64,000 nt of DNA from the NCBI GenBank assembly GCA_027972325.1, contig JAPMOS010000002.1:966001-1030000 (forward strand), given 5' to 3'. Below the pieces are notes generated by a model that saw nothing but the letters and a program-made list of their open reading frames with translations, did no database searches and was not told where the DNA came from. Source of the stretch: Paratrimastix pyriformis (Eukaryota > Preaxostyla > Paratrimastigidae). Every line of letters starts with the position of its first letter. The first letter of the stretch is position 1. Both the position numbers and the translations under genes were made by a program. Positions 1-64,000 of the stretch are shown one piece after another.

Positions 1-838
1 CGGTCACCCCCGAGGGGAGGTCCGTCCCCGAGCTGATCAGCTCGCACCGCTGGGCCTGCAGAGTCGGAGAGGTGAAAAGGCACTGAGCAACGCAACACAA
101 TGACGATCTCGCTCGACAATCAGAGGGGGGCCGCACAGGGGAGCGGGCCTTTCGGCTGCACTCGGAGGAGCACAGGTCCCACTCGGCCTCGCAGTTGGCA
201 GCCAGGACGCCGCCCGTGTCATACACCACCCCGCTGTCCGTGGCGCAGGAATCCCTGCAGGCGTCTAGCCGCTGGAACTGGTCCCCGCGGCCTGGTGCGA
301 GCGGCGCCAGGGGGCAAGTGCCAGAGGTCGTGGTGAGTTGCCACGCGAGTGCCGCGGGAAGACCAGACATTGGATGGAGCGGCCCAGGCACTGGGTCAGG
401 CAGGCCATGGCGGCGGGGCTGTCCTCGGGCTGAGCGGCGCAGTCGGTGATGCACTGCTGCAGGTTGGTGGCGCAGTAGGACCGCAGGGCCCCCAGCGAGT
501 TGCTCAGGCAGGTGTCGTCGCACAGAGTCAGCCCGTCCGCCCTGCGCCATCAGGGGACAGTCCAATGGTGGTGGACAGCTGTCACAACCCCCCTCGGCAT
601 CGTCCACAGACCGGCTGCAGGCATCGTCGCAGGCGCGGGCATCGGTGGAGCAGTTCGCGAGGCAAGAAATGCGACTTTCTAAACAAATTTCTTGGCACGC
701 CAGCTTTTCTCGACCTTCGTGGGGCCTTGAGCAAAAGTGCGTCTGGGCTTGCGGGGACAGACCGATGAGCGTCTCACAGGGACCAGCACAATCCTGGTAA
801 GGATCCTGGCAGGCGGCCATGCAAAGTGTCCGTCCGCC
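1..838 (-). CDS. Cys-rich repeat protein, partial (C-terminus off the left edge)
   Basis: Splicing at GTCTGT, GTCTGT and GTCTTC donors joins exons into a continuous frame rich in C-x3-C pairs. Readable pieces include TLCMAACQDPYQDCAGPC, SRISCLANCSTDARACDDAC, LCDDTCLSNSLGALRSYC and CLGRSIQCLFQRLDACRDSC. Spacing between pairs is mostly 6-9 residues, which suggests disulfide-stapled helical hairpins. I do not recognise the family. The first supported exon starts at 838, after a TTGCAG acceptor. The initiator exon upstream (somewhere in 839-1110) is not resolved; a short hydrophobic stretch beginning MIWPFAFPLVMA near 950 could be a signal peptide, but I could not join it in frame. The gene runs off the window at position 1. 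It lies head to head with the CcdA-like gene, a neighbour whose family handles disulfides; whether that is meaningful is unknown. Confidence 0.5.
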
Positions 839-1466
839 CTGCAAGAGTACTTCAGAAAAGAACGAATGAATCCCAGACCTTGCACATCTGTTGGCAGGGT
901 GTCAAAAAGACGCCATCACAAGAGGAAACGCAAACGGCCAGATCATCTTGCGCGCACTGCCGCCGAGAAATATTCCGATCTCGGGCGCACCGATGAAGGC
1001 ACTGCGCCTTGTTGGATGGACATTGTTTTGTACAGGTCTAGAGAAGCTGATATTCCGATGAGGAGGAATATACGAACCTGGAAAGCCTCTGTGCTTTGAT
1101 CGCTGCATACCGATGCCTCAAGGTCACAAAGTTCGTCACATTCGTTGTAGAGTTGCTGTTGTCATAGAAAAACGATATCAAACGATGGAAGGGTCAAGCA
1201 ACAAACCCCGGAAACATGAGAAACCACCAATATCAATACGAAAGCATAAAACGCCCTCAGCAACATCCGCTCGGTGGCAGGCGGATTTTATTCGAACGCA
1301 GTTTGGCAGTTTTACAGTTTGAAGAGATTTGTGAAAATCACCTTTCGGGTCATGTTTTTATACCAATTTATGCGCGTACCCAATTTTTCCATCACCAAGT
1401 TTCGCAGATCTCAACCTCGTACTTGAGGTGCACCCCCGCATCACCCCCACTCCAACTCCCACTCGA
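839..1466. promoter_or_regulatory. Divergent intergenic region between the Cys-rich gene and the CcdA-like gene
   Basis: About 630 bp between the first supported exon of the leftward gene and the ATG of the rightward gene. It is clearly more AT-rich than the flanking coding DNA. It must hold both promoters and the unresolved first exon of the leftward gene. I see no RNA gene or repeat in it. Confidence 0.4.
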
Positions 1467-2900
1467 ATGGCAATTCTCGCCCCTCTTCTCTCCTTTGTCC
1501 CTGGCCTCGCGTCAGCTCTCTCGCCGTGCTGCATTATCCTGATCCCACTTCTTTTATGTCGCTTTTCTACTCGAGATAAAAAGACATTTATCTCTTTGGG
1601 CATTCTTGTTGTGGGATTCATGCTGGTCTGTCCTCCCAGTTGCCTTTGTATTCCTAGACGGTCCTTTTGGATAGTCTTACATTGGATTTGCACTTGCACT
1701 CCGATTCATTTTGAACTCCCCCGTTCAAAACGGCGTCCGGCTTGGCCTTGGCCTCATCTTTGTCGTGATCGGTCTCCTTTCACTCATCGGCAAATTGAAC
1801 CCGACCGAGTTGCCTCTGTTCAACAACCCATTCCTTCTTGGGTGCTCATTCTCGATGCTGGTCCGTTGTTGTCCGACGATTCAGCAGACGATGTTGGCTC
1901 CGCTGCTCCGTATAGGTGACCGCCAATCCCTGTACCATGCCATACCTGGGTGTGATTCTTACCATTGGTGGAGCTGATGTGGTTATCCACCTGGCCGCCT
2001 TTGCGCTGGGGTTGATCTCTCCCGCTGTCCTTTTCACGCTCTTTGGCCAGTCCCTGCTGTGGACTTTCCAGGACAAGACGGCTGGCATCTTTCATGCCAT
2101 CTCGAAGGTGATGAGCGGCGTTCTGGTGGCCTCTGGTCTGCGAGTGTAGCCTTCCACATTGCGCCCAACGGGGCAATGATTGTCTAGGCTTCTTTCTCGT
2201 TTCCACCATGCGCAACCTCGGGATGGGCGACGTATGGATGAGCGCCCTCATGATGCTGGCCTCCTTCGCGGCCGTTCTCAGGGTCTGCTCTTCCTCCGCG
2301 CCGAGTCGCCCGCATCGTCACCACTCCGCCCTTCGCCGCCACGGGCAGGCCTTCTTCACAGAAGTGCCCCGGAAGGAATGGGCCAAGCCCCGCAACCTGC
2401 TGCTGCTGCTGGCCCTGCTGCTCCTGACGTCGGCCGTGGTGCTGCACTGTCGGGACTACCTACGGAACGAAGAGGAGCTTGATTTCATTGACGAGGACGG
2501 CGATGGCGAGTGGGACGAGGGCGAGCCGGTCCGTCTTGTTGAACCCCGTGCCCGGCGTGGTGGGCGGCGGCAGTTGCTCACCATCCCTTCTTTTGGTTTG
2601 ATCTCGGTCTCCCAGGTGCTGCCCACCTCGCCCTACCGCCCGAAGGGCCCCTGCCTCATGGACCTGGTCGAGGAGAACGAGCGAATTAAAGCCAGTCTGT
2701 GACCATTCTGCTCGCTGGCGTCACCCCGGTTCACTCCCCCTCTGACAGTGGGCAGCTGTCACGCGGCCATTTCGTGCCCGGCGTGCCGCCGGTGTGGGCT
2801 CCTGGCCCTGGCGGCCCTGATGTGCGGCGCCGTCGGGATCGCCTTCTTCCGCAGCAAGGCCGAGCAGCTCGTCTCGCCCGCCTCCCCCTCGGGCAAGTAG
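1467..2900 (+). CDS. CcdA/DsbD-family thiol-disulfide transmembrane protein with C-terminal extension
   Basis: Seven exons splice cleanly (donors GTCTGT, GTCCGT, GTCTGC, GTCTGC, GTCCGT, GTCTGT). Start ATG is 1467; stop TAG is 2898-2900. The first membrane segment reads LASALSPCCIILIPLLLCRF, with the SPC motif of CcdA. Later comes NGVRLGLGLIFVVIGLLS, then VTANPCTMPYLGVILT, which places a second Pro-Cys in the fourth segment, as in the TPC/NPC of CcdA, followed by two further membrane segments. The CcdA and DsbD membrane domains pass electrons across a membrane through this Cys pair. A C-terminal extension follows: a hydrophobic LLLLLALLLLTSAVVLH segment, an acidic DFIDEDGDGEWDEGEP loop, and a last segment with a CPACRRCG cluster. 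Eukaryotic members are usually of organellar or bacterial origin; the location here is unknown. The family call is good, the electron partner is inferred. Confidence 0.75.
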
Positions 2901-3109
2901 CCCGACTGAACCGATTTCTCTCCCTCCCGCCCCACTCCCCCACACACTTCCCCACTCCTGCTCCGCCAAAAGTGGCGAATTTAAAAAAACAATCCTTGTC
3001 GACCTCGCACGATGGGAATCAGGCAATGGGGAAGGGGAGGAAGACGAGGCGCTTCAACTCCGGCGGGCATGACACCCACCCGGCATTCACACGGCGGCGA
3101 CGTGTCGCG

Positions 3110-4661
3110 CTATTCGCCCACGGCCACGAAGCGGTCCGAGCCGCCGCCGTAGGCCTCCTGGGGATCCTCCAGCGAGACGTCCACCCCCAGCCACCGCCAG
3201 GCCCCCACCAGGGCCTGCTGCATGGGGGTCGACAGGAAGTGGTGGTCGGCCCGCAGGTCCTCCAGCAGGAAGGGGTCCGTCTCGGCCGGGGCCATGGGCA
3301 GCACCCGGGGCTGCCGCCGCTTGGGGGTCCGCGGGGCCGGCCGCAGGGCCCGCAGGTATGTCCGCACGGGGGCGGGCCACTCCGCAAAGCCCGCCAAGGT
3401 GGTCAGGTCGTCGGGGGGCGGGGCCACGGCCTCCCGGTGCCGGCCACGTCCCACCGGGGTGGGGGCCTGGGCCTGGGCCCCGACGGGCGCGGGCTCCTCC
3501 TTCTCTTCCTCCTCCCCGGCTGCGGCTTCGGGCTGCTGCTGGAAGAGGAGCCCCGCAGGCAAGTTGAACCGGCCCAGCCGCGTCCCGAACTGGGGCCGGA
3601 CCCCGCTCAGGGCGGCCCACTGGGCGGCCAGCTCCAGCAGGGCCACGGCACCCGCGTCCGAGAGGGTTCCCTGCCATCCCCGCCGCCACCGCCACCGCCA
3701 CCAGGGCGCGCAGATGATGAAGGCATTCAGCAGGGAGAATGGAACGCCAGCGGGCCCCAAGAGCGGTGGCGTGCTGGTGTGGTGGTGCGTGTGGAGCAAA
3801 GGGTGCTGGTGGTGCAAGTGAAGGAGAACCTTGCCGATGTCGAGCTGCTGACCAAGAGTATGGAAGGGGAGGGGAGGGGAGGGGACCTTGCCGATGTCGA
3901 GCTGTTGGAGGCGGCGGACGAGGGGCGACTCGAGGAAGAGCGGGCACACCTCGTCGATGCTCTCGCAGTCCACTAGCCCCAGCTGGCGCAGGTGGGGGAA
4001 GCACTGCACCCACGCGGACACAGACACAGACGCAAACACCCATCCACCATGCCGGTTGACCCCGGTCAGCCCTGGCAACAGAGGCGGAGCTGGGGGGCTG
4101 GGGGCTGGGGGGGGGGGGGGGGGGGGCTGGGGACAGGGGTACAGGGGTACAGGGCGTGGCGACCGTGCCCGAGAGGAGGCCCGCATGTCCTCCATGGCCC
4201 AGCTGGCCCCGTAGTCGGGCGTGCCCAGGTAGAGGTGCAGCACGGTCAGGCTGGGCAGGTGCGAGCAGACGATCCCACGCAGGACGGCGCCGTCCAGACC
4301 GCCGCACTGAGGAGGCCAGAGGCAGGAGCACAAACAGGCAGACAGACGAGGGGGGGGGGGGGGGGGGGGGGGGAGCCACCGCAGCCGAGACAGCCAACGG
4401 GGCGGCGGGGATGAGCGAAACCAGCCGGACGGAGCAGCGCGGACAGGAGGCAGAGGCAGATGGGAGCACAAGGGCAGAGTGTGGCGGGGGGCTTGATGGC
4501 GGGCCTTGATCTTCAGGGACTGCAAGTTGGCGTGCGAGACGGGGCTGGGGCGGCGGGGCGGCGGTCAAGGCCGAGGTGGGAGGAGGAGGTGCGGTGGAAC
4601 GGACGGGTCTGGGTGTTGATGGAAGGGCAGGAGCTCACCCAAGGACGCGGGCCGTGGGCGT

Positions 4662-4699
<38 letters not shown>

Positions 4700-7600
4700 C
4701 GGACTTGAACTGGAGGCCGTTGCCGCCCTTGCAGGCGAGGGCCTCGAGGGCCGGGTATGCGGCCAGCAGGGGGCTGACGTCGGCCAGGATGATCCAGCTG
4801 ACCTCACACTCCTCCTGGCCGATCTTGCCCAGCTGCAGCCGCCGCAGGCCCGTCAGGCGCTCCGTCGCCGGGGCCGCGCAGAGGGCCTCCACCACCCCCC
4901 GGCAGTCCGACTGGGCCAGGTCCTCCCCGGCCCTGCCCAGGCCCACCACGCCAGCGAAGGGGCACCGAGGCGATGAGTGGAGTGAGGCACCTCGGGCCCG
5001 TGTCGGCGTCATGGAGGGCGGAGTGTTGTGTGGGTGTGCGTGTGTGTGTGGTGGTCGCGTGGGCGTGGGCGGGCGCGTGGGCCGAGGGGGCCGACCATGG
5101 GCCGACGGTGATGGCCTCCAGCTGGCCGACCCGGGGCTCCCTCAGCAGGGCCCCGATGACGCCCTCCATGCCCCGAGGAGCAGGCCCCTTGGCCGGGCGC
5201 TTGGCCGGAGCTGCCCCCACGCAGCCACGAGAAGGTCGGTGAGAGGCGCCTGTCTGCCCGCGCTGGCGCGGGGGGCGACCGTGCAGGGGTGCCGGCATGG
5301 CGGACCCGACGAGGCGGCGGCCAGGGGGTGGCGGAAGGCGGGGCCCGAGTCTGGGTCATCCGGCTCCGAGTCGGGGTCGCCCTCGGCGTCCGTCCGCAGG
5401 AAGGCGCACGGCCCGTAGAGCCCTGCCACCCCCCGGCCGGCCCCACAGGCACCGCCAGACCGCAGTCAAGGCGGGCCCTCGGAGAAGGGGAGCCCGGGGG
5501 AGCGGGGCTGGGAGGCGGGGGCGGGGGCGAGACCCTGGCCGGGGTAGTAGATGGCGTGTGAGACGGCCGGGCCGCGCTTGTCCCGGCGCCAGTTCATCGA
5601 GGCGTCACACAGCCGGTACAGCAGCTGGGGCGGCGAGACCTTGTCCTGCGGGGGCGACGGAAGGGAGGCCTGAGCGCCAGGGCCACGGGGCTGGCACCGA
5701 GGCGCCGAGGTACCGAGGTCCGGGGAATGAGGCGGGGCAGGCAGGCGGGGGGGGGGCGGGGCGGGGCGGACGAGGCCGATCCACGCCTGGTACTCGGCGT
5801 TGCCGAAGCTGCGCCGGAAGAGCATCCTGCACCCACGTCCCACCCACCCACCGGAGGACGGCAGGGATGGTCGTCGTGGGGGGGCACGGCACAGGGGCTG
5901 CAGGCGAGACGGGCTGGGGGTGGCGGGGCGGCGGACTTCCAGAGGAGGGGGTCCCTGAGGACGGCCACGGCCATCATGCGGCAGGTGGGGGCCAGGGCCA
6001 GCCCCAGCACGGCCGGGTCGCACTCGGCCAGCACCATCCGCAGCACGTCCGCCGGCAGGGGCCCGAAGAGCCCGCCCGCGGTGGGGGCCGGGGCGGCCGT
6101 GCTGGGCGAGCCGCCGGTCTTGGGGCGCTTGGTGTGCCCCGCCGCCCGCTCGGCATGCGATGGCGGGGCCGCATCGCCGTCCGTGTCTTCCTCGACCCCA
6201 TCTACCTCCTCGCTCTCGTTGTCACCCTCATCGCCATCACCGCCATCGGCCTGGGGAAGGCGTCCATCCTTGCCGGCCTCCTGGTCGCCCTCGAGACCAT
6301 CCTGGCCAGGAGCTGCCCCGGCCTCGGCGGCCTCCTCGGCCTCCTCGCCCTCCTCGGCCTCCGGGGCGGAGCCGGCCCTCCCGCCCTCCTCCTCATCATC
6401 CCCCTCCACCACCACCTCCTCCTCGTCGTCGTCGCTCTCGCAGAGCAGCGCCCGCAGCTCGGCCTCGGACTTGGGATGCTCCCGCGCGTACTTGGCGGCC
6501 TGGTGGGTTCGTGTGGCGAGGTGGTCCGTGAGGGTGCTGTGCGGAAGACAGTGGGGGTGGAGGGCGGCCGTTCCGTCCATTGCCTTTGCGCCTGAGCGCG
6601 AGTGCGCGTGGCGGCGGGCGGACCGCAAATGCGCTCGGGTGGAAGGGCGCCGGGTCGACGAGCCCCCCCGCCAGCAGGCAGGCGTCCAGCCATTGGGGAA
6701 CCACCACCGCCACCGGGCCCGCGCCCGCCCCGCGGCCGTACCGCTCGGCGGCCGCATTGGTCGGGGTCTGAGCAGCGGCGGGCTCACCAGGGTCGCCCCG
6801 GGGCCGCCACCGGGGCCGGCAGGACGACGTCGGGCTCATTTCGGGGGGCATGGCAGGGGCCAGGGCCTCGTAGGCTAGCGGGCGCCAAGGTGGCGGCAGA
6901 GGAGAGGGAGGAGATCGCCATGAAAAAAGGGGCGGGTGCCTGGGATGCGGCCGGCCAAGGAACATCGATGATGCGGAGGGCGGGCGGGGGCGGGCGGGTG
7001 GGCAGGTGGGCGGGCGGACCCTTGGCCGCGAGGTCGCCCGGGGTGCCTGGGCAGATGATCGCCACCCCGCCCGTGGGCACGCCGCCCGATGCGGGGGCCG
7101 CCTGCTGCTGTGGCTGGTGCCAGTGGCCCCACTGTTCGATCCACTGGCCGAAGGGCACCGGGGCCCCGCCGCACCTGCGGAGCTTCTCTTCGACGAACCC
7201 CTGCAGCGGGTCCGCGACCGCCGCCCGGCCGGCGGCTGGGGCGGGGCGCCTCTTGCGGCGGCGGCGGCCCGTGGGGTCTTCGGGGGGCTCCGGGTCGGCG
7301 AGGGGCGCCAGGGCCGCGCTCAGGACGGTCAGCGAGACGGGCCCGAACAGAGGCGGCCCCCGGACGGACACTGGCCCCGCCACCGTGCAAGGGGCGAGGG
7401 GGGAAGAGTCGGGAGGAAGTGAGCGAGGAGCCAGAGCGGGCAGGCCGAGGTACCACCACCACCCGCCAAGGGATGAGGGCAGGGGCGGCCCGGCGCCGGA
7501 CCTGCGGCCGGATCATAAGCGGGCAGGGTCGGCTGGGCGGGTCCGCCCTCGGGGTTCTCGTCGCTCTCGGCGTCGGAGCCGCTCTGGGAGCCGCTGCTCC

Positions 7601-10600
7601 CGTCCTCCTCGCTGGGGCTGGGGCTGTCGTCGGGTGCTCCGGGGACCGTGACCTCGTCGCAGTCGCTGGTGGCGGGCGGCTCCTCGGTGTCGGCCCCCAG
7701 GCGCCGCGACTCGGCCTCCTCGGCCGCCAGGACATCCTGGCTGCGCACCACGATCAGGTCGGGCGCACGGCCGTCGAGGGGCGTCGCGGGCAGCTCCGGC
7801 CGGGGCGGCGGGGCCGGCGGATCGGCCGCGGTCTGTGTCCCGGGGCATGACGCCTTGAGGGTGCAGCTGGCCTGCAGGGAGGCGCTCAGGGGGTCCGCGG
7901 GGCACCCTCCCGTCGGCAGGGGCGGGGCAGCAGCCGCGGGGGCGTCCAGCTCCGGGAATTCATCGCTGTCGAAGCCCCCCTCGCTACCCTTCTCGCTGCC
8001 CCCGTCCTCGGCCGGGGCGGCCACCCGCGGCCGGGCGCGCCGGGCGGCCTCCTTGTACTGGCGCACCAGAGCGCGCCGCTTGCGGTGGATGGCGCCCAGG
8101 TCGCGGGCCTCCTCCTCGGTGGGCACCAGATAGTAATGCAGGTCGCCGCGGCCGTCTGCACCCCGCGCCCCGCCAGCCGCCAGAGGACACGCTGAAGGCC
8201 GGGACGACGGGCCGATCAGCAACAAGAGCAGAGACAGCGGGGTGGGGGCAAACGACGGACCAGGGTCCGCGGGGCTGGCCTCACTCTCGCCCTCGCCCTC
8301 ACCAGGGCTGAGGGTGCTCTCATCGGATTCGGAGCCGGCCTGCCCCCCCCCCCCCCCCCCCCATCCCACCCACACGCCATCCCAAAGGCCACATTGCGAC
8401 AAGATGCAGAGGAGATCGGTATGGCTGGGGACCAAGTGGGCTGGGGGTTAGGGGACGGACGGCGGCAAGGGCGCCGACCTTTGCGTCCCCGTCGGCGGCC
8501 TCGGCCTCGGCCCGCTCGGCCTGGCGGCAGCTGGCACACTGCAGCTCGTGGCCGGCCGCCTTGACGGTGATGCAGCGGGAGCAGACCGGGCACCCGCACC
8601 CGTCGCAGCCGAACTCGAGCTGGTGCTGCAGCGGCCGGTTGGCCCGCCACTGGAGGACCGTCCGGAAGCGGGCCGGGCACTGGGCCGCCGCGGGGGCGGG
8701 CAGGGGGCACTCGTCGGGGGGCACGGGCAGGCTGCCCAGGCCGTCGCTGGTGACGAGGCCCTCGGGGGCCATGTGGCACGAGTAGGGCCGCTCGTAGTCG
8801 ACCGCCAGGGCCTTGATGGGCCGCCGCAGGCCGGCCGGCCAGCCGGGCAGCTCCTCGGGCGGGGGCATGTCGAAGGCGGCCCCCTGCACGGCCGGGTCCT
8901 CAAGCAGCGAGCATCCGCAGCACTCGCACCGGGCCAGGGCCAGGGCGCACGTCGGGCAGCAGGGCTACCGGCCCCCCGCAGAGACACAGAAGGACAGCAC
9001 GCGTGTGGGCGCCACGGCCAGGGGGGACGAGGGAAGGAGGGAAAGGGGCGGTGACGGGTGCGGGGCGGACCACGGCGCGGTGGAGGGAGCACTCGGGGCA
9101 GAGGGGCGCCGAGCAGGACTGGCATGCGGCCCCATCGCGGACGGGCATCCCGCACACGTCGCAGGGCAGACGCCACTGGCGCAGGGCGAAGTCGACGGTG
9201 GCCCGGCAGGCCTCGCACCGGAAGATGCAGCAGCTGCGGGTGGTGCAGGAGACCCGGGCCCCCAGGGGCGTGTCGGGGAGCAGCCCCAGCGAGAACTCGG
9301 GCGGGGGCGGGTGGTTGGTGGTGGGCAGGAAGGTCCAGCTGAAGTTCTTGGGCCCGGTGGCCCCCTGGCAGAGTGGGCACTGGGGCAGCCCGGCGGCCCA
9401 GCTCTCCGCCAGACGGGCCGTGTCCGCGGGGGCCGCCGGATGGCCACCTGCCACTTCGGCGGCGGGGATGCGGGCATAGGTCTCCAGCGAGCTGTCAGGG
9501 GCGCGCGGCAGGCCCCAGTCGAGCAGCGAGCGTCCCAGGTTGGGGCGGCGGGGCACGAGAGGGCGCCCCAGGTCCACCTGAGGCCCAGGCACCGAGTCGG
9601 TCGGGCAGAAGCGCTCCAGGCGGGTCGTGAGGTCCCGCAGGGCGTCCATCGTATAGCTGGGCGGCACGGCGGGCACGCCGGGGGCTGGGGACGGGAAGAC
9701 CACCTGCGGGAAACGCCGCTCGATTTGGACCTGCTGGACATCTGCCGTCCCCCCCGAGCGTGGAATGGGGATGGGGATGGGGATGGGGATGGAGGGATGG
9801 GGATGGAGGGATGGGGACGATGAGGATGGAGGGATGGAGATGAGGATGAAGGGGTGGAGATGGGGATGGGAGTGCGGAGGGAGCGGAAGCGGAGCTGCGG
9901 ACCTCCCCGGAGGGCCAGCGCGGCCAGGTGCCGGTTGACGAGGCGCACGACAGTCATCAGGGTCCGAAAGGGCACCCGGGCCAGGATCCCCGCCAGCAGG
10001 GCATCTGACAGGGCCATCAGGGGGAACAGGGGACCCTGCAGATCGCCACCGGGGGGCGCCGCCATGTAGGCGGGCACGAAGCCGACCGGCCTGGGCACCC
10101 GGATGTGCCGCCCCAGGAAGCGGGCCCTCGTCAGGTCAGCCCGGCAGGCGTCGAGGATCTTTCGGCGGGCGATCGAATCGGGGGTCAGGAACCGGCGCGT
10201 GTTGGAGATCGCCGCCTGGGCCGATTCGCCCACCTGAGGCCGGAAACCCGGAAAAGAAATGAAACGTAAAGGTGCAAATTCGGCAGCAGGTGGAGGTCCA
10301 GACGAGGGCCGTCGCGAGGCGCCATTCGGGGGACGATACCATGTCGATGGGACGAGCGGTCCGCAAAGATGCGTTCATATTCATTGCCTCGTGAAACAGG
10401 TCCGTCGTCAAAGATTCAGCCGCGATCTGGAGAGCTGGAAAGAGATGAGAACACTCGTGGGGCCAATAGAACTGACCATAGAGAGCATCCTCGTGGAATT
10501 GAAGAGGATGTCCAAGTTCTTTCGCCTGGCGCGCAATGAGACTCACAATAAACGAGTTCCACTCGCCAACAGGAATGAGATCATCACAAGACTTCTGGAA

Positions 10601-10693
10601 TCGCCGAATTTCGCGGAGTTGAACTGTTCCGTTTTTGTAATGGTGTCCACCAGCGAACTGATAATCCACACCTCCAGGAATCGGGTCGGCCAT
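3110..10693 (-). CDS. Mosaic protein: histone-H3 fold, F-box, Cys-rich modules, BRCT, second F-box, STM4015-type LRR
   Basis: ATG at 10693, TAG at 3110-3112. Except at one intron near 4200-4000 that I could not place, the exon chain I traced keeps phase without a stop. The N-terminus reads GTVQLREIRRFQKSCDDLI and, after removing a 42-nt intron (10435-10476), DALYALQIAAESLTTDLF, then PEWRLATALVGE across a second intron (10234-10303). These match H3 GTVALREIRRYQKST, AL.A..E....LFED and LARRIRGE. An F-box (LSDALLAGILARVPFRTLM) lies near 10050, Cys-pair modules at 9400-8480, acidic low complexity at 8330-7500, a BRCT domain ending VVVPQWLDACLLAGGLVDP near 6650, a second F-box (LPADVLRMVLAECDPAVLG) near 6050, and from 5430 an LRR tail with EECEVSWIILADVSPLLAA and the STM4015-like end GVDVSLEDPQEAYGGGSDR. 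Function is unknown; a chromatin-linked ubiquitin adaptor is a guess. A tandem-gene misjoin remains possible. Confidence 0.6.
4662..4699. repeat. 38-nt G homopolymer
   Basis: On the minus coding strand it reads AAGTCCGC followed by the C run, so it lies directly after the donor of an intron in the LRR part of the mosaic gene. A 24-nt run lies at 4350-4373. Confidence 0.9.
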
Positions 10694-10840
10694 GTCCAAT
10701 GGTGACAGGAGCCAAACGCCTGGAACCCCTGGTCGAATGCTCTTTTGGGGCAGCCGGAGTTGATGCGAAGAGAAAATGGAAAACGGCGAAATAACCACAA
10801 AACACTTCATGCGAATTTACACCTCGCTCGATTTTTGGGG
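10694..10840. promoter_or_regulatory. Short tandem intergenic region upstream of the H3-fold mosaic gene
   Basis: Only 147 bp separate the stop of the giant coiled-coil gene from the ATG at 10693. It is relatively AT-rich. An in-frame ATG at 10810 would add 39 residues (starting MKCFVVISPF). I prefer 10693 because the added residues do not resemble an H3 tail. Confidence 0.4.
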
Positions 10841-11679
10841 TCACCTTCTTGGCCTCGTCGCAGGGGTGGCGCCCACTCCCCCAGGGAAAACATGGCCTTG
10901 AGGAGGAATCCAGTGGTTTGCTGAGGCGCGGGCCACCGAAAGAGAGCTTCGTGCCGAAATGGAGCCAACAACGGAAGTGGGGGTTGGGGGCGGCAGGGCC
11001 GCTGCACGCTTCTTCTTCTTCTTCTTCTTCTTCTTCTTCTTGGCCGGCTCGGCGCCGTCAGCGCGGGTGTGCTTGGGCGTCTTGCTGCGGGCTCCGTCGG
11101 GGGCCTGGGGTTGCTCGGGCTCGCTCTCGCTGGCGAAGAGCTCCTCTTCGTCGGGCTCCTCGGCCATGGGTGCGGGGATCTCCACCTGGCGGAGGCCCGT
11201 CCCCGGGGAGGCAGAGCGCCGCCGCGCCGCAGTGCCACTCAGGCCAGCGAGGACCTCGGCGGGATGGGGGTGATGATGGTGGTGGTGACGCCCTGTCGCA
11301 TCGGGGGGAAGCGACGCGACGGTCTCGAGCGCCTGATCGGGATTTGTCGGATAGGCGGGGGTCGGGGCCGGGTAGGAGGGCATCCCGCCGAGGCGCGCGT
11401 CGTACGAGCGGCCCAGCTCGACCGAGCTCGCCACACCTGGAGCCACGACGAGGCCCAGGGAGGAAACCGAGGGACGAAAGAAATAGAATCAGTGGCGGTG
11501 GCTCAGAGCCAGGCAGCTGCAAGCGCAGACCAGGCGGGGGCGGGACTGCCCAGGGGGTCTCGATGGAGGTCCACGTCCGGTAGCCCGCAGGCGCCCCGGC
11601 ACTGTCGGGGGCCCCAGGGATCGGGGTGCACGAGACCGAGACCGTGGTGGTGCCCTGCGAGCCTGGAGCCTGTTGCTGT

Positions 11680-11723
<44 letters not shown>

Positions 11724-14700
11724 AGTGTAGTACGGGGTGGAGGCCTTGAGCTGGTTGGCCACCTCGAGGACCATGTTGCTGTAGGCCGACGAGGGGGCGG
11801 CCGTGCCGACGCCGCCCCTCGGGGCGGGTGTCGCCAAGGGGTACAGCGGCTGCTGGGGGGCCTGCGAGCCCCCACCCAGCAGCGAGCCTGCCGCCCCGAC
11901 CGAGGAGCGGCCTTGCTGGGTTGGCTGGGGCGGGAGGGCCGATGCGCTCAGCTGGGGGCTCTGGAAGGTCACCTGCACGCGCCGCTGGGGCGACCTGCAG
12001 CGGGCGGGAGAATGAGCGCGAACGCCCGGGGGGGGGGGGGGGGGGGAAGACAGACCCAGGCTCGCCCTCTGTGGTCACCTGGATCTGGGGGCCCTCGCCG
12101 CCCGGCTGCCCTTGCTGCTGCTGCTGCTGCTGCTGCGAGGGTGGCGGCGGCATGTTCGCTTGCATGGGCACGGCGCTCCGAGCGTAGGACTGCGAGAGGG
12201 GCATGGCCATGGGCATGGCCATGGGCATGGGCATGGCCGAGTAGCCCTGGCCGGGGGTGACGCCCTGCATGGAGAGCCGGGCCCCGGGGGTGGCGCCGCC
12301 CAGCATGGAGGCCGACAGGACCCCGGGCATCTGGCCGGCCCCGAGGGGCGTGCGGGCGTACATGGAGGCGCCCAGCGGGGGGGCCGGGGTGCCGGTGGTG
12401 GTGGTCACCCGGACCGTCTGGCCCGAGGAGGGGTCCGGGATGGTGATGGTGGTCGTCGAGGGGCCACTCGCGCCTTCGGCGGCCCCCGGGTGGGGCGAGA
12501 AGGTCGGGCTCGAGCTGCGTACCAGGGGCGGCTGCGGGGGGGAGAGGAATGCCCATCACCACGCCACCCGAGAGAAGGGGAAGGGGGGAGGGAAGCAGGA
12601 CCGAGGTGAGCAGGCGCGGCGACGAGAGCTCGGCTCGGTGTGCAAAGATGGGTGTGGGAGGCCCTCGGGTTCTGGCGGGCGCAGACGCACAGCATGCACG
12701 CACAGGCACGGAACCCCGCAGAAAACGAACACAAGCCGAAGAAGAAAAACAAGAGAGAGGGCGCGGAGTGGAGAGTGGGAGGGAGGTCCGCCGCCGCCAT
12801 TGGCCGACCGCAGAGGAGGGCTGCTGCTGTTGCTGCTGTTGCTGAGGCCCGGTGACGAGGACGCTCACGGGCTCCGCCAGCCCGGGGCCCGCCGAGCCCC
12901 GCAGGCCGCTCAGCGAGACGTTGACCTGGGTCTGTGTCTGGATCCGCATGGGGGACCCCTGCGCCCCCTCGGCCGAGCCGGGGCGGGCCGACGGGCGCAG
13001 CAGGCGGGCCGACTGGAGGGCGGGGGTGCCCCCGGGGGCGCTGGCCACCGAGGCCCGGAGGAAGGTCTCTGTCGAGGCGCCCAGCTGGGGCGGGAGTCGC
13101 TCCAACGACATGCGCCGCAGGGTGCCCGGGGTGGTGACCGGGATGGCCTGGGCGGCGCCGGCCTCTCCGACGGGCTTCATGTCCGGGGGCGAGAGGAGCA
13201 GCGAGCGGTCCTCCTCCTCGGGGACGCCGGGCCCCCGCGGGGCGTACATCATCCGCTCGGGGGGCGAGCACGACTCAATGGGCGAGAGGCGGCCGCCCAG
13301 GGGCCCCGGGGCCCCGACCACGCCGCTCTCCTGCTCCTCGGCCAGCAGCAGCTGGTCGGGGCTGGGCCAGGTGGCGCCGCCCCCCATCAGCGCGTCGGGG
13401 CTCGTGGAGGCCTCCCGCTCGACGACGCTACCCCGCAGGGGCGACCGCGAGGCAAGCCGCCCCCGGGCCGCCGCCGGGCTGGCCATGGCCGCCACCGTGG
13501 CGGCCGCGGAGGCCTTGGCGGGCCGGCCGGCCTGGAGCTTCTGGCGGCGGTGGAGGGCCTCCAGCTGCAGGGAGCACTGGGCCAGCTGGGCCTCGAGGCT
13601 GCGGGCGCGGGTCTCAGCCTCGGCCCGGGCCACCTCGAGGGTCTTCTGGTCGGTCGCGTGGCGGGCCCGCTCCCGCTCGAGCAGCTGGCCGTGGGCCTCG
13701 GCATCCGAGCGGGCGCTGACCAGGTGCGTCTTGAGCTGCTCCACTTGGGCCTCCAGGCTGGCCGCCCGGGCCCCGGCCGTGGCGAGGGTCTCCTGGGCCC
13801 GGCGGGCCTCCTCCCGGGCGGTGCCGCACTCGGTCTCCAGGGTCTGGGCGCGCTGGGTGTGCTTGGTCAGGGCCGACTGGAGGCCCTCCAGCTGCTGCTG
13901 GGCCGCGGCCGAGGCGTCGCGCAGCTCGGTCCGGGCACGGGTCAGGTCGGCCGTGGCCTGGTCGGCCCGGGCCTGCAGGACGGCGCACTGCTGGTGGCAC
14001 TGGTCGACGTCGGCCCGCAGGGCGTCCCGCTCGGTGGCGGCTGCGGCGCGGGCCTCGGTGGCGGCGGCGAGGTCCTGCTCGAGGCGGCGGGCCTGCTCCT
14101 CGAGGTGCCGCTGGGCTTGCTGGAGCCGGGCCAGCTCGGCCGTCTGGCGGGCCACGTCCTCCTCGCGGGCCCGCTCGAGGCGCTGCTCCAGGGATGCCTC
14201 AAGGGCCTGCACCCGGGCCCGGTGGGCCTCGCACTCGTCGCGGCTCCGCTGCAGCTGGCCGGCCAGCCCGTCGAGCTTGGCGGCCCCCTCGGTGGCCCGG
14301 GCCTCGGCCTCGAGGTGGGCCTTGGTCAGGGTGGCCACCTGGCCCTGCAGCGACTCCACCAGGGCCCCGCAGTTGCGGTGGGCGTCGGCCTGGCGCTGCA
14401 TGGCGTCCCGCTCGGCCCGCAGGGCGGCCATGGCCTGGGCGTTCTCGGCCCGCTCGGCCAGCATGACCTCCTGCCGCTGCCGGAGGGCCTCCACCTCGCG
14501 CTGGGTGCCGCCCAGCCGCTCCTGCAGGCCGGCTGCCTCGGCGCGCAGGTTTTGGTGGGCCTCGACCGTCGCCCGGCCCTCGGCCTGGGCCCGCTGGAGG
14601 TCGGTCCGGGCCCCGGCCAGGTCGTTCTGCAGGAGGGCCCGCTGGGCGAGCAGCTCCTCCACCCGGCCCTGGGCCCCCTCGGCCTGCTGGCGGGTCCGGG

Positions 14701-17700
14701 CCAGCTCGGCGGCCAGGCTGTCGCGGGCCTCGGTCATGCCTTTCAGGGCCGCGTCCCCGGCCGACTCGCGTTGGGCGGCCGTCTGCAGGGCGGCCTGCAG
14801 GGCGCCCACCTGGGCCGTGAGGGGCTCCACCTGGGCGGCCTCGGTCAGGGCCCGGTCGAGGCGGGCGTAGAGTTGCTCCAGCTGCTCGTGCAGGGCCTGC
14901 TGGCCCGTCCGGGCCTCGTCTGTCTCGCGTCGGGCAGCCTCGGCCTCGCGCCGGAGGGCCTCGGCCTGCTGCTGGGCCGCGGCCAGGTCGGCCCGGGCCT
15001 GGGCGGCGGCCTCCTGGAGCCCCTGGCGCTCCTGGCGCTGGCCGTCCCGGGTCTGGGCGGCCTGTTGGCGGGCGTTGTCCAGCTGCTGCTGCATGCTGAC
15101 CAGGGCCGTGGTCAGGGCCCCGCACCGGCGCACCTGGGCCCGGTAGAGGGCCTGGTTGCGGGTAGCGCATTGGGCCAGGGCCAGCGGGGCCAGCAGGGCC
15201 AGCCCCTTGCCCAGCTGGGCCTTGTTGGCGGGGGTCTCGGCGGGGGTCGGTGGCGGGGGCCCGCGGACGGGGGTCGACATGGGCGAGGCGGGCGTGGCGG
15301 CCTGCTGGAGCCGATGGACGAGCACCGTCGGGGGCGGGGCCGCCAGCACCAGTGGGGTGGTGGCAGGGGCGGCGGCGGTGGGGGCCAGGGCGGGCTTGAT
15401 GGGGGTCCCCAGGGGCGACCCCGGGGCTGCGGGCTCGTCACCCTCGGCCTCGTCGGGGCGCAGAGGGGCCGGCGGCGGCGGCGAGGGGGGGCTGAGGGAC
15501 GGGAACATGGCCAGCAGGGCCGTCGGCAGGGCGGGCAGCGGGGCCTCCTCGAGGAGGGCCTCCCGCAGGGCCCCCACAAGCCGCTCCACCTCGGCGCTCC
15601 GCTGGTCAGCGGGGCCCAGCGGGGTCGTTGGAAGAGGGCCAGTGGCGGACAGAAGGACCGCAGAGCAGGGGAGGGGGAGGGTGGGGAGAGGAGAGGAGAG
15701 GAGAGGGGGGATGGCACGCAAACGGGGGGAGGGTCAGTGAGGACGGGGCCTTGGAGGATCCGTATGGCAGCAGGCACAGGGGCACAGGGGCACAGGGGCA
15801 CAGGGGCACAGGGGCACAGGGGCACAGGGGCACAGGGGCACAGGGGCACAGGGGCACAAGAACGGTGGGGGGGGGGGGGGGGGGGGGGGGGTTGGGGGTT
15901 GGGGGGGGGGCGGGGAGTGGAGCAAAGAGGATATGGCAGCCAACGCCGAGGCACAGGGCGAGGCTGGACAGGACAGGAGGACAGGAGGAGGACAGGAGGA
16001 GGACAGGAGGAGGACAGGAGGGCGGTCAGCAAGCGGGCAGCATGGGCAGAGCAGGCGGATCCTCCAGGCCCCGGTGGCCCTCCAAGGCCCTCGCCTCCCC
16101 CGTGCGGCCGGAGCGGGGAAGAAAGACGATCCAGGAAACGATACACCACGTCCACAGTGGGAAGGGGGAAGAAGAGGCCCCAAAGGAAAAGGGGCCGGCC
16201 GGAGCGAAAGCGAGAGACACGGACAGCCGAAGGGCAAAACCCAACAACAAATCCCCCAAAAAAAAAAACGGAAGCCGAAACCGCGGGGGAGGAAGGGGAT
16301 GCGAATAGGAGCGAGCCACAGCAAAGCAAAGGCCCCGGCAGCAAGCCAGACGGGACAGCAACAGCACAAACAACGGCAACGGCAAGCGCCAGAATGGCCG
16401 TGCCCTCGCGGCGGCAGTGCGATCGATGATGCGGGTGGCGGGGGGACGGGGCGGGCAGCGGGGCCGGCGGACCTGGTCGAGGAGCGCTTCAGGTCGGCCG
16501 CGGAGGCCTCGAGGGCGGCCAGCTTGGCGTCGAGGTGCTCCTTGGCCGACCCCACTCGTGCTCGCCCTGGGCGTGGGCCCCTGCAGGCTCCGCAGGCGCC
16601 CGTCGAGGTCGTCCCGCAGCGCCTCCAGCGAACGCACCCTGTGCGGCAGGGCCAGCCGGGCGGCAGGGGCAGGGGACCGGGGGGTCAGCGCACACGCCGG
16701 GGGGCAGGGTGACGGGATGAGCGGGGGGGGGGGGGGGGGGGGGGGGCATGCGGACCGGTCCTCCATGGCGCGGAGCATCTCCTCGCGTGTGAGCACCTGC
16801 TGGCGGAGCTCCTCCAGGGCCTGGGCCTGGGCCTCCTGGGCCTGGGCCATCTCCTCGTGGTGCTGGGCGGCCAGCTGCTGCATGTGGGCCTCCCGCTCGG
16901 CGCTCTCGGCCTCCCACTAGCGGCCCCACACCCCGACGCCCCCGACGCCCCCCGACGCCCCCCGACGCCCCCCGACGCCCCCGACGCCCCCCCGACGCCC
17001 CCCCGACGCCCCCCCGACGCCCCCCGTCAAACGCCAGAGACAAGCAGCAGATGAAGGGGCCGTCGCGCGGGGGGATGGAGGCGGGAAAGGCAGCGGGGGT
17101 GCAGGGCGGCAGGGCGGCAGGGCGGCGGGCCTGGCGCTGCTGCTGGGCCAGGAGGGCGTCCTTGGCGGCCAGGTCGGCCTTGCGCTGCTCGTCGAGTCGG
17201 GCCAGCTGGGCCTCGGCCGCCTGGGCCTGGCTCTCGTGCTGCTGGAGCTGGTGCTGGTGCAGGGAGCCCTTCGAGCGCAGCTCCTGCTGGTGGAGCTCCT
17301 GCAGGTGGCGCAGCTGGGCCTCCTTCTCCTTGACCAGGCCCCCCCACCGCTCGTCGTGCTCGCGCAGGGCCCGCTGCAGGTCGGCCTCCTTGGCCTGCAC
17401 GGCCGCCGCCCAGAGGCGCTTCTGCTCGTCCAGCTGGGCCGCCTGCTCGCGCAGCTGGGCTGCCGCCTGCTGGGCCTGCCGGCCAAGGCGCGCCTCCGCG
17501 TCTGCATCCGCCTGGCGCCGGTCCGCCTCGGCCTTGGCCTTGGCCTCGTCCACTACACACACACACAGACACAGACACAGACAGACAGATAGACACGCCG
17601 ATACGAATGAGCGCAGAGAGGAGCGCGGGGTCAGGGCAAGAAGGGCGCGGGGTCAGGGCAAGAAGGGCGCGGGGTCAGGGCAAGAAGGGCGCGGGGTCAG

Positions 17701-20700
17701 GGCAAGAAGGGCGCGGGGTCAGGGGTCAGGGCGGGAGGGCGGGAGGGTGGAGGGCGGACGCTTGGCCTGGCTCTTCTTCTCGAGCTCCTGCAGGGCCAGC
17801 CGGAGCTCCTGCTCCTTGGCCTGCAGCGAGGTCGTCCAGATCTTGCGCTGCTCCTTCAGCTCGCCCCCCTGGGCCTGCAGCTGGGCCTGCGTCGCCCCGC
17901 AGCCCGGGGGTGGGAGGGGGTGGGAGGGGGAGGATGAAACGCCGCTCATTCAAATGGATGGAGCGGGAGGGGAAAGGGCGGGAGGGCGGACCTCGCGGGC
18001 TGCGATCTGCTCCTGGAAGGACGCCGTCAGCTTCTTCTCGCGGGCCGCGGCCTCGCTCTCGAGGGCCTGCCGCTCGGCCACGTGGCGGGCCGTCAGCTCG
18101 TTCACTGCGCCCGCCACCCCGCGCCCGGAGGAGACAGATGCCCTCAGCCACCAGGGGCCGCCACATGCCCAACCAGCGGAGCGGAGTGGCGGGGCAGGAG
18201 GAGGAGGAGGAGGAGGAAGAGGTGGTGGCGGTGGTGGGAGGATGGGAGTCGGACGTTGGCCCATCCAGTGCTCGGCCTGCTCGCGGAGGGCCTGCGCGGC
18301 CTGGGAGTCCTTGCCCTGTGCGGCCTGGGCGGCGAGGAGCCGCTGCTGGTCGGTCTCGGCCCGGGCGGCGGCCAGGTCGCGGTCCCGCTGCTGGAGCTGC
18401 TCCCGGAACTGGGCGTCCAGGGCCGCCTCGCGCAGGGTGCTCTCCCGCGCCAGGGCCTGCTTGGAGGCCTCGTGCTGCCCGCGCAGCTCGTCCACTGGTC
18501 GCAGGGAGCGGCCCCGTGGCGACGCGGTGAGCCTCATATGAGATGGGATGGGATGCGGGGTGGGGAGTGACGGGCGGGCGGCGCGGCACTCGGCGACGGA
18601 CCCTGGGCCTGCCAGCGGGCGGCCTGCTCCTCGAGGGCCTGGGCCACCTCGGCGTCCTTGGCCTGCAGCTGGGCCAGCAGGTGCTGCTGGTCGGTGCCCA
18701 GCCGCCCCTGCACCGTCTCCAGCTCGGCCCGGGCTTGTTGCACTGCCAGGGTGGCGCCACCCCCCACAGCAATCAGGAAGGGAGTTGGTGTGGAGACGGG
18801 AAGACGGGAAGATAGGTCTGGGGGGGGAGGGGGGGGAAGGCGGTGGCGGACGGCGGAGGGCCCAGTGGCGCTGCTCGGCCGCCATGAGGCCGCGGAAGGT
18901 CTCCTCCTTGCGGCGGCACCAGAGGACCAGCATCTGGGCCTGCTGCAGGCGCTCCTTGGCCAGGGCCTGCTGCTGCCGCTCGTACTGCTGCCGGAACTCG
19001 GCCACTGCGCCGGCACAGCACCCCCAACGAACAATAGTCGGGCGATGTACAACAGGACCGGTTCCGCCAGGGGGGGGGGGGGGTCGGGGAGGGGCGGCGG
19101 GCTGGGTGCGGACCCTTCATGCGGAGGGACACGGCGATGCCACGGGCCTGGTTGAGGTCGCGCTGGGCCTGGGCCAGGTCGCCCGCCAGCCGCTCGGCCT
19201 CGCGGCCCCGCTGGGCGTGCAGCTGCTCCAGCTGGGTGTGGGCAACCTGCAGCCGCCCCTGCCCCTCGGCCGTGGCCGTCAGCTCGGCTCTGAGGCGATC
19301 TCGCTCAGCTGCAGCAGCGGCGAGTTGGACAGGAGGGGCGGGGGATGGCACCGAATACGGGTCAGCATGGCTGCTTTCGGGTCGACCTCGCCGTGCCTTC
19401 TGTGCCTCCTCCTCCTCCCCCTCCCCTCCCCCCCCCACACACACACCACCACCACCGCGGACGATGGCCGCGTGGGGCTGGTGCGCAGACCCTTGAGAGA
19501 GGTCAGCTCGGCCGAGGTGGTGCCCTGTCTGCTCTGGGCCCCCGTCAGCAGCTCGCCCGTGTGGCTCAGCTCGGCCCGGGCCGCCTCCAGGGCCTGGCGC
19601 TGCTCCTCCGCCTGGGCTTGCAGTTTCTGGGGCGCCCAGGAGCCATCGAAGAGGCGGAGGCAGCGGGTGAGGATGACTGGGGGTGGGGGGGGGGGGGGGC
19701 AGACCCGGTTCTCCTCGGCGGCCTGAGCGATCCGCTGCGAGAGCAGGCCCTTCTGCTCGGCGAGGGACCGCTGGTCGGCGCGCGTCTGGGGAGCGGAAGG
19801 AAGTTAAGAGGGGCGGCAGAGTGGAGGAGCCAAGAGGGTGCAAGGGAGAGTGTTAGACAGGGGGTGAGGCCGAGGGGGTGAGGCCGAGGGGGTGAGGCCG
19901 AGGGGGTCGGGGGCCTTGACAGGAGGCGCAAATGGGCAGCGGTGCGAGCGGGCGGACCATCTCCAGGGTCTCCTCGAGTTGGCTCGCGTTGCGGCGGGCC
20001 TCGGCCAGCGCCTGGCTGAGCTGGGTGTTGCGGGCCTCCAGCGATTGGCAGGCACTGGCGATCGGGGGCGCCGGTCGTGCCGAATGAGAGGCGGCTCGCT
20101 TGGAGGCGGGCGGGGTGGGAAACAGGCAGGCAGGCAGGGGTCGGCGTTGGAGCGGACCTGTCGACCTGCTTGGCCCGGTCGGCGCCCATCATCTGCTGGG
20201 TCTTGGCCGACTGCAGCTTGGTCTCGGCCTGCCGGGTGAGGATCCGACCCCGAGGCACATATGGTGGGGCGCGATGATGAGGTCACCATGGCCTGGCAGA
20301 GGCTGGCAGGCAGCAAGGGCGCATGCAGTTGTCGGCAGGGCAGGAGGGCACGCGGTATGGGGGGCAGCGCAAACGGACATGCGAGAGCTTTTGGGTCAGG
20401 GTGGAGACCTCGTGCGTGGCGGACTTGGCCTGCGCAGCAGCCCCAACCACCGGTGGTGACCCAATGAAAACCCAGCATCAGAAAACCCTCGCTCGACGTG
20501 CCCTGTATGGTCCCGCCCGTGCCGCCGCCCACTGGGGCCCGAGAGGACCTGGTCCTCGAGGTGGGCCACCAGGGCCCGGGCCTCCCCCAGGGCCTGCTGC
20601 TCCCGGGCCAGCTGCCGGCCGAGCTCGTCGGCCTCCTTGCGCCGCTCTGCCTGAACTTGGGTGTTCCTGCAGAGGTGCAGAGGAGCGTGAGTCTGTGCCG

Positions 20701-21313
20701 CACGAGGGCGGGGCGGGGGGACGGACAGCTCCCGGGCCTGCTGGAGCTCGGTCCGCACGCGGGCCAGCTCCTCCTCGGCCCGCTCCAGCTCCCCGCTGAG
20801 GCGGCCGTGGGTCAGGCTGGAGGTCTGCTGGTACTGCTGCAGCTCGGAGGTGTGCTGGTTCTTGAGCTCCCCCAGCTGGGTCTCCAACGTGGTCGCCCGG
20901 AGCCGCTGGTCGGCCAGCTGCGATCGCAGGGTGGCGACCTCGGTCCGGGCCGTGGTCAGGTCGGTGTTGGCGGCGGTGAGAGCTGCATCCTTGTCCTGGA
21001 TGGCTTTGTTGAGAGCCTCCTTTTCGGCCTTGACCGTGGTCACGTACTTCTGGCAGGTCTCCTGGAGCTGGGCCAATTCGGCATTCTTTTGTTGGACCTG
21101 CTTTTGAGCATCCTGGAGAGCCTGAGCCCAACTCTCGCGGTGTCCCGAGAGAGCTTGCACTGCTCCGGCAATCTCTCCTTCGAGTTGGTTCATCATACCC
21201 TCCTTCTCTTTCTGGGCGCTGATAAATCGTTCTTTTTCGCGAGCAATGGTAGATAGGACGGCATTCAGCTCAGAGGACATCCCTTCGCGCTGAGGCGGTT
21301 GCTGAGCGCTCAT
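10841..21313 (-). CDS. Giant coiled-coil protein with Pro/Ser/Gln-rich and Lys-rich C-terminus
   Basis: ATG at 21313 (MSAQQPPQREGMSSELNAV), stop TGA at 10841-10843. Many short exons between 21.3 and 16.4 kb encode almost uninterrupted heptad-rich coiled coil, for example QLEGEIAGAVQALSGHRESW and LAREQQALGEARALVAHLED. A Pro-rich linker with SPLGTPIKP-type sites follows near 15.5-15.2 kb. A second long coiled coil sits in one large exon (about 15.2-13.5 kb), then Ser/Pro/Gly-rich disordered sequence, polyQ encoded by CAG runs (11.7 kb), a His run, an acidic patch (EEPDEEELFASESEPEQ) and a 12-Lys run near 11.03 kb. Total length is roughly 2,500 residues. The layout resembles golgins, TPR/Mlp-type nucleoporins or centrosomal scaffolds, but heptad composition alone cannot decide. 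The intron at about 16.47-15.62 kb is long and repeat-filled. Confidence 0.75.
15625..16474 (-). other. Long repeat-filled intron of the giant coiled-coil gene
   Basis: An unusually long intron (about 850 nt) separates an upstream coiled-coil exon ending near 16475 at a GTCCGC donor from the large exon beginning near 15620. It contains an 8-bp tandem array, a 25-nt homopolymer and GGACAGGAGGA-type repeats (15970-16020). I see no gene inside it. Exact ends are approximate. Confidence 0.5.
15773..15858. repeat. CAGGGGCA octanucleotide repeat
   Basis: About eleven 8-bp units followed at once by a 25-nt G run (15867-15891), in a long intron of the giant coiled-coil gene. Confidence 0.9.
16930..17028. 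repeat. CCCCCGACG minisatellite
   Basis: About ten 9-11 bp units that differ mainly in C-run length, in an intron of the giant coiled-coil gene. The length variation suggests slippage in the C run. Confidence 0.88.
17626..17722. repeat. 22-bp tandem repeat
   Basis: Four to five near-perfect copies of GGGGTCAGGGCAAGAAGGGC plus two bases, in an intron of the giant coiled-coil gene. Confidence 0.88.
19861..19906. repeat. 15-bp tandem repeat
   Basis: Three copies of GGGGGTGAGGCCGAG in an intron of the giant coiled-coil gene. Confidence 0.85.
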
Positions 21314-21396
21314 AGATTGAGAACTCAGCGAACACGCTCAAAAAATTTGAATCGCTTGGATTGCTTCGGTGCCCCTGGTTTGTAAACTTGACGGCG
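21314..21396. promoter_or_regulatory. 83-bp divergent promoter region
   Basis: The ATG codons of the leftward giant coiled-coil gene (21313) and the rightward F-box-like/LRR gene (21397) are only 83 bp apart. The interval is AT-rich compared with both genes. Both transcription starts and 5' UTRs must fit here or overlap the neighbouring gene. Confidence 0.5.
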
Positions 21397-23723
21397 ATGG
21401 ATGTCTTCGGCCTTCTGCCGCTGGATGTATATTTTCAGCTGATTGAAACTAATCCTTGCCCGATTTCCGCCTATTGCTGCTTGTTGGCTCTGACCCACGC
21501 GACACGGCAGAATCTCCGTGGGTCGCTCCGATTCATCTCCTTCAGGACTGACAACGATACGCTCCGTCCAACGGCATCGACAATTACTGCTCTTGTAGCT
21601 CCTTGTGCGGATCTCTACGGTCTGTGGAAAATTGATGGACTGATCACCATCCCAGGATCGTAGAGCTCGAACTCCCCCAGCAAGGAATTGCAGGTTGCGG
21701 GATGGAGGACACCATCTTTTCCCCCTGGGTGGATGCCACTTTCGAGCGTCTCGAGCATTTGAAGGTGCTGCGTGTCCCCACGGACGATGGCCTCTGCGAG
21801 GCCGCCCTGTGCCGGATCCTGGGCCACCGGCTGGGGGCCAGCCTGGAGACCCTGGAGATTGGCTGCGAGCGCGATCCTCCCCCGAGCGTGGGTTTTTTCC
21901 CGTCGTCCCCACCCATAGAGCTGCCCCGGTACGGGAACGGCCTCCTGAGCACCATCACCGCGGCCTGTCCCGCCCTGCGGACGCTCCTTCTGCGGCTGGC
22001 CCCGGCCCCCTTCCTGCGGCTCGGGATCCTGGCGCCCCTGGGGTCCCATCTCACCCGGCTCGTAGTCACGACCCCCCGGTCGCTGGGGGCCCTCCTGCCC
22101 GCCCTGAAAGGGCTGGAGTCACTCGAGGTGTACATCCCCCCGGGGACCCTCCCGCTGGAGATCGACTGGGGCGCCCTCGATGGGTCCCGGCTGCGCACAT
22201 TCCGCCTGCCCCAGGACGCCTCCGCCAGCCTACCCACACTACTTTTCGCCAAGATGCGGGCCCTGGAGGCCCTGGACCTGGTGCCCGTCCACATGGACCT
22301 CCTCGGGCTCCTCTGTGGGGACGCCCTGGAGCGGGTCTCCCTCTCCCGGGTGGGCCCCGCCATGCTGGGGCCCCTGGCGGCGATGCTTGTCCAGCTGCCC
22401 GCCCTGGCCGACCTGAGCCTGTGCCCGGCGGGCGGCCCGACGGACCTGCCGCCGACCCTCTGGCCGCTGGTGGGCCGCCTGACCCGGTTCCACTCGGCCG
22501 CCGGCCGGCTGCTCATGCCGGGCCCCCGGGATGCCCCGGGCTTGCTGCGGGCGCCCCGGCTGCGGGCCCTGACTGTCCACGGGGTGGTCGGTGGGATGGG
22601 TTGCCTGCTCGATTGCCCGGCCCTGACCCAGCTGGTCGCCGCGCAGGCCTCGGGGTGCCCGCTGACCCTCCGCTGCCCCGCCCTGGAGTCCCTCGACACG
22701 ACCTACCACACCGCCCTGCGGGCCGATGGCCCCATGCCGCGCCTGTCCCGGCTCCGGCTCCTGCCCTTCGGAGCGACCTCGGCCCGGGTGCCCGCACCGG
22801 CCCCCTTGGTGGTGGATGCCCTCGCGGGCGCCGCGGCCGGGCTGCGGGTGATCGAGGGGCTGCTGGTTGACTCCCCGGCGGCCCTGGTCGGGCTCCTCAC
22901 GGGCGCCACCGCTCCGCGGGTCTCCGCCCTGCGGGGGCTGGTCGTGCGGCAGTCGTTGGGCGGGCTGCAGTCGGTTCCGCTGGGCGGGTCGCTGGAGGAG
23001 CTCGACATCAAGCTGGACGAGCCCCCGAGCCTCGGCCTCCACCTCTGGTCGCATGCTGGGGGCCTCCGCCAGTGCTCCGTCCACCTGAAGAGCGGCGGGA
23101 CGGTGCTCCTCCATGCCCCCTCGCTGTGGGCCCTGCAGTGCAAGGGGCGCACGGGCACGGTGGACGTGGACCCGACGGCCGCGCTGACCCACCTCGACAC
23201 AGCCCTGACCGCCAACCTGCCCGACCTGGTCGCCCGGTGCGCCCCCACCCTGCAGTGCCTCCGCATCGAGGGGGCATGCCTGCCGGCGGGTCCCCAGTTC
23301 CCGCTCCTGCGGCGGCTGGTCGTCGAGGGCGTCACGGGGGGCAAGATCAACCTGGCCCAGTTCCCCCGGCTGGCCGCCCTGACATGCCGCACGTGCGGCG
23401 CCCAGGTGGCCTGCCCCCCCGGTGGTCACCCCTGCCTGATGGCCGCCGAGATCAGCTGCAGCAACCTGGCTCTGGCCCTGGGGGGGCCCCGGCTGGCCCG
23501 GGTGGCCGTCTGCCGGTCGCGGACCCTGAAGCAGCTGACCCTGGATGCCCCCGCCCTGGAGGGCCTCCTGCTGGACCGGTGCCGCAGCCTGGCGGCCGTG
23601 GCGGGCCTCGAGCGGGCCCCCCACCTGGGCCGGCTCGAGCTTGCCGAGTGCCCCGCCCTGGTGGCGGCCGCCCTGCAGGCCAAGGCGCCCCACGTGCCCA
23701 TCACGAGCCCGCCCCAGGGCTGA
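21397..23723 (+). CDS. F-box-like / leucine-rich-repeat protein
   Basis: ATG at 21397 (MDVFGLLPLDVYFQLIETNP), stop TGA at 23721-23723. The first exon is AT-rich and ends ADLYG; a phase-1 intron (donor GTCTGTGG, acceptor ATTGCAG) joins it to CGMEDTIFSPWVDATFERLE. The N-terminal LLPLDVYFQLI...ISAYCCLLALTHATRQ pattern resembles a degenerate F-box. The rest (about 670 residues) is a run of Leu-rich units such as LEHLKVLRVP, LSRLRLLPFGA and RLAALTCRTCG, typical of an LRR solenoid. F-box/LRR proteins usually present substrates to SCF ubiquitin ligases; the substrate is unknown. The second exon carries the rest of the protein with no further intron, unlike most genes here. Confidence is good for LRR, moderate for the F-box. 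Confidence 0.68.
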
Positions 23724-24052
23724 GGGTCCGGCCCCACGGTGCAGCAGGTAACGGACGGCGCCACCCCTCTTCGGGACAGCGGGCGATTGGCAGCCAAAAA
23801 TGCAAAAGAGCCGTTTGGCCACAGGGGGGAGGGAGGGGAGGGGAGGGGGGACGGCCCCCACTTGAAGAGAATCGTCTCATTCAGCGCAGAGAAACGTTCG
23901 GCCCGATGGAAGGGGAGGGGAGGAGGAGATGGATGCGCGGGGCCATGGGGCCCCGCTTCCAGGAGTCCACCTGAGGCCGCAGCGGGCCGGTCGGGCCTCG
24001 AGGGAGGCGGCCATGGGGGAGAAGGAGGGGGAGGATGGGGAGGGGAGGCCGC
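23724..24052. other. Convergent intergenic region
   Basis: 329 bp between the stop codons of the LRR gene and the coiled-coil/SPRY-like gene. GC-rich, with GGGGA-type purine runs near 23826-23850 and 23912-23930. I see no gene or RNA. Confidence 0.5.
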
Positions 24053-26370
24053 TCAGGGCGACCACCGGATGCGGATGATCTCAAACTCGGCCCTGCCCGC
24101 CCCGAAGCCCCGCCATGGATGAGCCGGTGGTCAGCCGAGGGCACAGAAGGAGGGGGGCAGGGAAAGGGGCAGGAGGGGGAGGGAGCGGCGGACTGTCCGG
24201 CCATGACGAGGACGGGGTAGACGCCCCGCCGGATGTCGGCCATCCGGGTGAGCTGGGCGCAGGGCTCCGCGCCCACGTCGTCCTCGTTGATCCAGAAGAG
24301 CAGGTCGCCCCGCTCCAGGTCGACAAGCATCCTGCGCCCGCCATCCGGCACCCGCCCGCCGATGGGCACCCGAGGCGATGCGATGAGCGGTGGTTGCGGG
24401 GCAGTCAGGCAGTCAGGCAGTCAGGCAGGCGTCAGGCAGTCAGTCAGGCAGGCGTCATGCAGGCGTCATGCAGGCGTCAGGCAGGCGTCAGGCAGTCAGT
24501 CAGTCAGTCAGTCAGTCAGTCAGTCAGTCGGGCAGGCAGGGGAGGTGGGGGTAGGGGTGAGGGTGGGGGGCATGCGGACCGAATCCGGTCGCCGGTTGCC
24601 AGGCGGCGGCTGCCCCGGACCAGCTCGCGATCGGCCGAGTACAGGCTCCCATCGGCCGAGTGGAGGCCCCTGCCCAGCCCCGGCCAGGATGGGACGGGTG
24701 GCGATGGCGGATGGCGGATGGGGATGGGAACGGATCGTGAGCAGGGATGGGCAGGGGATGGGCAGGGGATGGGCAGGGGATGGGCAGGGGATGGGCAGGT
24801 GCATGTGCCGGGGCGGAGGGGGAGGGCTGATGGTCTGAGGGGCAGGCGGCGAGGCAGGGGCAGCGGGGCCGACCATCCGATGGCCTTGTCCTTGCTGAGG
24901 AAGGAGAGCCCCAGCTGGCGGGCGTCGGGCAGGTCGCAGAGAACCCCCACGAAGCAGCCCCCTGCGCGCCCCGTCCCCCACACCCAGGCGGCAACATAGA
25001 GCGGGCCCAGGTCAGGGAAGGCGGGCGCGAGGGAAGGTGCGGGCGGGTGGTGGAGAGGGCCGGATGGGGAAGGGGCAGGCACAAGAGGAGATGGGCCGAG
25101 GGCGCCGACCCTCGCGGGCGACGTGCTTGGCAAGGAGGGTCACCTCGGCCCACCCGCGGACGATGCGCTCCTCCGAGAGCAGCACGTTGGGCGCTGCCAG
25201 CCCCACCCACAACAGACCGCCCGCCACCCACCCATGGAGGAGGAAGCTCACGTGAGGCCAGGGCCGAGCAGGGGCTGCATCGGGAAGGGGATGGTGGGGG
25301 GGGGGGGGGGGGGGGGGGGGTTAGTTGGTTGGGGCGGACATTCGGGGGCGCGGGCTGCTCACCGAGGCGATGGTCCCATCGGCGGTGATGTGGACGGCGG
25401 GGTGCCGGTGGCGGGCCGAAAAGGCGATCCGGGCCGAGGGCGGGGGCGGGGCCGTGGCGGGGTACGGGCGGAAGCCGGGGGGCGGGAGGGGGAGCGAGTA
25501 AGGGCTGGTCGAGGTCAGCGGGTGGGGCGATGGGGGCGGGGGTAGCGGCAGGGACCCGCCGCTCCGGCCGGCCGAGAAGTTTGGCGTCAGCTGGTAGGAG
25601 GGGAGCATCTGGCCGGGGGAAAACTTCCCCGGGGATGTCGACGGGGCCGACGATTGCGGCGTTTGGGGTGGCGGGCTCTGCTGCTGTGGTGGTTGCTGCT
25701 GCTGCTGCTGCTGTTGGAGCTGTTGGAGCTGCTGTTGGGGCGGCTGCGGCATGGAGCGCATCGCCCCGCGGAGGTCGGTGACGTCCCGCCCCAGGGCCGC
25801 CAGGCTCGACTGGGCCGCGGCCAGCTGGGCGGCCTGCTGTTGGGCCTGTTTCGAGCTGTCTTCGCTCTGACGCTGTACCGTCTCGACGAGCGATGATGAC
25901 TGGGCGAGCCGCTGGGCGAAGGTCGAGAGATTCGCCGCGATGCGCTGCTCCAGGGCGCTGAGGGCCTGCGTGAGCCGCTCGCTCAGCGCACTCACCTCGT
26001 TCCGCAGCTGGGCGTTGGAGGCCTCGATCTGGAGGCGATATTGCGTCCATCGGCGTGCCGCAACGAAAATGAGGCAGACCTCAGCGTTCTTCTGTTCCAG
26101 GGCAGTAATTTTGGCCTGCGATTGCGCCAACTGTTTCCCCATGCGTTCTTCCAGAGAAATAAAACGCTCATCATGCCCATGGATCTCGATTGCTGTGTCC
26201 CCCTCCAGATCGATCAGGTCACGGAGCTGCGGAACGATTTCTTGCCGCAATTGTGTTTGGGCCCTCTCCAACTCGGCAATTTTCAGAAGAATATCCGCAT
26301 CAGAGGGTGGTGGGCTACTCGATGCCCCTGGGTCAACCCGGATCCGCTTTCGAGGATCACTCTGCTGCAT
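24053..26370 (-). CDS. Coiled-coil protein with C-terminal SPRY-like domain
   Basis: ATG at 26370 (MQQSDPRKRIRVDPG), stop TGA at 24053-24055 after EFEIIRIRWSP. The first, AT-richer exon encodes a coiled coil (LRQEIVPQLRDLIDLEGD, LSERLTQALSALEQRIAANL), then polyQ and Pro-rich sequence. Downstream exons give RIVRGWAEVTLLAKHVARE, LYVAAWVWGTGRAGGCFVG, GSLYSADRELVRGSRRLATG and MLVDLERGDLLFWINEDDVG. The order (beta-rich segment, a gap before a GD-x-I turn, then DLE-x-G-x-L-x-F-W-x-N) fits SPRY, in which a DLDxGTLSFxxNG strand pair is typical. The N-terminal RKRIRV may be a nuclear signal. One internal intron (25.35-25.2 kb) contains a 25-nt G run and its phase did not resolve cleanly, so that junction is uncertain. 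SPRY domains bind proteins; the partner is unknown. Confidence 0.55.
24396..24545. repeat. CAGGCAGT/CAGT microsatellite
   Basis: Degenerate CAGGCAGT units pass into pure CAGT tetranucleotides (24,495-24,528). The array lies in an intron of the SPRY-like gene. Confidence 0.85.
24739..24800. repeat. GGGATGGGCA minisatellite
   Basis: About five head-to-tail copies of a 10-11 bp unit, in an intron of the SPRY-like gene. Confidence 0.8.
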
Positions 26371-26543
26371 CACGGCCGCGCAGGGGGCAGGGACAGAATC
26401 ACCCTGAGAGCACAGACATCTGCAGGCGAACCACCACCAGGACAGGATCGCAGTATACAGTGTTGGGATGGCATTCGGAGAAATATAAAAAAAGAAGAAA
26501 AAGAAAGCCGCAAGAATGGGAATGGGACTCGAGAGAATGAACT

Positions 26544-29242
26544 CTACCGAGCTGATCGCTTCCGGAAAACCCGCGTCTGCGCAGGGACGAGAAGACAATG
26601 AGCTTGGGCTCCATGAGAGGCGAAGAGACAGACCGGCTTCTCGGCAGCTGGGGAGACGTTCCACTGGCGCTGGGGCGGGGGCTGGTCGGGCGAGGGCAGG
26701 CAGATGACCCCCCCGCGGCGCCGGGGCGGCGTCGAGGCCCGTGACATGCCCGACTGGGCTTTTGGTTGGCGGTGTGGTGGCTTGGATGCAACATCCTCCT
26801 CCTCCTCCTCCTCCTCTCCGTCATTGGTGTCTTCATGGCCGGTTTCCCCCCCGGCGTCCTCCTCGCCCTCCTCCTGGCCGGAGCCGGCGCTCGAGTCGCC
26901 CTCGTCACCCTCGGCACTGTCGTCATCGTCCGAGCTGGATGTGGCGCTGCTCCCAGGGCTGGCCTCCGTGCCGGCCTTGACTTTGCCCCCACGGGCAGCC
27001 GCCTTCCGGGCGGGCGGAGAGTCCGGCCAGCCCCCGTCGTCATCATCGTCATCGTTCAGCACCACCCGAGGGCGCCCTGATGATGTGGGAGCGCCGGCCC
27101 CCCGCGGGACGGGAGTCGAGGCGGGTGCCGTGCGACGCCGAAGACGCGAGGTCGGAGGAGGCGGGGGTGGGGTGGATGTGACGCTGGCCGGGCCCTCGCC
27201 CTCGCCCTCGCCCTCAACCTGCATCGCGGCCGCACCATCGGTCGACTGTTCTTGTTCCTGATCTTGCTGTTGTTGTTGTTGCGGCTGCTGCTGTTGCTGA
27301 TCGGGGCGGCCCACGGCCATGCGGGACATCCGCAGGACGGGAGCAGGCGATGCCGAGGCGGGCGTGGCGATGGGCGCCGCGGCGGGCAGCTGGGCCCGTG
27401 AGGCCGAGGGCGGGGAGGCGCCCGGGAGAGACATGGTCAGCGGGGCCGGCCGGGCCGAGCCGGGCGTGGAGTTGGGCGGGAGGGAGGCGGCCCGCAGGCG
27501 GCGCGAGAGGCGGGGCGCCGGGCTGCGCATGAGGGCCGAGCGCATTTCGGCAGGGGTCTGTCACAGCCGGGGGTGGGCGACGAGTGGGCGGGGGCAGTCA
27601 GAACGATGAGGCGGCCGTCGCAGGACGCTGGGGGGGAGGAGACACGGGCAGCCTGGGTAACCGCGGGCAACGGACCTGGGGGGCCGCCGGGGCGGGGGCG
27701 GGTGTGGCGATGACAGTGCCTGGGGCGGGGGTGGGGGCCCCTCCTGCTGGCGCGGGCTGGCCGGCGCCTGGGGTGGCCGCGGCGGGCTTGCCGGGCCCGG
27801 GGGTGGCCACCCCCCCAAGCGGGGCCATCGGGGTCGGCCGGGGCGTGGCCGAGACGCGCATATCGTAGGTCAGCTCGGTGGCCAGCTGCCGGTCGGTGAT
27901 GAGGTCTGCGGGAGGGAGTGGTGGAAGAGGAGAGGGTGGTGGTGGTGGCGGCGGAAGAGGGGGGAGAGGGAGGAGGATGGGTAGGTGAGATGTCAGCATG
28001 GCTCTCATGGCGAACGGGCGCGAGCCGTGTGACCCTTGGGGGGGCGTGGCGGGGGCATGACGGGGCGTGTGGCGGGGCGGGGCTGCGGACCCTGGATCTG
28101 GTCGTGGTAGTCGCGGAGGAGCTCCTGCAGGGCGGCCATCAGGTCGCGGAAGAGCGGCGACCGGCGTGCCTGCAGGATGTGCTTCAGCTCGATGAAGACG
28201 GGCAGCACGTTCTCGGCCATGTGCTTCTTGACCATCTGCCCGAGCAGCTTCCGATGGGCCGCAAGGGCCGCAGCGCTGCCCGCACGGGGCCGCAATGCCC
28301 ACTGGGGCCCCGGGGGCGCCGCCCGCTGCCGCCGCCTCGGCTCCGGCTGCCGCGGCTGGAGGGGGGAGGGGAGGGGAGGGGGAGGGGAGGGGGAAGGGGG
28401 CCGTGAGTATGGAGGCGCCTTCAGCGGGCCGCCCAATCGGGGTCGGCGGGGTTTGGCGTGGGAGGGATGGACGGCGGGGAGGGAGGTGGTGGAGGGTCGG
28501 GAGGGCGGGGGACCATCGGGGTCCTGGTCTGCCTCGTCTGCCTCGCCTGCCCGGCTCCGCCCCGGCCGCCCCGGAGGGCCGCCAGCAGGCTCCTTGCAGC
28601 AAAGCACAGAGGGCGTCCTGCCGCGCCGGATGGGCGGTGGGGGTCGGAAGAGGAGCCGGGGGGATGGAACGGTGGGCCAGGGTGGAGGGCGCAGCGCAGT
28701 GGGAGTGCGTGGCCTTTCCGGTGAGGTGTCCGCGTCTTGGCGAGTGGGTGGGGAGGGGGGGGGGGGGGGGGGGGAGGAGGAGGAGGAGGAGGGGGTGCGG
28801 TGCGGACGGTGAACACCCCGATGGCCGCCAGGCCTGGGTCGAGGGCCCTGCCCTCCCGATGCGCCCGCCGCGGCGCTGCGGGGTGGCCGCACCGGCGGGA
28901 AGCGGCGTTCTCCAAAGAAGCCAAGAAGCCCCCCCAGGAAGCCCCCCCAGGAAGCCCCCTCGTGAATGAGCATCAGACAGACGGTGCGAGGCGGGGCGGG
29001 GCGACCAGGACGGGGCAAGACGACCGAGGCAGGCGGCGAAGGGGAAGGGGCGGGGGGCGGACCGGGCGTGGTGCCCATGAGCCTACGGAAGGCTGGCCCC
29101 GCGGGGAGGGGCGTGTGCGGGACGGCCCCCCCGGGGGTGACCGGCAGCAAGGTACCGTGGGGGGTGGCAGGGGGCGGGGGCGCACTCGCGAACAGGTCCA
29201 GCTCGCCCTCCGCAGCGGCCGCCAGGATATCCTGCCCGGTGC

Positions 29243-29294
<52 letters not shown>

Positions 29295-29723
29295 CAGGAG
29301 GTGAGCCACAAGCGGTGGTGGAAGTGTGGGCAGCGAGCCACACAGGAACGGAGGGGCGGAGGATCGCGGGCGGGCGGGCGGGGCGGGCGGGTCTGACCTG
29401 GGTGAGCTTGCCCATGGTGTTGACCTTCTGGTCGTCGGCCATGTGGCGCAGCAGAGCCTGATAGGCGGCCATCCGCTTGCTGGGCGGGCGTCGCACAACC
29501 GCCACCGCCGCAATCGCCACAATCGCCACCACACAGGTCGCCGCGGTGAGGCTCGGCCGGCGGGTGGAGGTTGGGAGGGCGTGGGTGTGGGTGGGGAGGA
29601 GCAGACTGGGCGTTCTGAGGGCCGGCCGTCCCGAGGGGCAGCGTCCCGAAGGAGCTGGCGATGGAGACGCTCTGCATGGCCCGGAGTCATCATGTGGGCA
29701 TTGGGAGAGATGCCCTGTGAGCC

Positions 29724-29786
<63 letters not shown>

Positions 29787-29856
29787 GACAGACAGACAGA
29801 CAGACAGACGGATACAGACAGACAGGCAGGCAGGTAGGCAGGCAGAAGAGCAGACT

Positions 29857-29893
<37 letters not shown>

Positions 29894-30889
29894 CTGTGTG
29901 GCTCAGCGGAGGCCGACCTGGGCGCCCGAGAGGGGTCACCTTCTTTGCCGTGGCGGCCTTCCTGCCGGCCTTGGGGGTCCCATGGCCCCGGCCGGGCCGC
30001 CCGAGGGCCTGGGGTGAGCCCCCGCGGGCTGGTCGTCCTCCAGGGCGGCCCGATCGCGGGCCCGCTGCTGGCGGCCAGCGGGTGGTGGGCGTTGAAGACG
30101 TAGATGCAGTCCAGGAAGTGGTTGCTCAGCAGCTGGGGCGACTTGCGCAGCAGGATGGCCACCAGGCAGTGCTCCGCTGCACCCCCCCCCCCCCCACCAC
30201 CACCACCAGCAGCAGCAACATCGGGATCAGCCATCACGCGCACGCGTATACCCCGGTCAGAACGGAACATCCCAAGATGACGCCGCCCAGCCCCAGGGGC
30301 GCTGGCTGGGAGCAGGGGCAAGGGGGGTGGCGAGGGCGAGGGCGTGGGCGGACCCAGGTCGCGCACAAAGGGGGCCTCGTCGGCCAGGGCGGCCAGCATG
30401 TGGAAGAGCACAGGGCCGCGCCACTTGACGAAGTCCTCCTGCGCGCAGACAGACAGACAGGACAGGCAAAGACAGCAGTCACACACGCAGACACAGTGAC
30501 GGTGAGCGGTCCATGGCGTGGAACGGAGCCCCGGAGGGGAATGGGGGGAGGGTGGGAGGGGAGGGGAGGCAGGGGAGGCAGGGGAGGCGCCCGGACCTGG
30601 ATGAGGCCCGCCAGGAGGGAGAGGGCCGCGTGGCGGATGAGGGGCGCCTCGTCCTGCAGCCGTGCGGCCAGCTGGGGCACGTAGCGGTCGGCCAGGGCGG
30701 TGTGGTGGGAGCACAGCTCGCAGAGCACCATCAGGGCGTTCATCCGCAGGGCGTCCTCGGGGCAGTGCAGCTCGCGGACGAAGATCCCCAGGCACCGCTG
30801 GGCAAGCGACCTGAGGGGCCCTCGCCGGGAAGGCGAAGGGGACAGGCGAAGGTTGGAAGAGGAGAGCCGTGGCACCCGGGAGGGGGAGG

Positions 30890-30922
<33 letters not shown>

Positions 30923-33900
30923 GGCGGGGGGGCTGGGATGGCGGCATCCGGACCGGTTCAGGACGCACATCTTGCCGAGGGCCGTGCAGGCGTGGGCCCG
31001 GACGAGGGCGGGCACTTTGACGGGCGCCGAGGCGGCCGGGACGGCGTGTCCGTGCCCTTGAAGGGTCTGGGGCTGGGGCGAGGCCTGCGATTCAGCCCCG
31101 GCCAGGGCTGGCGCGGGGGCTGCGGGGGCTGCGGGCGTGGGGGGCGCCGCCCGGAAGGGGGTGATGGTGGGGGCGATCAGGGCCTGCACGGTGGTCACCA
31201 GCCGGGGCGGCAGCGCCACACGGGGGATCTGCGCCACCAGCCCAGCCGGCCGTCACCGAGAGGGGAAGCCATCAGGCAGGCGATCTTGGGCCGGGGCGGG
31301 GGCGAGGCGGGGCGTGGGAGGGGCGGGCGCTCCAGACGAGGCTCAGCTCGCCGGCCAGCTCAAGGCGCCTGCCCATGAGGGCCACCAGGGCCCCGTGGGC
31401 GAACAGGGGCGCCTGCACGAGGCCGCCCTCGGCCAGCTGGCGGCCGTGCTTCTGCCCGGCGCCCCCCGGGGGGAGAGCCTCCGCCGCCTGGGATGGGGTG
31501 GGGGGCGGGGCGGCTGCGGGGGTGGCGAGCTCGCCGCAGAGGGCCCGCCAGAGCATCTCGTCGATGCGGCCCAGGGCCTCCCCGCAGAAGGCCACCAGTT
31601 CGGGCGGGTGCGCGGCCCGGGCGGCCTCCGCCTCGGACGGCTTGGCCTTGACCTTGGCCCCACCTGCGCCACCAGCAAGCAGGCACATCCACCGCCACCG
31701 AAGGGGCGGCCGAGGGGGTCATCCAGGGGCCGAGGGCGGGTGGCAGTGGCAAGGATCGCACAGCCGAGTGTCCGCGGCAGCGCTGCAGAGGTGGGCGGGG
31801 GAGCTGCGGCGGGCGGACCGGGGGCCGCAGCCGGGTGGTGGGCGGCCTCCATGAGGCGCCCGAGGGCGTACAGGCAGGGCCGGCACAGCGGGGCCGGCAG
31901 GGTCGCTTCCCGCACTCGAGCTGCCCGCCCCCGCCCCCGACCCCGCCAGGCCACGTCAGAGGCGTGTCGGAAGGAGACCCCGGGGGGGCCAGCGGCGGCC
32001 CCTCCACAAGGCCGGGGAGGTGGCGGGGATGGAGGGGGAGGGGCATGGTGCGGACCGGCGAGGGTCTCGGTGACGGCCGCCAGGCCTGGGCGGGGCATGT
32101 GGAGCCCCATGTGGCCCACGACCGTCAGGGCGGTCGCCTCCAGGGCCACGACCGCGTTCAGGGGCAGCCCACAGGGGGCCGGTCGCCCCGGGGTGGTCGT
32201 CAGGGCGGCCAGCGTCCGCCAGGCCTGCAGCACAAGCCCTGGAGGGAGCAAGGCGCGCAGCCCAGATTAAGAAGGAAGACAGTGATGGTTCTGGTTAGGG
32301 TTCTGGTTATGGTCATGGTCATGGTCATGGTCATGGTCATGGTCATGGTCATGGTCATGGTCATGGCGATGTGCGCGAAAGAGAGCAAGAGGCCGGAGGT
32401 GGGGACTGCTTCGCGTGTGCTGCACGCCACGGGTGCGGTGCTGCCAGGAGCCAGTCCCCTGGGGGTGGGGGCGGCATGGGGGGGGGATGGGGCCGGGGCC
32501 GGACCGGCGTCGAGGTGGCGCTGGAGGTGGGGCTCCTGTGCGAAGCTCGCCAGCAGCACCCAGGCGCCCTCGTCCAGCCATGCCGGCAGCATGTCGGGGC
32601 CTTCGGGGCCCGGGGCGGCGGGCGCGGCGGTGGGGCCGGGCCCTGCAGGCGGGGCGGGGGCGCCGCGTCGGGGCCGAGGGGCAGGCCGGCCTTCAGGTAG
32701 CGGCACAGGTTGCCCAGGGCGGCCGGGGTGGCGCGCCCCTGGGCGGCCAGCATGTGCAGGGCGCGGCGCAGGTGGTTGGCCACGTCGGTGGGCAGGTTGT
32801 GCAGCGCCAGGCAGGCGTCCCGGTACTCGGTCAGCCCGCGGCTGGCGGCCCGGGTCGCGAAGGGCTGCGGACGGGTGGGGCGTAGCGGTGCGGAGGTCAG
32901 GACACGGCGAGGAGGGCGGTGGGGGCGAGCGGCTGGGGCTGGGGCTGGGGCTGGGGCTGGGGCTGGGGCTGGGACCTCGATGATGCCCTGGCGGACGCTC
33001 TCCAGGGCCCGCTCGGCCACGCTCTGCTCGGGGTCCACCACCAGGGGCAGCACCGCCTGCACCGGCGCGCAACCGCCACCCGCATAGAGCCCAAAGGGGT
33101 GCGTTCGAAAGGGGCGCCGTGATGAGCCGGGCGGTGACACCCATGGGGATGGGCGGCTGGAGCGTCATCATGGCCCCCGGGGGGGGGGGGGGGGGGGGGG
33201 GGGGCGGCAGATGGGGTGGATGCCGACCTGAGCCCACAGCCGGGCCACCCGCTCGTAGGGCGAGGCCTCGGCGCGGGCCGCCTGGGGCCGGGCGGGGCTC
33301 GAGAGCGGCCCGCCTGCGTCCTGCGGGGCGCCGCCTGGGGCGGGCCGATGGCGGGACGAGCAGGCAAGCAGCACCGAGAGGGTCGCAATGGCCTGTGCAG
33401 ACGTGTGCCAAAGCAGCGGCGGCAGGGGGGCGAGGAGGGAGGGGTGGAGGGTGAGAGAGGCCCGTCCAAGGATGAGGTGTGGGGTTTCTAGCGGGGCAGA
33501 AGGAGCCCCCGGGTCGCCCAGCATGGGCTGGGGGCATGCGCGAGGGGGGCCGACCTGTTTGCGGACGGAGGATGCCGGGTCGAGGCACCGGTCGGCGATG
33601 GCCTGCTCCTCCTCGGGCTGCAGCCGCATCCACCGGGCGGCCGCCCCCCCGGCGGGGCTGGTCGGGGTCCCCGGCAGGGCAGCCGCCTCGGCCGCCCCCG
33701 CGGCCGCCTCGGGCTCGTCATCGTCCTCCGGGTCGGCCACGGCGTCGGCACCGGATGGCCCCCGGGGGGCGGCCGGAGGAGACGCCGGCGCGCGCTCGGG
33801 GGACACCGCAGGCCCAGGGCCACCACCCGCTGCGGCCGCGGTCAGCTGGCCAGCCCGGGTGGCGAGGGCCTCGAGGGCCCCCAGGGCGTAGCGGCGCACG

Positions 33901-34600
33901 AGGGCGTGGCTGTCGCCCAGCCGCCGGCGGAGGACCAGCCGCAGGGCGCCCTCGTTGGCGGCCAGCAGCTCCAGGGCCGCCCGGCGCAGGGCCAGGGCCA
34001 TCTGGCGGCTCGAGAGGCCGTGCGACCCGCGGACGGTGGCCCCGCCCGCCCGGGCCCGACTGCAGACACGATCGGAGGGCCACCGATGAAGATTTCCATC
34101 GCGGGGGAGGGGCGGCGGGCCCGCACGGGATGATGAGGGGCAGGCGGGGCGTCCGACCTTGCGGCGGCGCGCCCTCGAGGGACTGCTCGGGCGGCGGCGG
34201 CGACCCGAGCGGGTGGGGCCGTGTCGCCCTCGTCGGCCGAGGCGTCGGGGCCGGCGGCCTCCTCGTCGCCCACCGTCACGAGCTCCAGGGCCCCCGAACC
34301 TGCCCCACGCAGCCACAGCCACCCCGCACCAAGCAGCAGGTGAAGTCGGGCGGGGCTGGGGCACATCCCGCCGGAGCGCACGGCGGGACCCGGGGCGATG
34401 GCGACGCGCCTGTCGTTCCCATCGAGTCGGGCCGGTTGTTCGGTCTCAACCAAAAAGGTTCCCCGCCCCCGATACGCCCCTGCCACCGCACATCAGGTCT
34501 GGTTTTGTGGCCACCCAAAAAGTCCATCACCGCGGGCCAGGGCGCCCTCTTTGCCCCAACCTCGTCCCTCCTTCTTTGCCTCTCACCACGCAAGCCGCTG

Positions 34601-34631
<31 letters not shown>

Positions 34632-36857
34632 CGGACCCTCGAGGATGGCTCCCAGGCAGCTCAGGGCCCGTGCCCGCACGACGGCCGACCGGTCGGACAT
34701 GCGCCCCAGCAGCCGGCCCAGCAGCCGCTTGAGGGCGGCCTCGTTGGGGTCCGGGCCAACAGGGGCGGCCCCCCCGGCCGCGGCCAGCAGAGAGGCGGGC
34801 GGGCACTTGTCCAGCAGCACCGGCATATACTGGGCCAACAGCTCCGTGGCCAGCGTCCTGCCACCGCCCCAAGAGCACGACCCCCAGCGCCCCCGACCGA
34901 CGGTGAGGCGCGAGGAGGACGCCCAGCAGCGAGGAGGGAAGAGCCGCCAACGGCAGCGGGTGGGCAGAGGCAGAGGGGTGTGAAAATCAGGGGGCCGGAC
35001 GGACCTGAGCGCGGGCTTCTTCTCCTGGACGAGGTCCCCCAGGAAGGCCCCCAGGTAGGGCCCGTAGGCCGGGGGCAGCACCCCCGCCAGCCGGATGGCC
35101 ACCCCCACCGCGGCCGCCCGGTGGTCGCTGAAGGCGGGCGCCCGGAGGCAGACCCGCTCGCAGAGGACCGCCGCCCCGTCGCAGATGGTGCGCGCGAAGG
35201 GGCCCAGGGGCGCCCCGGCGTCGTCCAGCGGGGGCGGATCGAGCGGCAGCGGGTCCAGGACCAGGGCAAGCGCATCGCCGTCATCCCCCCCGGTGGCAGC
35301 CGCGTCGGGGCTCTCCTCCTCCTCCTCCTCCGGCTCCTCGCCGCCCGCCTCGTCATCGTCGCTCGCCTCCGCTCGGGCAGCGGGCCCCTTCCGCTTGGCG
35401 GGCCCCTTGACCTTCCTGCTCTTGGGGCCGGCCGCCGGCTCCTCATCCTCATCGCCGCTTCCGCCCTGGCCTTCGTCCTCATCGTCGTCACCCGTCTTCC
35501 TCTTGGTGGCCTTCTTGCGGCCCCCCTTGGCGGGTGCCTTGCGGGCCTTGGGCGCCGCGCCGCGTTTGGGCTTGGCGGCCGCTGCGGCACCACCACGGCG
35601 CGGGGGAGGCTCGGCAAAGGTCCCATCGGCAACCTGCCCCCAAGCACAGGCCCCGCACCAACCCGCCCCGACCGGTCCAACCCGAACGTCAGGGTGATGA
35701 GGCAGACTGTTCCTCCGGGGGGCGATGCACCGACCATTTTCTGGTTGCCCTCGAGGGCCCGCCCGACCAGGTCGGTCACGAGGCGGAGGGCGTCCTGCTG
35801 GGCCCGCTGGGCCCGCTTGGAGAGCTGCGCCCCCACCAGGCCCCCTGCGCCCACCGACCAGGCAGTGTCAGCCAGTACCACTGACATCGGAGGAGAGGCG
35901 CGGCTCGCCCTGCCCGATGGGGCCGCCAAGAAGAGGAGGCCGCCTGGTGCGGACCGGTGGTGGCCGTGAGGGCAGGCAGCAGCCCGTGCATGAGGTGCGG
36001 GGCCAGGGTCTGCACATAGCCGTGCAACCCGCTGCTGAGCAGGCACCAAGCGGCCTCGCTGGCCAGGGTGGCAGCTCCCGAGGAGATCTCCACGCTCGCG
36101 GCTATCACCAGGGAACATAAGCCACGCATGGTCGACGGTCGGGGGAAGGGGACGGACCCAGGGCATCGAGGGTGTGGGCAAGGGCGTCCGAGTATGGACG
36201 GAAGGAAAACAGCCTCAGCACAGGGGCCAGGCGGGCCAACAGGGTGCTCGCTCCGGCTTGGGCGGGGCTCTGCGCGCACGGGAGTGAGGAAATGAGTGGG
36301 GGGGGGGGTCGGCAGACATCCTCGAGCTCCTTTCGGGCACCCCTGGCTCCCTTCTTCCGTTTTGCGGGACCTACAGAAGGAAAACAAGACCTTAAGAAAG
36401 GAACCCGACACAGAAGCAGACCTTCCTCGGGGACGCCGCCTTTATCCCGAAGCATCAGTAAATTGAGAACTTTTCGATAAAAAATCGGGTGGAAAACATC
36501 TGTCGAATAGCTGCGAGACGTTGCCAATTCAAGAAGACGGAGATACACGGCTCCTGCCGTGTAGGCGTTCTCGCCGGCATTCTCAATGAAGGTGCTCAAA
36601 ACAAGGAGAAATGCGTTCCACTCTCCGCGGGCAGCCTTTTCATGGAAGAAGACTACAAGTTCATCGGCCAAGGGCTCCGGGATTTTGGCGGCGAGAACCG
36701 CACGCGCGAACATGGCAAAATGATTGACATTGACAACATTCAAGCAGAACTCACTGAATGCGTGAGTGTCAACGTCTGAGTCTCCGCATAGGATTTGTGT
36801 TACCGCTTCATTCGTGAGGTTTGGAAGCTCGGCGATCGCAGGACGGAAAGCATCCAT
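26544..36857 (-). CDS. NCAPD3: Condensin II HEAT-repeat subunit D3
   Basis: ATG at 36857 (MDAFRPAIAELPNLTNEAVT), stop TAG at 26544-26546. It is a non-SMC HEAT subunit of condensin II, which compacts mitotic chromosomes with SMC2/SMC4. Diagnostic stretches: LRMNALMVLCELCSHHTALA with DRYVPQLAARLQDEAPLIRH (30.75-30.6 kb, Cnd1 core); EDFVKWRGPVLFHML (30.45 kb), matching human EEFVKWKGSLFFRF; HMAENVLPVFIELKHILQAR (28.2 kb), matching FIENIIPIIISLKTVLEK; DRQLATELTYDMR (27.88 kb), matching DKQLASELEYDM; and near the end LPSPDQPPPQRQWNV, matching LPDKPPPQPQQWNV. Some 20 short exons are spread over 10.3 kb; introns hold many simple repeats and C/G homopolymers. The final intron (phase 0, donor GTCTGT) gives the basic tail TRVFRKRSAR. 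The first exon is AT-rich, the rest GC-rich. Identity is firm; individual exon ends are not all resolved. Confidence 0.9.
29242..29296. repeat. CATGCC hexanucleotide repeat in NCAPD3
   Basis: About nine copies of CCCATG/CATGCC. The unit length is a multiple of three and lies beside an exon, so exon or intron status depends on the exact splice site. Confidence 0.85.
29722..29850. repeat. CAGA tetranucleotide microsatellite
   Basis: More than 20 CAGA units with a few CAGG variants, next to a 37-nt G run (29857-29893), all within an NCAPD3 intron. Confidence 0.9.
32307..32367. repeat. GGTCAT hexanucleotide microsatellite
   Basis: About ten GGTCAT units in an NCAPD3 intron. Confidence 0.88.
32933..32972. 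repeat. GGGGCT hexanucleotide microsatellite
   Basis: Six to seven GGGGCT units in an NCAPD3 intron. Confidence 0.85.
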
Positions 36858-36909
36858 TCAGATCGCCTTTGAAAAAAAAAGCGAGCTTCCTCAACCGGAG
36901 GATCAATTG

Positions 36910-37931
36910 TCATTTGGGCAGGCACTCTTGAATCATTCTTGATGTATATGTTCTTGTTCGGTACCAAAAGAGTTTGGGAAAGTTAAGACAAATAGCAAGC
37001 ATATTCTCGTCGTGATGAGCTCGTGGGAAGCGGTGAGCTTGGGATGTGGTGGCCACAGGCACTCTCTTGAATCTGGACGTGCGTACTCTTTGGCTCTGAA
37101 TCCGACGAATACAGATCGGCAGCAACTTGTCGTTCTGCACAAATCAAAAATCGGGGGGGGGGGGGGGGGGGGATATTGGAAGCGGGGTGGGGGTGGTGGG
37201 GTTGTCTCTGTTCTGCCAGATAACAACCGAGCCCAGGGGTCCTCGAGAAATGAGCGGACGACGGGCAACGGAACCGACCCCAGGTGAAGAAGCGGATGCC
37301 CCGGAGTCACAATTGTGAGGGGGGTCGCTGGCGCTGGGGGAGTGGGCTGGGTGGGGCACTGGTGTTGTGGAGCTTGAACCGCCTCTGCTGGAGGTGTCTC
37401 TGGCGGGGGATTGCTCCCTCCTGTGGTTGGTGCCGGCGGGTGGGGCGCTGGCTGTGCTTGTTGCGGCTGAGGCGGGACAAAACAAGGAGGGAGCCCGTGT
37501 TGCTGTTCCAGGGAGGCCCATGGATTCTCCAGGAAGGAGACGAGTACAAAGTTGGGGATGCCCTTCAAGTGGCCGCCTCCGTTCGGGCCGGTGAAGAATG
37601 ACGGGCGAGCCGCCTGTGTGGACTGCGGGGGGCGAGGTCCTCCTGCTGGGCTTTGGAACGTCTGCCTCGGTCTCCCGCTTTGTCCCGACCCAGGAGGCCC
37701 GCCGAAACGTTTTTGTGGGAGCATCGTCATCGGAGGTGGTGGAACATTATGGAAGGCAGGTCGGGGTTGGAAGGGCCCCCGGCTGGACATCATCATTGCC
37801 GGTTGTTGTGGCGGCGGGGGCGCGAAATTTTGGTATGGCCCTCGGGAATATTGAAACGGTGGACGTGGCGCAGTGTTTTGTGCGAAGCTTTGAGGCGGAA
37901 AAGGCACGAAAGGGTTCATTTGAGGCTGCAT
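36910..37931 (-). CDS. Pro-rich protein with two TTDN1/MPLKIP-like motifs
   Basis: ATG at 37931 (MQPQMNPFVPFPPQSFAQNT). The N-terminus is a low-complexity Pro/Gln/Arg/Gly-rich region with FQYSRGPYQNF-type aromatic spacers. Two copies of a short motif then follow: VLVSFLENPWASLEQQ and VVRSFLEDPWARLL. The human TTDN1 (MPLKIP) family is likewise a Gly/Pro/Arg-rich low-complexity protein with a conserved MLEDPWAGLEP motif near its end, so I suggest a TTDN1-like protein; that family is tied to transcription and lariat-intron processing. A C run at 37156-37172 may mark an intron before a last basic exon. Read through, the frame stops at 36933; with an exon after CAG it stops at 36910. The 3' end is therefore uncertain. 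The gene is head to head with the EF-hand gene, 37 bp between ATGs. Confidence 0.5.
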
Positions 37932-37968
37932 TGCGCCAGGGTTCTTGATCCTCGCTTTCAGTTCCTTT
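37932..37968. promoter_or_regulatory. 37-bp divergent start-codon interval
   Basis: The ATG codons of the TTDN1-like gene (37931, leftward) and the EF-hand gene (37969, rightward) are 37 bp apart. No core promoter pair fits this space without overlapping coding sequence, so the transcripts probably overlap or one start lies further in. Confidence 0.55.
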
Positions 37969-38640
37969 ATGGCAACGGCCCCGCCTCCGGGTGGGGATCA
38001 ACCGCCAAGTTACACACCAGAAGAGGTTTCCGAATTTATGGCCGCCTTTAATTTTTTCGATCAGAGTCTGCCAGCCCTGTTTCTCATTGTAAACCATTGT
38101 TCTCCCAGAAAAAGAAGGGAAAATTGCGATCCAGCAATTAGGATCGGTGTTTAGAGCGCTTGGATTTGATCCGGCGGATGCGTCTGCTCTTCACGTTTTC
38201 CTTGGGTCATCTCCCTTTCTCAGGAAGATCCAGAATCTGCTTGAAGAAATTAACCTGAAAGACCACCGTTTTGTGGAAGCCGAGGAGTTCATTCGCCTAC
38301 TGGCTCGTCGACGCCCCGAGGTTGATCAGGCCCGGCAGATCAAGGAGTCGTTTGCTATGTCTGCCACCCCGCCGCCCTCCGCCTCTGATCTGTCTGTGGC
38401 CCCAGGTTCGATCTGGACGCCGACAAAGAGGGCGTTCCTCGCCGCGGATTTCTCGCTGTGGACGAATTGCGCCGCCTGCTGACCACGACCGGAGACCGGC
38501 TCCCCGACAACGAGGCAGACGAGCTCATCAAGGCCGCCGACCCCTCGGGGCTGGGGTACATCGCCTACGACGCCTTCGTCGAGCAGCAGTTCGCCCCGCC
38601 CCCCAAGAAGAAGAAGGGAAAGAAGAAGAAGAAGAAGTAG
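37969..38640 (+). CDS. Calmodulin-like EF-hand protein with poly-Lys tail
   Basis: ATG at 37969 (MATAPPPGGDQPPSYTPEEV), stop TAG at 38638-38640. Three introns (38066-38108, 38182-38223, 38359-38405), all with GTCTGC donors, split the EF-hand core exactly where homology demands. The spliced protein reads EEVSEFMAAFNFFDQKKEGK, IQQLGSVFRALGFDPADARK, VEAEEFIRLLARRRPEVDQ, MFDLDADKEGVPRRGFLAVD and AADPSGLGYIAYDAFVEQQF, aligning with all four calmodulin/centrin EF-hands. The loops are poor Ca2+ sites: hand 1 ends in Gln rather than Glu, hand 2 lacks the loop acids, hand 3 carries a four-residue insertion, and hand 4 has Ala at position 12. The C-terminus is PPPKKKKGKKKKKK, likely to bind acidic partners. 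It may be a Ca2+-independent light chain or structural EF-hand protein. Confidence 0.85.
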
Positions 38641-38786
38641 CCGCCACCACCCCGCGCTCTCCATCCCCGCCCTGCCGATCCTCCACTCTCTCTCTCCTCT
38701 CTCTCTCTCGTCTTTTCTCTTCGCCCTGCCGCTGGCTCAGGTCGAGAAGACCGGTGCTGTTGTATTCGCACGCTGTTGCTCTTCGC

Positions 38787-41700
38787 TCAGCCGGGCCCCA
38801 GCGGATGGCACTGGAACCCCTGCCCCACCAGGGCCATCAGGGTCCCCTGCGGGTCGACGGCCAGCCCGCCGAGCTCGCACACCTCCACGGGGGATGCCCC
38901 CTCCAGGCGCAGCTGGAGCCCCTCGGTCGCCTCCAGCCGGGTCAGGGCGGGCCCCCAGCGGCTGGTGTTGGGTGGCACCAGGGGGCGCGGGGCCGGGACG
39001 GGGGTTGCCCGGGCGAGGGCCGGCTGCTGCAGGGCGACCGACCACCGGCACAGGCACTGGTCGCACCCCACCGAGTAGGCCCCCAGTCGCGACAGCGGGG
39101 CGCCCTCGCTTGCTCCCTCGCTTGACCGAGGAGGGACGAAGGCCACGCCTGGGGGGAGGCAATGAGTGGCAGGTGAATGAGCGGGCGCCGAAGACATTGT
39201 CGGAAGGAGGAAGGGCAAGACAGGGCAAGACAGGGCAAGGCGGGGCGGGGCGGGACCTTTGATGGAGGACCCGTGGGCGAGGTCGACCCGGGCCTGAGCC
39301 ACCAGCCCCACCCGGAGGTCCCCAGGGGCAGCCGGGGGGGCCAGGTCGACCAGCTGCACCCCCACGGCCTGGTCGTCCCCGCCGCTCAGCAGCAGGTGGC
39401 GGGTGGGCCCCAGGGGCATCACGGCCAGGGCGTTGACGCCGCACTGGTGGACGTGCAACCGGGCCAGCGGCTCGGTCAGGACGGGGATCGGGGGCAGCGA
39501 GCTGCGCGCGGTGTGGGCCTGCCGGGCCCAGGGCAGGCACCGGCCCAGGGTGTCCGTCAGGTCGAAGTAGAGCGCGTCCCCGCTGGTCGTGCCCAGGACC
39601 AGCACCTGGCGGCGGGGGCGGGAGCCCGCCTCAAGGAGGATCCACTGCAGGCAGAGCACCGGGCCGCAGGAGGCCGGGGCCAGCAGCGCCACCGAGGTGA
39701 ACCACTGCTGGGCCGGGTCGTACAGCAGCACCTTGGCCACGGCCTCCGAGGTGCCCACCGCCAGGGCGAAGAGCCGCCCCTCGGCCTCGGGCGGGGTGGC
39801 GGGGCTCAGCTCGGCCGGCCGGAGGGGATGCCCCGCAGCGCAGAGGATCCGGTACTCGATCGTGCGCCGGGGGCTCCGCGGGGCCTGGGCCGCGATCCGG
39901 CAGTGGGCCGAGGCGGGCATGCCCGTGGCCGGGTCGAGGCGCGGCGTGACCTCCCAGCAGCGCAGCTCCTCGCCGCCCCCCGCCGTGACCACCAGGTGGG
40001 TCAGGCCAGCCGCCCCGCCCGGCAGCGGGACCGATCCCAGCACGGCCACCGCCCGGATGGAGCTGGCGTGACCCTCCATGAGGGCCAGCGGGGCCGGGGC
40101 CCGCCCGGGCAGCAGGGCCGTCAGCCGGGCGGTGGTGTCCTCCGAGCCGGTCACCAGGATGTGCCCTCGCTGGCCCGGGGCGGCCGGCAGGAAGCAGCCC
40201 GACAGGATCTCGAGCCCATGGTGCGCAGGCAGCAGCGAGACGTGCTCCACGGCCGGGCAGGTCGGCGGGGGCGGGACGGCCGACGATGGGGCGGCAGCGG
40301 GGGGCTCCCAGAGCCGGAACCGGCGGACCTGGAGGGCCTTCTCGTACCAGAAGACGTATGCGAGAGTGCCCGCCGAGGGGTCGACCGAGTAGGCGAAGGG
40401 CCGCTTGTACCCGTAGGCGCACAGGGTCAGGGCAGGCAAGTTGTGGGTCAGGTTCCACACCACAAAGTTGGCCGTCTTGAAGCCCAGCAGGAGGGTCTCC
40501 CCGCCCGGGGTGCGCACCGCCTCCAGGGGCGCCCCCAGGTGCTTGTCGGGGTGCTGGGCCTCGACCTTCAGGGCGGCAGCAGCTGGGCTCGTCGACCCGG
40601 CCTGGGACAGCGCGATCCGGTAGGTGTTGACGTGGCTGTTGCCCCCGTACGAGAGCACCACGTTGGGGTCGGTGGGCTCGGCACCGAAGTGCCCCGGCGC
40701 CGAGGGCACCCCCGAGTTGCCGCCGTCTGTGGGCGGGTACTGGAGCCACATCACAGGGCACTTGCCGTGGGCCCGCCCCAGGGACACCAGCGGCTCGGCG
40801 GTCGGGGCCGCCCCCCCGGGGCAGGGTGGGTCGCGGGGGAACATGGTCAGCCCGCCCGCCACGTCCCCGCAGAGCAGCATCGGGCAGGGAGCGCCCTCGG
40901 CCGTGCGGGCCATGGAGGCCACGCAGCATGTCGTGAAGGGGGCCCGGTCGCCGGGCCGGCAATAAGTGCACAGCGGCCTTGGGTCGGCCTGTGGGGCCGG
41001 GGGCAGCCGACCATCATCGGGGCGCGCGGCGGGGGTGGCCGGGGCCAGGTCGACGTGCCAGCGGCGGAGCTGGTCCCCGGTGGCGGAGCTGTAGATGTCG
41101 GCCGTCCCGTCGGCGGGCAGGTGGACCAACTGGACGGCCGCCTCGTGGGCACGCCACTTGCGTCGGCCCGTCACCACCAGCGGGCCCGCCCCAACAGCGG
41201 TACCAGGGCGGCACCGGGCGAGACCCAGGGCCGTCAGGCAGCCGCTGCTGTCGCCCAGGACCAGCGAGATTGCAGGGGCATCGGCGCCCTCGCCCTTCTC
41301 GGGGGCGTCCCGACAGAGGGCCGCCGACGCTGCCATGGCGATGAAGGCCGCCGCGGGGTCCGAGTGGACGCAGGTCCACGGGATCGCGCCTCCCTGGGCA
41401 GGGCCGCCGGGGGACCGGTGGAGGGCCTCGGCGGGGATGGCGTAGAGGAAGCCCCGGTTGGTGGCCGCCAGGAGCACCCGGCCCTGGTCTACGAAGACGC
41501 ACGCCTTCACGAACTCCGGCCGGGCCGCGGGCGTGGGGCCGGCCTCGTCTTCCTGTGGCAGGGCCAGGCTGCCTTCGGAGATGAGGGCGCCCTGCCCCCG
41601 GGGGGCCTCAGCGCTGCTCGCGGGGGCAGCCGGACCGGGGCCGGGTGCCGCGTCGACATCCCCAGGGCCCGCGCGGCAGCGGTCGAGGAGGTTGTGCAGG

Positions 41701-43060
41701 TCCCAGAGCCTGAGGGCGCCGTCGTTGCCCCCGGTGGCCAGCTGGGTCTCGTCGGGGCTGAGCGCCCCCGCCCAGACGTGCTTGCCGGCGTGGCCCTCCA
41801 GGGTGGCCAGGCAGCGGCCCCCCGCCCGGTCCCACACCCGGGCCGTGGCGTCCTGGCTGCAGGAGACGGCAAGCCGGCGCGACAGGCGTCCATCCCAGAG
41901 GCGACCTGCGGAAGACATGAGTTTGCGTGCCTGTGCGTGCGTGTGTTTGTGTGTGTGTGGGGGGGGGGGGGGGGGGGGGGGGGGGTCTCGGACCGAGGTG
42001 GCCCTCGGCAGTCTGTACCACCGCGCCGCCCTGCAGATCGGGGTTGATCCGCCAGAGGCGCATGGTGCGGTCCTCGGCCGCCGCGCAGAGGAGCGGCAAA
42101 GGGGCGCCGCGGCAGGGGCAGGGGAGCCCCTCCTCCCAGCTGAGACGAAAGATGGACCCCACCCGGGCCGGCAGCCGGCCCAGGACGCGCCCACCCGTGG
42201 GGCCAAAGGGCGCCCAGAGGAGAATCTCGTTGCGGACCGTCCCGCAGGCGATGACAAGCTGTGGAACCACGGGGCGGGGCGGGGCGGGGCGAGGCGGTGG
42301 GGCGGACGACCGGATGAATGCGGATGGGATCGGGAGGGCGGGGGCAAACCTGGTCGAAGGCCCCCATGGCCATCGAGAAGAGCGAGCACCGCTCCTCGCA
42401 GGGCACGGCACCCAGGAAGACCGGGTGCAGCCTGGCCCTGGCCGCAGGGGGCGACGATGGCGGCGGGGCGACCAGGCTCCAGGCCTCGACCCGGTTGTGG
42501 GAGAAGCCCACCGCCAGGATGGGGTATTCCCCCGCGGCCGGGAAGCCGGTCCTGTAGGCGGCGGCCAGGCCCGCGTGGGAGGGGAGCCACGGGCCGATGA
42601 GGGCCGCGTCGAGGAGCCAGTCGACCAGGGCCAGGTCCACCAGCGGCCGCAGAGAGAAGCACACCGAGGGGCCGGCCCGCCCCTCCATGAGGGTCCGTGG
42701 GGGGTACTCCATCCAGAGGTAGGGGGAGGATTGTTTTGGAGGGGGAGAAGAAGGCGCCGCAGTCGGGGTGAGGATGAGCTCAAGAACGGCCACCCGGAAT
42801 GAGCCCGAACAGGTGATGTAAAAACGAGTGGGAGAGTCGCCGGTCACTGGTGGAGTTGGAGTGACGCGTATTTGGTGGATGTTGACCCCACGCAGGACGA
42901 GGGCCGAGAAAACGACGCACTTTTTGAGACTATCAAAAAGATGCAGGACGGGGCCCTGTCCCGCGAGGAGGAACGGGAGTTGCCCCACCCAAGCCGATGC
43001 GAACACAGGTCCAACAAAGTGCGTAAGGGACTCCGGAGGAGGTTTTCCTTCTTCCTGCAT
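38787..43060 (-). CDS. WDR6: WDR6 homologue, tRNA 2'-O-methylation WD40 protein
   Basis: Chosen ATG 43060 (MQEEGKPPPESLTHFVGPVF), stop TGA at 38787-38789. WDR6 (yeast Rtt10/Trm734) is the WD40 partner of FTSJ1/Trm7, which methylates the wobble ribose of tRNAs. Diagnostic pieces: ETLLLGFKTANFVVWNLTHN (human MVILGFHANEFVVWNP), HILVTGSEDTTARLTALLPG (human DIVITCSEDTTVCVLALP), HASSIRAVAVLG, HLVVTAGGGEELRCWEV, and near the end HQCGVNALAVMPLGPTRHLL with LLSGGDDQAVGVQLVDLA. N-terminal WD repeats include CSQDATARVWDRAGGRCLAT and LATGGNDGALRLWDLHN. Introns occur near 42.3, 42.0-41.9 (with a 27-nt C run on the coding strand) and 39.26-39.15 kb. Most of the protein lies in one large exon. The true start could lie in an upstream exon, since the frame stays open past 43060. 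The gene converges on the EF-hand gene, 146 bp apart. Confidence 0.88.
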
Positions 43061-43254
43061 GCGGGCACAGCGGCACGCCACAAGAACCCCTTTGACAGCG
43101 CAGGCAGGGTCCTCCTCGTGGGCGAAGATCTGATGTACAACAAAGAAAAAAGAAACGCGAACAAAAGCACTCGGCACAGCGGTGCATATGGAAAAAACAA
43201 CACGGGGGGGGGGGGGGGGGGGGGGGGGGGTCAATCGCCAGAAGGCAAACACTA

Positions 43255-45475
43255 TCACCTCGCGCCGCCGCTCCGGGGAGTGCTCGAAGTGTAGATGGAC
43301 GGCAGGGTTCCTGGACGAGTGCTCGTTGCACTGTCTTCTTCGAACCTACGGGGGGAGGGAGATGGAGGCGGCGTGAGCCCGGGGCCAGGGCCGCACTGCC
43401 CAGGTGACCTTCGCCGTGCGGTCCGGGTGCCGCTGGGGGTGCCCACGGGGCGTGGGGCCCGTGGCATGGGGAGCGGCTGGCCGTAGGCCGATGTGGCCGT
43501 CCGAAGGGAGGAAGGCGGTGGCGGGGTGGACTGGGCCGCGCTGACCGTGCGCGGCTTGACGGGTGAGGCTGATCCCAGCGGCCACCCGAGGGAGATGTTT
43601 ACCCACCATGAGAGCGAGTCGCAGGGGGATGGGAGTGGCGGCGGCGGGGGGTGGGGACGGACCGACGGTCAGTGCCGAGAGGGCGCGGGTCGCCGACCCG
43701 ACCGAGTCGCGCCGGGGTGGAGGGCTGCCCGCAGGGGGCGGGGCACCCCCTTCCACCTGCGAGAGCAGCCCAATTTTCCTGCGGATCTTCTGAACCTGGG
43801 CCGTGTAGGCCTCCTCTTGCACCTGGGGGCAGAACGGGAGGGAGGGTGAGGGCCCCCCAAGGGCAGCGGACTGACCTGCTGCAAGTAGCGGTGCCGAGAG
43901 CTCAGCCTGCGCCCAAAACACGCATCCCCATCCCAGATGGTGAGGGCTGAGCGAGGCCGGTCTGGGGCGCGCAGACTCTTTGTAGGCGTTCTCGCGCACC
44001 TGCTCGAAGGTGTGGGTACTCTCGTCGACCTTGGCGTGGATGTCGGACATTTCCTTCCGGTGCCGGGCTGCCACCGGGGCCCGGCCGACCCGCCCACCGG
44101 GAGCCGGGTGCCGCCCGCCGATGAGCAACACCATCGCCCCCCTCCTCCGGGGAAGAACAGGAAAATGCGGGTCGGCAGACCGGCCGTCGATTGCTGTAAT
44201 TGGCGGTATCGCGCCCGTGTGATCTCTGTGAAATCTGCCCGCTCCCTGCTTTCCTGTCGGGGAAGTGGTGTGCAACAGCCGGGGGGGGGGGAAATGAGCC
44301 GCGGTTCTCTGAGTTGCCGGTTCCGTCCGGTGGGGGAGGGAGGGAGGGAGGGAGGAGGAGAGGGGCAGCGGACCAGGGCCGACACCTCCTGCTGGACGAC
44401 CTCGGCTTTGTCGTACCTGAGGGCCACGTAAGATGGACGGGATGTGATGGGAGTGTTATGGGGCGGGCAAGGGCGAACGGACTGCTGCAACTGGGTCAGG
44501 GCGCTCAGCTGTTGCCGGAAAGAGAGAAAGGTTGGTCACGAGGGGCGGATGGTGCGAGGCGGGGCGACCTTCTTTTGGAGCTCGAGCAAGGTTCGCGAGG
44601 GGTGGAAGTTCCTGGCCATGGCGTCGGCCTCCTCCTCGACAAGTGCCTGCACCTCCACCATGTGGCGTTGCTAGTGCCGAGGGGGATGAGCCGCGGTGTC
44701 CCGGCGCCAAAGGCACGACGGACCTCGAGGTCGGCGATGAGCTGCCGGCTGCGATTTTGGTGAAGGGCTGCATTTTCGCGCCAGAGGATGTCGAGGTCGT
44801 TCAGGTCCCGCTCGTACCCGCGCTGGCAATGGGAGGATCAGCAGCCGGGTATGGGTAATCTACAGACGTCAAGATCGGCCTGAGCTGCACGCTGCTCGTC
44901 GTAAAGCTCGCGAAGACGTGCCTAATCGGAGGGCTTTTCCAGCGGATGAAACGTGAAAAAAAACGAACGACCTCTTCGATCTTTCGTTTGATGATGATGA
45001 TGGCCTGCGCGGCCGCATCGGCGCGCTTAAATTCGCGAGCATCCACTGCCTGAATGCGCCGCTCCTCAAATTCGGCAAGACTTTTCTCCAAGGCCTGCCA
45101 TCTCCAAATAAAGGAAGGCCGATGGAAAAACCAGACCTCTCGATCGGAGAGCCGAGAAACGTCGGACACCGGACCAGGAGCAGAGGGAGATGGTGCCCCA
45201 TTGTGGTCGGCGAACAGGGGAGATTCAGAGGAGAGATTTTGATAAATGATTTGATCGGCGGTGGGACTGGCAGATGAGGTCGGAGCAGATGGTGCCCTTA
45301 CCCGTTTTGATGGACTTTTTGTGGATGGGCGTCGCACCGGGGACACAGAATACGGTGAGGGGCCTTTGACTTGCCTCACTTTCCCGCGAAATATGGTTCT
45401 GTTAAGGGAAAAAAAAAAGACCCCTAATGTGCAGGGGCGAGTCGTGGTACGTGTTTGGGACCGAAGAATCCGCAC
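43255..45475 (-). CDS. Coiled-coil protein, function unknown
   Basis: Eleven or so short exons with consistent phases (donors include GTCGTT, GTCTGT, GTCCGT, GTCCGC, GTCAGT) give a mostly helical protein of about 470 residues. Pieces: ALEKSLAEFEERRIQAVDAR, ARLRELYDEQRAAQADLD, ERDLNDLDILWRENAALHQN, MVEVQALVEEEADAMARNFH, LSALTQLQQYDKAEVVQQEV, MSDIHAKVDESTHTFEQVRE and VQEEAYTAQVQKIRRKIGLL. The C-terminus is Ser/Pro/Arg-rich and ends at a TGA at 43255-43257. The N-terminal third is basic and Ser/Pro-rich. FEERRIQAVDAREFKRADAA resembles a UVR-like or ciliary coiled-coil helix. The initiator is not resolved: the open frame begins at a GTG at 45475, and a CTTAACAG acceptor near 45400 suggests an upstream exon. 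It is head to head with the aquaporin gene. Confidence 0.62.
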
Positions 45476-45569
45476 AGACGAGCCTCAACAGCAGCGGGTC
45501 AGCTGCTGAGATTGGTAGATGACTCCCTGAAGCATTTACAACTCTGCCGGCTAAATTCAAAAAAAACCA
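45476..45569. promoter_or_regulatory. Divergent intergenic region before the aquaporin gene
   Basis: About 94 bp, AT-rich, between the open frame of the leftward coiled-coil gene and the aquaporin ATG. It contains a possible first exon of the leftward gene and an A-run just upstream of the aquaporin start. Confidence 0.45.
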
Positions 45570-46709
45570 ATGGCACAGCAGCCGGTCATTCGGACCACCA
45601 CAACCACCGCCCAGGCTCGGCGTGACTTGCCCACGGGGGACGTTTTAGACAGCACGTTCACGCACCCTCGTGTGGCACCTTTTCCCAGCAGAGCCGAATC
45701 TATTGAAACAACAGCCTTGCATCCGCTCCCATTCGTGAGTCCCTTCGCCACTTGGAAGGAGGAACTCTCGAGTGCTCCTTTATATCGGGCGGGTATTGCG
45801 GAATTAGTTGGAACCGCCATTTTTCTGATTTTCGGTGTGGGCACAGCGGTCTGTTCTTCCACCCGGCAGCACCTCCAGCGAAATTCTTTTCGTGCCCAGA
45901 TTTTCCAATCCACATTGGTAGGAGCCACTCTAAGCATGCGTGCCTTTGTTGTCGCTGCGGGGTCTGACGACACGGGTGTTATGGTTCCGCACCACCCCAC
46001 TTCCTCCCCTCCCAGTTTTGGCCTTGGCTACATTTTTGCAGCTTCACTGTCTGTCCAACGACGCAGTTCACTTTCGGCACCCCCACACCTACTTCCAGGT
46101 TCGGCCAGCATTCCCTGGCCCTCTTTAACCCGGCCTTTTCATTTGCACTGTTTTGCATCGGGCGGGTGAGCTTTGTGAGGTTCCTTTGCGACACCCTCTC
46201 TGAATTGATTGGAGGAATCATCGGGGTCGCCCTGCTTTGGGCGATGATCCCCGCCACAGAATGGTCTGCACTGGCGCCTTCCCCTTTCGAATGTGCTTTT
46301 TTTTAGGTCGAACGGAGCCCCAACCCTCCCTGCAGCCACGGCAACATGGGGCACAGCATTTTTGTGCGAGAGTGTTCTGGCATCCCTCTTGGGGATGGGA
46401 CTCAGCTCGCTCTTGACTGACCCCAAACAGCACCATCGGAACATTATGAACGTCGTGATGGGCTTGGGAATTGCAATGGCCACCCTGGTCGGATTTCATA
46501 TCAGCGGGGGCAGCTTCAACCCGGCGCGCAGCTTTGCCAGTTCCGTTGTGGGTGGTGTCTTCGGTAAGTCGCATTGGATCTATTGGCTGGCACCGTTGAT
46601 TGGCGCCGCTGTGGGCGCTGGGGTCTACTATGGCATCTTCAACCTTGGACTCAAGGAAAAACCAGCACAAGAGTATCAAGAAGTTGGAGGAGGATACTCT
46701 ATCGCGTAA
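45570..46709 (+). CDS. Aquaporin (MIP family channel)
   Basis: ATG at 45570, stop TAA at 46707-46709. Three introns (donors GTCTGA, GTCTGT, GTCTGC) splice in phase. Spliced segments: YRAGIAELVGTAIFLIFGVG (TM1 with the AEFxGT-like AELVGT), FGLGYIFAASLFGQHSLALF, then NPAFSFALFCIG (first NPA box), LSELIGGIIGVALLWAMI (TM3), WGTAFLCESVLASLLGMGLS (TM4), NVVMGLGIAMATLVGFHISG, GSFNPARSF (second NPA box with the selectivity-filter Arg) and HWIYWLAPLIGAAVGAGVYY (TM6). This is a six-TM water or small-solute channel. Oddity: the usual SGGH before the first NPA is SLALF here, while the second half carries ISGGSFNPAR. The cytosolic N-terminus of about 70 residues is long and Thr-rich. Confidence 0.9.
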
Positions 46710-47157
46710 ACTGTCCACCAATAAAGAGCGGTAAATCAACGAGGTGATGGAAATTGGCATTGGAAATTTCCTGATGGATGGCGAGACAGCGCAACAACCC
46801 GGGAGGTCAAGGGGGGGGGGGGGGGGGGGGGGGGGGAGACTAGAGAGAGAGAGAGAGAGAGAGAGATGGCTATCGAAGGGGTCCATGGGGCACCGAAATT
46901 CTGAAAGTTCACCTTTTCTAAATGGGCTCTAGTTTCGGGCGGCAACCCAAACGACTGAGAGCCCGCGGACCAACCGAATTTTTCATGCCACGCCAACGGT
47001 GATCCCCGAAGTGAAAGCGCTCGCGGATAAGTTTTGAAACCGATTTCAAGATCTGGGTTTCCGAATCAGCATCGAACGGCCGTTTTGGCCACCGACGTGC
47101 CGACGTGGAGTTTGACAGGGGATTTGTCAACTCCTCCGGGTTCACAACACGTCCGGA
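46710..47157. other. Intergenic region between aquaporin and EXO1 with simple repeats
   Basis: 448 bp. An AATAAA-like signal (ATAAAG near 46720) follows the aquaporin stop. A 26-nt G run (46811-46836) and an AG dinucleotide run (46841-46865) follow. The EXO1 promoter should lie in the AT-richer 46900-47157. No gene seen. Confidence 0.5.
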
Positions 47158-47815
47158 ATGGGAATTCCAGGACTCCTTCCCTTGCTTTCGGGCATTACGC
47201 GCGACGCCCACATTCGTGAGTTTGCTGGGAGACGCATCGCCGTTGATGGTTATTGTTGGCTGCATCGTGGGTGTTATACATGTGCATTCGAGCTCTGCCA
47301 AAAGATCAAAACCGACAAGTCTGGGACACTTTTTGCCATTTCCTTTCACTTTTCACAGATTTGTGACTTTTTTTATGAATCGGGTTCACCTCCTCCGGTC
47401 CCATGCTATCATTCCAGTCATCGTTTTTGACGGAAGACATCTTCCGATGAAAATGCGAAAAGAGGAAGAGCGTGGGCTTGCAAGGGACCAGTCTCGGTTG
47501 AAGGGACTCCAGCATCTCCGTTCTGGTAACAGGGCCGCAGGTCTGTTCCCCCCGGTGGCGTCGCTCGTCCTCAGTCCCTGGGCCAGCATTGGAAGCCTTC
47601 CAAAAATCTGTCGATGTCACCCCCAGGATGGCTTGGCAGGTAATACAAGCGCTCAAGAAAGAGGACATTGAATTTATGGTCGCTCCTTACGAAGCCGACG
47701 CTCAGCTGGCTTATCTGTACCTGAATCGGCTTGTCTCGGCTGTGATCACAGAAGATTCGGATCTCCTGGCTTTTGGGTGCGAAACGGTCCGTTCGGACGC
47801 GATTTTCGACATGTT

Positions 47816-47849
<34 letters not shown>

Positions 47850-49701
47850 CCGACAAACAGGTTCTCTTCAAGATGGACAAGACGGGGAGCGGCAAGTTGC
47901 TCGAGCTGTCCCGACTGAATACCGTTACAGAAGTCAGCTTTTCACACTTTACGATGGCTATGTTCACGCAAATGTGTATCCTCTCGGGTTGCGACTACAC
48001 CCCATCGATCAAGGGGATGGGTCTCAAAAAGGCCCATCGCCTCCTCTGCCAGTACAAGACCATCGACCAGGTCACTTGCTTGTGGAGCTCTTTTGGTTAT
48101 TCTTTGGCCTCCCGCTCGCAGGTGCTTCGTATGATCCACTACGATTTGACGTTGCAAGTCCCCACTGATTACGAGCAGGCATTCCGCCAGGCCGAACTGA
48201 CCTTTGCCCACCAGAGTGTTTTCGGTCCGACCGAACAGCGCATTGTTCCGGTTCGACCCTATCCACCGGGAAAAACATCTGGCGATTTCGAGTTTGCGGG
48301 GCCGTCTGTGTTCGCCCGGATCCTTTTCCTTGAATGCCTTTTTTTCCTTCGCAGCTATTTGGAACCGGAGATTGCACAGAAAATCTCGCGGGGCGAGATC
48401 GACCCTTTCACGTTGGAGCCCTTCAGCGAGTCTCCGCCCGAAACCATGAGCCAGAGTACCCCCAACTCGCCGCCGAGCCGGACCCAGCCTCCCCCTCGGC
48501 AAACCACATTGACGTCTTTCTTTCGTCTGTCTCTGTTCGATTTGCTCTCGCTCTGTCACTTTTGGGTTGGACAGGCCCTCTTCCTGGACAGCTGCCATTT
48601 CATGCACCCCGCCAGACCACCACGCCTTCCCCTCCTCCGTCACCACCACTTGGTTCAGCTGCCGAGGATTCACCAGTCGATGACACACCGACCGAAACGG
48701 AGCCTGAGAACCTGCCAACAGAGGACCGTTCCAATAGGCCGCTTCGACCGAAACGTCCCGGGCTTCCAGCCCCGCCCCTTCGGAACCAAAAGTCGCGGAC
48801 CGCCTCGCCCAAGAGGGCTCAGGATTCGGCTGGTCTGGAGCTAACTTGTCCGTTCCTCATTCTTCTCGACCAGTGACGACGATCAGTCGGTACTTTTCGG
48901 TGGGCTCCCCTGCGAAGAATCCTCCCAACAACGCACGCAAAAAACCCGTAATCCCCGTAGCCCCGCTACCCAAGCACCCCTTCGAAAGCCCTTTTGTTCA
49001 GCAAGGTCCCCACCACCCCAGGGCTTGCCCTCACTTTCTCGTATGCATTAGGTCGCATCGGACTTCCCGTCCCTCCTCCTGCGGTCCCTTCCGGGGACAA
49101 TCTCCTCTCGCTTGACGATTTTCGAGCAGAGCGCCGTCAGCACTCCTTCGCCCCCTCCACCGATCACCCTTGCGAACCGCTGTTGAGGAGCACCAATCAT
49201 GAGAGGAGCCTGCCACCGCAGGCCGAAATTTCCCAATTTCGAACGGATTCTCCCCTTTCGCCCAGCCCATCACCTCCCCATGTCCTCGACGACGACACCG
49301 AGGAAAGGACGTCAAATCCGCTTGCGCCGTGCCTTTTTCCGGGGACTCCTCCCCGTGGTCCACCAGCCGAGGTTCTGGCCTCTCCTGCCAGTCCAGTCCC
49401 ACCGCACGGTTCGGTTGGTGGTGGAGCGCTGACTCTGGATTTTTTCAATCAGTTCCGATCTGAGCGTCAGGTGCCATTTCGAGAGGTTTCATCTCCAGGA
49501 TCGCCTCCGTTCCGCCCCCCACTCCCAGCAAGCCCTGCGCCAGCTGCCGATGACGCGTCCCCGAATAGCGGGCCAGTGATCACATCGGCCTCGCTAATCC
49601 TTCGGCGATCCCGATGTCGGCCAAATCTCGGGGCGGAAGCCGCAGAGGATGACGATCCAATTTCTGATGATGGTACGGATTTCCCGCCTCTTCGTCAATG
49701 A
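47158..49701 (+). CDS. EXO1: Exonuclease 1 (XPG/FEN family 5'-3' exonuclease)
   Basis: ATG at 47158 ([20 protein letters not shown]), stop TGA at 49699-49701. Eight introns with GTC donors splice in phase; the first is only 40 nt (47319-47358). EXO1 resects DNA ends and acts in mismatch repair. Metal-binding motifs are intact: [42 protein letters not shown] and [16 protein letters not shown], the last starting the helix-two-turn-helix. [20 protein letters not shown] matches human LKMDQFGNGLEIDQARLG across an intron holding a 28-nt C run. [20 protein letters not shown] follows. The long disordered tail holds RQTTLTSFF, a good PCNA-interacting (PIP) box, a second TTISRYF motif and [15 protein letters not shown]. 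The order of motifs and the missing FEN1 C-terminus make EXO1 rather than FEN1 or XPG. Confidence 0.93.
47819..47846. repeat. 28-nt C homopolymer in an EXO1 intron
   Basis: The clearest plus-strand case: the intron with donor GTCCGT and acceptor AAACAG contains 28 consecutive C. It shows that the run follows the coding strand and not the chromosome strand. Confidence 0.9.
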
Positions 49702-49882
49702 ATTATTTTGGTTCGTTTTGATTTTGGATCAAAACCCCTTTCGTATTTCTTTCTTAACCCTTGGGGAAACGAAATGGTAGAAATTCAGAATCAGGCTGCT
49801 TCCAACCGAACCAAAACCTAACCGCTACCGGTCCGCTGCTCGACCGGGGCAAGTTTGACGTCGCTTTCTTTCGTGTCTTTCA

Positions 49883-52800
49883 GGGACCCACTTTCAAATC
49901 TTAACTCTGTCGCAGAAGCAAGAGCAGCCAATTCCCCAACCACCACAGGACCAAGGTTATTCAAGTGGGACTGGAACTCCTTTCTTGGCTCCCGGCGGCA
50001 TTCTCGGTCTTTCTAGTCCAACCCAACGACAGCAGCAACAAGAAGCAGTCTGAATGATATATTTTTACCTTCTTTCATGTTTTCAAACAATAATTACGAA
50101 TTGCTTCCCCTCTTTTTACCATCCATAGCGTTCTGCTCAGTCACCCACTGCAGTGAGTGTTTCTGTGCCGCAACAGCAAGCTCAAATCTTTATTCCTGCT
50201 GTTCCACCTCCTGCAGGCTTGGCACAACTCCCAAACACCAGTCTGAAATGCATTTGACATTTTGACCTCACAGCGACACTTCTTGAAATTTTCTATCATT
50301 TATCCATTGTAGACCAATGGACACTCCAAATGGCACAGCGTTCCTCTCCACAATACTCAGTTGGTTTGGTTGCACCGACCATTCAACGATCCTACAGCAC
50401 CGGTTCCGGTCGTGGGCGCTCTCGCTCCGTGGCCAACGCGGCCGCCTTCTTCTCGCCTTTTTACACTACCGCGGGGTATTTCCCCTATCCTGGCCCTACG
50501 CCGTACAGAGTCTGTCTTTCTTCGTGTCGGTGTGACCCCTCAACCCCACTCCCCAGACCCACTCTGTTGGACCTGATGGGATGACACAACAGATCGCTGG
50601 TGTTGCCCTCCCTGCAGCTGGGTCTCCAGCCCCCGCACCCCAATCGCCGACCCCCACATCACCGGTCACGCCCGCTGCGGTCCGCACTACCAGCGCCGGG
50701 TACACCCTGGGCGCCCATCTCGCGGGGCCCCGGCAGCCGGTCCCGGCAACCCTGGGTATGCCCGCCACTGCCGCCACTGCCGCTGCCGCTGCCGCTGCCG
50801 CCGCTGGTTTTGCCACTGTCGGGCTTGGTGCTGGTTCGGCAACATCGGCGGCCAACGGTGGGTCCGCCCCCGTCTCGAGCACCCCGGCCACCGCCACCCC
50901 GGTACAGGCACCGGCACAGGCGGCCGCCGCTCCGCCATCTTCGCTCCTCGGGACGACTTCGCTCGCCCGCCCCATGAGCGACGCCCAGCAGGTTGGCCTC
51001 GATTCCAGGTCATTTCCCGTGCCCGCGGCTGATGGCGAACCCATCCCCTCTCTCCCTCCACCTCCCAGGGGACTCATCTTTCTTTTTTTGTGGCCTGCCC
51101 CACAGGACGAGCGCCTCTCCTCCCGCCCAACCCTCCCCCGCGTCTGCCTTCAGCCAGCCCGGCGTCCTCCCGGGCTCGCCCATCCCCGGCGGGGCCGCCC
51201 TGGCCGTGGCTGGGGTGGGGTCGCAACAGATCCCCCCGCCATCCGCCGGCCCGGGGAACCGCGCCAAGCGCGACAGTTTCTCTCCGCTCCAGCGGTCTGC
51301 GCCGTCCCTCCCCGAACTGGCACGCCCCGGCCAGCAGCCCCCCCCCCCCCCCCGTCACACGATCATGACCCGCCGTCCGCCCGCGATGTGATGGAACCCC
51401 CCCAGACGCGCCCTGGCGGACTCAGTCTACCCGAACATCCACAGCCTGTCGACGGTCGAGATGGACGAGCTCATCGGGACGGGCCTCACCCGCGAGCAGA
51501 TCGCCAACTGGCGCGGCCTCTACCGGAGCCGCATGAAGCTGAAGAGCATCAAGCCGCACTACGTCCGCCGCCCCCCCCCCCCCCGATCCCTGTGCATGCT
51601 CATGTTCATGTCCATCCTCGCGCTTGTCCATGCCCACCCCGCGCCGCCCGCCCCTACCGCCCCTGGCCTGCAATGATGCCGCCTGGTGGACTTGCTGGCG
51701 CATCTTGGGTTGGGTTGGTTTCCCTGGCTGGGTGGTCATTTCGGGTTGGCGGGCGGGCAGGTGACCGAGCGGCACAGCTACCTGGCCCAGCAGGAGGCCC
51801 AGCTGCGGGCACAGATCCAGAAGGCCCACGCCCAGGGCGTGCAGCTGCAGATGCCCTTCGCGGGCGACACCCTGGCCCAGCTGCTCCTCCCGGCCGCCCC
51901 TGATGGGCAGCCCGGTACGCACCCGCCCTCGCCCCCCCCCCCCCCCCCCCGCCTGCCTGCACCACCCATCTGGATTGCCGTTCTCTGACATGGTCTTTCG
52001 CTCCTTCTGGGGGTCGGCCCGGCGGTTGGGGATGTGCAGGCTTCCTGCAGCCGCACCAGCTGCACCAACTCATCCAGGAGTACGACCGGGTCTTCCACGG
52101 GGGCCCCGGCCCGGCCCCCGAGTCGACGGCCTCCCCCAGCGGCGCGGGCGCCACGGCCACCGCCACAGCCACGGCCACCGTCGCGGGGGCCAGCTCGACC
52201 TCGGCCGAGGGCGAGTCGCCCAGCTCGGTCGCCGAGAAGGAGCCCGCCGAGCTGCCCCAGACCCCGACCGCCCAGGCCGAGGAGAAGCCCAGCAAGCAGC
52301 CCCCCAAGAAGCGGCCCCAACGCCGCGCAACAGTCTCCACCACCACCCGCACCAGGCGTCGCGTGGAGCGGTCCCCGTCGCTCTCCTCGGGCGGCTCCCG
52401 GTCCCCCTCGCCCGCCCCCACGGCCCGCTCGACCCGGGCCACCCGAGCCACCAGACGCCGCGGCCGCGCCGCATCGGCCGAGCCCAGCGACACGCCAGCC
52501 CTCTCGCCCGCCCCGCCCCAGGGCCTCCCGACCACCGCCGAGGCGCCCCCCGAGGCGGCCTGCCTGCCCGAGGGGTACCACCGCTGCATGCGCATCCACC
52601 GGTGCCGCTGCCGCCACGCCCACAGCCACTTCCCCCAGCCGGCCCCCCACCCGGCCGGTACTCCCGATGCAGCCACCAACGCCCCCAAGCCCGACGCAGG
52701 GGCCCCGCCCGAGGAGCCCGTCCCGCTGCCCTTGGTCCCGGCCATCAGCACCGAGGCCATCGGCCTTCCGCCGGCCGTCATCGTGCCGCCCCAGGTTGTC

Positions 52801-55649
52801 ACTGCCGCCGCCGCCGCCGCCCCCGCCGCCCCCGCCGCCGGTGGTGCCTCCATCGAGGCCTTCCCCTTCTCGCTCTTCCCGCCCCTCCCCGGCGCCGCCC
52901 CTGCCGCCGCCGCTCCGCCAACCCCGGGCACACCTGGCGTCTCCCCTGTGGCTGTGAATACCCCCGCCCTGGGGGACAGCAGCGCCCCGGGCTCGTCGTC
53001 CGAGTTGGGGGGCAGCCCCTCGACCGGCGCCCCGTCCTCCTCGCCCGGGCAGGCAGGGCCCCTGGGCACCCCGGCCGCCCCCGCCCCCGCCGCCTCGACC
53101 ACTCTCGAGGGGTCAGGCGCCCTGGTCACGCCCTCGGTCATCTCGCCCCACCTGGCCCTGCCCCCCAACCCCGCGCCCATCCTCGGGGACGCCGCCACGC
53201 CCGCCCCCATCCCGGCCCCGGCCCCGGCGTCCGGGAGCATCCTCGCCGGGCCGTCGCCTTCGGTTGCAGCAGTCGCGGCCGCGGGTCCCCGGCCCGTCGT
53301 CCGCCGGCACCACCGCCATTCGGGGCCCTCGGGCTGCCCCCTTTGCGGCGCCCCCGGGCCCGTTGGCCTGTGCGGGGCCTGCGGGGAGCGTTTCCGAGAT
53401 CTGAGCCACGAGGGCCGGCTGCAGCAGCTGGCCGACATCCTCCGCCGGTCGTCGGGGTACCGGCCCGCCGCCCCCCAGACCCAGACCCCAGCACCCGCCG
53501 GGCCCGCGCCTGCTGGCGCCCCGGCCGCCCATCGGCGAGTCTTCCGGCACTACCACCGCAAGCCCGCCCGCCCTGTAGTCGCCCCTACCGCCTCCCCCGT
53601 CGCCGGCCCGCCGCCCGCGGTTGAGGCCGAGTCTGCAGCCGTGTTGGCATCCTTCGCTCAGCCCCCGCCTCTGCCCCCGCCGGCCCACCAGCCCCAGGAG
53701 GCAGCGGTCGTGTCGATGGCCCTGGAGGGGCCCCAGTCCCAGTCCCAATCCCAGCCTCAGTTCCAGTTCCAGTTCCAGCCTCCGTCCCAGTCCCAGTCCC
53801 AGTCCCAGTCCCAGGAGTCGGTCGCACCCGACGAGGGCCTCGTCCTCTCCCAGGCCGAGCTGGTCCGCCAGCCCAGCGCGAGCGCCGTGGGGCAGGTCGC
53901 CTCGGCCGCCTCGGCCGCCTCGACGGTGCGGATGGCGGGCGAGGAGGAGCCGCAGTCGTTCAGCGAGTGGTCCCAGTCGGAGGGGGCCCCCATGCCCGAC
54001 GAGTGGACCAGCTGCACCGAGGCCGAGCCCAGCGACGCCGAGGCCCTGTGCTGCTGCTGCTGCTGCTGCCACCCGGGCTCCGCCCCGACCGCCGATGAGA
54101 CCGGCCTGCTGTTCGCCGGCATGACCCGCAAGCGGCCCGCGGCGCCGTCGGACGATGAGCAGCCCGAGCCGGCCACCGGCAGGGCCAAGGGCCGCCCACG
54201 CCGGGCGGCCACCCGTGGAGGCCGGGGCGGCCGGGGTGCTGCGGCCTCGGGGCGTCGCGCTCCCCGGGGCGGCCGCCGAGGGGCCGAGGGGGAGCCCGAT
54301 GCTCGCCCCGCATCGCCTTCCGCCGGGCCCGAGGCCGCCAAGCCGGCCGAGGGGGCCGCCTCGGAGGCGCGGAAGGAGAAGGATCTCCTCTCGAGCAGCG
54401 AGAGCGACGGGGCCCTCGAGGCGGCCGCCCCCGGTGCCGAGGAAACCGACCCCGACCAGGACGAGCTCGACGACCAGGACGAGGACACCAGCCTCGAGCC
54501 CTCCCGCTCCCGCCATCGCGCCGCAGGAAGCCGTGGCGCCCGCCGCAGCAGGTCCGCCACGTTCCGGCTCTTCCAGCCTGCCTGGTCTTTGCCCCCTCCA
54601 CCTGCACCTGCACCTGCACCTGCACCTGCCCCCGGCTCGCCATAGTGGTCTCACCCCTTCTGGCGCGCTGCGTCTCGGAGCAGCCCCCGCGAGGACGCCG
54701 CCTACCACCCGGCCAAATCGCGCAGCCTGCGGAAGCCCCGGAAGCGGCCCCAGCCCGCGGCGGGCGAGGCGGCCATGAGCCCCGCCCGCGACCGGTCGCC
54801 CTCCCCGCTGCCGGAGAACCCCACGGGCCGCGTCCTCCGCCACGCCCCTGCCGCCACCCGCCGCTACACGGCCCCCGCGGCGGCGGCGAGCCCCCACAAG
54901 AGGCAGCCCACCCCCCGCAGCAGCAAGGCCCAGCCCGGCACCACGGAGGCCTCGCGTGAACTGGATGCCCTGGTCCGGGCCGCCCTGGCCTCGGTGCCCG
55001 GGCCGGCCGAGGCCGTCGGGGATGGGCTCGAGGACTTGGAGGGCCCCATCCTGCCCCCGCCCTCGGCCGGCGCCGCCCCGAAGGACAAGGACGAGGCCCC
55101 CGTCCTGGAGGAGCCCCGCGATGACTTGGACAGGGAACTGGCCGACGATGCCCAGGTCTGAGCGCCCCCATCCTTCCCCTCCATCGGGCGGGCCTCCTCC
55201 GCGCGGCGGGTTGCTGACCGCTCTGCTCCGTTCGTTCGTTTCCTTCCTGTGGTCCGGTCCAGCTCCTGGCGTCCCTGTCCCCTGATCGCCACTCGCCCAC
55301 CAGCAGCACCATCAAGTCGCCCGCCCAAGCCCCGCCCGCCCTGACAGCCCTTCCGCCCGCCCTGAGCCGCAGCCTGAGTGCCCCGGAGACCCCTCAGGCC
55401 CGGGCCGCCCGTTTGGCGGCCATCCGGAGCACCCCGCAGGTGCTCCCGCCTGTCCTCCCCCCGGTGCCAGTCTCCCCAGTGCCTTCACACGAGCCCGGCA
55501 TGATGGCCATCGAGGAGCAGCCCCAGCCCCCCCAGCCTTGCGGCGACAACGGGGCAGCGGGAGTTGGAGACGTGGCTGCGGTTCTTTCGGCGGTGCCCCC
55601 TCCGGCGGTCGCGCCCAGCAACGCCGTGGTGATTACGACGGACCAGTGA
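49883..55649 (+). CDS. Large low-complexity protein with zinc ribbon and AT-hook-like segments
   Basis: Exons splice in phase from 49883 (Gln-rich KQEQPIPQPPQDQGYSSG) through 50.15, 50.32 and 50.55 kb and on to the stop at 55647-55649. The initiator exon is unresolved; an ATG at 49774 meets an early stop unless spliced. Ordered pieces: DSVYPNIHSLSTVEMDELIG with LTREQIANWRGLYRSRMKLK (51.43-51.55 kb, helical), ERHSYLAQQEAQLRAQIQKA (coiled coil) and LHQLIQEYDRVFHGG. A very long Ala/Pro/Ser-rich exon (52.05-54.6 kb) follows, with a zinc-ribbon-like CPLCGAPGPVGLCGACGERF (CxxC-x8-CxxC, 53.34 kb), a seven-Cys run (54.05 kb), KGRPRRAATRGGRGGRG (AT-hook/RGG-like, 54.19 kb) and acidic DPDQDELDDQDEDTS. 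The C-terminus is Pro-rich. It looks like a nuclear DNA- or RNA-associated protein; no family recognised. It is about 1,600 residues. Confidence 0.62.
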
Positions 55650-55902
55650 GACCAAAATTTCTTTAACGGGGCAAAGGTAAACCCGAGACCCCTTTGTAAA
55701 CTGCCGCGTTTCATGATTGTTTTTTCATTTTTTTTTTTTTTTTCCTTTTCGTTTTCCGGAACAGCGCAAGCGCATCATAGCTCCGTCATCGATGGTTGAA
55801 AATCCAACAGATCCTGTGCGTTCGGGTGGTTGCGTGTGTTGAGCCACCAGACAGATCTCAGCGTGTTGATCTCCAGCCTCACAACATCACCACCTCATGG
55901 CT
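55650..55902. other. AT-rich 3' flank of the low-complexity gene
   Basis: AT-rich, with a 20-odd-nt T run (55721-55744). It probably holds the 3' UTRs of the rightward gene and of the small leftward gene. No other feature seen. Confidence 0.4.
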
Positions 55903-56105
55903 TTAGTGAGTAGCAGCAGCAGGGGCAGGGGCGGCGGCGGGGGCGGCGGCGGGGGCGAGCAGAGAATTAATCTGGGCGATGACAGTGGCGATCTCGCTAT
56001 TTTAAGATGAAATAGAAGTGCCAGCATAGAGGAAATAACAGACGCCGGAGCACCGGTGTTGGACAGGAAAGAGCGGAAAGCGCCAGAGGTGCGGTCGTAA
56101 ATCAT
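55903..56105 (-). CDS. Small two-exon ORF, 51 residues, unknown
   Basis: ATG at 56105, stop TAA at 55903-55905. A 47-nt intron (55997-56043) has the window's typical donor GTCTGT and a TAG acceptor. Spliced in phase 2 it gives MIYDRTSGAFRSFLSNTGAP, AEIATVIAQINSLLAPAAAP and an Ala/Pro tail ending PAAATH. The splice signal fit and the sensible amphipathic EIATVIAQINSLL segment suggest a real gene in what would otherwise be a 1-kb gap. I do not recognise a family. The first exon faintly recalls histone H4 (IYEETRGVLKVFLEN), but nothing else does. A possible further upstream exon could not be joined in frame. Confidence 0.4.
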
Positions 56106-56680
56106 TCTGATTGATTTAAAAAACCAAAATGTGCGAAATAAGAACAGATGGGAACCACCCGAAATTGGTAGATCGAATGAGAACAGGGAAAGAGCGAACG
56201 CACAGACTTCTTTGTTCGAAGTTAGAACCTGGGTAAAAGCGACTGTTACGGAAAACCCACACCCCCGAGAGATTTCGAAACACTGTGCGGGTCAGGACCA
56301 GGCCCGAGCCCGACCGAGCCCCTCAATTCCGGCGGGGCCATCGGCGTGCCGACGTGTTAGCAGGGTTTTACGGGCAGAGGCCCAAACACCTTCGCGTTTC
56401 TGCCGGCATTATTTTAATAGTAGGCAAAGCTAAACATGGGCGAAGACAAAACGGCCTCCTTATTCACCCGCGGGCTTGTAGCGCGCTGAGATGACCCCGT
56501 CCCATCTATTTGGCGACGAGATGAGGCGATAAAATGGAGATGGAGCTCTCAGACCGATTCGTCAGTTCGTTAAAGTCAAAACCGCAAAGCAGAAAGAGGA
56601 AATCACAAAAGAGGTCGACGTCCTTCAGGGGACCCAGTCCCACGACGACCATCAGACGGCGCAACTGCCGAACGTTCATA
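56106..56680. other. Intergenic region upstream of the small ORF
   Basis: 575 bp, moderately AT-rich. It should hold the promoter of the 51-residue ORF and the 3' UTR of the leftward F-box-like gene. I looked for tRNA boxes and saw none. Confidence 0.4.
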
Positions 56681-57814
56681 CTACCAGAAAGCGATCAGAT
56701 GTTCACAATATCTCCCGACAGACCAATAGCGGGGGGAGAAATGAGGCCACCGATCGTCGTCGCGGGGCCGGAAGGTCTCGACACCGTACTCAAAGAGGGG
56801 GTCATCGAGTGCGGTCTTCTGGGAGTGCTCATGGCGGGCCTCGTCGTCGTAGCGGGGCTGCTCAGGCACATCGCCGTCGCGCTTCGAGGCTTGGCTGCCC
56901 TCCCCCTTGGGGCGGTCGTCCTCGTCCCCCGAGGAGCCGCCCTCGCCATCGCAGCTCTCATCGTCCCCGTCCAGCTCGCGGTACAGATCCCAGCGCTCGT
57001 TGAGGGCCGACAGGCCGAGCTGGTCGTTCCACTCGTCCTCCACCCCGGGGGCGGGCGGGTCGGCCGACTCGTCCGAGCCACGTTGTCCCTGGGAGGCGGC
57101 GCCAGGGGGCGCGCCCAGCCCGTGCCGCAAGGTGCATTGCTCCGAGTCAGCACTGCATTTGCGGGTGAAATTGGTACCGGGGATGAGCTGGCGCAATCGG
57201 GGGGTGGGGGGCTGCCGACCCGATGAGCAGGTCGAGGAAGAGCGGCAGGTTGCCGTGGCCGTTCTGCAGGCAGCCAGGCGAGAGCTCCCGGGTCACACGG
57301 CAGCGGTGTCCTGCCGAGAAATCGAAGGAGCGGGCCGGTGCGCAGTCAACGGGGAGACCGATGCGGAGCGAAGGAGGCGGGGAGCTGAGGGGGCGGCACC
57401 GACGGGGGGCGGCCGGGACGGGCGAGGGGCGGACCGCGCTCGACGAAGGCGTCCATGTTCTGGCAGACCTCGGCCCAGGGCAGGTCGATCCGCAGCATGA
57501 CGCGAGAGTCCGCCGCTGCGCCCCCACGCGGACACCACAGATCAGGTGGTCTCAAGCATGGTGGTTCGCAGTTCGCAGTTCGCAGTTCGCAGTTCGCAGT
57601 TCGCAGTTCGCAGTTCGGCGCCATGGAAGGGAGATCGGGAGGGGAGGGGGAACAGACCATTGCCCACCGACCGGCAGAGGCACTGGAGACGGGCGATTAG
57701 GGGGAAGACCCTTGCCATGGCCGGGAAGTGTCGTGGGGCTGCGTCGTCATAAGGCGGTGTGGAAGCAGAGTGCGTGACGCCCCCCGCAAGCGGCGCAAAA
57801 ATGACCGGGCAACT

Positions 57815-57856
<42 letters not shown>

Positions 57857-58603
57857 ACACGATCCGGCGTCGATGTCAGCCTGCAGGCGGGCGATGCTCT
57901 GCTTGAGCTGGGGGCCCTTCTCGTCCAGCTGGCGCTTGGCCTCGGCCGGGGACAGCGCCGGCTTGCCGAAGAACATGTAGCCCTTCCCGCCGACATGGGC
58001 AGCCCCCATGAGCCGGTTCAGCTCGCTCTGCAAACCCGTCATCTCGTTCACCAGGGGCAGGGTCGATGCCCGGGTCATGGCCTCCACCGCACGGCGGATG
58101 AAGGCATCGGCGGCGCTGGGCAGGGCGACATAGAGGGCATGGGTGGCTACCTGGTTGCTGATCCACTCCGCCCGAAGGCACTCGAACCGGCTCAGCATGA
58201 CCGTGTCGTGGATCTGGGGAAACGTGCAGCTGTGAATCTCACGCGGAGCCGGCAAACCTGGGAGCCATCCAACAAGGATGTGAATGGGTTTTTGGCTGGA
58301 ATGATGGCAGTATCTGAGTGGGTGTTCGGATCGAGTTAGACTTGAATTCGAATGCAGACAATCCAAGGCTCCGAGCCCGAGCACGTTGGATGTCATCTGA
58401 TAGATTTGACGATTCACCAGCATCAGGTTGCGAATGACAATTTTCGCAATTTGCTTGGGAACTGGGAGCCCAAAGCCGACCGAAGCGAGTGGTGAATCAA
58501 AAAGATGAAGGATGATCAACTTCAACAGGGGCAATGGAACATTCTGTAAACTCGCGGTGATATGCGAGTCCACGTCTTGACGTTCTTTCTTTTCGTGTGG
58601 CAT
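56681..58603 (-). CDS. F-box-like protein with acidic C-terminus
   Basis: ATG at 58603 (MPHEKKERQDVDSHITASLQ), stop TAG at 56681-56683. The first, AT-rich exon reads LQNVPLPLLKLIILHLFDSP, then IVIRNLMLVNRQIYQMTSNV, a degenerate F-box pattern. The second exon gives SRFECLRAEWISNQVATHAL, FIRRAVEAMTRASTLPLVNE and a coiled-coil-like AEAKRQLDEKGPQLKQSIAR ending at a GTCTGC donor followed by a 39-nt C run on the coding strand. Later short exons include RVMLRIDLPWAEVCQNMDAF and FDFSAGHRCRVTRELSPGCL. The last exon is acidic and Gly/Asp-rich (YRELDGDDESCDGEGGSSGD). The junction before the last exon is not fully resolved. The family is otherwise unknown; F-box function is inferred. Confidence 0.5.
57564..57616. 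repeat. GTTCGCA heptanucleotide repeat
   Basis: About seven and a half perfect 7-bp units, in an intron of the F-box-like gene. It is the only 7-mer array seen here. Confidence 0.9.
57815..57853. repeat. 39-nt G homopolymer (poly-C on the coding strand)
   Basis: Longest homopolymer in the window. On the minus coding strand it reads GTCTGC followed directly by the C run, so it starts at the intron donor of the F-box-like gene. Confidence 0.9.
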
Positions 58604-58826
58604 CGCAACCCTACAAGCAATCCAAAACGCTTGGACGAGGCAACGGGTGCACCGCCCGGGGGCATTCCAACCCATCAGGGACCCTGTCTGTCTGTCTCGT
58701 GTTTAAAAACCCTCCCTGCGTGCGAGTGTGCTTTTGCCGGCAATCCCTTGTTCAACGTCGTCACAGTCGGTCGTCTCTTGAAAGGAGCGAATCTCAACAA
58801 CGGAAAGCATTGAGGAGAGGCCCCGC

Positions 58827-61800
58827 CTACACGGTGTAGCGTGTTGATGCTACGAAGAAGTCGAGGCGGGTGTGAATGCGAATGAGGAAAAGGGGACAGA
58901 CTGGCCATGGGCGCGCCAGCGCTGGCCTCGGTGATGATGCGAAGCACCTCGAACTTGGCCCGCTTCACGGCGCTCTCTTCGGCGCCTTCGATGCAGAGGT
59001 ACAGCTTCCGCTGACCTGCGGAGGGGGGGGGGGGGGGGGGGGGGGGGCTGAGAGCCGACGGAACGGAGGGGGATGCAGACCTGCCGGGACGTGCTTGCCG
59101 GGGGCGAAGAAAAAGCCGCGGGTCGTGATGGCCACCCCGGTGAGCTCCACAATATCGGCCAGGGTTTCCTGTCGAGCGGCGGGGTGGGGGCAATGTGAGG
59201 CCTTCCTCTCGCCCTCTGGGCGCACTCCTATCCACCGCCAGCCGACAACTCAGAGCGGAGCGGACGCCCTCCCCAGGCTACCACAGTACACATTCGGGTA
59301 TGCACCCAGCGAGATGGACGGGCCTTGTGGGTGATGCGGTAGCGGGCGGGCTGTGGGTAGTCGTTGATCTCGACCTCTTCGACGTGGTGCGTGGTCCCGA
59401 TGACCACCTTGGGCACCGCCCCGGCCGCCCCGGCTGCCCCCATGATGCGAAGGGAGCGAGCCACCAGGGCGGCACGCCGCAGGCTTTCGATCTGCACCCC
59501 CGAGGAGAAGACGGAGACCCCATGAGGCGAGGAGGCGACGATGATGATCACGCAGTGCGGGGAGTAGCAGGGCGGGTGCAGCAAAATCAATGGGAATGGG
59601 GCGCAGGCAGGGTCGGGCCGGAGGGCGGTGCGGGCCTGCTCGGGGGTGGCGTTGAGGGGCGCGTTGAACTCGAGCCCGTCGCTGGTTTTGACCAGCCGCT
59701 GGCCGGCCACGATGGTGCTGGTGTATGAGGCCGGAGGCACCTGCGGCGACCCGGCCGGGGGCGGCGGAACAACGGCCCCTCCGCCCCGGGATGCCTGGAT
59801 CTTCATGGCAGCCGCGATGGCCTGGGGGTGGGTTGGTCGGGGCGGGAAGGGGGTTCAAGCATACAAGAGGACGGTCAGCAATCCCCCGGGGCAGAGCAGT
59901 CAGAGGGAGCAGGGCGAGGTGGGGAGGGCAGGCATCCGGACCGCCTGAAGGGCCGGGTTTGCCGGCTGCCCTGGGGCGCCGGCCTGTGGAAGCAGCCCTG
60001 GGGTGCCACCCGGGGTGGGCAAAACTCCAGCCGCGGCGGCCGCCGTGGCGGGCATTGGGGCCGCGGGCGCGCCACCCGGGAGCAGCCCGGACAGGGCTGC
60101 GGCCGGCTCAAGGGCCGATGGGGGCATGGCTGGGCCCAGGGGGTTGGCGGCTGTGTGTGCGAGGAGCCGGAATGATGAGCCAAGGGTCAGACGGGAGGGA
60201 GGGGAGGATGAGGAGTGGGGGGTCGCAGGCTGGGGTCCGGGCAGGGCAGGGGCAGAAGGGGCGGCGGACCCTCGTCGGCGGCCATCTCGGCCTCCAGAAG
60301 GAGCTCCTCGGTGTTGGGGTGCAGCTCCTCGGGGTCGATCGCCCCGTATTCCTGGCCCGGGGCGGAGACCGAGAGGGGCGCGTCAGCACGCCACTGGGAA
60401 CGAGGGGGGGCAGGAGGACGGGGAGGCAGAGCAAGGAGGCAGGAGGCGGCGCGTGGCCACGGACGATCTTCTGGGCGGTCAGCTCGGCGTCCTTCTGTGC
60501 GGCCTCGGTCTCGTCGAATTTGAAGCCCTGTCACCAACGCCGAATACGGGGAAAAGGCCCGCGTGAGGCAAGGACGGGGCGTGGGCGGGGTGCGGGGATG
60601 GGTGCGGGCGCTGCGGACCTTACCGCCGAAGCCCGAGGAGTGGGCGTGGGCGAGGTTCTGGGAGAGCTTCGCCTGGAAATCTGCGCCGCGGGCGGGTCCC
60701 CAATACCCCCAGTCGAGTGAGCCGATCCGCGTACCGACCCCCCCATGGGCCCACAGGGGAAGTCAGGCGGGGCCGGACGAGGCCAACTGGAGGGGGGCAG
60801 GAGGCGGGAGTGGGGGCGGACCTTCGGCCATCTTCTTGAGGTCCTCCGGGATGGCGGCCTTGCTCTCCTGCAGGGCCCGGACCAGGTCGGGGGCGTACTT
60901 TTCCTCCTCGGGGGTGACGAAGGTGATGGCCGTGCCCTTGTTGCCCGCACGGCCCGTCCGGCCCACCCGGTGGACGTAGTCCTAAACACAATGAAGAAAG
61001 GCGTCCACCCCAGTGAGACGCTGCCCAAGAAGGCGCGGGGAGGGGCGGCACGACGAGGGAGGGGTGGGGCGGCGACCTCGAGGTGGTTGGGGCACTCGTA
61101 GTTGACCACCAGGACGAGGCTCTTGACGTCGAGGCCGCGGGCGGCGACCGAGGTGGCCACCAGGATGTTGATCTCGCCGTTCTTGAAGTCGGTGATGGTG
61201 CTGTCCCGGTCGGCCTGGTCGCGGCCTCCGTGCAGCGGCATGCAGGAGTACCTGGCCGACCCGACCCCGAGTTGAGCCATCCCCATCGCCGAGCGTGAGC
61301 AGACCTGTTGAGAGAGGCGGAGGGGAGGGAGTGGGGAGGGGCAGACCCCGCCTGGACGAGCTGCTTGAAGAGGCCGTCGGCCTTCTCCTGCTGGGCGACG
61401 AAGACGATGACCTGGCCCCGGTTGTGGTGCTCCTTCAGGATCTCCAGCAGCTGCGCCCGCCCAGCCGCCAACAGACCCCAGACCGCCGACCCCGCCGCCG
61501 CCGCCACCCGAGCCGTGAGCCGCGCGTCCGGGGAGGGCGGGTCTGCGGACGGACCCTGACGAACTTGTTCTGCTCGTCGACCATGAGCACCTGCTGGGTG
61601 ACGTCGCTGCAGACGACCGACTTGCCGCCCACGATGATCTCCAGCGGCCGCTTCAGGATCTGCCGGGCCAGGGCCTCCAGCTGCCGGCCGAGGGAGCGAG
61701 GGGGCGAAGCGGCTCATGGTGAAGCCCCTCTCCCTCCCTCCCTCCTCTCCCTCCCTCCCTCCCTCCTCCCTCCCTCCTCCCTCCCTCCCTCCCTCCCTCC

Positions 61801-64000
61801 CTCCCTCCCTCCCTCCTCCCTCCCTCCCTCCCTCCCTCCCTCCTCCCTCCCTCCCTCCCTCCCTCCCTCCCTCCTCCTGGCCGTCATCCGGCAGCACCCA
61901 CCATCACGTTGCCGACCTGACGGGGGGTTGCACTGAGGACCGTCTGCCGATCGGGCTGGACGTTTTCCATGATGCGGGTCACCTGGACGGGAGCGGAGGA
62001 TCGCACAGGAGGGCGGGTGGGCACGACCACGGTGATGTTGAATCCAACCAACACCCTTGGTGCATTCGACACAAGGGGCTCATGGCAGAGTTGGCGAGGG
62101 CGGGGGGGGGGCGCGACCTGGGGGATGAAGCCCATGTCGAACATGCGGTCGGCCTCGTCCAGCACCACGTACGAGGCCCGCTTGAGGTTGGTCACCCGGC
62201 CCGAGTTGGCGCAGAGCAGGTCGATCATGCGGCCCGGCGTGCAGACGACCACCTCGGCGCCCCGCTTCAGCTCGGCGATCTGCTCGGAGATGCCCGACCC
62301 CCCGTACGCGCACAGCACCTGCCCGGCAGACATCATGGCCCCCCACAGCCCGGAGCGATGGAAATGGCAGGATGAGGACACGCGATGGAAATGGCAGGAT
62401 GGGGACACGCGATGGAAATGGCAGGATGAGGACACGCGATGGGACGAGGGCGCGCGTTGGGCAGACCCTGAGGCCGCACGCGATGGCGAGCTTGCGGGCG
62501 TCGTGGTAGATCTGGACGGCCAGCTCGCGGGTGGGGGCGATGATCAGGGCGATGGGGCCCTCGCCCAGCTCCACCCGGGGTTGATCGAGCACGTCTGATC
62601 AGCGCCCACGCCAGCCCATGCCATTCCCCCCGTCCGACCGCCGGCCGCCCAGGACCGAACCGAATGAGCTCACAAGCAACGGCAGCGGGCACGCAGATTC
62701 GATGGGATGAGCATGTCCCGGCCCCGTGGTGGTGTGTGCTGGCGTTTGCTTGGCAGCTGCACAGGGTGGAGGGGGCGGGGCGGGGCAGGGCAGGGCGGGA
62801 CGGACGCCTGAGCATGGGCAGGACGTAGGCGAGGGTCTTGCCCGAGCCCGTCTTGGCGGATGCGATCACGTCGCGGCCGGCCATGATGGCCGGGATGGCC
62901 TGGGCCTGGATGGGGGTCGGCTGCTTGAAGCCAAGCTTCTCCTTCAGCACGTACAGGCTGCCGGGGAGAAAAAGAGCGTGAAATGTGGGCGGGTGCGGCG
63001 CGGGGAGGGCAGCGGGGTGTCGGGGGGCGATGGCCGGGGAGAAGGCACGGGCGGAGCGAAGCAGAGAACCAACCGGGGGAGGGGAGAGGGAGGGACGGAC
63101 ATGCGGTCGTTGAGGCCCATCATCTCCCAGTTCTTCAGCGGGCGTGGGCAGTCCTTCCCCTGCGCCGATGGAAGGCGGAGCGTTCGTGAATCCGAGGAAG
63201 AGGGTTTCGCAACGCGGCCCAATGCATGGAATAGGGTGAGGAAGGGGAGGTGAGGGTTGGATGAGGGAGGGGAAGGCGGATGGCGACCTTGATGCGGATG
63301 CCCTCGAGCTCCTGCCTGAGGACGGCCACCTGGGCGTCGGTCATGGCGCGCACCTCGGGCGGCTCGATGAGGAAGTTCTTGCGGAAGGGCAGGTAGTCCA
63401 TGGCGCTGTGGTCGATGACGGGCATCTCCTTCCGCTTCTCCTTCTTCTTTTGGCTGCGTCCCAGGGGGCCAAGGGGCAGGCCCAGCAGGGGGGGGGGGTC
63501 CGAGTGAGATGTGCCTCATCGTCGACCATGTGCTACCGAGCAACCCGCCCTCTCAGCGTCTTTCATCATCCGCCCCCCATCCGCCCTCTTTTCCGCCATC
63601 CCCAATCGCCGCACCCGGTTGTGGGGCCGCAGACAGGTTGGCAAGCCAGCCGCTCTCGGGGTCGAAGGCCTGCGGGTCGTCGTCGTCATCGTCGTGCTGC
63701 CCTCCCAAGACGCAGACCCACGACCGGACAGGGATTGAGCACACGAGGGGATTCGCGGGCCGGGGCGGGGCCGGGGGGGCGGGGGGGCGGGGCGGGGCGG
63801 GGCGGGGCGGGGCGGGGCGGGCGGGCGGGGCGGGGCGGGGCGGGGCGGGGCGGGGCGGGGCGAGCGAGTCGGGGCGGGGCGGGGCGGGCGGGGCGAGCAG
63901 CGACTATGGTGCGCTTGGAGGAGTCACGATCCTCGGTCTCTTCGGCGGCGTCCCCTCGGCCGGGGTGGCCGTGACCTCCTTGGGGCGCTTCTTCTCGTCG
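58827..64000 (-). CDS. DDX46: DEAD-box RNA helicase DDX46/Prp5, N-terminus outside the window
   Basis: Stop TAG at 58827-58829; the 5' end lies beyond 64000. Prp5/DDX46 remodels U2 snRNP at branch-site recognition. Diagnostic order: [20 protein letters not shown] (human KELPAVDHSQIYYQPFRKDF), [43 protein letters not shown] (motif I), [11 protein letters not shown] (Ia), [34 protein letters not shown] (II), [20 protein letters not shown] (III), [28 protein letters not shown] (V) and [15 protein letters not shown] (VI), then [16 protein letters not shown]. The Prp5-specific KH-like tail follows: [35 protein letters not shown] and [20 protein letters not shown], ending STRYTV as human ends KGRYKVL. 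Motif III is two residues shorter than human MFSATFPRQ. The 5'-most visible exon (63.9-64.0 kb) is basic, [20 protein letters not shown]. The introns carry several minisatellites. Confidence 0.93.
61731..61874. repeat. CCCTCC/CCCT pyrimidine microsatellite
   Basis: Roughly 140 bp of CCCT units with interspersed CCTC, inside the DDX46 intron between motif III and the downstream LEALARQ exon. On the coding strand it is a purine GGGA tract. Confidence 0.9.
62359..62442. repeat. 27-bp tandem repeat, three copies
   Basis: Three head-to-tail copies of a unit beginning GATGGAAATGGCAGGATG and ending GACACGC, in a DDX46 intron. One copy differs by a single base. Confidence 0.9.
63766..63898. repeat. 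GGGGC pentanucleotide array
   Basis: About 130 bp of GGGGC units with GGGC variants, in the intron after the first visible DDX46 exon. The plus strand is a strong G-quadruplex candidate; the transcript carries the GCCCC strand. Confidence 0.9.

Follow-up and report, generated by a model that had tools for sequence, protein, structure and literature searches.

Introduction

The 5' end of U1 snRNA is treated as near-universal, and the GTRAGT signal with which introns begin, paired by canonical U1 as GURAGU (ACUUACCU), is usually taken as fixed. In the Saccharomycotina, a study (PMC10581693) describes switches from A to U at +4 of the donor: the intron start is bound through base pairing by the ACAGA box of U6, and +4 lies opposite the central A of that box, where U pairs with the unmodified A of U6, and the +4 preference is linked to METTL16. 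There ACUUACC of U1 is invariant where a U1 was found (227/230, plus 9/10 outgroups), and a change of the pseudouridine at U1 position 5 to A is named as a hypothetical compensation, not seen in the species studied. Genome-wide non-canonical donors occur in Fritillaria borealis, for which PMC13326754 reports a strictly preserved U1 5' end and proposes a U2AF duplication together with m6A changes. In Eurytemora affinis, GA and GG donors make up about 12% of introns and the only intact U1 is canonical at its 5' end (PMC5714493). The diplonemid S. specki carries a conserved U1 together with a single C-rich copy (PMC12621601), the U1 5' ends of the Guillardia and Bigelowiella nucleomorphs are conserved, and in the laboratory a suppressor U1 was made whose base change compensates one in the donor (Zhuang and Weiner 1986, as cited in PMC11732430). 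Among the open-licence literature matches listed, none described a genome in which U1 reads ACAGAC or donors read GUCUGU, and the terms 'U1 snRNA' and 'GUCUGU' came together in only one paper there, on animals (PMC5387049).

The genome of Paratrimastix pyriformis resembles the canonical major spliceosome in its U2, U5 and U6 boxes and its GT-AG borders, and canonical U1 in a full-length Rfam match with GAUCA in stem-loop I; it differs in having AG at U1 nucleotides 5-6, U at nucleotide 11 and the donor GUCYGY. It is like the Saccharomycotina (PMC10581693) in a donor shift toward pairing with U6 ACA at +4, and unlike them in that U1 and +3 have both changed and the genome keeps a METTL16-like gene; the position-5-to-A compensation named in that study is seen here, together with nucleotide 6 changed to G and C at +3. 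Unusual donors are common as in F. borealis (PMC13326754) and E. affinis (PMC5714493), but the U1 5' end is strictly preserved in the former and canonical in the latter. S. specki (PMC12621601) likewise has a naturally occurring U1 altered in its 5' letters, whereas in P. pyriformis the alteration is in every copy found and fits a single donor consensus. Compared with the suppressor U1 cited in PMC11732430, the change is likewise compensatory, here natural and genome-wide. Judged from sequence, the spliceosome is an ordinary one in which the U1/donor code has been rewritten; the other unusual-donor genomes checked have a canonical U1 5' end or copy.

Results

Intron donors

The assembly examined comprises 56.06 Mb in 495 contigs and is eukaryotic on the evidence of introns and snRNA genes; the window is the whole stretch of 64,000 nucleotides that was analysed (C112:966001-1030000). 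Introns were placed by spliced protein-to-DNA alignment, the only assumption being flat GT..AG borders with no donor motif imposed, and the queries were sequences of solved structures, namely DDX46 (presumably the human protein) and seven CCT subunits. Eight conserved genes, spread over 7 contigs, yielded 39 introns, all of which were kept: 11 in DDX46, in the window and so on C112, and 28 in the CCT genes on C28, C112, C113, C13, C43, C473 and C1. The set is without the eighth CCT gene, which was found on C223 and not aligned; a gap lies near one C13 intron, and the exon preceding one DDX46 intron is gapped. The DDX46/PRP5 introns and those of an EF-hand gene in the window are as follows, removal costs being in alignment points.

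38066..38108, plus strand: EF-hand gene intron 1, GTCTGC...CAG, phase 1
38182..38223, plus strand: EF-hand gene intron 2, GTCTGC...CAG, phase 2
38359..38405, plus strand: EF-hand gene intron 3, GTCTGC...CAG, phase 2
63160..63287, minus strand: DDX46/PRP5 intron, donor GTCGCC, spliced alignment, removal cost 83
62958..63100, minus strand: DDX46/PRP5 intron, donor GTCCGT, spliced alignment, removal cost 22
62595..62805, minus strand: DDX46/PRP5 intron, donor GTCCGT, spliced alignment, removal cost 48
62319..62466, minus strand: DDX46/PRP5 intron, donor GTCTGC, spliced alignment, removal cost 49
61983..62117, minus strand: DDX46/PRP5 intron, donor GTCGCG, spliced alignment, removal cost 46
61681..61916, minus strand: DDX46/PRP5 intron, donor GTCGGC, gapped exon before, removal cost 14
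61451..61554, minus strand: DDX46/PRP5 intron, donor GTCCGT, spliced alignment, removal cost 19
61252..61346, minus strand: DDX46/PRP5 intron, donor GTCTGC, spliced alignment, removal cost 53
60982..61076, minus strand: DDX46/PRP5 intron, donor GTCGCC, spliced alignment, removal cost 74
60681..60821, minus strand: DDX46/PRP5 intron, donor GTCCGC, spliced alignment, removal cost 55
60528..60618, minus strand: DDX46/PRP5 intron, donor GTCCGC, spliced alignment, removal cost 41

A first-pass annotation of the window had described the three EF-hand introns at these coordinates, all starting GTCTGC, and this is confirmed by the 179 aa spliced product, whose calmodulin match (best E 2.4e-29) spans all three junctions with no gap at any of them, a seven-residue gap falling after the third. 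The same annotation had proposed C at +3, mostly C or T at +4 and mostly G at +5 as the general donor, and the homology-placed introns bear it out: +3 is C in 39/39; +4 is C in 19, T in 16, G in 4 and A in 0 (C or T in 35/39); +5 is G in 35 and C in 4; +6 is C in 22, T in 14, G in 2 and A in 1. The exon base at -1 is G in 35/39, and none of the 39 donors belongs to the canonical GTRAGT class with R at +3. Simple arithmetic puts the chance of C at +3 in 39/39, at a background of 0.38, near 4e-17. All four G at +4 lie within 60982-63287 (minus strand), among the eleven donors of the GC-rich DDX46 gene (GTCGCC twice, GTCGCG and GTCGGC), and three of them (GTCGCC twice, GTCGCG) are without G at +5; pairing at these GTCG donors is possibly weaker or bulged. 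ATCC, the donor core of U12-type introns, occurs in 0/39 donors, and U12-type introns were rejected as an explanation though a U12-like gene exists. The GC content of the window in 4-kb slices is 57-76%, and C/(C+T) in the interior of the 39 introns is 0.64. The window also holds a tRNA-Ser(CGA) gene (33839-33931, plus strand).

When donors were removed one at a time, the alignment lost at least 15 points in 35/39 cases and at least 10 in 37/39; the two weak donors, of which the C43 gene and the C473 gene have one each, cost 5 and 1. Forbidding GTC donors lowered the score by 567, 318, 347, 263 and 129 in the five genes tested of the eight, while allowing only GTC donors left the scores the same in all five. 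These losses argue against GTRAG sites concealed close by as the true donors, a reading that single-donor removal and the ban on GTC exclude for most of the 39 introns. On homology-placed borders, the intron start in the P. pyriformis genome is confirmed as GTCYGY and not GTRAGT.

With GT and AG as its sole splice signals, a gene finder run unsupervised and trained on long ORFs of the window yielded 92 introns, surely with false ones among them, in which +3 is C at 0.83, +4 is C at 0.59 and T at 0.21, +5 is G at 0.66, and +6 is C at 0.63 and T at 0.17; over all 5398 window GTs on both strands, the background is 0.380 C and 0.385 G at +3 and 0.335 G at +5. Once donor and acceptor profiles had been learned, 111 introns gave C at +3 in 0.94 and G at +5 in 0.82, figures that are partly circular. 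With fixed donor models, the gene-finder scores were 7801 for GTCYGY, 7788 for flat GT, 7517 for GTGYGY, 7467 for GTTYGY, 7396 for GTATGT and 7390 for GTRAGT, so that GTCYGY leads GTRAGT by 411, GTGYGY by 285 and GTTYGY by 334 log units; over flat GT its net gain is only about 14, made up of +77 on the minus strand and -63 on the plus strand.

U1 snRNA genes

A search of the assembly with the Rfam U1 model disclosed at least eight U1 genes on eight contigs, a lower bound because 41 of 992 first-look candidates were scored. All match RF00003 over its full length (1-166) with 50.8-60.2 bits and E from 3.7e-13 to 2e-10, under the Rfam gathering score of 69.5 bits, the curator's threshold; judged by their 5' end, fold and promoter, the eight are still identified as predicted U1 genes, the sub-threshold scores notwithstanding. 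All eight begin AUACAGACCU, the canonical start being AUACUUACCU; the gene start is ATACAGACCTTGC in 8/8 copies, and the longer read is AUACAGACCUUGC against the Rfam consensus AUACUUACCUGGC. The 5' end thus reads ACAGACC in 8/8 and ACUUACC in 0/8, nucleotides 5 and 6 being A and G in place of the usual UU and complementary to +4 U and +3 C, while nucleotide 11 is U, differing from canonical U1. From the donors alone the first-pass annotation had predicted a U1 5' end of roughly GCRGAC, or else donor recognition mainly by U6/U5 or proteins; the (AU)ACAGAC(CU) present in 8/8 agrees with five of those six letters, and departs from the prediction at nucleotide 3, which stays A.

A pattern left open at U1 nucleotides 5, 6, 11 and 12 has eight matches in the assembly, which are the same eight genes and all AG, and a reversed-pattern control has 0; no canonical U1 copy was found in the assembly with this pattern, which requires GCGATCA in the body and could miss a more diverged gene. 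The first 24 letters are identical in the eight copies. Over seven of the eight, the copy with an insertion being left out, mean identity is 1.00 across nucleotides 1-60, 0.50 in the 100 bases upstream and 0.26 downstream. Stem-loop I with GAUCA, a multi-stem fold and a 3' hairpin are present (cmscan alignments of 2/8 copies, MFE fold of one copy). Stem-loop I, the loop of which is the binding site of U1-70K, reads GAUCACACAG (e.g. L009:121-145) where Rfam has GAUCAaGAAG, and the segment AUAAUGUUUGG, a candidate Sm site by sequence alignment, aligns to the Rfam segment AUAAUUUgUGG. Matches to the altered U1 start in the viral_contigs (116 stretches) and genome_contigs (at least 119) were rejected, as they look like chance; a stricter motif applied to 196 of those 235 loci (L046-L241) left 5, by eye not U1.

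Predicted pairing of the altered U1 with the donors

The pairing register was fixed with U1 C8 opposite +1 G, and Watson-Crick pairs were counted from -3 to +7. The 5' end of U1 complements the donor of its own genome (8 U1 genes, 39 donors), pairing with AG/GUCUGU fully from -2 to +6. At the 39 donors the altered U1 makes on average 6.69 Watson-Crick pairs, compared with 5.08 for canonical U1, and the mean duplex energies are -8.67 and -3.88 kcal/mol, respectively; at 1000 random window GTs the latter are -4.01 and -2.90 kcal/mol. Among the 16 dinucleotides possible at U1 nucleotides 5-6, AG is best, with an excess over all window GTs of 2.78 Watson-Crick pairs, and GG second with 2.71; by duplex energy GG is first (-11.3) and AG second.

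The first-pass model leaves unexplained the C at +4 (19/39) and +6 (22/39), which stands opposite A5 and A3 of U1 without pairing and would meet adenine in U6 too. Given the interior C/(C+T), GC pressure may be enough for C to be tolerated at these positions, an A+.C wobble being one way; the pyrimidine itself seems selected, because purines are rare there (4 and 3 of 39). A doubtful further possibility is that adenines of the altered U1, perhaps also those of the U6 ACAGAGA box, are deaminated, since inosine at nucleotides 5 and 3 would read C and U alike and give exactly CYGY. Consistent with this, C and U are both common at +4 and +6, while +3, opposite G, is C only and +5, opposite C, is G in 35/39; moreover the strongest duplex among the 16 options comes with G at U1 nucleotide 5, whose pairing is much like that of inosine.

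Other snRNAs and spliceosomal proteins

U6 (4 copies) retains the ACAGAGA box (GAUACAGAGAAGAUUAGC), U5 (7 copies) the canonical GCCUUUUACU and U2 (8 copies read of 10 matches) the canonical GUGUAGUAUCUG, which rules out altered U6, U5 or U2 boxes as the cause. The comparison of U1 and U6 with the donor that the first-pass annotation had proposed thus finds the U1 end altered to match, beside U6 ACAGAGA and a canonical U5. CCCATAA lies upstream in 27/27 snRNA regions (8 U1, 8 U2, 4 U6, 6 U5 and 1 U12), a count without one of the seven U5 loci, missed by the start pattern, and two of the ten U2 matches. It ends at -52/-53 in U1 and -51 to -53 in U2, and lies 46-47 bases before U5 and 59-60 before U6. 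It is a clean predicted snRNA promoter motif, common to U1, U2, U5, U6 and U12 (loci L001-L037), and its equal distance in U1 and U2 supports the assumed U1 5' end. The U12-like gene (L037, C432:103343-103517, minus strand) carries AUGAGUAAGGAAAAUA and the shared CCCATAA and scores under the Rfam cut-off; it probably indicates a minor spliceosome, which would need its own, unshifted donors.

Neither a U1-C gene nor the N-domain of a U1-70K gene was found in exon-by-exon searches, which cannot show absence, and as no control genome gave a U1-70K match either, these negatives say little. A candidate for U1-C was rejected, as PF06220 and the U1-C query match the same zinc-finger gene, resembling WBP4/FBP21; this zinc-finger and WW gene (L036, C86:24809-24943), which we take to be WBP4/FBP21-like, has by eye a GTCCGT...CAG intron of its own. 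A METTL16-like gene (L297, C332:38824-39153, minus strand; FDFCMCNPPFF) is kept despite the pyrimidine at +4; we read its CMCNPPFF motif as that of METTL16, and the Pfam family that it matches also matches in bacteria. The target of METTL16 is the U6 ACAGAGA-type box, and U1, sharing AUACAGA with that box, might be methylated too. In the last 60 intron bases, TNAY is present in 33/39 introns (22.7 in plain shuffles) and CTCAC in 13/39 (4.4), with CTRAY in only 1/39; a branch point of TNAY or CTCAC rather than CTRAY is suggested, although U2 keeps GUAGUA.

Discussion

The reading we prefer, with a probability of about 0.9, is a genome-wide paired change of the U1 5' end and the donor, the major spliceosome using a re-coded 5' splice site. 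The donor consensus, the sequence of the U1 genes and the complementarity between them are direct observations; we infer that the eight genes make a working U1 snRNP, that its pairing drives donor choice and that U6 contacts +3. The donor would have shifted from GURAGU to GUCYGY alongside the change of U1 nucleotides 5-6 from UU to AG, so that U1 5'-ACAGACCU-3' would pair with AG/GUCUGU through G6 with +3 C, A5 with +4 U, C4 with +5 G and A3 with +6 U. U1 would find the donor by this new pairing and the donor would then pass to U6, which keeps ACAGAGA: its ACA is expected opposite +4 to +6, and the next G could also face +3 C. Having AUACAGA in common, U1 and the U6 box should favour one and the same CYGY, read through the same ACAG, and the conflict at +4 between U1, which wants A, and unmodified U6, which wants U, would be removed.

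An improbable alternative is that the donor moved for another cause, through reading by U6 or proteins or through GC-rich mutation pressure, and that U1 drifted or is little used. The DNA is indeed GC-rich (57-76% in 4-kb slices), GC pressure favours C, and the pyrimidines at +4 and +6 also occupy positions expected opposite U6 ACA; yet +3 is C throughout the 39 introns though G is as common after window GTs (0.385 vs 0.380), and the identical change stands in all eight U1 copies found and comes top of the 16 dinucleotides by pairing contrast. Lower still we rate the chance that the eight genes are variants or pseudogenes while a working canonical U1 has escaped, hidden by an assembly gap or by its own divergence. 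Their scores under the Rfam cut-off, a family search that scored only the best candidates and a pattern dependent on GCGATCA in the body would all allow it, but against it stand the spread of eight copies over eight contigs, the identity of their first 24 letters, a conserved RNA and the promoter element shared with U2, U5, U6 and U12, and the observed donors would offer a canonical U1 only poor pairing. That the true donors are GTRAG sites nearby, GTC being an artefact of alignment or frame, is scarcely credible: although all intron borders come from homology and the gene finder, forbidding GTC costs 129-567 points in 5/5 genes tested and removal of a donor at least 10 points in 37/39, so that both controls already exclude such an artefact for most of the 39 introns.

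If the paired change is as we read it, a genome with both sides changed constitutes a natural compensatory-mutation experiment, in which the U1/donor code would prove rewritable genome-wide. Such a system lets one test the role of the pseudouridines at U1 5 and 6, the sharing of the donor between U1 and U6, and whether U1, U6 or METTL16 sets the +4 preference; were the inosine reading true, the donor code would depend on an RNA-editing step. In the P. pyriformis lineage itself, training a gene finder on GTRAGT would probably lead to misplaced exons.
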